A stretch of DNA of 64,000 bases from Rhodothermus marinus DSM 4252 (GTDB lineage Bacteria > Bacteroidota > Rhodothermia > Rhodothermales > Rhodothermaceae). A program made the position numbers and the translations under genes. Location: positions 2,894,874 to 2,958,873 of the forward strand of contig NC_013501.1 in NCBI RefSeq assembly GCF_000024845.1. The letters run 5' to 3'. The notes below the pieces were generated by a model. The model saw only the letters and a program-made list of their open reading frames with translations. It was not told the DNA's origin and did no database searches. How positions within the stretch are numbered: position 1 is the first letter of the stretch; each line of letters starts with the position of its first letter. Below are positions 1 to 64,000 of this stretch, piece after piece.

Positions 1-857
1 CCGGCGACATCCGCGAACTGTGCGCCATCGCCCGACCCGACATCGGCGTGGTGACGGCCGTCGGTCCGATGCACCTGGAGACGATGGGCTCCATCGAAGC
101 AATTGCGCGCGAAAAGAGCGAACTGGTGGCCTGCACGCGCCCGGGCGGGCCGGTGGTGTTGAACGCCGACGATCCGCGTGTGGCGGCCATGGCCGAACGC
201 GCCCGCGGACCGGTCTGGCGCGTGTCGGTCGAGGGCAACCCCGAGGCCGATCTGGTCGCCCGCGACATCACCTACGGGCCCGAGGGCACCCGCTTCGTCG
301 TACGCGACGAAACCGGCACCGAGCAGGTGTTCCAGACGCGCCTGCTGGGCCGCCACAACGTGCTCAACATCCTGCTGGCGCTGGCCGTCGGACGCATCTT
401 CGGACTCCGGCTGCGTCAGATGGCCCACGCCGTGGCGCGGCTCCGGCCGGTCGAGCACCGCCTGCAACTCCGCCGGGAAGGACCCATCACGGTAATCGAC
501 GACGCGTTCAATTCCAACCCCGTCGGGGCCCGCAATGCGCTGGAGATCCTGGGTCAGTTCCGGACCGGGCGCCGCATCGTGGTCACGCCCGGCATGGTGG
601 AGCTCGGCGCCCGCGAGGCCGAGGAAAACCGCGCGCTGGGCCGCTTCATGGCGCAACACGTGGATCTGGCCGTGCTGATCGGGCCGCGCCGCACCCTCCC
701 CATCCAGGAAGGATTGCGCGAGGCGGGTTTCCCCGAGGATCGGATTCACGTATTCCGAAGCCTGTTCGAGGCGCAGGATTTTTTGAAGACGTATCTTCAA
801 CCGGGCGACGTGGTGCTCTACGAAAACGACCTGCCGGATCAATACGACGAACCATGA
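1..857 (+). CDS. murF: UDP-N-acetylmuramoyl-tripeptide--D-alanyl-D-alanine ligase, C-terminal part (5' end outside window)
   Basis: This is the C-terminal 284 residues of a Mur ligase, open at the left edge of the window. MurF adds D-Ala-D-Ala to the UDP-MurNAc-tripeptide in the cytoplasm, the last soluble step of peptidoglycan precursor synthesis. The central-domain motif HLETMGSIEAIAREKSEL is visible near the edge. The C-terminal domain carries the DDAFNSNP motif, the Mur-ligase signature that contacts nucleotide and substrate. The stop overlaps the start of the next gene by 4 bases, so the two are probably co-transcribed. A MurE or MurC assignment is less likely given how the C-terminal domain reads, but the missing N-terminus prevents full proof. 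Confidence 0.85.
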   Translation, partial: GDIRELCAIARPDIGVVTAVGPMHLETMGSIEAIAREKSELVACTRPGGPVVLNADDPRVAAMAERARGPVWRVSVEGNPEADLVARDITYGPEGTRFVVRDETGTEQVFQTRLLGRHNVLNILLALAVGRIFGLRLRQMAHAVARLRPVEHRLQLRREGPITVIDDAFNSNPVGARNALEILGQFRTGRRIVVTPGMVELGAREAEENRALGRFMAQHVDLAVLIGPRRTLPIQEGLREAGFPEDRIHVFRSLFEAQDFLKTYLQPGDVVLYENDLPDQYDEP

Positions 858-1789
858 AACGTCTGCTGGTACTTCTCCTGCCGGGCTTCGTCTGGAGCCT
901 GACGCTGCAGGCTCAGTCGCTGCTGGAGCGGCTGGGCTATCCGCCGGACGCCCGTGTGCTCATCCTGCACGCCGACGATCTGGGCATGGCGCACAGCGTG
1001 AACCGCGCCTCGACCGAGGCCCTGGAGGCCGGCTGGATCAGCTCGGCCAGTATCATGGTGCCGTGCCCGTGGTTTTCGGAGATGGCCGCCTATGCCCGAA
1101 CGCACCCGGAGCTGGACTTCGGCCTGCACCTGACGCTCACCAGCGAGTGGAAATACTACCGCTGGGCGGGGCTGCTCGGGCCGAGCATGACGCCGTCGCT
1201 GCACAGTTCGGCGGGCTACCTGCACGCCACCACCGAGGAGGCCGTCGCCAACATGAAGCCGGAGGAGGTGGCCGCCGAGCTCCGGGCCCAGATCCTGCGG
1301 GCGCAGGACGCCGGAATCCCGGTCACGCACCTGGACACGCACATGGGCGTGCTGTTTCAGACGCCCGAGCTGTTCGCCGTGTATCTGCAGGTGGGCCGTG
1401 AGAACAACCTGCCCGTGCTGATCCCCCGCGAGCAGCTCGCGCAGCAGGCGCCGCACCTGCTGGAAATGCTCACGCCGAACGATCTGGTCATCGACCGGGT
1501 CTGGCTGGTGCCGACCGACACGCCACCGGATCGCTGGCTGGAAACCTACATCCGGATGATCGACAACCTGCCGCCGGGTATCACGGAGCTGATCGTGCAC
1601 CTCGGCTACGCCAACGACGAACTGGAAGCCATCACCATCGATCACCCCGACTTCGGGGCGGCCTGGCGCGCGCGCGATCTGGACGTGGTGCGCAGCGAGG
1701 CGTTCCGCGAAGCGCTCCGCCGCAACCACGTAATCCTGACCACCTGGCGCGAACTCTACCGGCGTTTTCGGGCGCAACGCCATGAGTGA
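854..1789 (+). CDS. YdjC/ChbG-family polysaccharide deacetylase-like protein, exported
   Basis: This 311-residue protein starts with a hydrophobic signal peptide (about residues 1-22, ending near LQAQ). The mature part carries the YdjC-family metal site: HADDLGMAHSVN near residue 40, an HLTLTSEW segment and THLDTHMG. ChbG-type members remove acetyl groups from oligosaccharides such as chitobiose; the actual substrate here is unknown. The ATG overlaps the murF stop (ATGA), which fixes the start and implies translational coupling. The 3' end overlaps rnhB by 8 bases. Export suggests action in the periplasm on a glycan, which would suit its place after a cell-wall gene, but that is inference. 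Confidence 0.85.
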   Translation: MKRLLVLLLPGFVWSLTLQAQSLLERLGYPPDARVLILHADDLGMAHSVNRASTEALEAGWISSASIMVPCPWFSEMAAYARTHPELDFGLHLTLTSEWKYYRWAGLLGPSMTPSLHSSAGYLHATTEEAVANMKPEEVAAELRAQILRAQDAGIPVTHLDTHMGVLFQTPELFAVYLQVGRENNLPVLIPREQLAQQAPHLLEMLTPNDLVIDRVWLVPTDTPPDRWLETYIRMIDNLPPGITELIVHLGYANDELEAITIDHPDFGAAWRARDLDVVRSEAFREALRRNHVILTTWRELYRRFRAQRHE

Positions 1790-2378
1790 ACCGCGGCCGG
1801 AGGTGCGCTGCTGGCAACAGGGCTACCGGTGGGTGGCCGGCGTGGACGAAGTGGGGCGCGGCTGCCTGGCCGGTCCCGTCGTGGCGGCCGCCGTGATCCT
1901 GCCGCCGCACGTGCAGCTCGACGGCGTGCGCGACAGCAAACAACTACGCCCCGAAGTGCGGGAAAAACTGGCCGAGCAGATCCGGGCGCAGGCGCTGGCC
2001 ATCGGGATCGGGATGTGCACGCCGGAGGAAATCGACCGCCTGAACATCCTGAACGCCGCGCTGGAGGCAATGCGCCGGGCCGTGGCCAATCTGGAGCTGA
2101 CGCCCGACTATCTGCTCATCGACGGCAACCGTTGCTTTTCCGATCCGCCCTGTCCGGCCAAGCCGATCGTGAAGGGCGATCAACAGAGTCTGCTCATCGC
2201 CGCCGCGTCGATCATCGCCAAAACCACCCGCGACGCCCTGATGCAGCAATTGCACGAGGAGTTTCCGGTCTACGGCTGGGATCGGAACGTGGGCTACCCG
2301 ACGCGGACGCACTACGAGGCGCTGGCCCGCTACGGCCCCTCGCCCTATCACCGGCGTTCGTTCCGGCTTGCGCGATAG
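1782..2378 (+). CDS. rnhB: ribonuclease HII
   Basis: RNase HII removes ribonucleotides and RNA primers from RNA-DNA hybrids in the cytoplasm. The protein is 198 residues, the normal size. The N-terminal motif [18 protein letters not shown] gives the first two acidic ligands (D and E), DSKQL follows, and [12 protein letters not shown] supplies the later catalytic aspartate. The start codon overlaps the end of the upstream deacetylase gene, which supports co-transcription. Its last 31 bases overlap the 3' end of aroK on the opposite strand. Confidence 0.97.
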
Positions 2379-2926
2379 GTGCGAAGTGCGTGCAGCACGG
2401 CCTCGACCGTCTCCTCCACGGAAAGCCCATCGGTGGCGACCACGTGATGGGCCCGGCGGTACCAGGGTTCGCGACGGGCCAGCATGGCGGCGATGCGACG
2501 GCGCAGTGCGGCGCCCTGCAGCGGACGACGGTGCCGGTCCTGCAGCAGCGGACGCCCGGCCGCTTCCGGCGCCAGCCGACGGGCCAGCTCGTCGGCCGAC
2601 ACCTGCAGGTAGACCACGCGCCCGTTGCGGAGCGCCCAGGCCAGGTTGTCGTCCGAAACCAGCGCACCGCCGCCCGTGGCGATCACGTAAGCGTCCAGAG
2701 CCGCCGTCCGGCGCAGTGCGTCGCGCTCCAGCGCCCGGAAGGCGGCCTCTCCGCCTTCGGCAAAGATCTCCGGGATCGATCGTCCTGCCTGCCGCACGAT
2801 CAGCGCATCCAGATCCAGAAACGTGTAGCCCAGTCGCCGGGCCAGCAGCGGCCCAATCGTGCTTTTGCCACAGCCCATAAAACCGGTCAGGTAAATGCGC
2901 GTAGGAAAGGCCGCCTGCCACTGCAT
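2348..2926 (-). CDS. aroK: shikimate kinase
   Basis: Shikimate kinase phosphorylates shikimate with ATP, in the pathway to chorismate. The 192-residue protein has a Walker A loop GFMGCGKST near residue 15, the shikimate-binding DLDALI around residue 38, the GGGAL motif near residue 85 and a lid-region arginine in RPLLQDR. The ATG at 2924-2926 lies only 9 bases from the truA start on the other strand, so any promoter for either gene must lie inside the coding sequence of the other. Its 3' end also overlaps rnhB. The gene is therefore fully embedded antisense inside a run of plus-strand genes. The next pathway gene, aroA, is about 12 kb away. Confidence 0.95.
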
Positions 2927-2935
2927 GGGAAGTCG

Positions 2936-3694
2936 ATGCCTACGTATCGGTTGTTGATCGAGTACGACGGAACGGATTTCAGCGGCTGGCAGATCCAGCG
3001 CAACGGTCCCAGCATTCAGGCGGCGCTGGAGGAAGCGCTGGCCGTGGTGTTGCGCGAGCGCGTGCGCGTGGTCGGCTCGGGGCGCACCGATGCCGGCGTC
3101 CATGCCCGCGGCCAGGTGGCGCACTTTCGCACGGACCGCCCGGTCGATCCGGAGCGGCTGCAGGGGTCGCTGAACGGCCTGCTGCCGCCCAGCATAGCGA
3201 TTCGGTCGGTCAGTCTGGCGCCCGATGACTTTCACGCCCGCTACGATGCCCGCTGGCGCCGCTATCACTACTACGTGGCGACCGTCCCCTGCGCGCTGGA
3301 GCGCCATCTGCGCTGGTACCTGCGGCCGGCGCCCGACTTCGAGCGCATGAACCGGGCCGCCTGCGACCTGCTGGGCACGCACGACTTCACCACGTTCTGC
3401 CGCACACAGACCGCCACACGCAACCGCACCTGCACGGTGTACCTGGCCCGCTGGGTGCCGGATCCCCGTCCCGGCGACTGGCATTTTGAGATCGTGGCCG
3501 ACCGCTTTCTGCACGGCATGGTGCGGGCCATCGTGGGCACGCTGATCGAGATCGGCCGGGGCCAGCGCGACATAGCAGCCCTCCCGGAGCTGCTGGCCGC
3601 ACGCGATCGGCGGCTGGCCGGTCCGGCCGCCCCGGCCCACGGGCTCGTGCTGGAGGCCGTCGGCTACGAAGACGACCCGTTGCCCGTCCCATGA
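2936..3694 (+). CDS. truA: tRNA pseudouridine(38-40) synthase
   Basis: TruA isomerises uridines 38-40 in the tRNA anticodon arm. The 252-residue protein has the N-terminal [10 protein letters not shown] and the catalytic aspartate in [13 protein letters not shown] near residue 55. The C-terminal half holds the [13 protein letters not shown] segment conserved in TruA. The start was chosen because the family begins just before RLLIEYDGT and because GGGAAG stands as a ribosome binding site a few bases upstream. The TGA overlaps the next start codon by 4 bases. Confidence 0.96.
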
Positions 3695-4992
3695 AGCCCA
3701 CGGCGCTCATCCTGCTGTCGGTACTGCTCGTGGCCTGCGAGCGGCCGTTCGTACCGGTGCGCACGCCGGAGATCAAGGTGGTGGCGCCGGATCTGTCGGA
3801 GGTGCAGATCGACTCGACGCTGACGCTTCAGGTGCGGGCCACGTCGTTTCGGGCCATTGCCCACGTGGACGTCGAAGGGCGGCCGCTTCGCTACGACAGC
3901 CTGCGCGACATGTGGCGGGGCAGCGTCCCCCTGCGCTACGGTCTGAACCGCCTGCGCATTACGGCCGTGGACGAAAAAGGCGTGTCCGCCACCGACACGG
4001 CCTGGGCACTGCGTCTGCAGGCTACGGTGCTACCGGGACCACCGCTCCCCGACGGCCGCGGCGGCGGCCGCCTGGTGCGCCTGCCCGACGGACGGCTGCT
4101 CTTTGCGGGCGGTGCCGAGGTGTGGACCGGCCCGGCCGGCCGCGACCTGTTCGTCTGGGTGCCCGGTGCGCCCGTGTTCGAGCGTCTGCGTCCCGGCCTG
4201 AGCGCTCCCCGCGCCGGCCACACGGCCACACTGCTGCCCGACGGCCGCGTGCTGCTGCTGGGCGGCGGCACCCAGGGGCGCCCCGAGCTGGCCAACAACC
4301 TGCGCACCGACGCCGAACTGGTCGATCTGGCCGCCGAAACCCGCCGGCTGCTGCCCCTCGCGATCGGAGCCGCCCGTGCCTGGCACACGACGGCGCTCCG
4401 ACAGTACGAGGGCCGACGCTTTCTGGAGGTGCTGGGCGGCTACCGCCGGCTGCGTGGCGATTCGCCCGAGCTGGGCGTGGCGGCCGACCTGATCACCTTC
4501 GAGCTGCGGGACGACTCGCTCGTGCTGCTGACGCCCGGCCTGGGCCTCTACATCACGCCGCTGGCTGCGCACGTCATGGCCCCGCTCGATGCAGCCGGCA
4601 CACGCTTCCTGGTGGCCGGCGCGCTGGCGACGCCGGACTACGTCAAGACACAGACATTTCGGCTCGTGCTGGAACCGGCCGGCCGCGTCGATACGCTGCT
4701 TGTGCCCGCACTGCCCGAGCCGCGCCAGTTTGCCACCGCCGCCCCGCTTCGTCCCGGCGTCGTGGTGCTGCTGGGCGGCTATGCCGGACAGCTATCGCGA
4801 ACCTACCCCTACCCGCTCCTGTACGTAGAGGAGGCCAACCGCTTTTTCCGCTTCCGTGCGTTGCTCCTGCAGCCCCGCTTCGACGCCGCTGCAACTTCGC
4901 TCGAAGATTTTCGAATACTGATAACAGGCGGCTTCGGCCCCGACGGGCAGGGGCTTGCCTGGACCGAAGTGGTGGCCTTTGCGCCGTTTTGA
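3691..4992 (+). CDS. lipoprotein with kelch-like beta-propeller repeats
   Basis: This 433-residue protein has a lipoprotein signal peptide with lipobox LLVAC, so Cys16 is the likely lipidated residue. A beta-sandwich-like region (about residues 25-110) is followed by repeats of the kelch type: [33 protein letters not shown], then later blade-like segments ending GG or GGF. Such propellers usually mediate binding. I cannot name a ligand or enzyme activity. The start overlaps the truA stop, so the gene is probably in the same transcript. Confidence 0.75.
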
Positions 4993-5007
4993 AAACCCGG
5001 ACGTGCT

Positions 5008-5193
5008 ATGGATCTGCAGCAGGTATTGCGCGCGTTGATCGTGGTCATCGTGTTGCTGGTGGCCGCCGTGTTGCTGGGGGTGATCCTTCAGGTCGCCACC
5101 GCATTGCTGAAGTTCGCCCTGAAGGTGCTGCTCATTCTGATGGTGGTGCTGATCGTGCTGCGCTTTTTGGAAATGCTTCGCCGTCGGGCCTGA
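5008..5193 (+). CDS. small hydrophobic membrane protein, unknown function
   Basis: This 61-residue reading frame encodes two closely spaced hydrophobic stretches (about residues 8-30 and 33-54) and a basic C-terminus (RRRA), a typical two-helix membrane hairpin or one long re-entrant segment. It follows the lipoprotein gene by 15 bases in the same direction. No strong Shine-Dalgarno sequence precedes the ATG. I do not recognise a family. The composition is far from that of random reading frames in this G+C-rich DNA, which tend to be rich in R, A and P, so I regard it as real. Confidence 0.6.
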   Translation: MDLQQVLRALIVVIVLLVAAVLLGVILQVATALLKFALKVLLILMVVLIVLRFLEMLRRRA

Positions 5194-5213
5194 TCTTCAA
5201 AGCGCTTCCGACG

Positions 5214-5221
5214 TATCTTTG
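5214..5221 (+). promoter_or_regulatory. candidate -7 promoter element for arcA
   Basis: TATCTTTG matches the Bacteroidetes -7 consensus TAnnTTTG and stands 32 bases before the arcA ATG, a sensible distance for a short leader. I do not see a convincing TTG -33 element at the right spacing, so this is a weak call. Confidence 0.35.
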
Positions 5222-5253
5222 GCCGTCGGTTGTCTGATACATCCGGAAACGCC

Positions 5254-6516
5254 ATGTCCACGCCCGCTTCGGTCCCGACCGTTTCGTTTCGCTTTGCCGT
5301 TGTTTCGGAGATCGATCCGTTGCAGCAGGTGATCGTGCACACGCCCGGCGCCGAGCTGGAGCTGGTGACGCCCGAGCAGCGGCTGACGTTGCTTTTCGAC
5401 GACATTCTGTTCGTGGAAGAAGCCCAGGCCGAGCATCGCCAGATGTGCGCGCTGTTCGAGAAGGTGGTCGGGGCGGAAGGCGCCGTGCTGCAGATCACCG
5501 ACCTGCTGCGCACCGCGTTCGCATCGGAGGAGGCCCGCGAGGCGTTCGTCGAACAGCTCTGCCGGTTGCAGCCGGAGGCGAACCTGCAGGCCTTTGCCCG
5601 CGAGCTGGCCGCGCTGAGCCCGGACGAACTGCTGCACTTTGCACTGACGGGCCAGAGTCCGCTGCCGCTCAACGCGTTTCCGCTGCCCAACCTGCTCTTC
5701 ACGCGCGACCTGGCCGCCGTCGTGAACGACCACCTGATCGTCAGCCATCCGGCCACGGCCGCCCGCGCCCGCGAAAGCCTGATCCTGCGCGTCATTCTGG
5801 AACACCATCCGGGCTTTGCCGGACTGCGTGAGCGGATCATCTACCTGCCCGAAGGGGTCACGTTCGAGGGCGGCGACCTGCTGGTGGCCTCGCCCGAAGT
5901 GGTGCTGCTGGGGCATTCGGAGCGGACGTCGCTGGGCGGCGTGGCGCATGTGGCGCGGGCGCTCTTCAGCCGCACGTCGGTCCGGCACGTGCTCGTGGTG
6001 GACCTGCCCAAGCAGCGTGCCTCGATGCACCTCGACACCGTGTTCACGTTCGTTTCGGCCGACGAGTGCGTCGTCTTTCCGCCCATCCTGCACCAGGAAG
6101 GCAATGTGCTGCATCTGATGGCGGGCGATACGCCCGAGCAGTTCGTAACTGAAATGCCGCCCGACCTGAAAACCGCACTGGAGCGCCTGCTGGACCGACC
6201 GCTGACGTTCATCCCCTGCGGCGGCGACAATCCCGTCCACCAGAAGCGCGAGCAGTGGACCGACGGGGCCAACTTCTTCGCGCTGGCGCCCGGCGTGGTG
6301 GTGGGCTACGAGCGCAACCACTACACCTTCGAAGAAATGCGGCGGCACGGCTACCGCGTCGTCACGGCCGAGAGTTTTCTGTCGTACTACGCGGAAAGCC
6401 CCTTCGTACCCGGTACGGAAAAGCTGGCCATCAAGCTGGAAGGCAACGAGCTGTCGCGCGGCCGCGGCGGCCCCCGCTGCATGACCTTACCGCTGGCCCG
6501 CCAGCCGCTGGGTTAA
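5254..6516 (+). CDS. arcA: arginine deiminase
   Basis: Arginine deiminase hydrolyses L-arginine to citrulline and ammonia. The 420-residue protein shows the full guanidine-modifying active site: FTRD in the first third, FEGGD in the middle, the HLDTVFTF histidine motif and the C-terminal nucleophile cysteine in GRGGPRCM. I chose ATG 5254; an in-frame TTG at 5230 would add 8 residues. No arcB or arcC lies in the window, so the gene looks solitary. It could serve arginine catabolism, acid resistance or nitrogen release rather than a complete ATP-forming pathway. Confidence 0.95.
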   Translation: MSTPASVPTVSFRFAVVSEIDPLQQVIVHTPGAELELVTPEQRLTLLFDDILFVEEAQAEHRQMCALFEKVVGAEGAVLQITDLLRTAFASEEAREAFVEQLCRLQPEANLQAFARELAALSPDELLHFALTGQSPLPLNAFPLPNLLFTRDLAAVVNDHLIVSHPATAARARESLILRVILEHHPGFAGLRERIIYLPEGVTFEGGDLLVASPEVVLLGHSERTSLGGVAHVARALFSRTSVRHVLVVDLPKQRASMHLDTVFTFVSADECVVFPPILHQEGNVLHLMAGDTPEQFVTEMPPDLKTALERLLDRPLTFIPCGGDNPVHQKREQWTDGANFFALAPGVVVGYERNHYTFEEMRRHGYRVVTAESFLSYYAESPFVPGTEKLAIKLEGNELSRGRGGPRCMTLPLARQPLG

Positions 6517-6572
6517 GCGCAATGCCCCTTTCGCTCCGCGAGCAATCGCTCAACCCGGGTTACAAAATGCGA

Positions 6573-6590
6573 ATCTCCTGTAGCGGAGAT
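6573..6590. repeat. short inverted repeat after arcA
   Basis: ATCTCC and GGAGAT form a 6-bp inverted repeat around TGTAGC, 57 bases past the arcA stop. No T-run follows on either strand, so I do not call it an intrinsic terminator; it may still mark the transcript end. Confidence 0.3.
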
Positions 6591-6620
6591 ACCCTGCACC
6601 ATGCTGCTATGTTCACGATT

Positions 6621-6655
6621 AGCTCACATCGCCTGCTGGAAGGGCATCGGCGCTG
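6621..6655 (+). repeat. direct repeat copy 1: duplicated 5' end of tadA
   Basis: This 35-base stretch matches 7463-7497 at 34 of 35 positions. The second copy is codons 2-13 of tadA. In this copy the tadA start codon is replaced (GATT instead of CATG), but an upstream ATG at 6609 still reads in frame into SSHRLLEGHRR, almost the same peptide as TadA residues 2-12. The copy ends exactly where the PIN-domain gene stop codon begins (6656). The two copies flank the VapBC module. Confidence 0.85.
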
Positions 6656-7099
6656 TTACAGTTTCTCCAGATCGAAACTCGCGTCCAGAGGATTCAGGAA
6701 GGTCACGCCTTCGACAGTGCGTCCGGGCGAGAAATCTTCGCTCAAGACAACCGGAATCTGATTGAGTCGGGCAACCGCCCAGATCTGCGCGTCATAAAAA
6801 GCAAACTGGTGGTTCCGCACGCCACGAATTGCCTCCAGCACCACCTGTCCAGTAACGGGAAGCACAGGAAACGTCAGCAAATAGAGTTCGACGTGTTGCA
6901 ACAGCTCGTCCGGCGCGACCGGTGGTTCGAATTTGCGAAGCGCCACGCTCGAAAATTCGGAGAGGGCCTGCACCGGAATTGCCGCCGAAGGAATTTGCCC
7001 GACCCTGCTCAGAATTTCCTGCGCCCGCGCTTGCCGATAAGCATCCGAGCCATCGATTGCATACAGCAAAACGTTGGTGTCCAGGACATACCGGAGCAT
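6656..7099 (-). CDS. vapC: PIN-domain toxin (VapC family)
   Basis: VapC proteins are Mg-dependent ribonucleases that cut tRNA or rRNA when freed from their antitoxin. The 147-residue protein has the PIN acidic set: aspartate in YVLDTNVLLYA (residue 7), glutamate in ALSEFSSVA (near 48), aspartate in FAFYDAQIWAVA and a last acidic group in VVLSEDF. It lies 21 bases downstream of its antitoxin on the same strand. The stop codon abuts the duplicated tadA fragment, which suggests the module arrived by insertion. Confidence 0.9.
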   Translation of the reverse strand: MLRYVLDTNVLLYAIDGSDAYRQARAQEILSRVGQIPSAAIPVQALSEFSSVALRKFEPPVAPDELLQHVELYLLTFPVLPVTGQVVLEAIRGVRNHQFAFYDAQIWAVARLNQIPVVLSEDFSPGRTVEGVTFLNPLDASFDLEKL

Positions 7100-7120
7100 C
7101 TTCCCGGAGCATCGATTTGA

Positions 7121-7396
7121 TCAATCAAAAAGTTGACGGGCTTCTCGCTCCTGATAACACGCCGCCCGGTTGAAACGAAAGCCGGCCGGCAGCTGGTGCT
7201 GTGCGCCTAATTGCCGACAGTTTTCCAGCAGACGCTCGACGGCCTCACTCCGTTCACGCGAAGGAAGGGGTAACTGACCCAGCGCTGCTTCCAGCACCCT
7301 CCGGACCACCTCCGACTCGGAGACGCCCTGTTGCCGTGCCAGTTGTCTGATTGCCTGATCCTGCTCGGCGGTGATATAAAACTGCTTACGAATCAT
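7121..7396 (-). CDS. vapB: ribbon-helix-helix antitoxin (VapB/CopG-like)
   Basis: The 91-residue protein opens with an RHH-type DNA-binding motif: a beta strand in MIRKQFYITAEQ, then two helices with ARQQGVSESEVVRRVLEAAL. The C-terminal half (residues 45-91) is charged and probably wraps the PIN toxin. Antitoxins of this type repress their own promoter, which must lie in the 63 bases between this start and tadA on the other strand. It is the first gene of the pair. Confidence 0.85.
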   Translation of the reverse strand: MIRKQFYITAEQDQAIRQLARQQGVSESEVVRRVLEAALGQLPLPSRERSEAVERLLENCRQLGAQHQLPAGFRFNRAACYQEREARQLFD

Positions 7397-7459
7397 CGTA
7401 AATTGCGACGCTGATGGACACTGTTTCTGAGACGGTATTCATCTGGAGCAGTTCCTTAC

Positions 7460-7936
7460 ATGAGCTTACATCGCCTGCTGGAAGGGCATCGGCGCTGGAT
7501 GGAAGCGGCGCTGCGTGAAGCCGAACAGGCCTTCGAGGAAGGCGAAGTGCCTGTGGGCGCCGTCGTCGTCAAAGACGACCGGATCGTCGGGCGCGGCCAC
7601 AACTGCGTCGAGCAACTCAAAGACCCCACCGCCCACGCCGAAATGCTGGCCATCACGGCCGCCTGCGCCACGCTGGACACCAAGTACCTGCGCGGCTGCA
7701 CACTCTACGTGACGCTCGAGCCCTGTCCGATGTGTGCCGGGGCCATCGTCTGGGCCAGGCTGGACCGCGTCGTCTTCGGCGCCTTCGACGAAAAGGCCGG
7801 CGCGGCTTCCACGCTCTATAACATCCTGCAGGACCCGCGCCTGAACCACCGCGTGGAGGTTATCTCCGGCGTGGAGGCCGAACGGGCGGCGGCGCTGCTG
7901 CAGCGGTTCTTCCGCGAGCGCCGTGCCGAGGACTGA
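7460..7936 (+). CDS. tadA: tRNA-specific adenosine deaminase
   Basis: TadA converts A34 to inosine in the tRNA-Arg(ACG) wobble position and is normally essential. The 158-residue protein has the cytidine-deaminase-fold zinc site HAE (residues about 59-61) and PCPMCAGA (about 92-99). The bases coding for residues 2-13 are duplicated upstream at 6621-6655, on the far side of the VapBC module. The present promoter and leader must therefore lie in DNA brought in with the module or in its remnant. A longer start is not available because the sequence diverges just before ATG 7460. Confidence 0.96.
   Translation: MSLHRLLEGHRRWMEAALREAEQAFEEGEVPVGAVVVKDDRIVGRGHNCVEQLKDPTAHAEMLAITAACATLDTKYLRGCTLYVTLEPCPMCAGAIVWARLDRVVFGAFDEKAGAASTLYNILQDPRLNHRVEVISGVEAERAAALLQRFFRERRAED
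7463..7497 (+). repeat. direct repeat copy 2 within tadA
   Basis: This is the intact partner of 6621-6655, 842 bases downstream, with a single difference (T for C at the fifth base). It encodes the N-terminal residues of TadA. Confidence 0.85.
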
Positions 7937-7970
7937 CCCTTTTCCAACACTTCACGTCCGGCGCCGAAAC

Positions 7971-7982
7971 CCGACCGGTCGG
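7971..7982. promoter_or_regulatory. 12-bp palindrome upstream of ypdA
   Basis: CCGACCGGTCGG is a perfect palindrome in the 102-base gap between tadA and ypdA, 56 bases before the ypdA start. Its place suits an operator, but one 12-bp palindrome in G+C-rich DNA can arise by chance. Confidence 0.3.
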
Positions 7983-8038
7983 TTCCGGTACAGCCTGCAA
8001 GCCTGGCGCTCCTGCGTTCGAAAACATCAAAAACGGCC

Positions 8039-9046
8039 ATGTGGGATGTCGTCATTATCGGAGCCGGTCCCATCGGACTTGCCTGCGGTATCGAAGCCAA
8101 GCGGCGTGACCTCAACGCGCTTCTTATTGAAAAGGGCGCGCTGGTGAATTCGTTTCTGGGCTATCCGACGAACATGGAGTTCTTCTCGACACCCGACCTG
8201 ATGGAAATCGGCGGGCATCCCTTCCCTACCCGCGGCTACAAGCCCACACGCGAAGAGGCCATCGAATACTACCGGCGCGTGGCCGCTGCCGAGCGGCTCC
8301 GCATCCGGCTCTACGAGCGCGTGCTCCGTGTGGACGGCGAAGACGAAAACTTCACGGTCGTCACCGAAAAAGGCACCTACCGGACCCGCAAGGTGGTGGT
8401 GGCCACCGGCTTTTTCGACATCCCCAACCGATTGAACGTGCCGGGCGAAGACCTGCCCAAAGTCATCCACTTCTACAAAGAGCCGTTTCCCTTCATCGGC
8501 CAGAAGGTAGCGGTAATCGGCGGACGCAACTCGGCGGCCAAGGCGGCCCTGGACTGCTACCGGCACGGCGCCGAAGTGACGCTCATCCATCGGGGACCGG
8601 CGCTTTCGGACAAAGTCAAATACTGGATTCGCCCGGACATCGAAAACCGCATCCGTGAGGGAAGCATCCGGGCGTTCTTTAACTCGCGGGTGCTGGAGAT
8701 CCGGCCGGACAGCCTGCTGATCGAAACGCCCGAAGGGCAGCTTGTGCTGGAAAACGACTGGGTGCTGGCCATGACCGGCTACCGGCCCGACCTGGAGTTT
8801 CTGGAACGGCTCGGCGTCCGGCTCGGCGACGATCCGGCCCGCACGCCCTGCTATGATCCGGAGACGTTCGAGACGAACCGGCCGGGACTGTATCTGGCCG
8901 GCACGGTTTGCGGCGGGTTGAACACGAGCCGCTGGTTCATCGAAAACGGCCGACTGCACGCGCCACGTATCATGGAGCACATCGCCACGGGCCGCGTAGC
9001 CGAAGCGCCCGCCCTCGACGGCCAGCACTGGAAAACGGCGGAATAA
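8039..9046 (+). CDS. ypdA: YpdA-family FAD/NAD(P)-dependent oxidoreductase (putative bacillithiol disulfide reductase)
   Basis: YpdA (Bdr) enzymes reduce bacillithiol disulfide with NADPH. The 335-residue protein has an N-terminal FAD dinucleotide-binding motif GAGPIGLACG (residues 8-17), a second Rossmann motif for NADPH around VAVIGGRNSAAKAA (near 160) and a C-terminal ATG-type FAD motif around GLYLAGTVCGG. Unlike thioredoxin reductase, it has no CxxC pair, as expected for YpdA. A YfiT/BstA-type bacillithiol transferase candidate lies at 39259-39819, so the organism probably uses bacillithiol; that is inference. Confidence 0.85.
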   Translation: MWDVVIIGAGPIGLACGIEAKRRDLNALLIEKGALVNSFLGYPTNMEFFSTPDLMEIGGHPFPTRGYKPTREEAIEYYRRVAAAERLRIRLYERVLRVDGEDENFTVVTEKGTYRTRKVVVATGFFDIPNRLNVPGEDLPKVIHFYKEPFPFIGQKVAVIGGRNSAAKAALDCYRHGAEVTLIHRGPALSDKVKYWIRPDIENRIREGSIRAFFNSRVLEIRPDSLLIETPEGQLVLENDWVLAMTGYRPDLEFLERLGVRLGDDPARTPCYDPETFETNRPGLYLAGTVCGGLNTSRWFIENGRLHAPRIMEHIATGRVAEAPALDGQHWKTAE

Positions 9047-9099
9047 TCCGAAACCTTGCGGCTTGCTCGACGTGCCTTCAGGGTAAACCAGATCAGTCC

Positions 9100-9441
9100 A
9101 TGTCTCGGCTGCAACGCCGCGTTGAAATCATCCAGCAACTTCACCGCCTCCTACCCGAACTGCAGGAGAAATTCGGGGTGGAGCGGCTGGCGCTGTACGG
9201 ATCGTTTGCCCGCGATCAGGCTTCTGAAGCAAGTGATGTAGACCTGATCGTGCACCTGAATCGACCGCTGGGGCTGGACTTCATCCGCCTGATCGACTTT
9301 CTTGAAGCCCATCTTGGACGGCCGGTGGATCTGGCCACTTACGAAACCCTGCAGCGCAATCTACAACAGCCTCATACAGCCCGAATCGCCCAGCGCATTC
9401 TTCGTTCGCTTCAATATGTCTCGGCGTCGCAGGGACATTGA
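9100..9441 (+). CDS. mntA: MntA-type nucleotidyltransferase (antitoxin of HepT/MntA pair)
   Basis: The 113-residue protein has the minimal nucleotidyltransferase signature GS-x10-DxD (GSFARDQASEASDVD, about residues 32-46). In characterised HepT/MntA systems this enzyme attaches AMP to a tyrosine of HepT and silences it. The gene overlaps hepT by 26 bases, typical of these pairs. The start is ATG 9100; an upstream extension would run into the leader without any sign of a domain. Confidence 0.9.
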   Translation: MSRLQRRVEIIQQLHRLLPELQEKFGVERLALYGSFARDQASEASDVDLIVHLNRPLGLDFIRLIDFLEAHLGRPVDLATYETLQRNLQQPHTARIAQRILRSLQYVSASQGH

Positions 9442-9766
9442 CTACTTGCAAGACATTCATGAGAGCCTTCGGCGCATTCAACACTTTGCCGAAGGCCTCA
9501 CATTTGAAGCTTTTCTGGAGGATATCAAAACGCAGGATGCCATTCTGCGCAACTTCGAAGTGATTGGAGAAGCGACCAAACAGCTCTCCGAAACCTTAAG
9601 GACTTATTATGCGCAGTTTTCCTGGCGCGAACTGGCCCGCATGCGTGACAAACTGATCCACCACTACTTTGGGGTCAGCTATGAGATCGTCTGGCAAGTC
9701 GTGCAAGAGGTTCCACAGCTGCTGTCCGAAATTGAGCGCATCCTTCGCGACTTCGAACGGTCATGA
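9416..9766 (+). CDS. hepT: HepT-like ribonuclease toxin
   Basis: HepT (HEPN/DUF86) toxins are RNases. The 116-residue helical protein carries the RX4HXY motif as RDKLIHHY near residue 80, which combines the catalytic arginine and histidine with the tyrosine that MntA modifies. The N-terminus MSRRRRDIDYLQDI is typical of the family. It overlaps mntA upstream and ends 6 bases inside the engB 3' end on the other strand. Confidence 0.9.
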   Translation: MSRRRRDIDYLQDIHESLRRIQHFAEGLTFEAFLEDIKTQDAILRNFEVIGEATKQLSETLRTYYAQFSWRELARMRDKLIHHYFGVSYEIVWQVVQEVPQLLSEIERILRDFERS

Positions 9767-10357
9767 TTTCCCCAGCGACACCTGTTCAATCCAGCGCCAC
9801 AGGTCGCGCAGGCCGAGGCCGGTGTGTGCCGAGGTGGGGATGATCGGCACTTCCATGGCGCGGGCCTGCAAGGCCCGTTCGACTTCCCGAACGGCCTGCG
9901 CGCGCCGGTTGCCCGACACCTTGTCGGCCTTCGTAAGTGCGATCAGGTAGGGGACGTGCTGGCCGCGCATCAGGTCCATCATGGCCTCGTCGAGCGGCGT
10001 GGGCGGATGGCGGCTGTCGATCAGGTGCACCACGAGCGCCAGCGTGGGCCGCTCCTGCAGGTAGCGCGTGATGAGCCGTCCCCACAGCCGCCGCTCCTCC
10101 TGCGAGGTGCGCGCGTAGCCGTAGCCGGGCAGGTCCACGAAGTAGAGCTGCTCGTTGACCCGGTAGAAATTGAGCTGGCGCGTTTTACCGGGCGTACTGC
10201 TCGTGCGGGCGAGTCCGGGCGCCCGAAGTAGCGCGTTCAGCAGCGAGCTTTTGCCGACGTTGGAGCGGCCGGCAAACGCCACTTCGGGCAGCCCGTCGTC
10301 GGGCAGATCCTCCCACCGCGTCACGCTCCGGAAGAAACGTGCCGCCGGCTTTTTCAT
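9761..10357 (-). CDS. engB: ribosome biogenesis GTP-binding protein EngB (YihA/YsxC)
   Basis: EngB is a GTPase that helps assemble the large ribosomal subunit. The 198-residue protein has G1 GRSNVGKSS (near residue 31), G3 DLPGYG and G4 TKAD, and ends with the SAHTGLGL G5-like motif. It lies 13 bases downstream of sucD on the same strand, the last gene of the tatA-gatA-sucD-engB run. Confidence 0.96.
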   Translation of the reverse strand: MKKPAARFFRSVTRWEDLPDDGLPEVAFAGRSNVGKSSLLNALLRAPGLARTSSTPGKTRQLNFYRVNEQLYFVDLPGYGYARTSQEERRLWGRLITRYLQERPTLALVVHLIDSRHPPTPLDEAMMDLMRGQHVPYLIALTKADKVSGNRRAQAVREVERALQARAMEVPIIPTSAHTGLGLRDLWRWIEQVSLGKS

Positions 10358-10370
10358 GCGGATTCGGATT

Positions 10371-11249
10371 TCAGGCCAGTGCGCCCAGGTGCTCGCGTAC
10401 GGTCTCGCCGATCAGCGCCGGGTTGCGAATGACCACGGCACCGGCCGCCTCCAGCGCCTTGAACTTCTCCTCGGCCGTGCCCTTGCCGCCCGCGATGATG
10501 GCTCCGGCGTGGCCCATGCGCCGTCCCGGCGGAGCCGTCGCGCCGGCAATGAACGCGAAGACGGGCTTGGTCATGTGCTCCTTGATGAAGGCCGCCGCCT
10601 CTTCTTCGGCCGTACCGCCGATCTCACCGATGAGCACCACGGCTTCCGTCTCCGGATCGTCCTGGAACAGCCGGAGCACGTCCGTAAAGCGCAACCCGAT
10701 GATCGGATCGCCGCCGATGCCCACGGCCGTGCTCTGACCCAGTCCGAGCCGCGTAAGCTGATCGACCGCCTCGTAGGTGAGCGTGCCGGAGCGCGAGACG
10801 ACGCCGATCGGTCCCTCTTTGAAGATCATGCCCGGCATGATGCCCACCTTGGCCTGTCCGGGCGTGATCACGCCGGGGCAGTTCGGGCCGATCAGCTTGA
10901 CGCCTTTCTGCTTCACATAGTGATAAACCGGGATCATGTCGCGCACCGGAATGCCCTCGGTGATGCAGACGATCACCTCGATTCCGGCGTCGGCTGCCTC
11001 CAGAATGGCGTCGGCCGCAAAGGCAGGCGGCACGAAGATGATCGACGTGTTGGCTCCCTCTTTCTCGACCGCCTCGGCCACCGTGTTGAAGACGGGACGA
11101 TCCAGGTGCTTCTGGCCGCCTTTGCCCGGCGTAACGCCGGCCACCACGTTCGTCCCGTACTCGATCATCTGCTGCGTGTGAAAGGTCCCCTCTTTTCCGG
11201 TGATGCCCTGCACCACCAGACGCGTGTTGCGATCGACCAGAATGCTCAT
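10371..11249 (-). CDS. sucD: succinyl-CoA ligase (ADP/GDP-forming) alpha subunit
   Basis: SucD is the CoA-binding and phosphohistidine subunit of the citric-acid-cycle ligase that interconverts succinyl-CoA and succinate. The 292-residue length is normal. The N-terminal [11 protein letters not shown] and the GVTPGKGG motif form the CoA site. The phosphorylated histidine is in [14 protein letters not shown] near residue 248. The beta subunit gene sucC is not in this window. The gene lies 63 bases downstream of gatA. Confidence 0.97.
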
Positions 11250-11312
11250 GGGTCCTGTTCCGGCTTGTGAAAACGGGTTGGTTTCTGAAAAGATAAAAAC
11301 AGGTGCGCGTTT

Positions 11313-12788
11313 TCAGGCGATGCCGCTCACTTCCATCAGAGCACGCCCCACCCGGAGCAGCGTGGCCTCGTCGAAGTGACGTCCCAGGAGCTGCGCCCCC
11401 ACCGGGAAGCCGCTCGAATGCGTGCCCACGGGCACGACCAGCCCCGGAATGCCGGCCAGGTTGGCCGTCACCGTGTAGACGTCGCTCAGGTACATTTCAA
11501 GCGGATCCGAAAGCTTGCTGCCCAGCGGGAAGGGCGGCGTGGGCGAGGCCGGCGTGAGCAGCACGTCCACCTGCTCGAAGGCGCGGTCGAAGTCCTGGCG
11601 GATCAGCCGTCGCACGCGCTGGGCCTTGGCGTAGTAGGCCTCGTAGTAGCCGGCCGAAAGCACGTAGGTGCCCAGCATGATGCGGCGTTTGACCTCGGTG
11701 CCGAAACCCTCGCTGCGCGAGCGCACGTAGAGCCGGTAGATCACCGAGTCGTCGCTGTCGCTTTCGGCCAGCTCGCGGCGGATCTGCTGCACGTCGGCCC
11801 GGTAGCCGTAGCGGATGCCGTCGTAGCGGGCCAGGTTACTGGAGGCCTCGGCCGTGGCCAGGATGTAGTAGGTGGCAATGCCGTACTCCGTATGGGGCAG
11901 CGACACTTCCTGCACCACGGCGCCGGCCGCTTCGAGCTGCGCCGCCCGTTCTTCGAGCACCTGACGGAATTCCGGATCCAGCCCCTCGGTGAAGTATTCG
12001 CGGGGCAACCCGATGCGAAGCCCTTTGATGGGCTGCTTGAGCGCCTCCAGGTAGTCCGGCACTTCGACCGGCGCACTCGTCGAGTCCCAGCGGTCCACCC
12101 CGGCGATCACCTGCAGGATGCGGGCGGCGTCTTCGACCGTGTGCGTCATGGGGCCGATCGTGTCGAACGAAGACGCATAGGCCACCAGCCCGTAGCGGCT
12201 GACACGCCCGTAGGTGGGCTTCAGCCCCACGATGCCACAGAAGGCGGCCGGCTGGCGGATCGAGCCGCCCGTGTCGCTTCCGAGCGCGGCCTGACACATC
12301 CGGGCCGCCACGGCCACCGCCGAGCCGCCCGAAGAGCCACCGGGCACGTAATCGGGATTGATCGGGTTGCGGGCCGGACCGAAGTACGAGGTCTCGTTCG
12401 ACGAGCCCATGGCGAACTCGTCACAGTTCGTCTTGCCGATGAAGATGGCCCCGGCCTCCCGCAACCGTGTGATGACCGTCGCGTCGTAGAGCGAGACGAA
12501 GTTTTCCAGCATGCGCGAGCCACACGTGACCCGCTGATCCTTGATGCAGATCACGTCCTTGACGGCCAGCACCAGTCCGCCCAGCGGCGGCAGCGGCTCG
12601 CCCCGGGCCAGACGTTCATCCAGCGCCCGCGCCTGCGCCAGCGCCCCCTCGGGATCGACCGAGATGAACGCATTCAGACGCGGGTTTTCAGCCTCGATGC
12701 GCTCCAAAAAAGACGAGACCAGCGCTTCACAACTGGTCTCGCCCCGCTCCAGCGCCCGTCGGGCGTCGGCGTAGGTCAGGTACTCCAT
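11313..12788 (-). CDS. gatA: aspartyl/glutamyl-tRNA(Asn/Gln) amidotransferase subunit A
   Basis: GatA is the amidase that releases ammonia for the GatCAB complex, which converts mischarged Glu-tRNA(Gln) or Asp-tRNA(Asn). The 491-residue protein has the amidase-signature triad: Lys in VLAVKDVICIKDQ (near 78), and the two serines in PGGSSGGSAVAVAA and GSDTGGSIRQPAAF (near 155-180). gatB and gatC are not adjacent. It follows tatA by 16 bases. Confidence 0.96.
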   Translation of the reverse strand: MEYLTYADARRALERGETSCEALVSSFLERIEAENPRLNAFISVDPEGALAQARALDERLARGEPLPPLGGLVLAVKDVICIKDQRVTCGSRMLENFVSLYDATVITRLREAGAIFIGKTNCDEFAMGSSNETSYFGPARNPINPDYVPGGSSGGSAVAVAARMCQAALGSDTGGSIRQPAAFCGIVGLKPTYGRVSRYGLVAYASSFDTIGPMTHTVEDAARILQVIAGVDRWDSTSAPVEVPDYLEALKQPIKGLRIGLPREYFTEGLDPEFRQVLEERAAQLEAAGAVVQEVSLPHTEYGIATYYILATAEASSNLARYDGIRYGYRADVQQIRRELAESDSDDSVIYRLYVRSRSEGFGTEVKRRIMLGTYVLSAGYYEAYYAKAQRVRRLIRQDFDRAFEQVDVLLTPASPTPPFPLGSKLSDPLEMYLSDVYTVTANLAGIPGLVVPVGTHSSGFPVGAQLLGRHFDEATLLRVGRALMEVSGIA

Positions 12789-12804
12789 GATGGTTTTCGG
12801 CCTG

Positions 12805-13089
12805 TCAGCTCTGGGTGGGTTCCGACGGCTGCGACGAACCGGCCGCCGGCTGCTGCGTCGGCGTCGCCGTGGTCCGCGCGGTCGGCGTTCCCTGCTGCGG
12901 CGCCCGGATCTGCGGCGTTTCGTCTACATCGACGGAAATCTCGCGGGAAATCTCCCGCGTGGCTTCTTTGAACTCCCGGATGCCCCGGCCCAGGCCCCGC
13001 GCAATTTCGGGAATGCGCTTGGCGCCAAAGACCAGCAGCACCACCAGAAAGATCAGCAGCAACTCGGGCGCTCCGATGTTCCCAAACAT
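12805..13089 (-). CDS. tatA: twin-arginine translocase subunit TatA/TatE
   Basis: The 94-residue protein has the TatA plan: an N-terminal transmembrane helix (about residues 6-22, [20 protein letters not shown]), the FGAKRIPE hinge, an amphipathic helix ([13 protein letters not shown]) and a polar Thr/Gln/Pro-rich tail. TatA forms the pore for folded proteins exported through the Tat system. It is the first gene of the minus-strand run. tatC is not in the window. Confidence 0.93.
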
Positions 13090-13177
13090 GGCTTCACCTC
13101 AGACGGCATAGGGTGACACATGACTCACGGCGGCATGCAGCCGGCCGGGGTAAAGTTAAGCGATGCGCGGCCTTTCG

Positions 13178-13194
13178 TGCGGGAAAATCCCGCA
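13178..13194. promoter_or_regulatory. inverted repeat between tatA and adenosine deaminase
   Basis: TGCGGGA and TCCCGCA form a perfect 7-bp inverted repeat with a 3-base spacer, in the 210-base gap between the divergent tatA and adenosine deaminase starts. It could be an operator or a leader hairpin. I see no other clear signal in this gap. Confidence 0.3.
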
Positions 13195-13299
13195 AAAGCT
13201 GCATGCGCGTGCAGGTGCGAAACGACGGCCCAAAACCGGGGTTCCGTCAGGCGAAACTCCGGTCGGGGCTGTCCGTTTTTCTTCTGTAAAAAGCCCGTC

Positions 13300-14379
13300 A
13301 TGGAAGCCTCGACCACGCTTTCGCGCGATGCGATCCGGGCCTGGCCCAAGGCCGAACTGCACTGTCACCTGGACGGATCGCTGCGGCTGACGACGCTGCT
13401 GGAGCTGGCCCGTCGGCAGGGAAAAGTCGGGCTGTTACCGGCCGACAGTGTCGAAGGACTTGAAGAGGTACTGCGCCAGGTGGACACGTCCGACTCGCTG
13501 GAGGCCTATCTGGCCTGGTTCCGCTACACGGTACCGGTCATGCAGACGCGCGAGGCGCTGCGCCGCATCGCCTACGAACTGGCCGAAGACGCCGCCCGCG
13601 AGAACGTCCGCTACCTGGAGGTGCGCTATGCCCCGGTGCTGCACGTTGAAGAAGGGCTGACGCTGGAGCAGGTCAACGACGCCGTACTCGACGGCCTGCG
13701 GGCGGCCGAGCGCGACTTCGGCATCCGTACGGGGCTGATCCTCTGCGGCCTGCGCCATGCGTCCGAAGCGCTCTCGCTGCGCACGGCCGAACTGGCCGTG
13801 GCCTACCGCAAGCGGGGCGTCGTGGCCTTCGACCTGGCCGGTGGCGAGGCCGGCCACCCGCCCAAACACCACCTGCACGCCTTCTACCTGGCCCGCAACC
13901 ACCTGCTGAACCTGACCGTGCACGCGGGCGAATCCTGGGGGCCCGACTCCATCCACCAGGCGCTGTTCTACTGCGGCGCCCATCGCATTGGCCACGGCGT
14001 AACGCTCTACCAGGATCCCGACCTGCTCCAGTACATCGTCGATCACCAGATCCCGCTGGAGGTCTGTCCCACCAGCAACGTCCAGACCAAGGCCGTGACC
14101 GACTACGCCGCGCATCCGCTCCGGCTCTATGTAGAACGCGCCGTGCCGGTCACGATCAACACGGACAACCGCCTCTTCAGTCGCACTTCGATGACCGACG
14201 AACTCTGGCGCGTGCATCACTACTGCGGGTTGAGCGTGCCCCGGCTCCGGGAGGTCGTGCTCAACGGCTTCCGCCACGCGTTTCTGCACTGGGAAGAGAA
14301 ACAGGAATTGCTGCGCGACGTGGAAGCGGAGCTCGACCGGCTGCTGGCCGGTTTCTCGCAACCGTCCCCTGCGTCCTGA
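13300..14379 (+). CDS. add: adenosine deaminase
   Basis: Adenosine deaminase converts (deoxy)adenosine to (deoxy)inosine in purine salvage. The 359-residue protein has the zinc-binding HCHLDGS (residues 22-28), HAGE, HRIGHG and the NTDN motif that holds the catalytic aspartate. The start at ATG 13300 puts HCHLDGS at the usual distance from the N-terminus; the longer in-frame extension to 13120 is Cys- and Arg-rich and does not resemble protein. aroA follows after 5 bases, so the two are probably co-transcribed. Confidence 0.93.
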   Translation: MEASTTLSRDAIRAWPKAELHCHLDGSLRLTTLLELARRQGKVGLLPADSVEGLEEVLRQVDTSDSLEAYLAWFRYTVPVMQTREALRRIAYELAEDAARENVRYLEVRYAPVLHVEEGLTLEQVNDAVLDGLRAAERDFGIRTGLILCGLRHASEALSLRTAELAVAYRKRGVVAFDLAGGEAGHPPKHHLHAFYLARNHLLNLTVHAGESWGPDSIHQALFYCGAHRIGHGVTLYQDPDLLQYIVDHQIPLEVCPTSNVQTKAVTDYAAHPLRLYVERAVPVTINTDNRLFSRTSMTDELWRVHHYCGLSVPRLREVVLNGFRHAFLHWEEKQELLRDVEAELDRLLAGFSQPSPAS

Positions 14380-14384
14380 AATCG

Positions 14385-15689
14385 ATGTTGTCCATGACTC
14401 GCCGCGTCTCGCAAGCCCGGAGTCTGCTGGGTGTCGTCGAGCTGCCCCCGGACAAGTCCATCGCCCACCGGGCGGCCCTGCTGGCCGCCCTGGCCGACGG
14501 CACCTCGCGTCTGGTGAACTACTCGCCGGCCGCCGATCCGCAATCGACGCTCTCGTGCCTGCGCCAGCTCGGCGTGCCCATCTACGAAGACGAGCATGGC
14601 ATCCTGGTCGTCGAAGGCCGTGGACTGGAGGGCCTGCAGGCACCGGACCGCCCGCTCGACTGCGGCAACTCGGGCACCACCATGCGTCTGCTGGCCGGCA
14701 TCCTGGCCGGACAACCCTTCGACAGCGTACTGGTAGGCGACGCCTCGCTCAGCCGCCGCCCCATGGAACGCATCGCCACGCCGCTACGCCAGATGGGCGC
14801 CGAGCTGACGCTCACCGACGGCCACGCGCCCATCCATATCCGGGGTGGTCGTACACTGCGGGGCATCACCTACCGGCTGCCTGTGCCGTCGGCTCAGGTC
14901 AAGTCGTGCGTGTTGCTGGCCGGACTGTTTGCCGAGGGCGAGACGACCGTCATCGAGCCGATCCCTTCCCGTGACCACACCGAGCGTATGCTGGGCCTGA
15001 GCGTGGTGGAACTGAACGGCGAGCGTTACCTGACCGTCCGGGGCGGCATGCGCATCCCGGCCCGCACCTGGACGATCCCGCGCGACTTCTCGGCGGCCGC
15101 TTTCTTTCTGGTGGCCGGCACGATCGTACCCGACAGCGAGATTCGCCTGCCCGGGGTGGGACTCAACCCGTCGCGCTCGGCGTTGCTCGACGTGCTGCGG
15201 GCCATGGGCGCCGACATCACCGTCGAAAACGAGCGAAGCTACGGCGGCGAGCCCATTGCCGACCTGGTCGTGCGAAGCAGCACGCTGCACGGCGTGCAGG
15301 TGGGCGGCGCCATCATTCCGAACCTGATCGACGAGATCCCCGTGCTGACCGTGGCGGCCGCCTGCGCCACCGGTCGCACCGAGATCCGGGACGCCGCCGA
15401 GCTGCGCGTCAAGGAAACCGACCGCATCGCAGCCATGGCCGAAAACCTGCAGGCGCTGGGCGCCCGCGTCGAGGTGTTCGACGACGGCCTGGCCATCGAA
15501 GGGGGCCATCGGCTCCGGGGAACGACCGTTCGGAGCTTCGACGATCACCGCATCGCCATGGCGATGGGCGTGGCCGGACTGGTGGCCGAAGGCGAGACGA
15601 TCATCGAAGGCGCCGAATGCGCCCGTATCTCGTTCCCCGGCTTCTGGGAGGTGCTCGACCGCCTGGCCGGCCGCCCGGTTGCGGTGTGA
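14385..15689 (+). CDS. aroA: 3-phosphoshikimate 1-carboxyvinyltransferase (EPSP synthase)
   Basis: AroA joins shikimate-3-phosphate and phosphoenolpyruvate in the pathway to chorismate. The 434-residue protein has DKSIAHRAALLA at the N-terminus, DCGNSGTTMRLL near residue 95, SRRPMERI near 123, RVKETDRIAAMA near 345 and DHRIAMAMG near 385. Start 14385 (MLS...) and 14394 (MTRR...) are both possible. The pathway partner aroK lies at 2348-2926. Confidence 0.97.
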   Translation: MLSMTRRVSQARSLLGVVELPPDKSIAHRAALLAALADGTSRLVNYSPAADPQSTLSCLRQLGVPIYEDEHGILVVEGRGLEGLQAPDRPLDCGNSGTTMRLLAGILAGQPFDSVLVGDASLSRRPMERIATPLRQMGAELTLTDGHAPIHIRGGRTLRGITYRLPVPSAQVKSCVLLAGLFAEGETTVIEPIPSRDHTERMLGLSVVELNGERYLTVRGGMRIPARTWTIPRDFSAAAFFLVAGTIVPDSEIRLPGVGLNPSRSALLDVLRAMGADITVENERSYGGEPIADLVVRSSTLHGVQVGGAIIPNLIDEIPVLTVAAACATGRTEIRDAAELRVKETDRIAAMAENLQALGARVEVFDDGLAIEGGHRLRGTTVRSFDDHRIAMAMGVAGLVAEGETIIEGAECARISFPGFWEVLDRLAGRPVAV

Positions 15690-15775
15690 CCATAAGGCCG
15701 GCCGCTTCCTCAGAAACCTGACCGCTTTGTGGCGGTAGGCGAGGATGTCGCGGCAACCATACCCCGCTTTTTCAT

Positions 15776-16018
15776 ATGAAGCGCATCACGCTGGAACTGA
15801 AAGACCCGGAGTTGATCCGGTGGGTACAGGAATACACCGGGGCCCCATCGCTCTCCGAGGCCATTTTTCAGGCGTTACATGAATTGCGGAGTCGGTTGGA
15901 CCGCCAGCGTCAGGAATTGCTCGATCGAACGTACGGATTGTGGGAAGCAGAAGACCAGCAGCTGGAAGAAGCACTGCGTGAACTGAAAGCCGGCTGGAAT
16001 ACATGGCGGATGCCCTGA
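15776..16018 (+). CDS. antitoxin-like protein upstream of a PIN toxin
   Basis: The 80-residue protein is short, charged and helical (MKRITLELKDPELI... then a Q/R/E-rich helix), resembling VapB-type antitoxins whose N-terminus forms a strand for DNA binding. It overlaps the PIN gene by 16 bases, the normal arrangement of these pairs. I infer the role from context rather than from a clear family motif. Confidence 0.7.
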   Translation: MKRITLELKDPELIRWVQEYTGAPSLSEAIFQALHELRSRLDRQRQELLDRTYGLWEAEDQQLEEALRELKAGWNTWRMP

Positions 16019-16378
16019 TTGACACTTCGGCCCTGATCGCCCATTTCCGCCGACGCCTCCATCTGGGCAACACGCTCTCCAACTACCGCCACCTGTACGT
16101 CAGCGCAATCACCGTCTACGAACTGGAATATGGCGCCCGGCGTATCGGGCGCCTTTCTGACTGGGAAGTGTTTCTGGAGCTTTTTCCTCTACGCGTGTTA
16201 TCGCTCGGGCTGGAAGAAGCACGACGGGCGGCGGCCCTTCAGGCAGCGCTGACTGCGCAAAATCGACACATTGGAGAACGGGATGTCCTGATCGCTGGTA
16301 CACGGGCTGGATCTCGTCACGCTGAACGCCGACGAATTTCAGCGCGTCCCTGAGCTGCGCGTAGTCGTCCCGACCTGA
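16003..16378 (+). pseudogene. PIN-domain toxin with C-terminal frameshift
   Basis: The open frame runs 16003-16353 (116 residues). PIN residues are present: aspartate in ALIDTSALIAHF (residue 7), glutamate in VYELEYG (near 41) and aspartate in IGERDVLIAGT (near 94). After LIAGT the frame turns to nonsense (RAGSRHAERRR). The correct ending VHGLDLVTLNADEF, with the TLNxxxF element and the fourth acidic residue, is found in another frame and runs to TGA at 16378. An 8- to 11-base loss near 16293 would explain the break. The toxin is probably inactive unless this is a sequencing error or programmed frameshift. The 3' end overlaps the MGMT-like gene on the minus strand. Confidence 0.75.
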
Positions 16379-16752
16379 GCGGCTCTTCCGTGGTCTTCCT
16401 CCTCCCCGGGGATCCACAGGTGGCGGGAGAGATCGACGCGGCCGTCCTCGGTGAAGGTGACGCCCTCGCTGCGGAGGCGTTCTTCCATGACGAACGGCCC
16501 CTCGAAGTGCATGCGGCCGGTCAGCTCACCCCGCCGGTTGACGACGCGGTGGCAGGGCAGATCAGATCCGGCGGCCGCATTGAGCGCCCAGCCGACCGTC
16601 CGCGCAGCGCTGCGCGTGCCCAGATACTCGGCAATGTGCCCGTAGGTGGTGACCCGTCCGGGCGGAATGCGGGCGACCACTTCCCAGACCCGCTCAAAGA
16701 AATCTCCCTGATCTGTGCGTTTCGTCGTGCGTGCGTTGCGTCGGCGTTTCAT
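16339..16752 (-). CDS. MGMT-family protein (O6-alkylguanine-DNA alkyltransferase-like)
   Basis: The 137-residue protein consists of the DNA-binding, active-site domain of methylated-DNA-cysteine methyltransferases without the N-terminal domain. It has the helix-turn-helix segment RVTTYGHIAEYLGTRSAARTVG and the acceptor motif PCHRVV, so unlike alkyltransferase-like proteins with PWHRV it keeps the cysteine. It could repair O6-alkylguanine or only flag it. The ATG overlaps the TGA of the upstream GWxTD gene (4 bases), so it is translated from the same message. The C-terminal tail overlaps the end of the frameshifted PIN gene. Confidence 0.85.
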   Translation of the reverse strand: MKRRRNARTTKRTDQGDFFERVWEVVARIPPGRVTTYGHIAEYLGTRSAARTVGWALNAAAGSDLPCHRVVNRRGELTGRMHFEGPFVMEERLRSEGVTFTEDGRVDLSRHLWIPGEEEDHGRAAQVGTTTRSSGTR

Positions 16753-18890
16753 GAGCGGACCACTTCGAAGCGAATGCTGCGCGACACCTCCTGACCCGAA
16801 ACCAGATCCCGCACCCGCACCACCACCTCCAGATCCTTCGCCCGCTCCCACGCCCGCAAATCCAACACCACGTACTCCCGCGCCGTCCGACTTGTCCCCT
16901 CGTATACCGTGCTCGAACGCGTCTGCACCTCCCGGTCCCGACGCAACAACCCACCGTCTTCCCGACGCCGCACCTCGTAGGCCACCTCGTAGCGCGTGCG
17001 GTCGTCCGGCCCGAAGCTCAGGTGATAGACCTCAAAATAAAGCGCCAGCGGAACGTCCGGGCTCAGGCGCGTGAACGGATAGGGCCGGCCCGGCAGCGTA
17101 TCGCTCGCGGAAGGATCATACCATAGTGGCAACAGATCGCTCATTTCCAGCACGGCCGGATCCGCCCGCAACGCCCGAAGCGAATCGAAACGCGCCACAC
17201 TGGTTTTCAGGTGCTCCCCGGCCTGCCATTTGCCTTCCCGCTGCGCCAGTGTGTACTGATCCCATTGCAGCGCGATATGATAGACGCCGGTATCGGCCGG
17301 AACGGTCACAGAGCGCGTCGGGATCACCGGCCCCTGTTCAGAAAGGCGCGAAGGGATTCGGTAAAGCTGAGAAGTACGATACGCGACGCGGTAATCCGTC
17401 TTCTGTCGGACCACCTGTAGGTCGATCAAAAAATCCCCAGGCTTTTCTGAATCTTCCAGATCCTGCAAGAGCGCTCCGACAGGTGCAGCCCAGTAGATCA
17501 GATTCTCGGTAAAACCGTCTGATCTCAGAAAGCGGGCCACACGCGCCACCACAGGCAGGCGCGGTTTCTGATCAAGCCAGCGGCTCTGCTGGCGTGGAAT
17601 GCGCGCGGCCATTTCTGCCCGATTCAGCGCGTCTTCCCGCTCCGTTTCGGCTAGCAGGCTTCGAAGGAAAACGTCCGGTGTCCCCTCTGTCGTGAACGGT
17701 GTGCCTTCCTGCTGCACCAACGCACTGTTGTCGCTGCGTTTGTCCTGCGTGTAGAGTTCGCCCCCGATGTTTCGCTCCAGTTGAATGCGGATTTCCTCGA
17801 GTTGCCCCAGATAGTTGTCCACGCGAATGTACCGATCGCTGAAGTCCAGGTGATAGGGTGCCAGTTGCCGGTAGACGGCACGGAGCACTTCCAGCAGCAC
17901 GTCGATTTTGGCACCACCGCGCCCGGTGTCTCCGTCCAGCCCGACGCGCAGGTGCGGTGGAATCAGGTCCAGTACGCCACCCTGACGGTACATGTTACCG
18001 TCGTAGACAAAAAGGAAGTAATAGGGGCCGCCGGGCACGGAGCGATCGTAGAGCCACAGTTCGCCCGGGGCAAAGTCCGACTCGCTGACGATAAGCGCAT
18101 TGCCGGAGGACCGCCGCAACCGCCGAAGTGCCTCCTGCAACTCGCGGGAATAGAAATCCAGCTTCTTAATGCGCGACGGCGGGCCCAGCCGCACATATAC
18201 AATCCCGCGTTCATCCAGACCCGACTCGGTACGGTCCGAAGCGTAATGCTGCTCGGCGTAAGCGACGCGCTGCAGGTGTTCGACAATCCGCTCGTTGAGC
18301 GGCGTAGCCGGAAGCGGATCCTGTTGCGCCCACCACTGCATCAGACGAGCACCGGCGTCCGGAAGAAATCGCCGCTCGCGTGTCCAGATCCGCTGTTGCA
18401 GGACATCGGGTAAGAGAAAAATCATACGGGCCACGTGGCGCCGCAATCGCTGCAGTTCGTCTGAAAGCATGGGCGTACCGGCAATCCGGAGCAACAATTC
18501 ATAGAAAAGAGCTGCTTCAGCAAAGCGCTCACTGCACGCCTGACGAAAAACTGTTTCCACGTAGGCGTCAGTTGCCAGCACATCAACCGCGCCCTGGGTC
18601 AGCGCACTATGCACCCCCTGCTGCCAGGTATTCAGCGCCTCTTCGATAGCCCCCTGAGCCTGATAGGCCGCGCCCAGCCAGTAAGCAACCGATCCTTCAA
18701 TCGGCCGAATCTGAAAAACCGGTTGCTCCTCAAAAAGCGGTTGTAGAATCGCAGCGGCTACTTCGTAGCGCCCCGTCTGGTAGGCCTGAAACGCCTGCAC
18801 CAACTGAAGCGAATCTTGCGACTGCCCCTTTACCTTTCCGGCTGCCAGGAGCAACGCGACCAGTGCACCCGCAAATTGCCAGCGCCCCAT
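16749..18890 (-). CDS. GWxTD-domain-like exported protein
   Basis: This 713-residue protein has a signal peptide (about residues 1-23), a helical TPR-like region (about 25-160), and then a segment with DERGIVYVRLGPPSRI near residue 230, the hallmark of GWxTD-domain proteins common in Bacteroidetes and related phyla. The C-terminal half looks like beta-sandwich repeats (TRYEVAYEVRR, REYVVLDLRAWERAKDLEVVVRV). The function of the family is unknown. It starts just beyond a hairpin that probably ends the susD transcript, so it may have its own promoter. Confidence 0.75.
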   Translation of the reverse strand: MGRWQFAGALVALLLAAGKVKGQSQDSLQLVQAFQAYQTGRYEVAAAILQPLFEEQPVFQIRPIEGSVAYWLGAAYQAQGAIEEALNTWQQGVHSALTQGAVDVLATDAYVETVFRQACSERFAEAALFYELLLRIAGTPMLSDELQRLRRHVARMIFLLPDVLQQRIWTRERRFLPDAGARLMQWWAQQDPLPATPLNERIVEHLQRVAYAEQHYASDRTESGLDERGIVYVRLGPPSRIKKLDFYSRELQEALRRLRRSSGNALIVSESDFAPGELWLYDRSVPGGPYYFLFVYDGNMYRQGGVLDLIPPHLRVGLDGDTGRGGAKIDVLLEVLRAVYRQLAPYHLDFSDRYIRVDNYLGQLEEIRIQLERNIGGELYTQDKRSDNSALVQQEGTPFTTEGTPDVFLRSLLAETEREDALNRAEMAARIPRQQSRWLDQKPRLPVVARVARFLRSDGFTENLIYWAAPVGALLQDLEDSEKPGDFLIDLQVVRQKTDYRVAYRTSQLYRIPSRLSEQGPVIPTRSVTVPADTGVYHIALQWDQYTLAQREGKWQAGEHLKTSVARFDSLRALRADPAVLEMSDLLPLWYDPSASDTLPGRPYPFTRLSPDVPLALYFEVYHLSFGPDDRTRYEVAYEVRRREDGGLLRRDREVQTRSSTVYEGTSRTAREYVVLDLRAWERAKDLEVVVRVRDLVSGQEVSRSIRFEVVRS

Positions 18891-18922
18891 CTCTATCTCA
18901 TTGCTGTGCTGCTTTTAGACGG

Positions 18923-18958
18923 AGAAAGGGGCTCCGGCGTTTCCCGAAGCCCCTTTCT
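18923..18958 (-). terminator. intergenic hairpin after susD
   Basis: AGAAAGGGGCT and AGCCCCTTTCT form a perfect 11-bp stem with a 14-base loop, 21 bases past the SusD stop. The T-run after the stem on the minus strand is weak (TTTCT, then a short interrupted stretch), so termination may be partial and allow read-through into the GWxTD gene. Confidence 0.65.
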
Positions 18959-18978
18959 TCCGCCTGTTATCGCAAGGC

Positions 18979-20409
18979 TTACTGCAGGCTCAGTCCCGGA
19001 TAGTCGCCTGCATTCACCGTTGTGGGTTCAAAGACGCCCGGTGGCGGATTGGGCGCATTTTCGTTGGCGTTCAACTCGCTCAATGCATACAGGAACCGTT
19101 GCGGGAAACGGTTGCCCGTACGAATTGGGATACCGATGAAGTTATCCGTCCGGCGCGCATCGTTGAACGCCTCGATGTTGCCGATCAGCGAGAGGTACTT
19201 CTCCTCAAGGATCTCCCGCAACAGCGCCCGATTCCGCGACTCGCCCTGCGGGTTGGCGATGCCGCCGGCGTCAAAATCGGTAGCCTCGTAAGGCTGGTAA
19301 GCACCCGGCCCGAACTTCTGATCCAGCGCAGCGCGCGCGTTGTTCAGCGCCGCCAGCGCCGTATTGAAGTCGCCGTTGGCCAGCAGGGCCGCCTCTGCAA
19401 TGATCAGCTGATTTTCCACATAGGTGACAATTGGGAAGTCGGCATCGATGGCAAAAGCCCCGTCGGCAGTGTTCAGTACGTAATCGCCGTTTTCTCCGGC
19501 ATAGTAGAAGGCAAAGCGGGCCGATTCGTCGGTCTTCGCATTCCCCCGATAGATGCTACTGGTCGGATCCAGCAGCGACGGGGCAAAGGCGTTCTCGGCC
19601 GTCATATAGCCGGAGCGCTCAATTTCGACAAACAAATAGAAGGGATTGGCATCGTTGTAAAGCGAACTACCATGGGGAGCGATCAGGTCACCGCTACCGT
19701 CCGGCGCATCGATGCCCATCTGCGCATGCTGAAGGGCCTGGGCATAATCGCCGGTGTGCAGATAATAACGCGCCCGCAACGTATGGGCGACTTTGATCCA
19801 CTTATCCGCGTCCGCGCCGAAAAAGATGTCGCGACTTCCCGGGCTGATTCCGGCACCCGACTGCAGATCCGCGATGGCTTCACCCAGCATCTGTTGAATT
19901 GCCTCATATACCTGAGGCTGCGGGTCGAAAGCCGGATTAGGATACTGCTCGGGCTGGGCTGCCTGGCTGAACGGAATATCGCCGAATAGTGCGGTCAGCG
20001 TGCCAGCTGCCAGTGCCTCGGTGATCGTGGCAATTCCTCGCAGTAGCCGGTTGTTTGTCTCAGTCGCCTCGGCTCGAATCAGCCGCGTCTGGCCGATAAT
20101 ATCCTGGTAAGCCAGATTCCACATGTTTGTAAAATCGTCGGCCGAAACGCGGTACTCATTGTAGGCCAGAAACTGGCGGTCTGAACCGGTAAACTGGTGC
20201 GTCCATACACCGGAAAGTCGGGCCAGGTGGCCATCCTGCAGCAGGATGCTTCCCACCAGGGCACCCGTCAGAATCTGTTCCGGTGGTGCTTCTGTTGCCA
20301 GGTTCGGGGATTTATCGAACTTTTCATCATTCACCAGGGCGTCGCAGCCGGCCCAGAGGAGGGCGGCCAGCACCACCAGTGTCGTCCATCTATGCAGGCG
20401 TCCAGTCAT
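18979..20409 (-). CDS. SusD/RagB-family nutrient-binding outer-membrane lipoprotein
   Basis: The 476-residue protein has a lipobox LLWAGC (Cys22) and a SusD-like helical body; segments such as NMWNLAYQDIIGQTRLIRAEA, TALFGDIPFSQA and AHTLRARYYLHTGDYAQAL match the TPR-like SusD scaffold. SusD proteins sit on the outer surface as the lid of a SusC transporter. It lies 88 bases downstream of the SusC gene on the same strand. No glycoside hydrolase or peptidase lies nearby, so the substrate is unclear. Confidence 0.92.
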   Translation of the reverse strand: MTGRLHRWTTLVVLAALLWAGCDALVNDEKFDKSPNLATEAPPEQILTGALVGSILLQDGHLARLSGVWTHQFTGSDRQFLAYNEYRVSADDFTNMWNLAYQDIIGQTRLIRAEATETNNRLLRGIATITEALAAGTLTALFGDIPFSQAAQPEQYPNPAFDPQPQVYEAIQQMLGEAIADLQSGAGISPGSRDIFFGADADKWIKVAHTLRARYYLHTGDYAQALQHAQMGIDAPDGSGDLIAPHGSSLYNDANPFYLFVEIERSGYMTAENAFAPSLLDPTSSIYRGNAKTDESARFAFYYAGENGDYVLNTADGAFAIDADFPIVTYVENQLIIAEAALLANGDFNTALAALNNARAALDQKFGPGAYQPYEATDFDAGGIANPQGESRNRALLREILEEKYLSLIGNIEAFNDARRTDNFIGIPIRTGNRFPQRFLYALSELNANENAPNPPPGVFEPTTVNAGDYPGLSLQ

Positions 20410-20497
20410 GGCTGTATGACTCGGTTTCGTGAAACAGATTGTGGTAGTTGGATGGCCGGGCCCGGAGGCAACTTCCGGGCCCGGCCTGTCGCGCGCA

Positions 20498-21694
20498 TCA
20501 GTAGTTAAAGCGCACCGTGAACCGGTAGGAACGGGTGTTCGGGTTGTTGAAGTAGTCCAGCCCCTGCCCGTTCGACGGCCCGGTCAGGTTGGTTTCCGGG
20601 TCAATGCCCTTGTAGTCCGTAATCAGCAGCAGGTTACGTCCCGTGAAGGAGAAATCAATGGACGACAGCCCCAGCCGCCGTACGGTCTCGCCCCGCCAGT
20701 TGTAGCTGAGCGTCACTTCACGGAGACGGATGTAGCTGCCATCTTCGATGAACTGTTCCGTGGGCCCCGTAAAGCCACTACCCGGACCGGCCCAGAAATA
20801 GGTTTCATCAACGAGCACAGGACCGGCACCAAAGTCATGAATGTAGCCCCGCACAGTATAGGTTCCATCTTCATTGCGATAGGTAGTGGGCCACAGGCCG
20901 GCATTCACCATCTCCTCTGCTGTCAGGCCGAAATAGTTGCGGATCGTCGTAGCTTCTTCGGCCGACAGTGTGGTAAGCCAGTCCTGATCACCGTGGACGC
21001 CAAAGAAGTAGAGAGCTCCCCGCGTACCGTTCCACACATCACCACCCATCCGGAAGTCCCAAAGGATATCTAGCGACAGATTCTTATAGCGGAATCGGTT
21101 ACCGATGCCGGCATTCCAGTCCGGATTCGGATCACCGATCACACCGGAGGTCGAGGCCATGACCGGGAAGCCATTGGGATCAAGAATGCGGCCATCCGGC
21201 GCCACCTTATAGCCGAGCGCCTTCTCTTCATCAGTCAGCGGCTCAAACGACTCCCGGCGCCAGCGGTCGCCGTAGAGCACGCCAAACGGCTCCCCTTCAA
21301 CCAGGCTGGACGTGGCTCCAATAAAGCCGGCCAGGCTCACTTCCTGCACACCGGCCAGGCTGACCACCGTGTTTTCGTTCTTCCACCAGTTGATGTAGGT
21401 ATTCCAGCCAAAGTCACGGGTATTAATCCAGTTGGCATCCAGCGAGAGTTCCACGCCCCAGTTTTCCGTCTCCGCAGCATTCTGCGTTTGCGTCAGAAAG
21501 CCCGTGCTGGGCGGCACCTCCACGTTGAAAATCAGATCCGTGGAGCGGTTGAAGTAGTAGGTCGCGCTCAGCGAGTACCGGTCGTTAAAGAAGCGCAGGT
21601 CGGCTCCCACTTCAAACTCCCGGGTACGTTCAGGCTTGATTGTGGGAGAAGCGGCGCGCGCTCCGCTGAAAGCCACCGCCGTAGGCAGCCGCAT
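20498..21694 (-). CDS. SusC/RagA-family TonB-dependent transporter, C-terminal part (frameshifted)
   Basis: This frame holds the last roughly 390 residues of a SusC barrel, from about SPTIKPERTREFEVGADLRF to the terminal beta-signal YRFTVRFNY with its final aromatic residue. It overlaps and is out of frame with the N-terminal part upstream. The true reading passes from one frame to the other near 21675-21695. One extra base, or two missing bases, around TACGGCGGTGGCTTTC would explain it. Confidence 0.85.
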   Translation of the reverse strand: MRLPTAVAFSGARAASPTIKPERTREFEVGADLRFFNDRYSLSATYYFNRSTDLIFNVEVPPSTGFLTQTQNAAETENWGVELSLDANWINTRDFGWNTYINWWKNENTVVSLAGVQEVSLAGFIGATSSLVEGEPFGVLYGDRWRRESFEPLTDEEKALGYKVAPDGRILDPNGFPVMASTSGVIGDPNPDWNAGIGNRFRYKNLSLDILWDFRMGGDVWNGTRGALYFFGVHGDQDWLTTLSAEEATTIRNYFGLTAEEMVNAGLWPTTYRNEDGTYTVRGYIHDFGAGPVLVDETYFWAGPGSGFTGPTEQFIEDGSYIRLREVTLSYNWRGETVRRLGLSSIDFSFTGRNLLLITDYKGIDPETNLTGPSNGQGLDYFNNPNTRSYRFTVRFNY

Positions 21695-23888
21695 CCAGCG
21701 TGGTACCCGTCCATCCGTCGAAGAAGTTGGCGTTCACAAAGTAAGTGAAAGCCAGGTACGGATCCGGTTCACGCCCGACCTCGGCATAGGAAGCCCGCAG
21801 CTTACCAAAGCTCAGTACCGGGTTGGGACCCAGCAGGTCCGAGAACTGCCAGGCCACCTGCACCGACGGATAGAAGAAGGACGACTTGGCTTCCGGACCG
21901 AAGGTCGAGGCATAGTCCAGTCGCCCCGTCAGCTTGATGAAAAGCTGGTCATAAAGCGCCAGGTCTACCTCGCCAAACGTGCCGAACGTACGCCGCACAG
22001 TCTGTTCTGTATAAGCACTGATGTTCTGCGTTTCGGCATTTTCCAGACTGCGGAGATCTATCGGATTTACAAACGTATTCAGTGCACCTGATAGCTGATC
22101 ATTTTCGCGATGGTTGAAGTTGGCTCCGGCTGTCACATTCAGCCGAATGTCCGGATTGATCTGGCGCGCAGCCCGCGCAATCAGGTCTACATTGACCGAA
22201 TAGTACCCCAGGTTGGCCTCCGACAGGCTACCACTGGGATTCGAAGCGTTGTAAATCGGGAAGAAGGTATAGCGACGGTCTGTGTAATGATCAACACCCA
22301 CACGGGCTGTCAGATTCAGCCAGTCCAGCGCATCGTAGGAGGCGTTCACATCACCGATAATGCGGTTGACCAGCGTCGCGTCGCGGTTGCGATTGATGGT
22401 AAAGAAGGGGTTATCATATCGCGGGTTGACGCTGGCACCCAGCGGATTTCGATACGAACGATGGCGATTGGGAATGAACGCACCGCCCAGGCCTTGTGGA
22501 TAGTAGTCTACCAGGTAATCCGTATTGTCGAAGTCCGGCGGTGTACGCAGCGCGCCCAGCAACAGGCCGCTGATGTTCGATCCCTGCTGAATGCGGTCGG
22601 AGTTCACCCGAATGTAGTTCGCACTGCCTCCCACCGTCAGCCGATCACTGAGCGACCGCTCTGCACTCAGGCGAATCGATGTGCGCTGGTAGTTGCTGTT
22701 TTCCTTGATGACACCGTCCTGATAGACATTGCCGATACTCAGGTAATAGCGGCCGTTTTCATCACCTCCGCTGATACTCAGTGCATTTTCAAAGGTCAAC
22801 CCGGTTTTGAAAATCTCCTCATTATGATTGTAAACATTCTTTGAAAGCTTTCCGCCATACGGCCGATCATTGGTGCCATTGGCAATCGTATAATACTGCC
22901 GTCCTGTTTGTTTACCTACCGATACGGCCGTCCCCGTTGCTTCATCTTCTCCACCGGGACGCGCCTCGATCAGGTCACCCCAGCTCAATGCATATCCAAA
23001 ACGATACTTACCATAAAGTCCCTGTCCGTAACGCTTCTGCAGCGGCACGATTCGGTTCACCTCATCAAAAGCAACCGAGGACTGGTAGGAGACGTTCATG
23101 CGCCCCAGATAATTACCGCGTTTCGTCGTGATGACGATCACGCCGTTCTGGGCGCGCGAACCATAAAGGGCCGCCGCTGCAGCGCCTTTCAACACCTCGA
23201 CCGAGGCGATGTCGGCCGGGTTCAGGTCGTTCAGGCGCGACTGCTGCTGCACACCAGCCGTACCCTCACCCTGCGTATTGTTGTCCACCGGCACTCCGTC
23301 GATCACGATCAGCGGCTGGTTGTCACCCTGGATCGTCTTGGGTCCGCGAATCACGATGCGGGCTCCGGCCCCCGGGTCGCCGCCAAAAGCCGTCACGTTT
23401 AGCCCCGCCGCCTTAGCCGACAGCGCCTTTAATACCGAAATCTCTCCAGATTCAACCAGCTGCTCACCTTCTACGGCTGACGTGGCCGTTCCCAGCTCAT
23501 CACGATTGATACGGAAGCCCAGCGCCGTTACGGCCACGCCTTCCAGCTCAATCGCACTGGGCTGCAGGCGGGCGATCACTTCCGTCGTCGCACCGGCCCG
23601 CACTGCAACTTCCTGGGTGAAGGGTTCGTACCCCACGAACGTAGCCCGCAGCGTATAGGTACCCGGCGGTACGTTCTGAATGGTGTACCGTCCGTCCACA
23701 TCGGAAGCCGAACCGGTAACCAGCGTGCCGTCCTGCAACAGCACCACGCTGGCGCCCGGAAGCGGCTCACCTGTGCTGGCATCCAGTACGCGTCCGCGTA
23801 CCGTGCCGGTCTGCGCCAGTGCATCGCCGACTGGCCCCATCCAAAACAGGGCCAGCAGCAATCCCGAAAGGAGTAGACCTCTACGCAT
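21630..23888 (-). CDS. SusC/RagA-family TonB-dependent transporter, N-terminal part (frameshifted)
   Basis: This frame holds the first roughly 735 residues of a SusC outer-membrane transporter. In order it has a signal peptide (1-26), a carboxypeptidase-regulatory-like beta domain (TGTVRGRVLDASTGEPLPGA), a plug domain with LIVIDGVPVDNN and SVEVLKGAAAAALYGSRAQNG, and the start of the barrel. The frame breaks after LDAAAYGG. With the downstream part the protein would be about 1,120 residues, normal for the family. A strong AGGAGG site precedes the ATG. Partner SusD is downstream. It may be a pseudogene or a sequencing artefact. Confidence 0.87.
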   Translation of the reverse strand: MRRGLLLSGLLLALFWMGPVGDALAQTGTVRGRVLDASTGEPLPGASVVLLQDGTLVTGSASDVDGRYTIQNVPPGTYTLRATFVGYEPFTQEVAVRAGATTEVIARLQPSAIELEGVAVTALGFRINRDELGTATSAVEGEQLVESGEISVLKALSAKAAGLNVTAFGGDPGAGARIVIRGPKTIQGDNQPLIVIDGVPVDNNTQGEGTAGVQQQSRLNDLNPADIASVEVLKGAAAAALYGSRAQNGVIVITTKRGNYLGRMNVSYQSSVAFDEVNRIVPLQKRYGQGLYGKYRFGYALSWGDLIEARPGGEDEATGTAVSVGKQTGRQYYTIANGTNDRPYGGKLSKNVYNHNEEIFKTGLTFENALSISGGDENGRYYLSIGNVYQDGVIKENSNYQRTSIRLSAERSLSDRLTVGGSANYIRVNSDRIQQGSNISGLLLGALRTPPDFDNTDYLVDYYPQGLGGAFIPNRHRSYRNPLGASVNPRYDNPFFTINRNRDATLVNRIIGDVNASYDALDWLNLTARVGVDHYTDRRYTFFPIYNASNPSGSLSEANLGYYSVNVDLIARAARQINPDIRLNVTAGANFNHRENDQLSGALNTFVNPIDLRSLENAETQNISAYTEQTVRRTFGTFGEVDLALYDQLFIKLTGRLDYASTFGPEAKSSFFYPSVQVAWQFSDLLGPNPVLSFGKLRASYAEVGREPDPYLAFTYFVNANFFDGWTGTTLDAAAYGGGFQRSARRFSHNQA

Positions 23889-23935
23889 GGATGACCTCCT
23901 GGGTTGTTTTTGAGGATTGTGTTGCTGTCGGGTCG

Positions 23936-23955
23936 GCCATTTCCTTTGAAATGGC
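23936..23955. promoter_or_regulatory. inverted repeat upstream of susC
   Basis: GCCATTTC and GAAATGGC form a perfect 8-bp inverted repeat with a 4-base spacer, 48 bases before the susC start and just after the end of the minus-strand lipoprotein gene. It may be an operator or leader hairpin for susC. No T-run follows, so I do not call it a terminator. Confidence 0.4.
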
Positions 23956-23972
23956 GTTATGGTAAAAAACTT

Positions 23973-24431
23973 TCATTCCTGCGTCATATAGGGCTGCAGG
24001 CGTTGTTTCACCTGTGCCGCGATCGCTCGATAGCGCTCAAGGGCCGCCGCTGTAAGCGCCCGCTGCTGCCATTGTCCATCCATCAGCACCTGCTCCTCTC
24101 CGCGCAGCTGCGCCGTGTAGTAACCCCGCCCTCGCTGCCCCAAGATCACGATTATTCTGTCACGCAACTGCGTTATTCCTTCTTCCTGCAGCGCGTAGGG
24201 CGCATCTTCCAGTCGCCACTCTGTCTCCAGCATCCGGGACGAGACGCTGCGCACCTGATAGCCATGACTGTTCAGCACTACCAGAATATTTTCAATCAAT
24301 ATGCTCTGGCTGGGCGCGCGTCCCAGTTCCGTCGTGTAAATCCCGGCAGCCCGCTGGCTGGTGGCACAGCCCCAACCGGCTATACAGGCCATTCCAGCCA
24401 GTACAACAGTCAGCAGACGTTTCCTCCGCAT
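23973..24431 (-). CDS. small lipoprotein, unknown function
   Basis: The 152-residue protein has a lipoprotein signal with lipobox IAGWGC (Cys22). The mature part looks like a compact alpha/beta domain: a helix with SILIENILVVLNSHGYQVRSV, strands with LETEWRLE and DRIIVILGQRGRGYYTAQL, and a C-terminal helix. I recognise no family. A 15-bp palindrome lies 15 bases before its start. It precedes susC on the same strand and could be in the same transcript, 84 bases apart. Confidence 0.75.
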   Translation of the reverse strand: MRRKRLLTVVLAGMACIAGWGCATSQRAAGIYTTELGRAPSQSILIENILVVLNSHGYQVRSVSSRMLETEWRLEDAPYALQEEGITQLRDRIIVILGQRGRGYYTAQLRGEEQVLMDGQWQQRALTAAALERYRAIAAQVKQRLQPYMTQE

Positions 24432-24445
24432 TCAGCGCCCCATAC

Positions 24446-24460
24446 ACTGTTCAACAGTGC
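24446..24460. promoter_or_regulatory. palindrome upstream of lipoprotein gene
   Basis: CACTGTT-C-AACAGTG is a perfect 7-1-7 palindrome, 15 bases upstream of the minus-strand lipoprotein start. Its place between the likely promoter and the start codon fits a repressor site. Confidence 0.4.
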
Positions 24461-24481
24461 AAAATATCCTCACTGAGAACT

Positions 24482-24534
24482 CGCCCTGCAAAAGAACTCG
24501 GGCGAACGGTTAAAATCGCCCGCTCAACCGTTCA
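24482..24534 (+). promoter_or_regulatory. overlapping alternative hairpins upstream of murB
   Basis: Three pairings compete here: TCGCCC (24482) with GGGCGA (24501); CGGGCGA (24500) with TCGCCCG (24517); and GAACGGTT (24505) with AACCGTTC (24527). All arms are perfect complements. Forming the middle hairpin excludes both others, as in attenuator-like leaders. It lies about 130 bases before murB and about 50 before the divergent lipoprotein start. Confidence 0.4.
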
Positions 24535-24662
24535 AGCGCCCCGGCCATCTGCAACACGATCAAAAGCGCTTCCGAATTTAGATCACCTTCATCTTTCTGT
24601 CAAGAGAGCTTTGTGAACCTCTCCAATCTTACAGGGTACAGGTCTGGGCTTTTGACAAACCT

Positions 24663-25682
24663 GTGCCGCTTGTGCTCCATTCCGAGGTTTTCTCATTCCT
24701 TTGTGCGCGCCTGGGGCCGGAGCGCGTGCAGCGCAACGTGCCGCTGGCGCCGTACACGACGTTCAAAATCGGCGGGCCGGCGGATCTGTTTTTCGAGGCG
24801 CGTACGCGCGACGAGCTGGCCGAAGCCGTGCTGGCCGCCCGCGAGCTGGGCATCCCCTACTTCGTGCTCGGCCTGGGTGCCAACATCCTGGTGGGCGACC
24901 GGGGCTTCCGGGGGCTGGTCATTCGCAACGTGGCGCGCGCCTACCGCCTGCTGCCCGGTCACCGGCTCTGGGCCGAAAGCGGGGCTATCGTCTATCCCGA
25001 CCTGATCGAAGTGGCCGTAGGCGCGGGCCTCTCCGGCCTGGAGCACTATGTGGGCATTCCCTCCACGGTGGGCGGGGCCCTCTGGCAGAACCTGCACTTT
25101 CTCTCGCCGCCACCCGAACGCGAGCGTACCGTCTTTATCGAAGAGGTGCTGGCCGAAGCCGAAATCCTGACGGCCGAAGGCAAACGCCGCCTCGTTGGCC
25201 CTGACTACTTCCGCTTCGGCTACGACTACTCGATCCTGCACGAGCGCGACGACATCGTGCTGGCCGCCACCTTCCAGCTCACGCCGGGCGACCCGGCCCG
25301 CATGCGCGAAATCATGGCAGCGAACCTCGCCTGGCGACGCGAACGCCACCCGCCGCTGGAGACCGAGCCCAGCGCCGGCTCCATCTTCAAAAAGATCGAC
25401 GGCATCGGCGCCGGCCGCCTCATCGACCAGTGCGGCCTGAAGGGCACGCGCATCGGCGACGCCGAGGTTTCACCGCGCCATGCCAATATCATAGTGAACC
25501 GGGGAAAGGCAACCGCTGCGCAAGTGCGCGCGCTCATCGCCTACGTGCAACAGGTGGTCGAAGCCCGCACGGGCTATCGCCTGGAGCCGGAGATCCGCTT
25601 TGTGGGCGAGTTCGAGCCGCTTTCCGAAAACGAACCGCAACCCGTTCCCGGCCATGTCGCAATCCGCCATCCAGACCGTTGA
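24663..25682 (+). CDS. murB: UDP-N-acetylenolpyruvoylglucosamine reductase
   Basis: MurB is the FAD enzyme that reduces the enolpyruvyl group to make UDP-MurNAc. The 339-residue protein has the N-terminal NVPLAPYTTFKIGGPADLFFEA, the FAD-binding GLGANILVGDRGFRG near residue 80, the GIPSTVGGALWQN segment and the C-terminal catalytic SAGSIFKK with the serine proton donor. The start appears to be GTG 24663, because no ATG lies between it and the conserved N-terminus. The 3' end overlaps the next gene by 29 bases. Confidence 0.95.
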   Translation: MPLVLHSEVFSFLCARLGPERVQRNVPLAPYTTFKIGGPADLFFEARTRDELAEAVLAARELGIPYFVLGLGANILVGDRGFRGLVIRNVARAYRLLPGHRLWAESGAIVYPDLIEVAVGAGLSGLEHYVGIPSTVGGALWQNLHFLSPPPERERTVFIEEVLAEAEILTAEGKRRLVGPDYFRFGYDYSILHERDDIVLAATFQLTPGDPARMREIMAANLAWRRERHPPLETEPSAGSIFKKIDGIGAGRLIDQCGLKGTRIGDAEVSPRHANIIVNRGKATAAQVRALIAYVQQVVEARTGYRLEPEIRFVGEFEPLSENEPQPVPGHVAIRHPDR

Positions 25683-26457
25683 CCTGGCCTACCGGAGCTA
25701 CGGCACCGATGGACCACCCCTGCTGATCCTGCACGGCCTGCTGGGCAGCAGCGGCAACTGGCACACGCTGGCCAGCAAAGCTTTTGCGCCGCACTTCCGC
25801 GTCTTCACGCTGGACCTGCGCGGGCACGGCCGCTCTCCGCACGCCCATCCCATCGACTATCCCACGATGGCCGCCGACGTGCTGGCCTTCATGGACGCGC
25901 ACGAGATCGATCGGGCGCACGTGCTGGGCCATTCGATGGGCGGCAAGGTGGCCATGGAACTGGCGCTCACGGCTCCGGAGCGCGTCGATCGGCTCGTGGT
26001 GGTGGACATCGCGCCGCGGGCCTACGAGCCCCGCCATCGGGTGATCCTCGATGCCCTCCAGGCCATCGATCCTGCCCGCTACGACAGTCGCCGGGCCATC
26101 GACGAAGCGCTGGCCGCCCACGTGCCCGAGGCGCCGATCCGTCAGTTTCTGCTGAAAAACCTCCAGTACGATCCGGACACGCGGCGCTACACCTGGCAGA
26201 TGGACCTGGAAGGGCTGATTCGCTACTACGACCGCATCAACGAGGCCATCGCCGACGGCCGCCGGTTCACCGGACCGGTGCTCTTCGTAAAAGGCGAACG
26301 CTCCGACTACATCACGGACGCCGACCTACCTGCCATCCGCCGGCTCTTTCCTGCAGCCCGCCTTGTCACGATCCCGGGCGCCGGCCACTGGGTGCACGCC
26401 GACGCGCCCGAAGCCTTCGCCCGTGAGGTACTGGCGTTTCTGACGGAAAAGGACTGA
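25654..26457 (+). CDS. alpha/beta hydrolase (YbfF-type esterase)
   Basis: The 267-residue protein has the alpha/beta-hydrolase fold: oxyanion strand LLILHGLLGSSGNW, nucleophile elbow GHSMGG (serine near residue 97), an acid in the C-terminal third and the catalytic histidine in GAGHWVHAD. The lack of an export signal places it in the cytoplasm. YbfF-like esterases act on short acyl-CoA or palmitoyl esters, but the substrate here cannot be read. The ATG is chosen at MSQSAIQTVDL; it overlaps murB. Confidence 0.85.
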   Translation: MSQSAIQTVDLAYRSYGTDGPPLLILHGLLGSSGNWHTLASKAFAPHFRVFTLDLRGHGRSPHAHPIDYPTMAADVLAFMDAHEIDRAHVLGHSMGGKVAMELALTAPERVDRLVVVDIAPRAYEPRHRVILDALQAIDPARYDSRRAIDEALAAHVPEAPIRQFLLKNLQYDPDTRRYTWQMDLEGLIRYYDRINEAIADGRRFTGPVLFVKGERSDYITDADLPAIRRLFPAARLVTIPGAGHWVHADAPEAFAREVLAFLTEKD

Positions 26458-26516
26458 TACGGGGGCGCCGATCGAGGCGTTCGGGGAACCCCAAAGGTCC
26501 GACCCTGCGGGGTAGG

Positions 26517-26616
26517 AACGTTGTCGTTTGTCCGGTAGGGTACACTCTGCGGTGCGCCCCTACCAGATCTTTGACGTTTCCCCTATCCCGTAGGGGCGGA
26601 CCACTGTGTCCGCCCC
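26517..26616. repeat. REP-like palindromic element pair
   Basis: This piece of the 577-base gap after the esterase holds two palindromes. GGTAGGG...CCCTACC spans about 26534-26564, preceded by AACGTTGTCGTTTGTCCG. GGGGCGGAC-CACTGT-GTCCGCCCC spans 26593-26616. Both recur, with small changes, at 54618-54700. The GTAGGGGCGGAC core resembles palindromic elements widespread between bacterial genes, but I rely on the internal match. Confidence 0.75.
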
Positions 26617-26687
26617 ATCGTACTGGATTATGTCCGGTGCGCCATCATGCACCGGTAAATCATCGATCCCATATTCGTGGCTTACTA

Positions 26688-26922
26688 GAAGTCATCCGAA
26701 AAATAAGTCCAGGGAATTCGCAATTTCGACCTTACATAGCGTTCCGCTGAGCTTTGAAGCACAACCCACGTGCTTGTAGTCAGGCACGGAGCGAAGCGGA
26801 GTGCCGTCCCGGGTAACGCCACTACGGCTAGCGCCTTCGTGGCTTACTACAAACACGTGCTTCTGAGATGCAGCGCAAAGAGCCAGCTTACCGGATCTCC
26901 CCTTGTTTTCCGGATAAGTTCT
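26688..26922. repeat. long intergenic repeat, copy 1
   Basis: This 235-base element matches 35857-36089. Both start GAAGTCATCCGAAAAA, pass a (C/G)(A/G)ATTTCGACCT segment and the GTAGTCAGGCACG hairpin, and end TTGTTTTCCGGATAAGTTCT. The last 102 columns align without gaps at 89 of 102. Short open frames cross it on the minus strand, but the differences show no third-codon-position bias, so it is probably not coding. A further core, CAGGCACGAAGC, lies at 26946. The rest of this gap up to 27000 shows no gene. Confidence 0.85.
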
Positions 26923-27000
26923 ACAAACGCATCTGTACTCGCGGCCAGGCACGAAGCACAGCGGGGTGCCACGGACACGTTGTCCTGAAAGGCTGCTGCA

Positions 27001-27027
27001 AAACAAAAAAAGGCGCTCAATGGCGCC
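27001..27027 (-). terminator. rho-independent terminator of the DnaJ-type gene
   Basis: On the minus strand AGGCGC-CATTGA-GCGCCT is followed by TTTTTTTGTTT, a clear stem plus T-run, just beyond the stop of the DnaJ-type gene. Confidence 0.9.
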
Positions 27028-27034
27028 TCGGTGA

Positions 27035-27985
27035 TTACGACCGGATCAGGCCGGCCTTTTCTGCTGCTTCGCGCAGGATGCGTTGCTGCTCGGCCGAGAG
27101 GTTGCGCGGGATTTCCAGTTGCACTTCGACGTAGAGGTCGCCCGTATGCGTGTCGGTCTCCACGCCGTGGCCGCGGATGCGCAACCGCTCGCCCGGTTGC
27201 GTGCCCGGCGGGATCCGCACCTTGATCCGACGACCGTAGGCATCCACGATCTCGCGCGTGGTGCCCAGCATCGCCTCCAGCGGGTTGATCGTGATCGTCG
27301 TGTAGAGGTCGTCGCCCTCCCGCCGGAAGCGCGGATGCGGCTCGACCTCAAAGATGATGTACACATTGCCCTGCGGCACGCCCGCAATCGTCGGCCCTCC
27401 ATCCTTCAGGCGAATTTTGAAGCCCGGACGGACCCCCTTCGGTATATTAATCCGCACTTTCTGGCCGTCCGGCAGCGTAATGTCGGTCTTTCCTCCGCGC
27501 AACGCCTGCTCGAAGGGCAACTGCACACGCACCTCCACGTCGCGCGGGCGACGCGCCCGCGCAAACGGGTCGTGCCGCGTGCCGGTCCGCCCGAACCCGC
27601 CGAAGAAGCGACTGAAGATGTCGCCCAGACCGCCGAAGCCGAACTCTTCGTCCAGCAGGTCTTCCAGGTTGCCGCTTGTCTCGAAATGAACGTACGTCCC
27701 CTCCGGCGTCCGGTAGAACCGGCTGCCATTGCCCGGACCGAACCCACCGAAGGCGCCGAACGGATTCTTGCGCATCATGTCGTATTGCCGGCGCTTCTCG
27801 GGATCCGAGAGGACGCTGTAGGCCTCCTGGATCTCCTTGAAGCGCTCCTCGGCGTTCGGCTTGTCCGGGTTACGGTCCGGGTGCCACTCGCGGGCCAGCT
27901 TCCGGTACGCCTTCTTGATTTCCTCCTCGGTGGCGTTTTCCGGAACGCCCAGAATCTCGTAGTAATCCTTCACTGCCTGTGCCAT
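27035..27985 (-). CDS. DnaJ-domain co-chaperone (CbpA-type, no zinc finger)
   Basis: The 316-residue protein has an N-terminal J-domain with the HPD motif (EWHPDRNP near residue 34) that stimulates DnaK, a Gly/Phe-rich linker ([11 protein letters not shown]) and the two C-terminal substrate-binding domains with dimerisation tail. The cysteine-rich zinc region of true DnaJ is absent, so it belongs to the CbpA class. AAGGAG stands just before the ATG. It is a single gene with its own terminator. Confidence 0.93.
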
Positions 27986-28119
27986 AGCTCCTTACCTCCG
28001 CTCGCAACCCCGTCCTGTCGAAATTTCAGCCACGGCGCCCGGCAACGGTCAACCGCGCGCCCGAAGCACGTTGCCGCACAGATCGTGCCCGTCGGCCTGT
28101 ATGCAAAAATGGCGCACCC

Positions 28120-28782
28120 TCAACGCCGGCGGGCCAGTCCAAGTCCATCGGCAAGAGGGAGCAGCGCATAATCGACGCGGAGATCCCGGCAGAGTTTCTC
28201 GTTGAGCCGTCGGATGGCCTCGACAGACGGCTCCCGGTTAGACGGGTCGGCCACGCGGCCGCCCATGAGCAGGTTGTCCAGCAGGATCAAGCCGCCGGGC
28301 CGCACCAGTTGCAGCGCGCGCTCGTAGTAGGCATCGTACGATGCTTTATCGGCATCGATAAAGGCCAGATCAAACGTGCCGGCGGCCCCTTCGTCCAGCA
28401 ACGCTTCGAGCGTGTCGAGCGCCGGCCCCAGCCGGAGTTCGATCCGATCGGCCACGCCGGCCGCCTCCCAGTAGCGCCGGGCCACGGCCGTGTATTCCGC
28501 GCTCACGTCACAGGTCACGAGCCGGCCGTCCGGCGGGAGGGCCAGCGCCATCCAGAGCGCGCTGTAGCCGGTAAAGGTGCCGATCTCCAGCACCCGCCGC
28601 GCTCCGATCAGCCGCACCAGCAGCGCCATGAACTGCCCCTGCTCGGGCGCGATCTGCATTTCGGCCCGGGGATGGCGGGCCGTTTCGGCCCGAAGGCGCC
28701 GGAGCACCTCGGGCTCACGCAGGGAAACCTCCAGCAGGTATTCGTACAGCGTCTCGTTGAGCGGAAGCGTCCGACGCGACAT
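28120..28782 (-). CDS. class I SAM-dependent O-methyltransferase
   Basis: The 220-residue protein matches the caffeoyl-CoA/catechol O-methyltransferase family: [34 protein letters not shown] holds the SAM-binding glycine motif (residues about 45-80), followed by [18 protein letters not shown] and LLDNLLMGG, which supply metal-binding acids. The substrate is unknown. It stands alone, 134 bases beyond the DnaJ-type gene start and divergent from the RNB ribonuclease. Confidence 0.9.
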
Positions 28783-28863
28783 CGACGTTTTAGTTGGTTA
28801 CAGGACGTCGGTCAAAATACACCCGAAATCGTCTATCTTTACCGGACCATCTGTTCGAAGCGC

Positions 28864-30843
28864 ATGAAACCGGGTACGCTTGTCGAATATCTTGAGGATG
28901 ACCGGCCGCAATTTGCGCTGGTGCTGGCGTCGCGCGACGGCTCCGTGCAGGCGCTGACGCCCACCGGACGCCGCATCCGGCTGCCGGTTCGTCGCATTGC
29001 CATTCGCCACGAACGCACCGCCACGGCCGAGGCGCTGGCCGAGGTGGTACAGGCGCTGGAAGCTCAGATCGACGCGCTGCAGGCGGAGATCGACCTGGCC
29101 CTGCTCTGGGAGACCGCCCGCGAAGAAGGCGAGGCGTTCGACCTGGAAGCCCTGGCCCGGCTCTACTTCGGCGAGGCCGGGCCGCTGGAACAGGCGGCGC
29201 TGCTGCGGGCGCTCTTAAGCGATACCCTGTACTTCGGCCGCCGGGGCCTGACCTTCGTTCCGCGCACACCCGAGCAGGTGGAAGCCCTGCAGACGGCGGA
29301 GCGCCGCCGCCGGGAACGTGAGGCCGAACGCCGGGCGCTGCGCGCACAGCTCGAACAACTGCTCGACGCCGAGGCCGACGAGCTGTCCGAGGCGCCGGCC
29401 GCATTGCTGGACGCGCTCGAAGCCTACCTGCGCCAGAAGCAGCGCTCCGAAACCACCGAGGTGCTGGCCGAGGTAGCCCGTGACCGGGGCATGACCACCC
29501 GCGAGGCTGCCCTGGAGATCCTGCTGCGCACGGGTCGCATCGACGCCTCCATCGATACGTTCGCGCTGCTGGCCGGCATCGAACCGACCTTCCCGTCCGA
29601 AGTGCTGGCCGCCGCCGAAGCGCTCGTGCCCTTCGAACCGACCGGAGACCGCACCGACTTTACACACCTGCCCGCCTTTCACATCGACGACGCTTCCACG
29701 CGCGAGATCGACGATGCCTTCACCGTCGAACCACTGGCCGAGGGCGGCTGGCGCATCGGGATTCATCTGGCCGACGTGCCCCATTTCGTCGCGCCGGACG
29801 ACGTGCTCGACCGGGAAGCCCGGCGCCGGGGCCTGACCCGCTACCTGCCCACCGGCTCCATTCCCATGCTGCCCGAGCGCCTGAGCCACGACCTGGCCAG
29901 CCTTCGTCCCGACGCAATCCGCCCCACGCTGAGCGTGGTGGTGACCGTGGACGCCTCGGAGCAGATCCGGGACGTGCAGCTCGTGCGTGGACAGATCCGC
30001 GTGGCGCATGGGTTCACCTACGAAACGGCCGATGCAGTGCTGTCCGGCGAAACGCCGCACGAGCTGGCCGAGGCGCTGCAGGTGCTGGCCCGCCTGAGCC
30101 AGACGCTGACCGAAGCCCGGCTGGCGCGCGGCGCGCTGCTGATCCGGCGACCCGAGCTCAAAGTGCAGGTGGACGGCGACACGATCACGCTCAAGGTGAT
30201 CGATCCCGACACACCCGCCCGACGCATGGTCAGCGAATGGATGATCCTGGCCAATGCCGAGGCGGCCCGCTGGGCGGCCGAAAACGAGCTGCCCATGATC
30301 TACCGCGTGCAGGATCCGCCCGACGATCCCGAGTTGCAGGGACGCAAGCTGGACTACGACCCCGTGCTGCTGGCCAGCCGGTTACGCGGGCTGCGCCGCA
30401 CACGCTTTTCCACGCACCCCCAGCCTCATGCCGGACTCGGTCTGGAGGCCTACGTGCAGATCACCTCGCCGATCCGGCGCTATGCCGACCTGGCCCTGCA
30501 GCGTCAGATCGTGGCCGCGCTGGCCGACGCGCCGCTCCCGTACGACACCACCCGGCTGTTCGAAGTGCTGGCCACCGCCGAGGCGGCAGAACGCGAGGCC
30601 CGGGCGCTGGAGCAGCAGGCCACCCGCTACTGGGCGCTGGTCTGGCTCGAACGCCATGCGGCGCAGACCTTCGAGGCGATCGTCGTGGCCCGCCGCCCGG
30701 CCGGCTACCTCGTCGAGCTGCAGCCCTACGGCCTGCGTGGCCTGCTGGCCACGGCCGATGCGCTGGCCCCCGGCGACCGCGTCGCCGTACGTCCCGAAGC
30801 GATCGATCCCCGCCGCGGCCGCCTCCGCCTGCAGCGGGCCTGA
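28864..30843 (+). CDS. RNB-domain ribonuclease (RNase II/R family)
   Basis: This 659-residue protein is a 3'-5' exoribonuclease of the RNB superfamily. A divergent N-terminal part (about 1-240) is followed by the RNB core, HIDDASTREIDDAF (near residue 277), which contains the metal-binding acids. One position that is Asp in E. coli RNase II is Glu here. The rest of the RNB domain is recognisable (ADVPHFV, LSHDLASLRPD, QITSPIRRYADL). An S1-like C-terminal stretch is short. The start ATG 28864 lies 81 bases after the divergent methyltransferase start. Confidence 0.9.
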   Translation: MKPGTLVEYLEDDRPQFALVLASRDGSVQALTPTGRRIRLPVRRIAIRHERTATAEALAEVVQALEAQIDALQAEIDLALLWETAREEGEAFDLEALARLYFGEAGPLEQAALLRALLSDTLYFGRRGLTFVPRTPEQVEALQTAERRRREREAERRALRAQLEQLLDAEADELSEAPAALLDALEAYLRQKQRSETTEVLAEVARDRGMTTREAALEILLRTGRIDASIDTFALLAGIEPTFPSEVLAAAEALVPFEPTGDRTDFTHLPAFHIDDASTREIDDAFTVEPLAEGGWRIGIHLADVPHFVAPDDVLDREARRRGLTRYLPTGSIPMLPERLSHDLASLRPDAIRPTLSVVVTVDASEQIRDVQLVRGQIRVAHGFTYETADAVLSGETPHELAEALQVLARLSQTLTEARLARGALLIRRPELKVQVDGDTITLKVIDPDTPARRMVSEWMILANAEAARWAAENELPMIYRVQDPPDDPELQGRKLDYDPVLLASRLRGLRRTRFSTHPQPHAGLGLEAYVQITSPIRRYADLALQRQIVAALADAPLPYDTTRLFEVLATAEAAEREARALEQQATRYWALVWLERHAAQTFEAIVVARRPAGYLVELQPYGLRGLLATADALAPGDRVAVRPEAIDPRRGRLRLQRA

Positions 30844-30850
30844 TTTTCAT

Positions 30851-31069
30851 TCAGGCGCTGCGCTTCCACAGCCACCACCCCAGCCCGGCCTCCAGAGCAG
30901 CGCCAAGGCGAAGGAGCCATTCGGGCCAGCGGAGCAGACCGTCCAGCACCGGCCGGTACCAGGCGGGCATCCACCGACGTTGCCAGCGCAAAAAACCGGG
31001 GCCCCAGACGACGGTAATCAGCCCGTCGGCCAGCAGCAACACCGCAACAAGTCGGCGCACCATCGACAT
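30851..31069 (-). CDS. small membrane protein, unknown function
   Basis: This 72-residue frame starts MSMVRRLVAVLLLADGL and contains a hydrophobic N-terminal helix, an aromatic-rich middle (WGPGFLRWQRRWMPAWYRP) and a second apolar segment (LLRLGAALEAGLGWWLW), ending WKRSA. The Trp-rich membrane-protein composition differs from shadow frames. It converges on the RNB gene, with 7 bases between stops, and has no recognised family. Confidence 0.6.
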   Translation of the reverse strand: MSMVRRLVAVLLLADGLITVVWGPGFLRWQRRWMPAWYRPVLDGLLRWPEWLLRLGAALEAGLGWWLWKRSA

Positions 31070-31087
31070 GGCTCAAACCCATCGCGT

Positions 31088-31438
31088 TCACTCCCGGGCG
31101 AATCGTACGCCTGCTTCGCTGACCACGACAAATTGATCGGTCAGTCGTTCCCCGTAACGCTGGAGCAAACGTTGCAGTACTGCAATCTTTGTTACCGATC
31201 GCTCATCTTCCAATCTCAGGAGCACAACGCCTCGATGGGGATGTCGCTCACGATAAATCTTTTCCCCAAAGTCCTTATCGTTCGTAATCAATATCCAGTT
31301 CTCGGCAAATGCTTTCTGAAGAAGCGTCTCATCATCCACCCCGCGCGCCTCGTCATACACAGAAAATACCTCATATCCCTGCGCGCGCAACCACTTCGCT
31401 ACAGCAGGACCGGTACATTCATCCACCATGAAGCGCAT
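31088..31438 (-). CDS. DUF5615 PIN-like protein (toxin candidate)
   Basis: The 116-residue protein has the DUF5615 plan: MVDECTGPAVAKWLRAQGYEVFSVYDEARG, then ILITNDKDFGEKIY with the acidic motif expected of a PIN-like nuclease. These proteins are almost always encoded next to a DUF433 protein, as here. The ATG directly follows the TAG stop of the DUF433 gene, so the two are coupled. The RNase activity is inferred from the fold. Confidence 0.85.
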   Translation of the reverse strand: MRFMVDECTGPAVAKWLRAQGYEVFSVYDEARGVDDETLLQKAFAENWILITNDKDFGEKIYRERHPHRGVVLLRLEDERSVTKIAVLQRLLQRYGERLTDQFVVVSEAGVRFARE

Positions 31439-31687
31439 CTACTCTTCTGACGCAATCAGTGGCATAAAATCTGTCTTTTCGAGCACTCTGGTCGCAAACA
31501 AGAGACAGGCCTGAATGTCTTCGTGCGTAAGCCCGGAGTACTCCTGAAGAATTTCCTCGACCGTGGCCCCATGCGCCAGCAATTTCAGAATATATTCCAC
31601 CGGCAGCCGCGTCCCCCGAATAACCGGCTTTCCTGCCATTACTTTTGGATCGACAACAATACGCTGCAGCAATTGCGCTTCTTTCAT
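31439..31687 (-). CDS. DUF433 protein (antitoxin candidate)
   Basis: The 82-residue protein has the typical DUF433 sequence: RIVVDPKVMAGKPVIRGTRLPVEYILKLLAHGATVEEIL followed by GLTHEDIQACLLFA. DUF433 is a winged-helix-like DNA-binding domain that pairs with DUF5615 as a putative antitoxin and autoregulator. It is the first gene of the pair on the minus strand. Confidence 0.88.
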   Translation of the reverse strand: MKEAQLLQRIVVDPKVMAGKPVIRGTRLPVEYILKLLAHGATVEEILQEYSGLTHEDIQACLLFATRVLEKTDFMPLIASEE

Positions 31688-31810
31688 GAGGCGTCACAGT
31701 TTGCATGCCCATTCTTCCCGGCGATACACCGGGCTACCGGTAGCGTTACTACAGGTTCCATGAGCCTTACCCCAAACGCGTTCGAGATGCAGATGCAGCA
31801 GCAAAGGTAC

Positions 31811-31882
31811 GAGCGCGCTCGTGGTCAGACGCAAGGCACCAACAGGGACGCCACTTCGCTTACGCTCCGTAGCGCACTATAA
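31811..31882. repeat. degenerate copy of the long intergenic repeat
   Basis: The 215-base gap before trmB carries GCGCTCGTGGTCAGACGCAA, GGGACGCCACTTCGCTTACG and CTCCGTAGCGCACTA, in the same order as GCGCTCGTAGTCAGGCACGA, GTGACGCCACTTCGGCTGAC and CTCCGTGGCTTACT of the copy at 35857-36089. It looks like a decayed relative. Confidence 0.5.
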
Positions 31883-31902
31883 GCAGGTGCGTGCGCATTT
31901 GT

Positions 31903-32847
31903 TCAGAAAAACGCTTCAGCCAGGCGCATGCCCTGCGTTTCCAGCCATTCGGTCAGGCACCGGATCGCCTCGCGCGTGCCCCGCGTCGAGAGCGGAAGAC
32001 CGAACGGAAGCACGCGCACGAGCACCTTTCCGTCCTTCGGACGCGCTTCGACCAGCACCTCCTGCGTCAGGTCCTCTTCCTCAATCCGCACCAGAAACAG
32101 CAGCCCGGTGCCGTCGAGCGTCCGGTAGGCTTCGAGCACGATCACGTGACCGCCTCGGAAGGCGTGGACCAGTTTCTCGAAGCGTTCCAGCGCGGGGAGC
32201 GTCCCTTCCAGCAGTGCGTGGTGCATGACGTCGTAGCGTTCGATGGACGGAGGAAACGGATCGGAAGCCTCGGCCTGCTTCGTAAAGACGGCGTGGTAAA
32301 TGGGTTTCTGCTGGGCCTGCCACTTACGCGCGTACTTGGTCTGGAGCGTCTCCGGCGGCGGCTCGGTCACTTCGATCCGATACAGCCCGGTCTTTTCGGC
32401 CTCTTCCAGCGCAAAAGAAAAATACGGCGCGTCGTCGGTGGTCAGCCGAAGCGCCCCGCCGTCGGCCAGTCGGGTGGAAAGTAGCTCGAAAAACGGCGCC
32501 TGCAACAGCCGCCGCTCCTGGTGGCGCTTTTTGGGCCAGGGATCCGGGAAGTTCACGTACACCAGCGACAGGCTGCGCAGCGGCAACACGTTACGCACCA
32601 GAAAGCGGGCCTGGCCCAGATAGAGCCGCACGTTGGTCAGGCCGGCCCGGCGCACCCGCCCGAACGCCCGCCGCATCGAGCCCGGCGAAATCTCCACGCC
32701 CAGCACGTTCCAGTCCGGGTGACGCGCCGCCCAGTCCGTCAGAAAGCCGCCGTCGCCGAAGCCGATCTCCAGCATCAGCGGCGCCTCGCGGCCGAAGAGC
32801 TGCGCGGGCGGCGTCGGGAAGGTGAACTGTCCGGTGCGCAATATCAT
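31903..32847 (-). CDS. trmB: tRNA (guanine-N7-)-methyltransferase with C-terminal extension
   Basis: TrmB makes m7G46 in tRNA. The first roughly 210 residues are the standard enzyme: LEIGFGDGGFL for SAM, VNFPDPWPKKRHQERRLL and a late TTD motif (RLTTDD). About 100 further residues (from roughly ERYDVMHHALLEG to the end) form an extension absent from mesophilic enzymes. Thermophilic TrmB proteins, such as that of Aquifex, carry a comparable C-terminal region tied to heat stability. The length of 314 against the usual 210-240 supports a thermophilic host. Confidence 0.93.
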   Translation of the reverse strand: MILRTGQFTFPTPPAQLFGREAPLMLEIGFGDGGFLTDWAARHPDWNVLGVEISPGSMRRAFGRVRRAGLTNVRLYLGQARFLVRNVLPLRSLSLVYVNFPDPWPKKRHQERRLLQAPFFELLSTRLADGGALRLTTDDAPYFSFALEEAEKTGLYRIEVTEPPPETLQTKYARKWQAQQKPIYHAVFTKQAEASDPFPPSIERYDVMHHALLEGTLPALERFEKLVHAFRGGHVIVLEAYRTLDGTGLLFLVRIEEEDLTQEVLVEARPKDGKVLVRVLPFGLPLSTRGTREAIRCLTEWLETQGMRLAEAFF

Positions 32848-32971
32848 GAGCAGGCTGTTCGTTCAAAACCCTGGCAAACCGGATCGCCTGTCCGGGGCGT
32901 ACGTTATAGCCAGAAGCGGCGGGGGGTTTCCCTCATCCGCCGTTTTTTGCAGGGATTGAACCAAGCAGCGC

Positions 32972-34537
32972 ATGCACATGCCGGGAAAACCACGCATTCT
33001 CTGGGCCGACGACGAGATCGAACTGCTTCGGCCGCACATTCTGTTTCTGGAAACGAAGGGCTATGAGGTGACCAGCGTCACGAACGGCGCCGACGCCGTC
33101 GAGCAGGTGCGCCGCCAGCACTTCGACGTGGTGCTGCTCGACGAGCAGATGCCGGGCATGGGTGGTCTGGAGACGCTCTCCGAAATCAAGGCGATCGCGC
33201 CGGAGCTGCCCGTGGTGCTCGTCACCAAGAGCGAAGAAGAACAGCTCATGGAAGAAGCGCTGGGCCGCCAGATCAGCGACTACCTGACCAAACCCGTCAA
33301 CCCGAGCCAGATCCTGCTCACCTGCAAGCGCCTGCTCGAACAACCCCGCATCCGGAGCGAAAAGGTCTCACAGGAATACCTGCAGGCCTTTGCCCGCATT
33401 GCGGCTGCGTTGCAGGGGCCGCTCTCGCCCGATGAATGGGTGGACCTGTACCGCCGGCTCACCCGCTTCGACCTGGAGCTGGAAGGCGACGAAGGCGCCC
33501 GCCAGATTCTGGAAGACCAGTTCCGCGAGGCCAACCGGGTCTTCGGCCGTTACATCGAGGACGTATACCCCAACTGGCTGGCGTCGCAACCCGACGAAGA
33601 CCGGCCCGTACTCTCGCACGAGGTGCTGCCCCGCTTCGTGCTGCCGGCACTCGACGAAGGACGGCCCGTGCTGTTTTTCGTCATCGACTGCATGCGCTTC
33701 GACCAGTGGCTGGAGTTCGAACGACTGCTGGCGCCGCTGTTCGACCTGGAGCTGCACTTCCACTTTTCGCTGCTGCCCACAGCCACGCCGTACGCCCGCA
33801 ACGCAATCTTCAGCGGGCTGCTGCCGCGTGATCTGGCCCGGCGTTACCCGGACGCCTGGTCCGAGGCCGAAGAAGGCGAAAGCAGCCGCAACCGCAACGA
33901 AGAGACGTTCCTGCACGACTTCTTCGAGCGGCGCCGCCTGCGCGCGCGCATCCGCTACGAAAAGCTCATCGGCGCCGCCGACGGCCGCGCCTTCGCCCGC
34001 CAGGTGAACGACTTCCTGCAGCACGACCTGAGCGCCATTGTCGTGAACTTTGTCGACATTCTGGCGCACAGCCGCTCCGACTCGGACGTGCTTAAAGAGA
34101 TTGCTCCGGACGAGCGCGCTTACCGGGCACTGACGCGCACCTGGTTCGAGCATTCCTGGCTCTACCAGGCCTTTCAGGAGCTGGCCCGCCAACGCTGCAC
34201 GATCATCCTGACGACCGACCACGGCGCCATCCGCTGCCTGCACCCCACGAAAGTGCTGGGCGACCGCGAAACCTCGACGGCGCTCCGGTTCAAGTTCGGC
34301 CGCAACCTGCGCGGCGACGAGCGCCACGCCATCCTCGTGCGCGACCCGCTGCCCTTCGGTCTGCCGCGAAGCAGCGTGACGACCACCTACCTGCTCGCCA
34401 AAGAAGACTACTATTTCGTCTATCCGACGAACTACCACCACTACGTGAACCTGTACCGCGACACGTTCCAGCACGGCGGCGTGTCGCTGCAGGAGATGAT
34501 CGTACCGATCGTTACCCTGCGTCCCCGGGCCGTATGA
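32972..34537 (+). CDS. porX: PorX-type response regulator with PglZ phosphodiesterase domain
   Basis: PorX is the response regulator that controls type IX secretion genes in Bacteroidetes. The 521-residue protein starts with a receiver domain (acidic WADDE near residue 13, phospho-acceptor aspartate in VVLLDEQMPG near 57, lysine in YLTKP near 108), then a helical linker and a C-terminal alkaline-phosphatase-like PglZ domain. That domain has FVIDCMRFDQW, the nucleophile-threonine region LLPTATPYARNAIFSG and the metal motif TTDHGA. TsaE follows with a 4-base overlap, an arrangement common in the phylum. Start 32972 or 32978. Confidence 0.93.
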   Translation: MHMPGKPRILWADDEIELLRPHILFLETKGYEVTSVTNGADAVEQVRRQHFDVVLLDEQMPGMGGLETLSEIKAIAPELPVVLVTKSEEEQLMEEALGRQISDYLTKPVNPSQILLTCKRLLEQPRIRSEKVSQEYLQAFARIAAALQGPLSPDEWVDLYRRLTRFDLELEGDEGARQILEDQFREANRVFGRYIEDVYPNWLASQPDEDRPVLSHEVLPRFVLPALDEGRPVLFFVIDCMRFDQWLEFERLLAPLFDLELHFHFSLLPTATPYARNAIFSGLLPRDLARRYPDAWSEAEEGESSRNRNEETFLHDFFERRRLRARIRYEKLIGAADGRAFARQVNDFLQHDLSAIVVNFVDILAHSRSDSDVLKEIAPDERAYRALTRTWFEHSWLYQAFQELARQRCTIILTTDHGAIRCLHPTKVLGDRETSTALRFKFGRNLRGDERHAILVRDPLPFGLPRSSVTTTYLLAKEDYYFVYPTNYHHYVNLYRDTFQHGGVSLQEMIVPIVTLRPRAV

Positions 34538-35013
34538 GCACCGCCGCACTGACCGATCTGCTGCCCTGCGAGACGGACAGCCCCGAAGCCACGCACGCGC
34601 TGGGACGGCGCCTGGCCGAACACCTCCGGCCGGGCGACGTGGTGGCGCTCTATGGCGACCTGGGCGCGGGCAAAACGCAACTGGTCAAAGGGATCGCGGC
34701 GGGCCTGGGCATCCCCGACGTGGAGGTCAGCAGCCCCACATTCACGCTCGTGCACGAGTACCGGGGCGGACGGCTGCCGCTGTACCACTTCGATGCTTAC
34801 CGCCTGCGCAATCTGGAAGAGTTCTTCGACCTGGGCTACGAGGAATACTTCTACGGCGACGGCGTGAGCGTCGTCGAATGGGCCGATCGCATCGAGCCGT
34901 TGCTGCCGCCGCATACGCTGCGGCTGCGGCTCGAACACCTGGGCGGCGACCGCCGCCGCATCACCTGGCACGAAGCGCCTCCTTCGCCCGACGGACTTCA
35001 GTCCCGGTTGTAG
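34534..35013 (+). CDS. tsaE: tRNA threonylcarbamoyladenosine biosynthesis ATPase TsaE
   Basis: TsaE is the ATPase partner of TsaB/TsaD in making t6A37 of tRNA. The 159-residue protein has Walker A GDLGAGKTQLVKG (near residue 42), SSPTFTLVHEY, YHFDAYRL and VEWADR, all family markers. The ATG overlaps the porX stop. The 3' end overlaps the convergent NAD(P)-binding gene by 16 bases. Confidence 0.95.
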   Translation: MSTAALTDLLPCETDSPEATHALGRRLAEHLRPGDVVALYGDLGAGKTQLVKGIAAGLGIPDVEVSSPTFTLVHEYRGGRLPLYHFDAYRLRNLEEFFDLGYEEYFYGDGVSVVEWADRIEPLLPPHTLRLRLEHLGGDRRRITWHEAPPSPDGLQSRL

Positions 35014-35720
35014 ATGACCGGCATCTGGCCTTTCCAGCGGTTCCAGAGCGCTTCTTCGGTGAGCAACCGGGCCATGAAGTGCGCCACGTTGATCCGGCTG
35101 GTGGCACCGGCGTCGAGCAGCGCACTGCGCGTGGGCGACGGATATACGTCGTAGGCCGAGACGGCCGTTTCATCGCGGAGGGCGTCCGGACGCACGGCCA
35201 CCCACTCAATGTATTCGTCCCGGCGTCCGATCCGCGTGCGCAAAAACTCGGCGGCCGCCACGTTGTCGGCGTGCGGCGGCAACAGACCGCGCAACAGTCG
35301 CTCCAGCAGCCGGTGCAGGAAGGGCAACGGCTCGTCCAGATCGCGGTTGCGGTTGCCCGCCGTGTTCATCAGCGCGAAGCGTACCGGCCGGTCCGGCCGG
35401 TGTCGCCGGACGGCCCGACAGAGCCGCCGCACCGCGTCGGTCACCAGACGCCGCGGCGGTCCGAACATCCCCCGGAAGCTCACCCGGTGGCCCAGGCACG
35501 AAGCCACCGCCCCGCACCCTTCCACGTAGGCGGCCAGCTCTGCATCACTCAGTTCCGAAATGCTCCCGTAGATCAGCGAAAGGTTCGGCTGCGTGTCGAG
35601 CAGTTCCGAAAGCCCATCGGGCGTGCGTACAATGGCCCGCACCCGCTCGCCGCGCTGCAACAATTGCTGCACCAGCAACCGCCCCGTGGCGCCGGTGCCC
35701 CCCACCATCAATACCGTCAT
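34998..35720 (-). CDS. NAD(P)-binding protein (NmrA/atypical SDR)
   Basis: The 240-residue protein begins with a Rossmann dinucleotide motif, VLMVGGTGATGRLL (GGTGATG), and continues with LLQRGERVRAIVRTP and a GCGAVASCLG segment, as in NmrA-like and atypical short-chain dehydrogenases. The usual YxxxK catalytic pair is not evident, so it may be a sensor or a binding protein. It converges on tsaE. Upstream lies the repeat-rich gap 35721-36403. Confidence 0.82.
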   Translation of the reverse strand: MTVLMVGGTGATGRLLVQQLLQRGERVRAIVRTPDGLSELLDTQPNLSLIYGSISELSDAELAAYVEGCGAVASCLGHRVSFRGMFGPPRRLVTDAVRRLCRAVRRHRPDRPVRFALMNTAGNRNRDLDEPLPFLHRLLERLLRGLLPPHADNVAAAEFLRTRIGRRDEYIEWVAVRPDALRDETAVSAYDVYPSPTRSALLDAGATSRINVAHFMARLLTEEALWNRWKGQMPVIYNRD

Positions 35721-35856
35721 GATTCCTCGGCTCCGCGCCCGCCTCGAGGGCCGACGCTCGTAAATTGGAAAGAAAGGCCCCGGATCGACTTACGGACCTG
35801 CGTCGGAAGCTTACCCCCGACCTTCGCGCAAGTTGCCGCCTGTTTCGAACTTTTTC

Positions 35857-36089
35857 GAAGTCATCCGAAAAAACAGTTGCGAAGAAGTTCGCGATTTCGA
35901 CCTGCCAACCTTTATAGCCTGCCGTTTGTAGCACGACCAACGCGCTCGTAGTCAGGCACGAAGCGAAGTGCCGTCTCAGGTGACGCCACTTCGGCTGACG
36001 CCTCCGTGGCTTACTCCAAACACGGGCTTCAGAGAAGCAACGCAAAGCGCCAGCTTACCAGCTCTTCCCTTGTTTTCCGGATAAGTTCT
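35857..36089. repeat. long intergenic repeat, copy 2
   Basis: Second copy of the element at 26688-26922, in the same orientation. It includes the hairpin GGCACGAAGCGAAGTGCC, a perfect GGCAC/GTGCC stem, at about 35955. It fills much of the 683-base gene-free gap 35721-36403, which otherwise holds the smaller repeats at 36211-36335 and a CGCTAA/TTAGCG palindrome near 36270. Confidence 0.85.
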
Positions 36090-36210
36090 CGTCTGTGCCC
36101 GTTGCTTCCTTGGAAAGCATGTGTTTTTGTACCTTGAATAACGCATAACTGGCAAAGCCGGCCGCAAAGCAAACGCGCGGTCAGGCACGGAGCGACGAGC
36201 CGTTTTAGCA

Positions 36211-36335
36211 AACGCGTTCGTGCTCGTAGTAAGGCACGGAGCGGAGCGAAGTGCCGCTTTGACAGAATTACGCTAATTTAGCGAGTGCTTTCGTGGCGTG
36301 CTGCGAATGCGCTCGTGCTCGTAGTAAGGCACGAA
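36211..36335. repeat. tandem sub-repeats, GGCACG-core
   Basis: Two 30-base units at 36211-36240 and 36306-36335 agree at 27 of 30 positions and share TCGTGCTCGTAGTAAGGCAC. A further GGTCAGGCACGGAGCGACGA core lies at about 36179. They have the same core as the long repeat, so this region looks like a cluster of related elements just upstream of the M28 peptidase gene. Confidence 0.75.
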
Positions 36336-36403
36336 GTGTAAGTGCAGGGCCATCAGAACCCCCGGAACGCTCTCGAAATCTCAAACCGAACGCGAAAAGA
36401 ACC

Positions 36404-38059
36404 ATGACGATGCGTCTATTTGCCGCCTGCCTGCTGCCTGTGCTCGTGTGGACGGGTTGCCGGCGGGAGGATCCCACCGAAGCGGCCCATCAGGCCATCA
36501 CGCCGGAACTGCTGGCCGAGCACATTCAGGTGCTGGCCTCCGATGAGTTTCTGGGCCGGGCACCCGCCTCGCCGGGCGAAGAAAAGACGGTCAACTACCT
36601 GATCGAGCAATTTCAGGCGCTGGGGCTTCGCCCGGGCAACGGCGACAGCTACACCCAGGAGGTGCCGCTGGCCGAGATCACGGCCGACCCGGCCTCGGCT
36701 CGGCTGGAAGTGCGGGGGCGCCGGGGCCGTCTGCGCTTCCGCTACGGCGACGAGGCCATGTTCTGGACCAAGCGGCTGGTGCCGGAAGTGTCGGTGGCCG
36801 GAAGCGAGGTGGTCTTCGTGGGCTACGGCATCGTGGCGCCCGAATACAACTGGAACGACTACGCGGACGTGGACGTGCGCGGCAAGACCGTCGTGATTCT
36901 GGTGAACGACCCCGGCTACGCGACGGGCGACTCGACGCTGTTCACCGGCCGGGCCATGACCTACTACGGCCGCTGGACCTACAAATTCGAGGAAGCTGCC
37001 CGCCAGGGTGCCGCGGCCGCGCTCATCATCCACGAGACCGGTCCGGCCGGCTACCCGTGGGCCGTGGTGCAGGGCTCCTGGTCCGGCCCCCAGTTCACGC
37101 TGGTGAACGCGCAGCAGAACATGGATCGGTGCGCGATCGAGGGCTGGCTGACCTACGAGTCGGCCCGGCGACTGTTCGAGCTGGCCGGACAGGACCTGGA
37201 GCAGCTCAAGGCGGCGGCCGCCCGGCCGGGCTTCCGGGCCGTGCCGCTGGGCCTGCGCCTGTCGGCCACGCTGCATAACACGATCCGCGAGGTGCGCTCG
37301 CGCAACGTGCTGGCGCTCCTGCCGGGCCGGGAGCGTCCCGACGAGGTGGTGATCTACACGGCCCACTGGGACCATCTGGGCGTCGATCCATCGCTGCCCG
37401 GCGACAGCATCTACAACGGCGCGCTCGACAACGCCACGGGCACGGCCGGCCTGCTGGCGCTGGCGCGGGCCTTCACGGCGCTGCCCGAGCCGCCCGCCCG
37501 TTCCGTGCTGTTCCTGGCCGTCACCGCCGAAGAGCAGGGCCTGCTGGGCTCGGCCTACTATGCCACGCACCCGGTCTTCCCGCCCGAAAAGACCGTAGCC
37601 GTGCTGAACATGGACGGCCTGAACGTGCTGGGTCCCATGCGCGACGTGACGGTCATCGGCTACGGCATGTCGGAGCTGGACGACTACGCGGCGGCCGCCG
37701 CCGAGGCTCAGGGACGTTACCTGCGGCCCGATCCCGAACCGGAGAAGGGCTACTATTACCGCTCGGACCACTTCAGCTTTGCCCGGGTGGGCATTCCGGC
37801 GCTGTACCTGGACGCCGGCATCGACCACGTGGAGCACGGACCGGAATGGACGCTGGCCCGCCGCGCCGAGTACGTCGAGCGGCATTATCACAAACCCTCG
37901 GACGAGTACGACCCGGCCTGGGACCTGCGCGGCGCGGTGGACGACCTGCGGCTGCTGTTCGACATCGGCTACCGCCTGGCCAACAGCACCGACTTCCCGA
38001 ACTGGCGCGAAGGTACCCCCTTCCGTGCCCTGCGCGACCGGCAACGGGCCGGAAACTGA
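36404..38059 (+). CDS. M28-family zinc aminopeptidase, lipoprotein
   Basis: The 551-residue protein has a lipobox VWTGC (Cys18), a PA-type domain inserted before the catalytic part (about residues 110-240) and an M28 peptidase domain. Zinc ligands are visible in order: YTAHWDHLG, GALDNATG, AEEQG, LNMDGL and a late histidine in the HVEHGP region. It probably trims peptides outside the inner membrane. ATG 36404 or 36410 could be used. It converges on lhgO with only 3 bases between the stops. Confidence 0.9.
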   Translation: MTMRLFAACLLPVLVWTGCRREDPTEAAHQAITPELLAEHIQVLASDEFLGRAPASPGEEKTVNYLIEQFQALGLRPGNGDSYTQEVPLAEITADPASARLEVRGRRGRLRFRYGDEAMFWTKRLVPEVSVAGSEVVFVGYGIVAPEYNWNDYADVDVRGKTVVILVNDPGYATGDSTLFTGRAMTYYGRWTYKFEEAARQGAAAALIIHETGPAGYPWAVVQGSWSGPQFTLVNAQQNMDRCAIEGWLTYESARRLFELAGQDLEQLKAAAARPGFRAVPLGLRLSATLHNTIREVRSRNVLALLPGRERPDEVVIYTAHWDHLGVDPSLPGDSIYNGALDNATGTAGLLALARAFTALPEPPARSVLFLAVTAEEQGLLGSAYYATHPVFPPEKTVAVLNMDGLNVLGPMRDVTVIGYGMSELDDYAAAAAEAQGRYLRPDPEPEKGYYYRSDHFSFARVGIPALYLDAGIDHVEHGPEWTLARRAEYVERHYHKPSDEYDPAWDLRGAVDDLRLLFDIGYRLANSTDFPNWREGTPFRALRDRQRAGN

Positions 38060-38062
38060 TGT

Positions 38063-39262
38063 TCAATCGAAGCGCGCCTGAACGCGTTCGGCGACCAGTG
38101 CGCCGATCCGAAACGACGAGGTGGCGGCCGGCGAGGGGGCGTTGACCACGTGCACCATCCGCGGCGACTCCAGCACGAGAAAGTCGTCCACCAGCCGGCC
38201 TTCGGGATCGACGGCCTGCGCCCGCACCCCGGACGGTGCCGGGAGGAAGTCCTCCGGCGTCACTTCGGGAATGAGCCGCCGGGCCTGGCGCAAATAGTAT
38301 CGCTTGCTCAGCGACTGCAGCAGCTCCTGCACGCCCTTGCGCCAGTGCCGACGGGCCAGTTGCCAGAAACCCCGGTAGCTGAGCATTTCGAGCAGCTCGG
38401 ACAGGCGCACGTCGGTCAGCCGGTAGCCCTCGCGGGCGAAGGCCAGTACGGCGCTGGGACCGCACTCGACGCGTCCGTCGATCATGCGCGTGAAGTGCAC
38501 GCCCAGAAACGGATAGGCCGGATCGGGCACCGGGTAGATCAGGTTGCGGCACAGATGCCGCCGCTCGGGGCGGAGTTCGTAATACTCGCCCCGGAACGGC
38601 AAAATGCGGACGCCGGGCTCCAGGCCGTCCATGCGGGCAATCCGATCGGCGTAGAGTCCGGCGCAACCTACGGCCACGTCGGCCCGGAAAGCACCGACCG
38701 GCGTTTCGAGCACCACGCCCCGGCCGTCCGGCACGATGCGCGTGACGGGCGCCCCGAGCACCACACGGTGACCGGCCGCCTCCAGCTTTGCGCGGAGCCG
38801 CTCGGCCACCGCACGGTAGCTGACGATGCCCGCCTCCGGCACGTGGATGGCCGCCACGCCGTGCGCGTGCGGCTCCAACTCCCGGAGCCGCTCGGGACCG
38901 ATCAGCGTGCAGGCCACGCCGTTCTGCTGCCCGCGCTCGTAGAGCGCCTGCAGACGCGGCCGCTCGGCCTCCTCGACGGCCACGATCACTTTGCCACAGA
39001 GCTCGTAGGGAATTCCCTCTGCCTCACAGAACCGGATCAGTTCCCATTTCCCCTCCCGACAGCAGGTGGCCTTGAGCGAGCCGGGGCGATAATACAGGCC
39101 GGAATGGATCACGCCGGAATTACGCCCCGTCTGATGCGCCGCTACCCGGTTTTCTTTTTCCAGCACGGTGATCGTGGCCCCCGGCATACGCTCCATAAGC
39201 CGGTAGGCCGTGGCCAGCCCGACAATCCCGCCGCCGATGATCGCGATGGTCGGCTGCTTCAT
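38063..39262 (-). CDS. lhgO: L-2-hydroxyglutarate oxidase/dehydrogenase
   Basis: LhgO oxidises L-2-hydroxyglutarate to 2-oxoglutarate with FAD. The 399-residue protein starts with the FAD motif IIGGGIVGLATAYRL, followed by HQTGRNSGVIHSGLYYRPGSLKA, a signature of this enzyme (histidine and the RNSG loop). The C-terminal VVNAPSPAATSSFRIG matches the family. The ATG overlaps the YfiT-like gene stop by 4 bases. Confidence 0.93.
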   Translation of the reverse strand: MKQPTIAIIGGGIVGLATAYRLMERMPGATITVLEKENRVAAHQTGRNSGVIHSGLYYRPGSLKATCCREGKWELIRFCEAEGIPYELCGKVIVAVEEAERPRLQALYERGQQNGVACTLIGPERLRELEPHAHGVAAIHVPEAGIVSYRAVAERLRAKLEAAGHRVVLGAPVTRIVPDGRGVVLETPVGAFRADVAVGCAGLYADRIARMDGLEPGVRILPFRGEYYELRPERRHLCRNLIYPVPDPAYPFLGVHFTRMIDGRVECGPSAVLAFAREGYRLTDVRLSELLEMLSYRGFWQLARRHWRKGVQELLQSLSKRYYLRQARRLIPEVTPEDFLPAPSGVRAQAVDPEGRLVDDFLVLESPRMVHVVNAPSPAATSSFRIGALVAERVQARFD

Positions 39263-39819
39263 GAGCCCGCCGGCTGCGATTCGGTCTGCTGCCCTTCGGC
39301 CTGCACCCGGACCAGCGACAGGTGCGCCACATGGTGACGGCCGTGCCAGGCATAGAGCGCCAGCGCCTGATCCAGCGTCAGAGGCCCGTGCTCCGGATGG
39401 CGAAACGTGCGCTGGAAGTCCTCCGGCTTCAGACTCCGAAGCAGGGCCACCCAGCGGGCATGCAGCCCTTCCAGCAGGGCGATCGAAGCCGAGACGGGCG
39501 CCGAACGGGCGTCGGGGAGTTCGGCCCAGCGCTGCTGGTCGTAGGTTTTGATCAGCGGCGCCTCTTCGGTCAGCGCCAGCCGGAAGCGCACGTAGCCGTT
39601 CAGGTGGCTATCGGCCAGGTGGTGCACCACCTGGCGGGCCGTCCAGCCGCCCGGCCGGTAGGAGCGATCCAGTTGCTCTTCGGTGAGCTGCGCCACGGCC
39701 TGCCGCACCTGCACGGGGAGTTCGGCCAGTTGCGCGATCAGCCCTTCCCGCTGCTCCGTGGTTAGCGGCTTTTCGGGCCATTGAAACGGCCCGATCGGAT
39801 AGCGTAGCGGATCCGCCAT
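39259..39819 (-). CDS. DinB/YfiT-family thiol transferase candidate (BstA-like)
   Basis: The 186-residue protein belongs to the YfiT/DinB four-helix group. It shows the metal histidines in VVHHLADSH (near residue 69) and the C-terminal HGRHHVAHL. In Firmicutes the YfiT branch includes bacillithiol S-transferases. The N-terminus DPLRYPIGPFQWPEKP is typical of YfiT. It lies upstream of lhgO and overlaps it. Its link to YpdA at 8039 is inferred. Confidence 0.85.
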   Translation of the reverse strand: MADPLRYPIGPFQWPEKPLTTEQREGLIAQLAELPVQVRQAVAQLTEEQLDRSYRPGGWTARQVVHHLADSHLNGYVRFRLALTEEAPLIKTYDQQRWAELPDARSAPVSASIALLEGLHARWVALLRSLKPEDFQRTFRHPEHGPLTLDQALALYAWHGRHHVAHLSLVRVQAEGQQTESQPAGS

Positions 39820-39879
39820 GACAGGTTTTTTCAGAAGTAGCAGCAGAGAGACTCGAATTCACATATTACTCCAAGTAAT

Positions 39880-40551
39880 TCAAGACTTTAAGGCTTTTAA
39901 TCTTTGAATTTCATCTTCAATCTTTCCAATAATATCAGGGTTGTAGATTTCTTTTCGACCATCTCTTTTTATTGAGAATATGATAAAAACTTTTCCTCCG
40001 TATTTCTTCTCAAAGTCAACATGAGTCTTACTAAGCCAATCTTTCCATTTATATAACTCAGGAGTCTGCTCATAAGTGATAGGCTTGATTTGCAATCCTA
40101 TATACTTATCATTAACTTTAATATAAAAGTCCACATTATACAGTCTATCCCACTCGTCAGGAGCTGGTTCAATTTTGACATTCAATCTATGCTGTAATTC
40201 TTCATAAACAGTGCGTTTTTCTGTAATATACCCGTCATAAGTGCGATTAATTACAAGATTATAAATATATTGAACACAGTCATATTCAGTTACATCTTCG
40301 ACTTCGGCGTGAATAACTTCAGTAATTTTCACGAAAAGGATTTTACCGAGACTTTCTACATATTCTTCTGGAGACAAATTTATTCCTTTTTCTTCCAGAA
40401 ATCTTTTTAGTTTGTCATAATAATAACCTTCCCAATCTTCAATAGATTTCGGATCACATTCACGAATCCATTGAGATACAGGGCCAACCCTATCCTTTTT
40501 GTTTAGACCCCATCTATTAGTTGCTACGTTTAATATCCATTCCTTAGCCAT
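39880..40551 (-). CDS. type II restriction endonuclease, MjaI family
   Basis: The 223-residue protein resembles the MjaI-type endonuclease, which cuts at CTAG: an N-terminal NVATNRWGLNKKDRVGPVSQWIRECDP and a later catalytic region around NVDFYIKVNDKYIGLQIKPITYEQ (DxxIxx...GLQIKP, a PD-(D/E)XK-like core). It is Lys/Ile/Tyr-rich and A+T-rich, unlike its neighbours. The gene follows its methyltransferase by 3 bases. The CTAG specificity is inferred from family resemblance. Confidence 0.82.
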   Translation of the reverse strand: MAKEWILNVATNRWGLNKKDRVGPVSQWIRECDPKSIEDWEGYYYDKLKRFLEEKGINLSPEEYVESLGKILFVKITEVIHAEVEDVTEYDCVQYIYNLVINRTYDGYITEKRTVYEELQHRLNVKIEPAPDEWDRLYNVDFYIKVNDKYIGLQIKPITYEQTPELYKWKDWLSKTHVDFEKKYGGKVFIIFSIKRDGRKEIYNPDIIGKIEDEIQRLKALKS

Positions 40552-40554
40552 TTT

Positions 40555-41787
40555 TCACTCTCTTTCTAACTTAATAAATTTATCTTTATACTTGTAATTT
40601 TTTATTCTATCAGCTATAGCCATTTTGTTTTTTATCAAAAAGGCATTTATAAAAATCTTATTTTTAAGATAGACGTAAGCCTCAACCGTATTTCCATTTA
40701 AAGCTTTGCCATTATCAAATCTAAGAAAAATTTCTTTCCCCAAGACTCGTTCTCTTAAATATTTCAAAACTTCATCTTTCTTTACAATTTTTGCACCCAA
40801 GAATTTAACATTTAATCCTGTATCTACTTGAATTGTTTTTTCATCAATTATACCTGTTACTTTATAAAGCCTATCATTTTTAAAATTAAACTTCTTAGGA
40901 TCTATTTGAGGTTTAGCATCCTTGATTCTCGGAAAATAATTTACTTTCTCGAATTTTTCTTCTATTTCACGTTTAACAATTTGAACATTATCAAATTGCA
41001 AAGAACTTTTGCCTAAGCCAATTTTTTCTTTCATTATACTTACAAACTTGTCGTTTATCTCGTAACCCACAGCATTCCGGCCTAAATTTAGTGCCACCTT
41101 AACGGTTGTTCCGCTTCCCAGGAACGGATCAAGTACAGTGTCATCAACAAAAGAAAACATTTTTATAAGTCGCTTGGGCAATTCATCAGGAAACATTGCT
41201 TCGTGTTCTATTTGCCTTGCCCCTCCAAAATACCAATGTCCCAAGAAATACTCTTTCCATTCTTCTTTACTAAGTTTGGATTTTTCTTTTAAAGTTTGCG
41301 CCACCTTATCACTTTTACCAGGCTTTTTAAATATGAGTATAAATTCATAATCTATTTCAATCATTCCATTTGGAGGATAAGGGTAAGATCCCATCACATT
41401 GGCTCCTCCAGTAGTATTCATTGTTGTCTTCTTTTGCCATATAATCGCACCCATATAATCAAAGCCTATCTCTTCACATTGAGCTATAAATTCAGCATGT
41501 AACGGTATAATTTTATACCTTCCATAAATTATAGAACGAGCAAACTGATCTCCGATATTTACACACAATCTTCTTCCTGGTTTAAGAACTCTATAACACT
41601 CCTTCCAAACTCGATAAAGATCCTTCAGATACTCATGGAGGCTTTGCCCGTATCCTATCTGGCCAGGTACTCCATAATCCTTAATATGCCAATACGGGGG
41701 TGATGTGACGATTAAGTCTATACTTTTATCTTCGACTTCAATCATCTTTCTACTGTCGCCGACTATTATTTTAGCCCAGTTTCTCAT
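40555..41787 (-). CDS. DNA (cytosine-N4) methyltransferase of MjaI-type system with C-terminal SNase-like domain
   Basis: The 410-residue protein has the N4/N6 beta-class order: catalytic TSPPYW (residues 29-34), then SAM-binding DPFLGSGTT (near 219). After about residue 295 comes a second domain with SNase (Tudor-SN barrel) sequence features: YKVTGIIDEKTIQV, YLRERVLGKEIFLRFD, VEAYVYLKNKIFINAFLI. The residues needed for SNase catalysis are replaced, so it is probably a binding domain. A 60-base line I counted (40681-40740) has 19 G+C. The protein protects the host from the adjacent endonuclease. Confidence 0.88.
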   Translation of the reverse strand: MRNWAKIIVGDSRKMIEVEDKSIDLIVTSPPYWHIKDYGVPGQIGYGQSLHEYLKDLYRVWKECYRVLKPGRRLCVNIGDQFARSIIYGRYKIIPLHAEFIAQCEEIGFDYMGAIIWQKKTTMNTTGGANVMGSYPYPPNGMIEIDYEFILIFKKPGKSDKVAQTLKEKSKLSKEEWKEYFLGHWYFGGARQIEHEAMFPDELPKRLIKMFSFVDDTVLDPFLGSGTTVKVALNLGRNAVGYEINDKFVSIMKEKIGLGKSSLQFDNVQIVKREIEEKFEKVNYFPRIKDAKPQIDPKKFNFKNDRLYKVTGIIDEKTIQVDTGLNVKFLGAKIVKKDEVLKYLRERVLGKEIFLRFDNGKALNGNTVEAYVYLKNKIFINAFLIKNKMAIADRIKNYKYKDKFIKLERE

Positions 41788-41854
41788 TTCTCATCTTTTG
41801 TTTAACTTAACCCTACTGACTCATAATAGTTTTTTTTCCTCTTGCAATCAAGCG

Positions 41855-42430
41855 ATGCCGCCGCGCAAGACGCACCATACGGCCGTTGTCGTCATGCCGC
41901 CCGAGGCGCTCTGGCCGCCCATTCAGGCCATTCGCGCGCGCTACGACCGCCAGGTGCGGCGCTGGATGCCCCACATCAACCTGCTCTACCCGTTCCGTCC
42001 GCCGGAGGCCTGGCCGGAGCTGCTGGAGCCCATGGCCGAGCGCATTCGACCGCTGCTGCCTTTCACCGTACGCCTGGCCGAGATCCGCTACTTCCGGCAC
42101 CCGAGCGGCCGCTGCACGCTGTGGCTGGCACCCGAACCCGCCGAGGCGCTCGACGCGCTCCAGCGGGCGCTGCTGGCCGTGGCGCCCGAGTGCGACGACG
42201 TGCGGCGCCACCGGGGCGGCTTCACACCGCACCTGAGCATCGGCCAGGCGCCCGACGCCACCACCTGCGTGGCGCTGCAACGCGCGCTGCAGCAGCAGTG
42301 GGAGCCGCTGACGTTCCCGGTCACCCATGTCTGCCTGATCTGGCGCCATGCGCCGCCGGACGACGTGTTTCGGGTGGGCTGGGAGGTAGGTCTGGAGGGC
42401 ATCCGGCCCGTCAACCCGCCCGCGACGTAG
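41855..42430 (+). CDS. 2H phosphoesterase (2'-5' RNA ligase-like)
   Basis: The 191-residue protein has two HxT/S-like motifs in the expected order: PHINLLYPF (near residue 42) and PHLSIGQ (near 122), the active site of 2H phosphoesterases. The substrate is unknown. The start was set at MPPRKTHHTAVVV; an upstream in-frame stretch is hydrophobic nonsense from the A+T-rich cassette. Because the restriction-modification cassette lies between it and the divergent yfiT-like gene, its native promoter was probably moved or lost. Confidence 0.8.
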   Translation: MPPRKTHHTAVVVMPPEALWPPIQAIRARYDRQVRRWMPHINLLYPFRPPEAWPELLEPMAERIRPLLPFTVRLAEIRYFRHPSGRCTLWLAPEPAEALDALQRALLAVAPECDDVRRHRGGFTPHLSIGQAPDATTCVALQRALQQQWEPLTFPVTHVCLIWRHAPPDDVFRVGWEVGLEGIRPVNPPAT

Positions 42431-42923
42431 CGGCGCGCGGTGGCACCGGGCGTGTCCGGCGAGCCGGCGTCGGACGGTTTTCCGGAGCGGTTTCAGGCGT
42501 TTCGGGAAGACGGGGCGTTTCGAGCAGCCGTCCCCGCTCGTCGATGCGCACCCACTGGTTCGGAAGCCGGTAGAGGTAACGCCCGATCCCCCACTGGACG
42601 GCCGCCCGGCGCATGGCCGACGAAAGCCCGCCTTTGACCGGCTCGATGTCCGTGTTCTCGGCGCCGTCCCACTTCGTGATCCACTCGTCGCCTATCCGGA
42701 TCGAAATGCCACAGAGCACGCCGCCGCCCGGTCCGGGCCGGAATTCGTTGCGCCAGTTCTCCGGACCGCACACTTCGTCGAGCCGGTCCATGATGGCCCG
42801 GTTCGTCACGTAGGGGGCCACGAGCGCCTTGCCTGCCTGCTTCGAAATGGCGATCGGCTTCCACTCGATGTCCTCCGGCGCAAAGGGCGCCTGCAGACGC
42901 TTCAGATCGATACGGTTGTTCAT
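42411..42923 (-). CDS. Rad52/Rad22-family single-strand annealing protein
   Basis: The 170-residue protein has the core of the Rad52 N-terminal fold: ALVAPYVTNRAIMDRLDEVCGPENWRNEF and KGGLSSAMRRAAVQWGIGRYLY, shared with DdrA-type and phage annealing proteins. The tail is Pro/Arg-rich. It may anneal ssDNA during repair, or be of phage origin. A palindrome 48 bases upstream could be its operator. The start MNNRIDLKRL is chosen because upstream residues have no such similarity. Confidence 0.85.
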   Translation of the reverse strand: MNNRIDLKRLQAPFAPEDIEWKPIAISKQAGKALVAPYVTNRAIMDRLDEVCGPENWRNEFRPGPGGGVLCGISIRIGDEWITKWDGAENTDIEPVKGGLSSAMRRAAVQWGIGRYLYRLPNQWVRIDERGRLLETPRLPETPETAPENRPTPARRTRPVPPRAATSRAG

Positions 42924-42970
42924 GATCGCTGTGCATTGTTTCCGATTGCTCCGACAATTTCCCTCGTCGT

Positions 42971-42990
42971 GGTGACATCTGTCTGTCACC
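42971..42990. promoter_or_regulatory. palindrome upstream of the Rad52-like gene
   Basis: GGTGACA and TGTCACC form a perfect 7-bp inverted repeat with 6 bases between, 48 bases upstream of the gene start on the minus strand. It is a candidate operator, for example for a DNA-damage regulator. No CTGT-N8-ACAG LexA-type pattern is seen. Confidence 0.4.
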
Positions 42991-43064
42991 GGATCCGAAC
43001 GCGCTGCACCGGCCCGCACGCCATGCAAAGCGGGCCATTGATTTTTTCAATCGAATCCTGAAAT

Positions 43065-43136
43065 CGCTTTCTAAAAATTAACTTCGCAAAAATCTTAACC
43101 TCAGTTATTGACAAGAAAAAATTATTTTGCTAAATA
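43065..43136 (+). promoter_or_regulatory. amt promoter 1 with upstream conserved element
   Basis: From 5' to 3': CTTTCTAAAAATTAACTTC (part of 43065-43085), 22 bases, TTGACA (43108-43113), a 17-base spacer and TAAATA (43131-43136). This is a sigma-A-type core with an activator-like element upstream. The same layout at the same spacing precedes the second amt gene at 44819-44890. Confidence 0.8.
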
Positions 43137-43184
43137 TTTTGCGGATCCAGTCGAAACACCCTTAAAAAAGTAAGGAGACAGAGC

Positions 43185-44570
43185 ATGAGGACCACTCGAC
43201 GCTACGCGCACGGGCTTCTGCTGACCGCCCTGGGTCTTTTGCTGGCCTCGCCGGTGCTGGCGGCCGACCCCTCGGGCAAGGCCACGCTGGAGGCCGACCC
43301 GACCGCTCCGGCGAATTTCGTCTGGGTACTGGTAGCCGCCTTCCTGGTCTTCTTCATGCAGCCGGGCTTCGCCCTGCTGGAGGCCGGCCTGACTCGGGCC
43401 AAAAACACGGTAAACATTCTCACGAAGAACGTGCTGGACTTCTGCATGGCGGCGCTGGCCTTCTGGGCCTTCGGTTATGCGCTGATGTTCGGCGGTTCGG
43501 GCATGGCGCCGGGACTGGAGCAGGGCAACCCGTTCATTGGCTACTCGGGCTTTTTCCTGACCGGTGAAGCCTACGACGTCAGCACGATCCTGTACTGGCT
43601 GTTCCAGATGGTCTTTGCCGCCACGGCCGCCACCATCGTCTCCGGAGCCATGGCCGAGCGGACGAAGGTGACGGCCTACCTGGCCTATTCTTTCCTGGTC
43701 AGCGCCCTCATTTATCCGATCTACGGACACTGGGTCTGGGGCGGCGGCTGGCTTGGCGAGATGGGCGCGGTGGACTTTGCCGGATCGGGCGTGGTGCATG
43801 CCGTCGGCGGCATCCTTGCCCTGATCGGCGCCAAAAAACTAGGGCCGCGCATCGGCAAGTACGATGAGCAGGGACGCCCCCGCCCCATTCCGGGCCACAA
43901 CCTGGCGCTGGCCACGCTGGGCGTCTTCATCCTCTTCTTCGGCTGGTTCGGTTTCAATGCAGGAAGCACGGTGGCGGCCACCGAACTGCGCATCTCGGTG
44001 ATCGCCACCAACACGGCGCTGGCGGCTGTGGCCGGGGGTGTGGCGGCCATGTACCTGACCATGATCCGCACGGGCCACGTCGATCTGCTGGCCACGGGCA
44101 ACGGCATCCTGGCCGGTCTGGTGGCCATCACGGCACCCTGCGCCTTCGTGGCTCCCTGGGCGGCCGTGGTCATCGGCGCGCTCGGGGGCGTGGTCATGCT
44201 CTGGGCCGCGCACTTCGTCGAGCATACCCTGAAAATCGACGACCCCGTCGGTGCCTTCGCCGTGCACGGAGCGGCCGGTCTGTTCGGAGTGCTGGCCGTG
44301 GGCATCTTTGCCGACGGCACCTACGGCGTCAGCGGTCTGATCGTGGGCGACACGCACCAGCTGCTGGTTCAGCTCATCAGCATCGTGGCGCTGGTCCTGT
44401 GGACGAGCCTCACCGGATGGCTGCTCTTCACACTGCTGGACAAGGCGATGGGCCTGCGCGTCAGCCGCGAGCATGAACTGGCCGGACTCGACGTGACCGA
44501 GCACGGCGTCTCGGCCTACGTCTTCGAAAACGGTCTGGCCGAAAAGCCGGGCAAAATGGTCGGTGCCTGA
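43185..44570 (+). CDS. amt: ammonium transporter (Amt), first copy
   Basis: The 461-residue protein has a cleavable signal peptide (about 1-27) and the 11-helix Amt fold. The pore twin histidines are visible as GSGVVHAVGG and AVHGAAGLFG, and the RAKNTVN and GWFGFNAGS segments are conserved. Amt conducts ammonium or ammonia across the inner membrane. A GGAG site precedes the ATG. The 28-residue peptide and the second amt follow. Expression is probably driven by nitrogen status through the shared promoter element. Confidence 0.95.
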   Translation: MRTTRRYAHGLLLTALGLLLASPVLAADPSGKATLEADPTAPANFVWVLVAAFLVFFMQPGFALLEAGLTRAKNTVNILTKNVLDFCMAALAFWAFGYALMFGGSGMAPGLEQGNPFIGYSGFFLTGEAYDVSTILYWLFQMVFAATAATIVSGAMAERTKVTAYLAYSFLVSALIYPIYGHWVWGGGWLGEMGAVDFAGSGVVHAVGGILALIGAKKLGPRIGKYDEQGRPRPIPGHNLALATLGVFILFFGWFGFNAGSTVAATELRISVIATNTALAAVAGGVAAMYLTMIRTGHVDLLATGNGILAGLVAITAPCAFVAPWAAVVIGALGGVVMLWAAHFVEHTLKIDDPVGAFAVHGAAGLFGVLAVGIFADGTYGVSGLIVGDTHQLLVQLISIVALVLWTSLTGWLLFTLLDKAMGLRVSREHELAGLDVTEHGVSAYVFENGLAEKPGKMVGA

Positions 44571-44632
44571 CCATGCAAAAATTCGCCATAGATCGAACGC
44601 CAACCCGTAACCAAAAAACAGGAGGTAGCATC

Positions 44633-44719
44633 ATGGAAGTTGTGCTTGGCGCGCTATCCTTCGTGGTCATGGCCGGCATGTGGATCGTCGGTCCCCAGAT
44701 CTTTCTGAAAAAGAAATAA
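44633..44719 (+). CDS. 28-residue membrane peptide between amt genes
   Basis: ATG at 44633 is preceded by CAGGAGG at a good distance (7 bases), one of the best ribosome binding sites in the window. The peptide is a single hydrophobic helix (VLGALSFVVMAGMWIVG) with a short basic end (LKKK), consistent with one membrane pass. It lies 62 bases after the amt stop and before a terminator, so it is probably co-transcribed with the first amt. I recognise no family. Confidence 0.75.
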   Translation: MEVVLGALSFVVMAGMWIVGPQIFLKKK

Positions 44720-44760
44720 CGACGGCCTGGCCGGACACCCTCCGGCACGCCCACATCGAT

Positions 44761-44801
44761 AACGGCGTCGCTGCCTGCAGGTGGCGACGCCGTTTTTTAT
44801 T
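44761..44801 (+). terminator. rho-independent terminator of the first amt unit
   Basis: AACGGCGTCGC and GCGACGCCGTT form an 11-bp stem followed by TTTTTATT. It ends the transcript of the first amt gene and the small peptide and separates it from the second amt promoter. Confidence 0.92.
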
Positions 44802-44818
44802 AAGCCAGACCTCAGAAG

Positions 44819-44890
44819 CGCTTTCTAAAAATTAACTTCTACAATCTTGTTGTTTAAGTTATTGACTTTTTAAATCGAAATCCCTAAATA
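44819..44890 (+). promoter_or_regulatory. amt promoter 2 with upstream conserved element
   Basis: The 21-base element (44819-44839, containing CTTTCTAAAAATTAACTTC) is identical to that at 43065-43085. It is followed after 22 bases by TTGACT (44862-44867), a 17-base spacer and TAAATA (44885-44890). The second amt ATG is 45 bases downstream of TAAATA. Confidence 0.8.
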
Positions 44891-44935
44891 ATATGCCACA
44901 ACTAATTCAACAACCTAAAAAAATTAGGATCGCTT

Positions 44936-46300
44936 ATGCGGCTTCGATTCGCACTGCTGCTTGCACCGGGCCTGCTGGCGTTTCCGGCTCAGGCCCAGGA
45001 CGCCACCTCGGCCGCCATCTCGAGCGGCGATACGGCCTGGATGCTGATCGCCACGGCACTGGTCCTGCTCATGACGCCCGCGCTGGCCTTTTTCTACGGC
45101 GGTCTGGTGCGTGCCAAGAACGCGCTCAACACGATGATGATGAGCTTCATCGCGCTGGGCGTCTCGGGCGTGCTCTGGGCCCTGCTGGGCTACTCGCTGG
45201 CCTTCGGCGAGGGCTCGGCCTGGGTGGGGGACCTGTCGATGGCGCTGCTGCGCGGCGTGGGCCTGGAGGCCAGCGGAAGCATCCCGCACCTGCTGTTCAT
45301 GGCCTTTCAGGGCACGTTCGCCATCATCACGGCCGCGCTGATTTCCGGCGCCATCGTCGAACGCATGCAGTTCAAAGCGTATCTCTGGTTCATCGCGCTG
45401 TGGGGCCTGCTCGTCTATGCGCCGGTGGCGCACTGGGTCTGGGGCGGCGGCTGGCTGGCCGACCTGGGCGCGCTGGACTTTGCCGGGGGGGCCGTCGTGC
45501 ACGTGAATGCCGCGGCGGCGGCCATTGCGGCCGTGCTCTTTCTGGGTCCCCGGAAGGACTACGGCCGCCAGGCCATGCTGCCGCACAACGTGCCGTTCGT
45601 GCTGCTGGGTGCCGGTCTGCTGTGGTTCGGCTGGTTCGGCTTCAACGGCGGAAGCGCCCTGACCGCCGGTGAAGGCGCCGCCCTGGCTTTCGTCAACACC
45701 ATGCTGGCCCCGGCCGCCACGCTGCTGGTGTGGGCCCTGCTGGACCTCGGTCGCGAGGGCAAGGTGACGGCCGTGGGTGCTGCCACGGCCATCGTGGTGG
45801 GCCTGGTGGCCATCACGCCGGCCGCCGGCTTCATCGCTCCCTGGGCGGCGTTGCTGCTGGGCGCCATCTCGGCACTGCCCAGCTACTTTGCCATCCTGTG
45901 GCGACCGCGCACTCGGTTTGACGATTCGCTGGACGTGTTCGCCGCGCACGGCCTCGGCGGCATCACCGGCGCGCTGCTGACCGGGATCTTCGCCCAGGCG
46001 AGCTGGGGCGGCACCGACGGCCTGCTGTTCGGCAATCCCGGCCAGTTCGTGGCCCAACTCGTGTCGGTCCTGGCCGTGCTGCTCTACAGCGGCGTTGTCT
46101 CTTACCTCATTCTGAAGGCCCTCAGCCTGTTCATGCCGGTCCGGGCCACGGCCCGCGCCGAGGCCGTCGGGCTCGACGTGGTCCTTCACGGTGAGGAAGC
46201 CTATACCGACGGCGAGGGCGCCATCCTGCTACTGGAGCACGAGCGGCCCAACGGAACGGTCCCGGCCTCTGTACAGCACCCCCATTCGGTAACCCCCTGA
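44936..46300 (+). CDS. amt: ammonium transporter (Amt), second copy
   Basis: The 454-residue protein has a signal peptide (about 1-20) and the Amt fold with the twin-histidine region GGAVVHVNAAAA and AAHGLGGITG. Its sequence is clearly different from the first copy, so the two are paralogues rather than a recent duplication. The P-II gene follows after 20 bases, and in other bacteria P-II proteins block Amt. It has a separate promoter from the first copy. Confidence 0.95.
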   Translation: MRLRFALLLAPGLLAFPAQAQDATSAAISSGDTAWMLIATALVLLMTPALAFFYGGLVRAKNALNTMMMSFIALGVSGVLWALLGYSLAFGEGSAWVGDLSMALLRGVGLEASGSIPHLLFMAFQGTFAIITAALISGAIVERMQFKAYLWFIALWGLLVYAPVAHWVWGGGWLADLGALDFAGGAVVHVNAAAAAIAAVLFLGPRKDYGRQAMLPHNVPFVLLGAGLLWFGWFGFNGGSALTAGEGAALAFVNTMLAPAATLLVWALLDLGREGKVTAVGAATAIVVGLVAITPAAGFIAPWAALLLGAISALPSYFAILWRPRTRFDDSLDVFAAHGLGGITGALLTGIFAQASWGGTDGLLFGNPGQFVAQLVSVLAVLLYSGVVSYLILKALSLFMPVRATARAEAVGLDVVLHGEEAYTDGEGAILLLEHERPNGTVPASVQHPHSVTP

Positions 46301-46320
46301 ATCCCAACCCGAAAACCGCC

Positions 46321-46680
46321 ATGAAACTGATCCGCGCCATCGTTCGCCCCGAGAAGCTCGGCGACGTGCTCAAGGCCCTCTTTCAGGCCGAGGTGCACGG
46401 CCTGACGGTCACCCACGTCAAGGGCCACGGCGGCGAGACCGAGCTGGTGGAGACCTACCGGGGCACCACGGTCAAAATGGAACTGCACGACAAGGTCATG
46501 CTCGACATCGGCGTCTCGGACCACTTTGTCGAGCCCACCGTGCAGGCCATTCTGCAATCGGCCCGCACCGGTGAGGTGGGCGACGGCAAGATCTTCGTGA
46601 TCCCCGTCGAGAAAATCTACCGCATCCGCACGGGCGAAGAAGACGAAGCGGCCGTCACGCCGGTCACCGTGAGCCCCTGA
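46321..46680 (+). CDS. glnK: P-II family nitrogen regulatory protein
   Basis: The 119-residue protein is a P-II signal protein: MKLIRAIVRPEKLGDVLKAL at the N-terminus and RTGEVGDGKIFVIPVEKIYRIRTGE at the C-terminus. The T-loop (about residues 37-55) lacks the uridylylated tyrosine of GlnB/GlnK: the usual RGAEY becomes RGTTV. Regulation probably rests on ATP/ADP and 2-oxoglutarate binding only. Encoded directly after amt, it is likely to gate the transporters. Confidence 0.93.
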   Translation: MKLIRAIVRPEKLGDVLKALFQAEVHGLTVTHVKGHGGETELVETYRGTTVKMELHDKVMLDIGVSDHFVEPTVQAILQSARTGEVGDGKIFVIPVEKIYRIRTGEEDEAAVTPVTVSP

Positions 46681-46699
46681 ACGCTCGACATCACCGCGC

Positions 46700-46732
46700 A
46701 AACCCCGCGTTCTTCCGGACGCGGGGTTTTTT
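46700..46732 (+). terminator. rho-independent terminator after glnK
   Basis: AAACCCCGCGT and ACGCGGGGTTT form an 11-bp stem with an 8-base loop, followed by TTTTT. It ends the amt-glnK unit. Confidence 0.92.
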
Positions 46733-46737
46733 GTTGC

Positions 46738-46754
46738 AGAAACGGTACGTTTCT
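46738..46754. promoter_or_regulatory. palindrome upstream of the sigma factor gene
   Basis: AGAAACG-GTA-CGTTTCT is a perfect 7-3-7 palindrome between the glnK terminator and the sigma factor start, about 75 bases upstream of that start. It is a candidate operator for autoregulation. Confidence 0.4.
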
Positions 46755-46827
46755 TCCGGAACTCCTGCCTGTTTTTCCACGCTTTTTCTGGAGCAGGTAT
46801 TCCTGAACCATCAGACCGGAAGTAACC

Positions 46828-47472
46828 TTGGCAACCGAAACCGTCATCCCGTCCTGGAAAGCCGTGCTGGAGGGCGACCGACGCGCCTTCCGGCGGCTGG
46901 TCGAGCCCTACCTGGACGAACTGCTGCGCGCCGCCCACCGCGAACTGGAGCACTACCGGCGGCTCAAAGAGCTGCGCCCCGAGGATCTGACCGCCGAAGA
47001 GCTGGTGGGCGAGACGCTGATCACGGCCTGGCGCCAGCGGCACCGCAAGCCGAAGCGGCTGAGCGTCCGGACCTGGCTGCTGGGCCTGCTCCATCGCGTA
47101 CTCCAGCGCTACCTGCAGCGCGAACGCACCTTCCGTCGGCTCTGGGAGCTATCGCTTGACGAGCCGGTACCGCCCGAGCCCATTTACGACGACGAGGAGT
47201 CGTTCTGGGAATGGTACCAACCTGACGATCTGGAACGCTGGGAAGACGTGCTTCCGGATCCGAGCACGCTCGAAACGGAGCGGCTCATCGTGGAAGAGGT
47301 ACCGCCCGAAGCGCTGGAGCCGCTGGAACCCATCGAACGCCAGGTGTTGCTGCTGCACGACACGCACGAGGTGCCAATTCAGGAGGTGGCCATGGTCGTG
47401 CAGCGATCGGTACGCGAGACGGCCGAAATCCTGCAACGTGCCCGTCGGCGCGTGCAGGAAGCGCGCACCTGA
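46828..47472 (+). CDS. sigma-70-family (ECF-like) sigma factor
   Basis: The 214-residue protein has a region-2-like N-terminus (WKAVLEGDRRAFRRLVEPYLDELLRAAHRE, then ETLITAWRQRHRKPKRLSVRTWLLGLLHRVL) and a region-4-like C-terminus (PIERQVLLLHDTHEVPIQEVAMVVQRSVRETAEILQRARRR). A TTG start at 46828 is preceded by GGAAGT. The middle is acidic and Trp-rich. It lies 41 bases before the baeRF gene. No anti-sigma gene is adjacent. Confidence 0.8.
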   Translation: MATETVIPSWKAVLEGDRRAFRRLVEPYLDELLRAAHRELEHYRRLKELRPEDLTAEELVGETLITAWRQRHRKPKRLSVRTWLLGLLHRVLQRYLQRERTFRRLWELSLDEPVPPEPIYDDEESFWEWYQPDDLERWEDVLPDPSTLETERLIVEEVPPEALEPLEPIERQVLLLHDTHEVPIQEVAMVVQRSVRETAEILQRARRRVQEART

Positions 47473-47513
47473 AGTTTCTGATGTACTCGATCACCCAAAC
47501 CGGAAAGAACCCT

Positions 47514-48731
47514 ATGGAAAAATCGACGGTGCATCTGACCGAAACGCTTTCGCCTGAGCTGCGGGATCGCATTCTGGCCCGGCTCGAAGAAGAACGCACC
47601 GAGCCGGCCTATCGGCTGCTGACACCTTCCGCACTCCGGCAACTGGGCACGATCCATTCGACCGGCGATCCGATCGTCAGCCTGTATCTGGAGCTGACGC
47701 CGGAACGGCGGCTGAAGGATGCCTGGCATGTGGCCTTCAAGGATCTGGTCCGGGCCAAACTGGACACGATCGAAGACCGTCGGTTACGCGACCACGTGGC
47801 CGGCGAACTGGAACGCATTGAAATGGCCCTGAAGGAAGGCCTGCCGGCCATGGGCCGGGGCGTGGCCTTCTTCGTGTGCGAATCGCTGGGCCTGTGGCGT
47901 CAGATTGCGCTGCCGATCCCACTCCCCGATCGGCTGGAACTGGCCTCGACGCCCTACACGCGTCCGCTGGTGCGCACGCGCGACGAGCACGACCGCTTCG
48001 CCGTGGCGCTGCTCTCGCGCGAGCACAGCCGCTTCTTCATCAGCCAGATCGGCTATGTCGAAGAAGTGCTGACGCTGACCGGTCCCAAGCTCCGCGGTCT
48101 GGTCACCGACTGGATCGACTGGAACCAGCGCGACGACATCGAGCTGCAGCTCCTGCATCAGGAAGGTAAGGCGCTGGCGACCATTGCCGCGCTGGTCTTC
48201 CAGCAGTTCGAGGCCCGCTACCTGCTCTTTTCGGCGCCCGAAAAGCTCAAGCCGAGCTTCCTGGAGCATCTACCCAAGGCCATTCGGGAGCAGGTGGGCG
48301 GTGAATTCGAGGTGGACGTGCATGCACCGGTGCATCAGGTGGCCGAGGCCATCGAGCCCGTGCAGCGGGCCGTCGAGGCGCGCGAAGAGGTGCGCACGCT
48401 CGAGCGCATTCAGGAAAGCCTGCCCGAGCGCGGCGTCTGGGGCGCCGAACACGTCATCGACGCGATCAACCAGCGGCGCGTCATGACCGTGGCCGTGGAC
48501 GACGCCTTCCAGGTGGCGGGCGGCTACTGCGCGCATTGCGACCTGCTCGTGCTGGACGCCTCGAAGCCCTGCCCGGCCTGCGGCAATCCCGTGGAGGCCG
48601 AATCGGACATCATCGATCGGGCGCTCGAAATGGCGCTGGCCCAGGACGCCACGATCGAGCTGGTGCGGAGCGAGGCGGCCCGCACGCTCATGGCGCAACA
48701 CGCTCCCATGGGCGCTCTGCTGCGCTTCTGA
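47514..48731 (+). CDS. bacterial archaeo-eukaryotic release factor family (baeRF)-like protein
   Basis: The 405-residue protein resembles baeRF proteins, bacterial relatives of eRF1/Vms1 suspected in ribosome rescue. The middle (residues 60-260) fits the eRF1-like domains, and the C-terminus has a zinc-ribbon CAHCDLLVLD...CPACGNP (near residue 350). A canonical GGQ motif is not seen. ATG 47514 is favoured by GGAAAG just upstream; an alternative ATG at 47481 has no such site. It is probably co-transcribed with the sigma factor gene. Confidence 0.8.
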   Translation: MEKSTVHLTETLSPELRDRILARLEEERTEPAYRLLTPSALRQLGTIHSTGDPIVSLYLELTPERRLKDAWHVAFKDLVRAKLDTIEDRRLRDHVAGELERIEMALKEGLPAMGRGVAFFVCESLGLWRQIALPIPLPDRLELASTPYTRPLVRTRDEHDRFAVALLSREHSRFFISQIGYVEEVLTLTGPKLRGLVTDWIDWNQRDDIELQLLHQEGKALATIAALVFQQFEARYLLFSAPEKLKPSFLEHLPKAIREQVGGEFEVDVHAPVHQVAEAIEPVQRAVEAREEVRTLERIQESLPERGVWGAEHVIDAINQRRVMTVAVDDAFQVAGGYCAHCDLLVLDASKPCPACGNPVEAESDIIDRALEMALAQDATIELVRSEAARTLMAQHAPMGALLRF

Positions 48732-48792
48732 GCGCTTGCATCCCGACGCCGGGTTGCCTAAACTCCACAGGGTACCCGTTACGCGCTGTACC

Positions 48793-49587
48793 ATGGAGAG
48801 CAATCAACCATATCCGGCCAGCCAGAAAGGCCACGGGCGATGCTACCCGTGGCTTTTTTTGTGGCTGCTGGCGGCGGTGGCCGTGCGTCCGGCCCCGGCC
48901 CAGGAGGTCGATCCGGTGGCGCTCGTGCGCGCGGCCGAGGAAGCCATCAAGGGCAAAACCAGCCACGCCGTGCTGGAGATGACCGTCGTCACGCCCGACT
49001 ACCGGCGCACGCGCAGGCTCGAAGCCTGGTGGGAGGGCAACGAAAAGGCGCTCATCGTCACGCTCGAGCCACCCCGCGAAGCGGGCAACCGCACGCTCAA
49101 GCGCGGGAACGAACTGTGGATGTACCTGCGCGAAACGGAAACCACCATCAAGATCCCGCCCTCCATGATGCTTCAGTCGTGGATGGGCTCCGATTTCACG
49201 TACGACGACCTGGTGCGCGAATCAAATCCGGTGCGCGACTACCACATCCGCCTGCTTCGCACCGACACGCTCGATGGCGTCCCCTGCTACGTGCTGGAAC
49301 TGGTGCCGAAGCCCGAGGCGGCCGTCGTCTGGGGCAAACTGCTCTACTGGATACGCCGGCCGGACCGCCTCCCGGCCCGGATCGAATACTACAGCGAGCA
49401 GGGCGAGCGGGTACGAACCTTCACGTTCCACGACGTGCGGCGCATGGGCGGCCGCCGCCTGCCCACCCGCTGGGTGATGCACAACGAACGCGAGCCCGGC
49501 CGCTACACGGAGATTCGCCTGCTTTCCGTTGAATTCGACATCCCCATTCCTGAGGAAATCTTCAGCTTTCGGGCGCTGGAGCAGTAA
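48793..49587 (+). CDS. LolA-like outer-membrane lipoprotein-sorting domain protein
   Basis: The 264-residue protein has an N-terminal signal (about residues 20-35, LFLWLLAAVAVRPAPAQ) and a LolA-like beta-barrel domain with LKRGNELWMYLRETETTIKIPPSMMLQSWMGSDFTYDDLVRES, the core of the PF17131-type family. Such proteins act in the periplasm as carriers of lipids or lipoproteins. It heads an operon of two permeases, one ATPase and a barrel protein. Confidence 0.85.
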   Translation: MESNQPYPASQKGHGRCYPWLFLWLLAAVAVRPAPAQEVDPVALVRAAEEAIKGKTSHAVLEMTVVTPDYRRTRRLEAWWEGNEKALIVTLEPPREAGNRTLKRGNELWMYLRETETTIKIPPSMMLQSWMGSDFTYDDLVRESNPVRDYHIRLLRTDTLDGVPCYVLELVPKPEAAVVWGKLLYWIRRPDRLPARIEYYSEQGERVRTFTFHDVRRMGGRRLPTRWVMHNEREPGRYTEIRLLSVEFDIPIPEEIFSFRALEQ

Positions 49588-49589
49588 TC

Positions 49590-50810
49590 ATGACCGGACG
49601 GCTGGCCTGGCGCAATCTGGGACGTAACCGCCGACGCACGCTGCTGACGGTGGCGGCCGTCTTTTTTGCCACGTTTCTCATGGTGTTCATGCGCGGGCTC
49701 CAGCTCGGCACCTACGACTTTTTCATCCGCCAGAGTACCCGCCTTTCGACGGGCTACCTGCAGGTGCAGCACCCCGACTATCTGGACCGCCGCTCGCTGC
49801 GCCAGAGCTTCCGGCTCACCGACTCGCTCTTTGCCCGTATTCGCACCACGCCGGGCGTTACTGGTGCGGCTCCCCGGCTGGAAAGCGGCGGGCTGATCAG
49901 CAACCGGGCTACTTCCTACGGCGTGCGTCTGCTGGGCATCGATCCGGCTTACGAGCCGGACGTGACCGACTTTCCCACCCGGCTGGTCGAAGGCCGCATG
50001 CCGGCGACTACCCGTCCGCTGGAGATCGTGGCCGGTTATCGCCTGCTCGAAAACCTGGGCGCTTCGGTGGGCGACACGCTGGTGCTGCTGGCTGAAACGT
50101 ACGGTGGCTTTCTGACCAGTCGCTTCGCCGTGGTGGTGGGGGCGCTGCGCATCGGCTACGAGGTGCACGATCGCTCCCTTGTGCTGCTGCCGCTGGCGGC
50201 GCTGCAGGACCTGCTCGAAACCGGCAACCGTGTGACGGCCGTGGCGGTGGCCGTCCGGCGCAACGCCGACGTGCCCGTCGTGCGCGACCGGCTCGAAGCC
50301 CGGCTCGACAGCACGCTCGTCGTGCGCACCTGGGAAGAACTGATGCCCGAGCTGCGCCAGGCCATCGAACTGGACAACGTCAGCGGCCTGCTTTTTCTCT
50401 TCATGCTCCTGATCGTGGTGGCCTTCGGCGTGCTGAACACGGTGCTGATGAGCGTGCTGGAGCGCTCGCGGGAGTTTGGCGTGCTGCTGGCGCTGGGCAT
50501 GCCCAACGAACGGCTGCTGCGCGTGGTGCTCGCCGAGGCCGCGCTGGTGGTGCTGATCGGCCTCGTACTGGGAAGCCTGGCCGGCTTTGGCGTCAACACG
50601 TACCTGATCCGCCACCCGATCACGCTGGGCGGCGAGCTGGCTCGGCTCTACGAGTACTACGGCTTTCTGCCGGTGCTGACCTCGTCGGTGGCCCCCGAAA
50701 TCTTCCTGCGTACGGCGCTGCGCGTGCTGGTGATCGCCGGCCTGGCCATCCTGTACCCGCTCTGGCACGTGCTCCGACTCGAACCGTTGAAAGGCATCCG
50801 CTACACCTGA
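49590..50810 (+). CDS. ABC transporter permease (LolC/E, MacB-FtsX type), first
   Basis: The 406-residue protein has the MacB/LolE plan: N-terminal helix (about 18-40), a large periplasmic domain (45-265) and three C-terminal helices (from VSGLLFLFMLLIVVAFGVLNTVLMSVLERSREFGVLLALG onward). These extract lipids or lipoproteins from the inner membrane. The start is 2 bases after the upstream stop, so coupling is likely. It pairs with the next permease. Confidence 0.9.
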   Translation: MTGRLAWRNLGRNRRRTLLTVAAVFFATFLMVFMRGLQLGTYDFFIRQSTRLSTGYLQVQHPDYLDRRSLRQSFRLTDSLFARIRTTPGVTGAAPRLESGGLISNRATSYGVRLLGIDPAYEPDVTDFPTRLVEGRMPATTRPLEIVAGYRLLENLGASVGDTLVLLAETYGGFLTSRFAVVVGALRIGYEVHDRSLVLLPLAALQDLLETGNRVTAVAVAVRRNADVPVVRDRLEARLDSTLVVRTWEELMPELRQAIELDNVSGLLFLFMLLIVVAFGVLNTVLMSVLERSREFGVLLALGMPNERLLRVVLAEAALVVLIGLVLGSLAGFGVNTYLIRHPITLGGELARLYEYYGFLPVLTSSVAPEIFLRTALRVLVIAGLAILYPLWHVLRLEPLKGIRYT

Positions 50811-52048
50811 TGAGCTTCCGCGGCGTTACCGGACTGGCCCGCGTGGCCTGGCGCAACCTGTGGCGCAATCGGCGCCGCACGCTAATCGTGCTCAGCAGCG
50901 TGGTGGTGGGCGTCTTTGTGCTCGTGCTCTTCGACACGCTCAACCTGGGCATGGTGGAGCAGATGCTCGACAACCAGCTCCGCCTGCACATCGGGCACGT
51001 CCAGATCCACCACCGGGGCTACCATGCCAACCCGGCCGTCGAGCGCTTTTTCCGAAAGGCCGAGGCGCTCCGCCAGCAGGTGGCCGCCGAACCCGAAGTG
51101 CGGGCGGTGGCACCGCGCGTGCTGGTTCATGGGCTGCTTTCGAGCGCCTACAACAACGGCGGTGTGCAGCTCGTGGGCGTCGCACCCGAAGCCGAGTCGC
51201 TCGTGACGTTCATCGCCGACCAGATCGTCGCGGGTCGCTATCTCACCGGCGAGGGCTCGGAGATCCTGATCGGCGAGCGCCTGGCCCGCAAGCTCGAAGT
51301 GCGCCTCGGCGACCGGGTGGTGGCCATGGCCGCCCGGCCCGACGGCCAGATCGGCTCGGAGGTGTTCCGCGTGGTGGGGCTGTTCCGCACGGTCAGCGCC
51401 GACTTCGACCGGACGATGGCCTTCATCCCGATCGACCGTGCCCGCGCCATGCTGGGGCTGCCCCCCGACGCTGCCCACGAGCTGGCCGTGCTCCTGGACG
51501 ATGTGCGCCAGGCCGATGCGCTGAAGACCCGCCTGCAGGCCGCGCTGCCCGACACGCTCGAAGTGCTCACCTATCGCGACGTGGTCCCGCTGCTCGTCAT
51601 GCAGCGCGACCTCTACGCCGAGATGATGTACCTGTTCTACCTGATTATCGGCGTGGCGCTCATCTTCGGGATTATCAACGCCATGCTGATGGCCGTGCTG
51701 GAGCGGCTGCCGGAGTTCGGTGTGCTGCGGGCCCTCGGCATGAGCGAGGGGCGGCTGTTTCTACTGGTGTCGCTCGAATCGCTGCTGCTCGGCCTGCTGG
51801 GCACGGCCATCGGCTGGGCACTGAGTCTGCCGGTCTACGCCTATCTGGCCCGACACGGGCTGGACCTGGCCGTCTTTTCCGAGGCGCTGGCCGCCTTCGG
51901 CGTCGGCTCGGTGATCTATCCGCGTTTGACGCTCCGGGTGGTCTGGAACGCCTGGCTGATCATTCCGCTGGTGGCCTGGCTGGGGGCGCTGTACCCGGCC
52001 TGGCGGGCCATTCATGTCGAACCTGTCGAAGCGATGCGCGCCGTATGA
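50810..52048 (+). CDS. ABC transporter permease (LolC/E, MacB-FtsX type), second
   Basis: The 412-residue protein has the same topology as its neighbour: one N-terminal helix, a periplasmic domain and three C-terminal helices, with MYLFYLIIGVALIFGIINAMLMAVLERLPEFGVLRALGMSEGRLF near residue 265. Its ATG overlaps the previous stop. With the ATPase it would form a LolCDE-type complex that releases cargo to the LolA-like protein. Confidence 0.9.
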   Translation: MSFRGVTGLARVAWRNLWRNRRRTLIVLSSVVVGVFVLVLFDTLNLGMVEQMLDNQLRLHIGHVQIHHRGYHANPAVERFFRKAEALRQQVAAEPEVRAVAPRVLVHGLLSSAYNNGGVQLVGVAPEAESLVTFIADQIVAGRYLTGEGSEILIGERLARKLEVRLGDRVVAMAARPDGQIGSEVFRVVGLFRTVSADFDRTMAFIPIDRARAMLGLPPDAAHELAVLLDDVRQADALKTRLQAALPDTLEVLTYRDVVPLLVMQRDLYAEMMYLFYLIIGVALIFGIINAMLMAVLERLPEFGVLRALGMSEGRLFLLVSLESLLLGLLGTAIGWALSLPVYAYLARHGLDLAVFSEALAAFGVGSVIYPRLTLRVVWNAWLIIPLVAWLGALYPAWRAIHVEPVEAMRAV

Positions 52049-52737
52049 ATCCGAACGCGATTGTCCAGGCCGAACAGGTAACCAAGATCTACGACGAGGG
52101 CGCCGTGCCCGTGCAGGCGCTGCGCGGCGTCTCGCTCACGATCGAGCCGGGCGAGTTCACGGTGATCGCCGGCCCTTCGGGCTCCGGCAAGACGACGCTG
52201 CTCAACCTGCTGGGCGCGCTCGACGTGCCCACCGAAGGACGGGTGTTTTTCGAGGGCCAGGACCTGTCCACGCTTTCCCGACGCGAACGGGCCCGGCTCC
52301 GGCTCTACAAGATCGGGTTCGTGTTTCAGGCCTACAACCTGATCCCGGTCCTGACGGCGCTGGAGAACGTCGAGTTCGTGCTGCTTTTGCAGGGCGTGCC
52401 GGAGCGGGAGCGTCGCAGCCGCGCCCTCGAAGTGCTCGAGCAGCTCGGCATCGGCGAGCTGGCCCACAAACGCCCCCACGAGATGAGCGGCGGCCAGCAG
52501 CAGCGGGTGGCCGTCGCCCGCGCCGTGGTCAGCCGTCCCCGCCTGGTGCTGGCCGACGAGCCGACGGCCAACCTCGACTCGGCCACCGGCGCCCGCCTGC
52601 TTGACCTGATGGAACAGCTCAACCGCGAGCAGGGCGTGACGTTCGTCTTTTCGTCACACGACCCTCAGGTGATCGAGCGGGGCCGCCGCCTGCTCTGGCT
52701 GCACGACGGACAGATCGAACGCGAAGAACAAAGGTGA
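52045..52737 (+). CDS. ABC transporter ATP-binding protein (LolD-like)
   Basis: The 230-residue protein has Walker A GPSGSGKTT (near residue 44), Q-loop, signature MSGGQQQRVAVARA (near 148), Walker B LVLADEPT and the H-loop FSSHD. It energises the two permeases. ATG overlaps the upstream TGA, and its stop overlaps the GTG start of the next gene. Confidence 0.93.
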   Translation: MNPNAIVQAEQVTKIYDEGAVPVQALRGVSLTIEPGEFTVIAGPSGSGKTTLLNLLGALDVPTEGRVFFEGQDLSTLSRRERARLRLYKIGFVFQAYNLIPVLTALENVEFVLLLQGVPERERRSRALEVLEQLGIGELAHKRPHEMSGGQQQRVAVARAVVSRPRLVLADEPTANLDSATGARLLDLMEQLNREQGVTFVFSSHDPQVIERGRRLLWLHDGQIEREEQR

Positions 52738-53858
52738 ACCGCCTGCTGCTCACGCTGTTGCTCATTGCGGTCGGTTCGGTGCAGGCCCAGCCGGCCCGCC
52801 TGCGCGGCTATGTGCTGGCGCTGCATGCCTACGAGCGCTTCGACCCCGTCGGGGCCTTGCTTTTCGGAGGAGCGCGCACGCTGACGCTGGATCTGGTCCG
52901 CGCCCGCCTGATGCCCGAGGCCCGCCTGCCCGGCGGCCTGCGTCTCCAGCTCGCCTACGAACTGAACCTGCTCTACCTCTGGACACCGGGCCTGCTCGCG
53001 GGCGAAGCCCCTCTGCCGCCCCGCCAGTTCGTGGATCTGAGCGCCCGGCTCTATCACGACCGCTCCACCCGGATCACGCATTTCATCGATCGGCTTTCGC
53101 TGCGAAGGTCGTTCGACTGGGGCCGTATCGAAGCAGGCCGCCAGCGTATCGCCTGGGGCGTCGGCCGCCTCTGGACGCCGGTAGATTTTTTCAACCCGCT
53201 GGCTCCTTTTGAATTCGACCAGCTCGAAAAAACTGGGGCCGACGCGCTCGCGCTGCGCTACTACCTGGGGCTGCTGAGCGATCTGGAGCTGGTGTACAAC
53301 CCGGAGCGCCGGGGCCGCTGGCACAACGTGGCCTTCCGCTGGCGCACCCATGCGGGCACCTACGACCTGGCGCTCGTGGGGGCGCTCCTGCGCCGACGGG
53401 CCACCGTGGGGCTGACGGCGGCCGGCAACCTGGGTACGGCCGGTGCCCGCGCCGAGTTGCTCTGGGAGCAGGACCATGCGATCAGCCTCGTGCTGGGCCT
53501 CGACCATCAGTTTTCGCCCCGGTGGTACGGGCTTGTCGAGTACTACCGGAACGGCCGGGGCGCGGCCCGTCCCGAAGCCTACGACTGGCCGGCCCTGGCG
53601 CGTGGCGAGGCCGTGCAGGTGGGCCGCGACGAGCTGGCGCTGCTGCTGCAGTACGAACTACATCCTCTCGTACAACTCCAGGCGCTGCACCTGCGCAACC
53701 TGAACGACCGGAGCTTCTACACCGGCCTGCAGCTCACCTGGCTGGCCACCCAGGCCGTCGATCTCGTGCTGGGCGGCTGGCTGGGCCGGGGCGACCGACT
53801 CAGCGAATACGGCCTCCTGCCCGACGTCTTCTTCCTGCGCGGGCGGGTGTATTTCTAA
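52734..53858 (+). CDS. outer-membrane beta-barrel-like protein in the Lol-type operon
   Basis: The 374-residue protein starts at GTG 52734 with a signal peptide (about 1-19). The mature part alternates polar and aromatic residues in beta strands and ends in the aromatic RVYF, as in outer-membrane barrels. Segments like GRQRIAWGVGRLWTPVDFFNPLAPFEFDQLEKTG resemble alginate/DUF1302-type barrels. Its location last in the operon suggests it receives or passes on the cargo of the Lol-like complex. Confidence 0.75.
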   Translation: MNRLLLTLLLIAVGSVQAQPARLRGYVLALHAYERFDPVGALLFGGARTLTLDLVRARLMPEARLPGGLRLQLAYELNLLYLWTPGLLAGEAPLPPRQFVDLSARLYHDRSTRITHFIDRLSLRRSFDWGRIEAGRQRIAWGVGRLWTPVDFFNPLAPFEFDQLEKTGADALALRYYLGLLSDLELVYNPERRGRWHNVAFRWRTHAGTYDLALVGALLRRRATVGLTAAGNLGTAGARAELLWEQDHAISLVLGLDHQFSPRWYGLVEYYRNGRGAARPEAYDWPALARGEAVQVGRDELALLLQYELHPLVQLQALHLRNLNDRSFYTGLQLTWLATQAVDLVLGGWLGRGDRLSEYGLLPDVFFLRGRVYF

Positions 53859-54382
53859 TCCCGAATCCGCCCCAGGCGCACCAGCAGGCCGATGTTGGGG
53901 GCCACAACCGTCTGCAGGCGTCGGCGTCGCCTGAGCTCCGGCCGCTGACCCTCTACGAAGTCTGTTTCGGTGACCGTCTCAGGCTCAAAAATTAGCCACA
54001 GGCCACCCTCGAGCATCACACGGCCGAGCCGAAACCGAACGCCTGGCTCCAGCCCCAGATGGGGATTTTCATCTTCGGACGAAGATCCACCGTCCAGTGG
54101 ATTGATCTCGGCCGCCCAAGTCAGATGCACCCGACCGTAGAAGTCAAGCGGAGTGCGGGTGTGCGTGGTCACGCCCGCAAAGCCATCGACGAGCAGCAGC
54201 AGCCAGCCGGCCCCCACCGTCCCCTGCAATCCGGAGGCAATGGGCCCTTCGGCCACGAGCCCCACACCACCGATCACCTTTCCCTGCAGCCCCCACCAGC
54301 CGACCGGCTGCCCACGGGCAGCGGTGCCTGCACTACCCAGCAGCAGACCCAGCACGAGCAGACACGCCCGCGTTCCGCGCAT
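53855..54382 (-). CDS. exported protein, possible small outer-membrane barrel, unknown function
   Basis: The 175-residue protein has a signal peptide (about 1-24, ARGQ cleavage region) and glycine-rich beta-like segments (GKVIGGVGLVAEGPIASGLQGTVGAGW, MLEGGLWLIFEPET), typical of small outer-membrane proteins. I recognise no family. It converges on the upstream barrel gene with a 4-base overlap of stop codons. Confidence 0.65.
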   Translation of the reverse strand: MRGTRACLLVLGLLLGSAGTAARGQPVGWWGLQGKVIGGVGLVAEGPIASGLQGTVGAGWLLLLVDGFAGVTTHTRTPLDFYGRVHLTWAAEINPLDGGSSSEDENPHLGLEPGVRFRLGRVMLEGGLWLIFEPETVTETDFVEGQRPELRRRRRLQTVVAPNIGLLVRLGRIRD

Positions 54383-54617
54383 AGGCTGCGAACGTTTTGA
54401 AGAAACTGCACTTAAACCATGGGAAATTAAAAATACCGGCCCGAAATAGCCATACGGCCAAGATGACTGCTTTCAAAAGGCTGCGAGCGTGTTCCTATTG
54501 AAGCGCATGGCTACATGAATGCTTTTGCTCGCACGCTCCTGTTTTATTTGAGGTCCTGAGATGTAATCGCCGATTCACCGGGGCATGATGGCGCCATACT
54601 GATTCGCAGATACAACA

Positions 54618-54700
54618 GGGCGGACACAGCGGTCCGCCCCTACATGGGGAAAACGTTGTTGTTTGTCCGGTAGGGACGCATCGCAGTGTGCGCCCGTGCT
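54618..54700. repeat. REP-like palindromic element pair, second locus
   Basis: GGGCGGAC-ACAGCG-GTCCGCCC (54618-54639) is the inverted form of the palindrome at 26593-26616. AACGTTGTTGTTTGTCCGG (from 54652) repeats the segment at 26517 with one base changed over 24. The 411-base gap 54383-54793 also holds a GCGAGC/GCTCGC inverted repeat near 54481-54530. Otherwise I see no gene there. Confidence 0.75.
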
Positions 54701-54793
54701 TTCTCACATGCACCAGGACGCCCGAGAAATCATAGAACATATGAGCTACGTAACCGCCCTGCCCGAGCGCACACTGTAACGTCAACATCCGCC

Positions 54794-55885
54794 ATGCGGC
54801 ATATGGGAACCTATCATCCCACGAAATACTGGCACCGGCTGGAAGACGGACGGGTGCAGTGCGACCTGTGCTCGCGGCACTGCCGGCTTCAGGAAGGACA
54901 GCGGGGCTTCTGCTTCGTGCGCATGAACCGGGGCGGTCAGATCGTGCTGACCACCTACGGCCGCTCCAGCGGCTTCTGCATCGATCCCATCGAGAAAAAG
55001 CCGCTGAACCATTTCCTGCCGGGAACGGCCGTGCTCTCGTTCGGCACCGCGGGCTGCAACCTGGGCTGCCGCTTCTGCCAGAACTGGGACATCAGCAAGT
55101 CGCGCGAGATGGACACGCTGGCCGACGAGGCCGCGCCCGAAACCATCGCCCGCGTGGCCGAAGCGCTGGGCTGCCGGAGCGTCGCCTTCACCTACAACGA
55201 CCCGGTCATCTTTCACGAATACGCCCTCGATGTGGCCCGGGCCTGCCATGAGCGGGGCATCCGGACGGTGGCCGTCACGGCCGGTTACGTCTGTCCGGAG
55301 CCGCGGGCCGAATTCTACGCCCACATGGACGCGGCCAACGTGGACCTGAAGGCTTTCTCGGAACGCTTCTATCGCAAGATCTGCGCGGGCGAGCTGGCCC
55401 CCGTGCTCGACACGCTCCGCTACATCTATCACGAAACCAATACCTGGCTCGAGATCACCACGCTGCTCATCCCCGGCGAAAACGACAGCGACGCCGAGCT
55501 GCACGCGCTCACCGAATGGATCGTCACGAATCTGGGGCCAGACGTACCGCTGCATTTCACGGCCTTTCATCCGGACTGGAAGATGCGGGACCATCCGCCC
55601 ACGCCGCCGGAGACGCTGCGCCACGCCCGCGCCATTGCGCTGAAAAACGGTCTGCGCTACGTGTACACGGGTAACATTCTGGACCCGGAAGGCCAGAGCA
55701 CCTACTGCCACGTGTGCGGCCGCCTGCTGATCGGCCGCGTGGGCTACCGGATCACGGCCTGGCACCTGGACCCGCAGGGCCGCTGCCCGGATTGCCGGAC
55801 GCCCTGCGCGGGCGTCTTCGAGGCCCGGCCCGGCACCTGGGGCCCCCGCCGCCAGCCCGTATGGCTGAAGGCGTTTGCGCCCTGA
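54794..55885 (+). CDS. amrS: AmmeMemoRadiSam-system radical SAM enzyme (AmrS)
   Basis: The 363-residue protein carries the radical-SAM cluster motif CNLGCRFC (near residue 88) inside TAGCNLGCRFCQNWDISKSRE, close to pyruvate-formate-lyase activase-like AmrS. The N-terminus adds a cysteine pair CDLCSRHCRLQ, and the C-terminus another CHVCG...CPDC pair, possible further metal sites. The AMMECR1/Memo partner genes are not nearby. Start 54794 or 54803. Confidence 0.88.
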   Translation: MRHMGTYHPTKYWHRLEDGRVQCDLCSRHCRLQEGQRGFCFVRMNRGGQIVLTTYGRSSGFCIDPIEKKPLNHFLPGTAVLSFGTAGCNLGCRFCQNWDISKSREMDTLADEAAPETIARVAEALGCRSVAFTYNDPVIFHEYALDVARACHERGIRTVAVTAGYVCPEPRAEFYAHMDAANVDLKAFSERFYRKICAGELAPVLDTLRYIYHETNTWLEITTLLIPGENDSDAELHALTEWIVTNLGPDVPLHFTAFHPDWKMRDHPPTPPETLRHARAIALKNGLRYVYTGNILDPEGQSTYCHVCGRLLIGRVGYRITAWHLDPQGRCPDCRTPCAGVFEARPGTWGPRRQPVWLKAFAP

Positions 55886-55893
55886 AAAACAAA

Positions 55894-55926
55894 AGCGCCC
55901 GGTCCGAAAGCTCGGAGCCGGGCGCT
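55894..55926 (-). terminator. terminator of nrdJ
   Basis: On the minus strand AGCGCCCGG...CCGGGCGCT (9-bp stem) is followed by TTTTGTTTTT. It lies 26 bases past the nrdJ stop and overlaps the 3' end region of amrS on the other strand. Confidence 0.88.
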
Positions 55927-55951
55927 TCGTCCCGCGCAAGCAAACTCCCGA

Positions 55952-60016
<4,065 letters not shown>

Positions 60017-60182
60017 GGCTGCCTCCGAAAACCTGTACGTTCTGGTGATTGAACCACTTGCCCGGTGCCGGCGACTGCATAACGGCAATAACGAGGGCGT
60101 TCCCTGCCGCTCACCGGCACAGATGCGGTTCTTTAATAAAGCGACCTGAGGTCCGTTAAATCAAGGATGAGTTAGTCACAAC

Positions 60183-60191
60183 TTATCCACA
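60183..60191 (+). promoter_or_regulatory. DnaA box upstream of nrdJ
   Basis: TTATCCACA is an exact match to the classical DnaA box. It lies 19 bases upstream of the candidate -35 of nrdJ. In E. coli, DnaA controls nrdAB; whether that holds here is inference. Confidence 0.5.
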
Positions 60192-60251
60192 GAAAGGCCA
60201 ATGTTTTTGAAAATAACAGACTTTTGCCCCACCAGTTCTCTCTGAGCTGCG

Positions 60252-60345
60252 TTATTTCCGTTATACATCAATGCGCCTCTAAGTTCAGCCTCCACAATCC
60301 ACCCGCCCACACTTCTTGGCCTCTCGAGACGTATAACGGAAATAA
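60252..60345. repeat. 15-bp inverted repeat upstream of nrdJ
   Basis: TTATTTCCGTTATAC (60252-60266) and GTATAACGGAAATAA (60331-60345) are perfect complements with 64 bases between. A weaker relative, CATAACGGCAATAACG, lies near 60078. Confidence 0.6.
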
Positions 60346-60369
60346 AAACCCCGGCCAATCAACCGGGGT
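60344..60369 (-). terminator. terminator of the acidic-protein gene
   Basis: On the minus strand ACCCCGG-TTGATTGG-CCGGGGT is followed by TTTTATTT, 40 bases past the stop of the acidic-protein gene. The T-run overlaps one arm of the 15-bp inverted repeat. Confidence 0.88.
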
Positions 60370-60408
60370 CCGCCACCGTGCAAGACGGCTTGTCTTCAAC
60401 CTGCCTGT

Positions 60409-60666
60409 TTAAAATTCTTCCTCCTCGTCGAAATCATCGAAATCTTCGTCAAAGTCCTCCTCCTCAAAGTCAAAATCATCTTCTTCGTCCTCGAACTCGT
60501 AATCGTCTTCGAACTCGTCGTATTCCTCCTCGTCGAAGTCTTCTTCGTACTCTTCGTAATCCTCTTCTTCGAAGTCTTCGTCTTCAAAGTCGAAGTCTTC
60601 TTCCTCATCGTAGGCCCAGAGGGGCTGCAGCGGCAGCCGATCCGGCGCAAAGAGTGCGGTGCGCAT
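60409..60666 (-). CDS. highly acidic, aromatic low-complexity protein, unknown function
   Basis: The 85-residue protein begins MRTALFAPDRLPLQPLWAY. From residue 20 to the end (66 residues) it contains only D, E, F and Y: 50 acidic and 16 aromatic by my count, with an aromatic every 2-7 residues and a final Phe. It has no predicted helix-breaking Pro or Gly in that part. Its own terminator follows. I recognise no family; DNA mimicry, cation binding or phase separation are possible. The start was chosen at the last Met before the tail. Confidence 0.7.
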   Translation of the reverse strand: MRTALFAPDRLPLQPLWAYDEEEDFDFEDEDFEEEDYEEYEEDFDEEEYDEFEDDYEFEDEEDDFDFEEEDFDEDFDDFDEEEEF

Positions 60667-60862
60667 GGTCAGGAAGCTTACCGGTTTGGTGAACAGGGAT
60701 CCGACCGGAACGTCCGGCCACACCTCAAAAATACACAACCACGCCGTCAATGCAAGCCCTTCCCACCGGCCTGAAAGTATGAAATTTTTCACGTCGAACC
60801 GAACGTCCCCCGAGCGAGTACATGCTACGCCTGCATCGCTCGAACACAATCGAAAAGGAACC

Positions 60863-61261
60863 ATGTACGACACGGACCGCAGCGCGTATCCGCATCCGGA
60901 CGAGTTCAAGGTGAAACGTCCGGAATATACAGAGCTGGAAGACGGCTACTACCGGGCGACGATCGAGATCGCGCCCTTCAAAGTCGTGGGGGAGAGCCGC
61001 ACCAAGGCGGGCGCCCGCCGCGTGGCCCTTTACCGCGCCGCGCTGACCTACCGCTCCTACCACCCGTCCTACCGGGTGGAAAATCCCTACCCCGACGAGT
61101 TCGTCGATCAGGAGGGCACGCGCTGGCGCCGGCTGCCTCCCTCGCAGCAAGAACTCGGCGACTATGCGTTCGTCGGTCCCGACGGCGAGGAAGACTACGC
61201 CACCATCGAACAGATGCTGATGTGGGACATCCGCCCGGCTTCCAGTCAGGAAGAAGACTGA
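60863..61261 (+). CDS. protein of unknown function
   Basis: The 132-residue protein is acidic and aromatic-rich (MYDTDRSAYPHPDEFKVKRPEYTELEDGYY...YRSYHPSYRVENPYPDEFVD). AAAAGGAA precedes the ATG and a terminator follows, so it is a monocistronic gene. No family recognised. The middle may be a small beta domain (YRATIEIAPFKVVGESRTKAGARRVAL). Confidence 0.75.
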   Translation: MYDTDRSAYPHPDEFKVKRPEYTELEDGYYRATIEIAPFKVVGESRTKAGARRVALYRAALTYRSYHPSYRVENPYPDEFVDQEGTRWRRLPPSQQELGDYAFVGPDGEEDYATIEQMLMWDIRPASSQEED

Positions 61262-61276
61262 ACGTCCCTGACCCCG

Positions 61277-61304
61277 AAGGCGCTCCGGAATGAGCGCCTT
61301 TTTT
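61277..61304 (+). terminator. rho-independent terminator
   Basis: AAGGCGCTC and GAGCGCCTT form a 9-bp stem followed by TTTT, 16 bases past the stop of the gene at 60863-61261. Confidence 0.92.
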
Positions 61305-61396
61305 GTTGGGCAAGCAGTAACTACGTAAAATTACTTAGAACTTTTTTCTTAAATTCCCGAAATAACTGGCGCTTGAATCCTTCGAAATCCGCTACC

Positions 61397-62659
61397 ATGC
61401 AGGCGCAGGCCCTGCTGACCGTTCCATTTGATCGGGTGGCGACCCACGCACGCGGGTTTGTGGGCTGGGTGGCCGAACTGCTGCAGGGGCCCCTGGCCTA
61501 TCAGCATACGCTGCTGGCTGTCTGTCCCAATTCGGAAGCGGTAACACGGGCCGCGCTGGAGGCCGCCGCCGAGGCCAACGCCCCGCTGCTTTTTGCCGCC
61601 ACGCTGAACCAGGTGGACCTCGACGGCGGCTACACCGGCTGGACGCCCGCCACGCTGGCCCGGTTCGTGGCGGACGAACTGGCCCGCCTGGACCTGCACA
61701 TCCCCGTCGTGCTCGGCCTGGACCACGGCGGCCCCTGGAAAAAGGATCTGCACGCCCGCAACCGATTGTCCTTTGAGGAAACCTTCCAGGCCGTGCTGCG
61801 GGCCATCGAGGCCTGTCTGGATGCCGGCTACGGCCTGCTGCACCTGGATCCGACGGTCGATCTGGAGCTATCGCCCGGCACGCCGGTGCCCATCCCGCGC
61901 ATTGTCGAACGCTCGGTAGCGCTTTTGCGTCATGCCGAAACCTATCGACTTCGACGTAACCTGCCGCCGGTCGCCTACGAGGTGGGCACCGAAGAAGTCG
62001 GCGGCGGCCTGCAGGCCGAAGCGCGCATGGCGGAGTTTCTGGATCGCCTCTGGACCGCACTGGACCGGGAAGGCCTGCCCCATCCAGTCTTCGTGGTGGG
62101 CGACATCGGCACCCGGCTCGACACGCGCACGTTCGACTTCGAGCGGGCCCGACGGCTGGACGCGCTGGTGCGCCGCTACGGTGCCCTCATCAAAGGGCAC
62201 TACACCGACGACGTGGATCGCCTCGATCTGTACCCGAAGGCGGGCATCGGCGGGGCCAACGTGGGCCCGGGCCTGGCCGCCATCGAGTTTGAAGCGCTGG
62301 AGGCGCTGGTGGAGGAAGCCCGTCGCCGCGGTCTTTCGGTGACGTTCGATCAGGCCATCCGCCGGGCCGTCGTCGAAAGCGGACGCTGGACGAAGTGGCT
62401 CCAACCGGAAGAGAAAGGCCAGCCGTTCGATGCGCTGGATCCCGAGCGGCAACGCTGGCTGGTGGCCACCGGCAGCCGCTACGTGTGGACGCATCCGGCC
62501 GTCCTGCAGGCCCGCCGCGAACTCTACGAGGCGCTCGCCCCCTGGCTCGATGCCGACGCTTTCGTGCGCACGCGCATCAAAGCACGCCTGATGGACTACT
62601 TTCGTGCCTTCAACCTGATCCATTTCAACGAGCGGCTGCAGGCCTTTCTCCCCGAATGA
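61397..62659 (+). CDS. gatZ: D-tagatose-bisphosphate aldolase class II, non-catalytic subunit family (GatZ/KbaZ)
   Basis: The 420-residue protein matches the GatZ/KbaZ family: LAVCPNSEAVTRAALEAAAEANAPLLFAATLNQVDLDGGYTGWTP near the N-terminus, VVLGLDHGGPWKK, HLDPTVD, KAGIGGANVGPGLAAIEFEAL and a C-terminal LIHFNERLQAF. GatZ stabilises the catalytic GatY in other bacteria, but no gatY is present here, so its role is uncertain. The start MQAQALL was preferred over an upstream TTG. Confidence 0.9.
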   Translation: MQAQALLTVPFDRVATHARGFVGWVAELLQGPLAYQHTLLAVCPNSEAVTRAALEAAAEANAPLLFAATLNQVDLDGGYTGWTPATLARFVADELARLDLHIPVVLGLDHGGPWKKDLHARNRLSFEETFQAVLRAIEACLDAGYGLLHLDPTVDLELSPGTPVPIPRIVERSVALLRHAETYRLRRNLPPVAYEVGTEEVGGGLQAEARMAEFLDRLWTALDREGLPHPVFVVGDIGTRLDTRTFDFERARRLDALVRRYGALIKGHYTDDVDRLDLYPKAGIGGANVGPGLAAIEFEALEALVEEARRRGLSVTFDQAIRRAVVESGRWTKWLQPEEKGQPFDALDPERQRWLVATGSRYVWTHPAVLQARRELYEALAPWLDADAFVRTRIKARLMDYFRAFNLIHFNERLQAFLPE

Positions 62660-62663
62660 CCGG

Positions 62664-64000
62664 TCAGGCCGGCTCTTCTGCCTGCGCCAGCGCTTCTTCT
62701 TTGACCCGGTGCAGATAGGCCAGGGCTTCTTCCCGATCGGCCGGCAGCTCACCTTTGAAGATCACCTCCTTGATTGCGCCCAGCGCCCGTCGTTCGGGCC
62801 CTTTGAGCGAGGCGGCCATCTCCTCGAACAGCGCCGCACGCCGCAGCGCTTCGTCCTTGATCTCCATCATGTACTGAAAGGCCGCATCGTGCTCGTTGGG
62901 AATGCGCCCTTCGAGAATGGCTTCTTTGATGGCCTCTTTGATGATCCCCACGGCCACACCTTCGCCGATGCCCAGCGTCCGCATGATCTCCTCGCCATCG
63001 ACGGGCGGCTGGAAGTTGCGGATGCGGTCCTTTTCCTCCACTTCGGCCATGCGGGCCTCCAGCCGATCGAAAGCCTCCAGATAGCGACGCACGCGCCGGG
63101 GATTCTTGGAGGTGATGTCAGCCCGCACCAGCAGCATCAGATCCTCCAGGTCGTCGCCGGCCTCGAAGAGCAGTCGACGGATGGCCGAGTCGGTCACCTG
63201 TTCGTCGACGAGCGCGACGGGACGGTGGTGCAGGCGGACGAGCTTCTGCACGTAGGCCATGCGCTCGTCCATGGGTAGTTTGAAGCGCCGGAAGATGCGG
63301 GGGACCATGCGGGCACCCAGGTCTTCGTGTCCGTGGAAGGTCCAGCCCGTGCCCGGCACGAAGCGTTTGGTGGCCGGCTTGGCGATGTCGTGCAGCAGGG
63401 CCGCCCAGCGCAGCCACACGGCGTCGTCCTCGCAGGGACGGTCGGCCGTCATGCGGGCCACGTTGTCCACCACCTGCAGCGTGTGGTAGAAGTTGTCCTT
63501 GTGACGGTGCCCGTCGATGGTCTCGACGCCCTTGAGCGCCACCAGTTCGGGGAAGATGCGCGCCAGAATGCCGGTGGACTCCAGGATTTTGAAGCCGATG
63601 GAAGGCTGCGGCGCACACAGGATCTTCTGCAGTTCGTCGGTGATGCGCTCCTGGCTGAGGATTTCGACGCGGTGGGCCTTTTCCCGCATCGCCGCGAACG
63701 TGTCGGGTTCTACGCGGAAGTTCAGTTGCGCGGCAAAGCGGGCCGCCCGGATCATGCGGAGCGGATCGTCCTCGAAGGTCTGGCGCGGATCGAGCGGCGT
63801 GCGCAGCAGCCGTTGCCGGAGATCGCGCCGCCCGTGGAACGGATCGATCAGCGTTCCCCAGCGAGAGGGCCACAGGTCGATGGCCATCGCGTTGATGGTG
63901 AAATCGCGGCGGCGCAGGTCGTCGTCGAGCGTGCCGTCTTCGACGATGGGTTTGCGGGAGTCTTTGCGATAGCTTTCGCGGCGGGCCGCCACGAACTCCA
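62664..64000 (-). CDS. cca: CCA tRNA nucleotidyltransferase / poly(A) polymerase family (5' end outside window)
   Basis: The window holds about 445 residues of this protein, and the frame stays open to the right edge. The nucleotidyltransferase head is partly lost, but RRRDFTINAMAIDLW and LRMIRAARFAAQL (tRNA-recognition and head motifs) are present. An HD domain follows (HRHKDNFYHTLQVVDNVA, ALLHDIAKP). A long helical C-terminal tail ends the protein. Poly(A) polymerase and CCA enzyme cannot be told apart firmly here; CCA addition fits the HD-domain type best. Confidence 0.88.
   Translation of the reverse strand, partial: EFVAARRESYRKDSRKPIVEDGTLDDDLRRRDFTINAMAIDLWPSRWGTLIDPFHGRRDLRQRLLRTPLDPRQTFEDDPLRMIRAARFAAQLNFRVEPDTFAAMREKAHRVEILSQERITDELQKILCAPQPSIGFKILESTGILARIFPELVALKGVETIDGHRHKDNFYHTLQVVDNVARMTADRPCEDDAVWLRWAALLHDIAKPATKRFVPGTGWTFHGHEDLGARMVPRIFRRFKLPMDERMAYVQKLVRLHHRPVALVDEQVTDSAIRRLLFEAGDDLEDLMLLVRADITSKNPRRVRRYLEAFDRLEARMAEVEEKDRIRNFQPPVDGEEIMRTLGIGEGVAVGIIKEAIKEAILEGRIPNEHDAAFQYMMEIKDEALRRAALFEEMAASLKGPERRALGAIKEVIFKGELPADREEALAYLHRVKEEALAQAEEPA

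Follow-up and report, generated by a model that had tools for sequence, protein, structure and literature searches.

Within the window (the whole 64-kb stretch of DNA that was analysed), an open reading frame on the minus strand, 60666-60409, encodes a protein of 85 residues that begins MRTALFAPDRLPLQPLWAYDEEE and ends DEEEEF. The frame lies between a ribonucleotide reductase gene, nrdJ, and a divergently oriented gene for a 132-residue protein, referred to here as h132, and the features of the locus are as follows.

55952-60016, minus strand: nrdJ, vitamin B12-dependent (class II) ribonucleotide reductase with an intein; the first gene downstream, likewise on the minus strand.
60346-60371, minus strand: intrinsic-terminator-like hairpin 3' of the stop codon, with an 11-pair stem and a T-rich tail.
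60409-60666, minus strand: acidic-aromatic coding sequence, stop codon included, called as a frame, with orthologues in 7/7 genomes of the genus.
60412-60612, minus strand: tail of D, E, F and Y only, residues 19-85, ending EEEEF, delimited by composition.
60613-60666, minus strand: N-terminal module MRTALFAPDRLPLQPLWA, residues 1-18, delimited by protein alignment.
60703-60719, minus strand: hairpin GGCCGGACGTTCCGGTC in the predicted 5' untranslated region, with pairing in 7/7 Rhodothermus.
60726-60733, minus strand: promoter-like element TATTTTTG, 67 bases 5' of the ATG and upstream of 7/7 copies in the genus Rhodothermus.
60863-61261, plus strand: h132, the divergent 132-aa neighbour, conserved in the order, with a predicted dsRBD-like fold at residues 11-67.

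The codons span 60666-60412 (minus strand) and are closed by a TAA stop at 60411-60409, which confirms the open frame proposed by a sequence-only reading of this DNA. The same reading had described a tail built from four amino acids that started at residue 20; the tail is borne out and begins one position earlier, at residue 19, giving a run of 67 residues (29 E, 21 D, 12 F and 5 Y), and the count of 50 acidic and 16 aromatic residues given for residues 20-85 is exact. No two of the 17 aromatics in the tail are adjacent, the C-terminal residue is F, and the net charge of the 85-aa protein, which lacks lysine and has just two arginines, is -49. Across the six frames of the window this is the sole run of D, E, F and Y of at least eight residues, and a run of 66 has a log10 p of -43.8 at the D/E/F/Y frequency of 0.217 taken from four neighbouring genes. 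AlphaFold, with a model built from 7 sequences, yielded no fold (pLDDT 60.6, pTM 0.12). Searches of Pfam and NCBIfam (E <= 0.1) and of PHROGs matched 0 families, profile methods being blind to such composition, and a sequence match in the PDB was not found.

The open frame extends upstream as far as a TTG at 60909; we prefer the ATG at 60666 because the intervening part contains the promoter-like element and the conserved hairpin, and because the protein alignment starts at this ATG. The element TATTTTTG fits the TAnnTTTG promoter type of Bacteroidota. A count of this box over 26 members of the wider family described below, for several of which (two of them Rhodothermus) the start was set too early, gave 5 against 1.1 expected, and 4 of those 5 were Rhodothermus, so the box is supported within that genus only. 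The arms of the 5' hairpin read GGCCGG/CCGGTC, and their variants among the 7/7 genomes are G-U pairs and one double change. At the other end of the gene, the terminator that had been claimed for it was found at 60371-60346 (minus strand); as a single site it is weak, since a scan of 1 kb returned 3 such sites against 1.6 expected in shuffles. Terminator-like hairpins can also be read 3' of the stop codon at other Rhodothermus loci.

Conservation, whose lack, along with a lack of expression, had been named beforehand as grounds for giving up the claim, is plain within the genus, where all seven Rhodothermus genomes carry the gene. In pairwise comparison of the seven copies, 709 of 1256 tail codon sites differ, with changes at codon positions 1, 2 and 3 numbering 49, 99 and 680; the differing codons comprise 415 synonymous changes, 187 D/E exchanges, 50 F/Y exchanges and 57 others, the last mostly at indels. 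Indels are of whole codons without exception, and the N-terminus is conserved and non-repetitive. The acidic ORF is thus a real gene, coding and strongly selected. Low complexity and the openness of both strands might be taken to mean that there is no functional protein and that the frame is open by chance, in a GA-rich element of DNA or RNA that is drifting. The antisense strand is indeed open, but this follows from the genetic code, as no GAN, TTY or TAY codon has a stop codon as its complement, and such an element is contradicted by the third-position excess (680 against 99 and 49), the whole-codon indels, the conserved N-terminus and the strand control given below (0/102), which together leave this explanation very improbable.

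Similarity searches proved a poor guide to the distribution of the family. A protein search of 40 relatives returned 7 true matches and one false one, the latter a 4-alpha-glucanotransferase-like frame in genome G011, whose real member was missed by the same search. Of the matches that profile A2 produced in 244 genomes, 7 were true and 3 false, and when contigs were scanned with this profile 589 stretches matched, of which 0 were confirmed. Profile A5, made from 15 members and searched in 345 genomes, had 5 matches, all in the genus Rhodothermus and corresponding to the only 5 Rhodothermus genomes in that set; it missed G011, G012 and G015 although these are rows of A5, so absence from a profile search means nothing for this family. 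A whole family can therefore escape profile search, as a model holding the relatives failed to recover them. Within the same genome, a second copy of the N-terminal 25 residues was not found, and a locus near 1023901 on the minus strand (L017, G000:C1) encodes a long non-acidic N-terminal part followed by a D/E/F-rich C-terminal tail. In the literature we found no paper on this protein, nor on an intrinsically disordered acidic protein in Rhodothermus.

Relatives were instead sought by synteny, using the divergent neighbour h132 as anchor and accepting a closed ORF divergent from it with 40% or more acidic residues among its last 40. Of 238 genomes of the class, 106 contain a relative of h132, all of them from one and the same order, and 26 of these 106, in nine families, have an acidic ORF in the divergent position (f1 6/7, f2 2/6, f6 1/2, f7 1/1, f8 1/3, f9 3/3, f10 1/1, f12 5/8 and f13 6/24). 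The seventh Rhodothermus genome, G001, carries the acidic gene beside nrdJ, with h132 elsewhere, bringing the family to 27 members. Controls returned 0/102 on the opposite strand (4 of the 106 genomes having fewer than 300 bases of upstream sequence) and 1/60 in downstream strand-stretches; with the threshold raised to 65% acidic, the counts for synteny, opposite strand and downstream stretches were 19, 0 and 0. In f3 (3 genomes), f4 (26), f11 (2), f14 (5) and f15 (15), 0/51 genomes have an acidic ORF at the h132 locus, and hence the gene is dispensable or replaced there, the count covering this locus only, so that copies may lie elsewhere in those genomes. An overlapping set of named genomes gave an acidic ORF in 13/73, with 0 on the opposite strand.

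A search for homologues of the same composition in Rhodothermus and Salinibacter had been proposed as a check. They are present in Rhodothermus and, by position, among the named carriers in Roseithermus sacchariphilus and one Rubricoccaceae MAG, and a looser version occupies the position in Longimonas halophila, but none was found at this position in Salinibacter altiplanensis (G037/L234), so that the check is borne out in part. The N-terminus varies among the nine families; a joint with the tail resembling P-[LVI]-x-A-[YF]-[ED], or LP-x(n)-A-Y/F-[ED], recurs by eye in f1, f2, f6, f7 and f9. Sequences are few and genomes of the order mostly drafts, and common ancestry of all 27 is beyond proof from sequences of this kind; the members agree in where they lie, in strand, in composition and in ending, with f13 the least secure family. 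One further ORF divergent from h132 (L074 in G013, family f8), of 59 residues and 34% acidic, falls below the threshold and is possibly a degenerate member.

To examine composition, the looser f13 (Salinibacteraceae-type, 6 tails) was set aside, leaving 21 tight members whose pooled tails of 1269 residues hold 872 acidic, 222 F/Y/W, 95 L, 24 I/V/M and 56 other residues, that is 69% acidic and 27% F/Y/W/L/I/V/M; tails of f13 are 46-55% acidic. K, R and H are absent from 27/27 tails, net charge ranges from -27 to -54 and length from 45 to 87 aa. Residue usage shifts from D and E with F and Y in Rhodothermus to mainly D with F and L in other families. Hydrophobic residues are evenly spaced in 7/7 Rhodothermus tails (p <= 0.05 against shuffles both on adjacency and on gap variance) and in 9/14 tails outside the genus on each measure; even spacing is absent in 5/14 of the latter and was found in 0/6 f13 tails. 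Spacing was tested on 16 of the 27 tails and then on all 27, the latter tails being slightly longer and some including L or W of the N-terminal joint. The last residue is hydrophobic in 27/27 (F 20, Y 4, V, I and L one each), for which chance from composition, as a product over the nine families, is 6.5e-6. No consistent amphipathic helix was found in 16 tails (100-degree moment, p 0.04-0.76). Selection acts on composition, on spacing in most members and on the hydrophobic C-terminus, and across several families it is composition rather than sequence that evolution has preserved. The combination is notable in that D/E exchange is free, yet the acid-to-hydrophobic balance is fixed and the last residue is hydrophobic.

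These features bear differently on the roles that might be assigned to the protein. Were it a charge reservoir, buffering polyamines or divalent metals or serving generally as a polyanionic solubiliser or hydrotrope, only composition would count, in keeping with what is conserved, with the free swapping seen in 187 D/E exchanges and with the lack of a fold in the AlphaFold model. We consider such a role unlikely, as it leaves unexplained why F, Y and L are kept at roughly a quarter of the tail, evenly spaced in 16/21 members outside f13, and why the last residue is hydrophobic in 27/27. Evenly spaced aromatic stickers and acidic spacers could also drive complex coacervation with polyamines or basic proteins, making the protein a condensate scaffold or client; the stickers are regular and non-adjacent in 7/7 Rhodothermus and 9/14 other tails, folded structure is lacking, and the paper on the acidic exposure model itself links that model to stickers and spacers (PMC10550315). 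A net charge of -27 to -54 nevertheless opposes self-association unless a polycation is present, and we rate this role as somewhat less probable still than the reservoir.

The C-terminus raises a more specific comparison with the tip of single-stranded DNA-binding protein (SSB), which binds many partners and in which acidic residues likewise precede a C-terminal F. The genome's own SSB ends SPDDDLPF, 20/27 members of the family end in an acid run followed by F, and the isolated nonapeptide of the E. coli tip, MDFDDDIPF, is described as binding PriA and chi (PMC7145534); the acidic protein might accordingly be a decoy that fills the pockets of SSB-interacting proteins. Unlike in SSB, the penultimate proline is found in 0/27, there is no OB fold, and many stickers take the place of one tip, while in 7/27 members the final residue is Y, V, I or L; an SSB match to the acidic protein was not found, and the genome's only PF00436 SSB is located elsewhere. 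A dedicated SSB-tip decoy therefore seems a long shot.

A role in cis must also be weighed, given that D/E-rich nascent chains are described as aborting translation in bacteria and eukaryotes (PMC9718836), and that mgtB is regulated by an acidic small ORF through nascent-chain destabilization of the ribosome (PMC8092293). As a translation sensor, the acidic nascent chain would destabilise the ribosome (intrinsic ribosome destabilization, at low Mg2+) and the ORF would serve as a leader controlling the terminator and nrdJ. In Rhodothermus the terminator does sit between the acidic ORF and nrdJ, and nrdJ lies less than 1.5 kb downstream on the same strand in 19/27 members and within about 2.2 kb in G195 and G196. 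It is, however, separated from the ORF by about 14 kb in G025 and, on the same contig, by about 188 kb in G017; it lies on another contig in G015, G197 and G198, and was not found in G193; moreover, the nrdJ-h132 layout exists in genomes without the acidic ORF, so adjacency to nrdJ says little. MgtL/MgtQ-type small ORFs share with this gene a nascent chain that is acidic near the start and a position upstream of another gene, but those described are very short (MgtQ 8 aa), whereas here the products are 45-87 aa, selected at codon level to the last residue, and no downstream gene is constant. The first 18 residues are, in addition, mostly non-acidic in Rhodothermus and are followed by a 66-residue tail under selection to its end. 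A sensor of this kind appears improbable, if slightly less so than the SSB-tip decoy.

Of the three roles that the sequence-only reading had put forward, that of a DNA or RNA mimic fits best, and it is the one we tentatively favour, short of thinking it probable: the claims made at the level of the gene hold, while mimicry itself is what we infer. The protein may be a stand-alone, cytosolic, disordered polyanion that acts as a multivalent nucleic-acid mimic on nucleic-acid-binding proteins; the gene itself, which has a promoter-like element and a terminator of its own, is secure. Acidic residues would bind basic nucleic-acid-binding surfaces and at the same time hold the hydrophobic stickers apart and exposed, and the stickers and the C-terminal F would anchor into hydrophobic pockets adjoining those surfaces. 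Nucleic acid would thereby be competed off, or the partner chaperoned; such partners, one or more, would belong to the machinery of replication, transcription or RNA, and the short N-terminal module could serve as a docking motif. As targets, the divergent dsRBD-like neighbour and proteins that bind the SSB tip would be no more than candidates. The broader proposal, that composition, sticker spacing and the hydrophobic C-terminus rather than sequence are inherited, making this an order-level family of acidic-exposure type that provides multivalent decoys or chaperones for nucleic-acid-binding proteins, we regard as conceivable and as the more doubtful of the two.

Acidic disordered tails are already known on many proteins, and several offer precedents for nucleic-acid mimicry. 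The acidic tip of Hfq has been shown to mimic nucleic acid, displacing RNA from basic patches (PMC5606850); it too is disordered and acidic, but it is a short tip on the regulated protein itself, whereas here a free protein carries a 66-residue acidic part with hydrophobic stickers. The delta subunit of RNA polymerase (RpoE) of Bacillus has a disordered acidic region with a reported charge of -47 (PMC7749165), close to the -49 found here; it differs in having a folded N-terminal domain, in place of which the present protein has only a module of 18 residues, disordered in the model and without a match in Pfam or NCBIfam. In the acidic exposure model for eukaryotic activation domains, acidic residues keep W, F, Y and L exposed, and the balance of both is the key parameter (PMC10550315); those domains are likewise disordered, with acidic residues interspersed with W/F/Y/L, but the present protein is bacterial, stand-alone, without a DNA-binding domain and far more extreme in composition. 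What the Hfq tip, the delta tail, the SSB tip and activation domains share is an acidic chain that seeks basic surfaces and exposes single hydrophobics. If the broader proposal is correct, bacteria possess free regulatory proteins of activation-domain type that are invisible to similarity search, and synteny is the way to find them. Furthermore, a free-standing acidic protein at one locus across families offers a natural test of function from composition and spacing alone.

The neighbour h132 was modelled with confidence (pLDDT 90.1) and matches nothing in Pfam, NCBIfam or PHROGs. With residues 11-72 effectively tested, its best Foldseek match has an E of 0.0036 (none <= 0.001), and its best VIA-align match has Z 6.4 and rmsd 2.1 over 55 residues (none >= 8), a level at which a chance arrangement is possible; a dsRBD-like fold of residues 11-67 is thus suggestive only. 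Many genomes hold h132 without an acidic ORF, and in G001 the two genes are unlinked, so that a functional link between them is only a guess.

Variation was also observed in and around nrdJ. Its intein, inserted at residues 398-751 here, is polymorphic, being absent from G001 and G006, and nrdJ of G002 carries roughly 430 additional codons, inserted after residue 940. Between the terminator and nrdJ lies an inverted pair of TATAACGGAAAT, at 60254-60265 (minus strand) and 60332-60343 (plus strand), with a third site at 60078-60089 (plus strand); at no more than one mismatch, the genome as a whole contains only these 3 sites. In 7/7 Rhodothermus genomes the pair is present, spaced 73-75 bp apart and with paired changes (mostly TTTCC/TTGCC), which makes it a candidate nrdJ operator.
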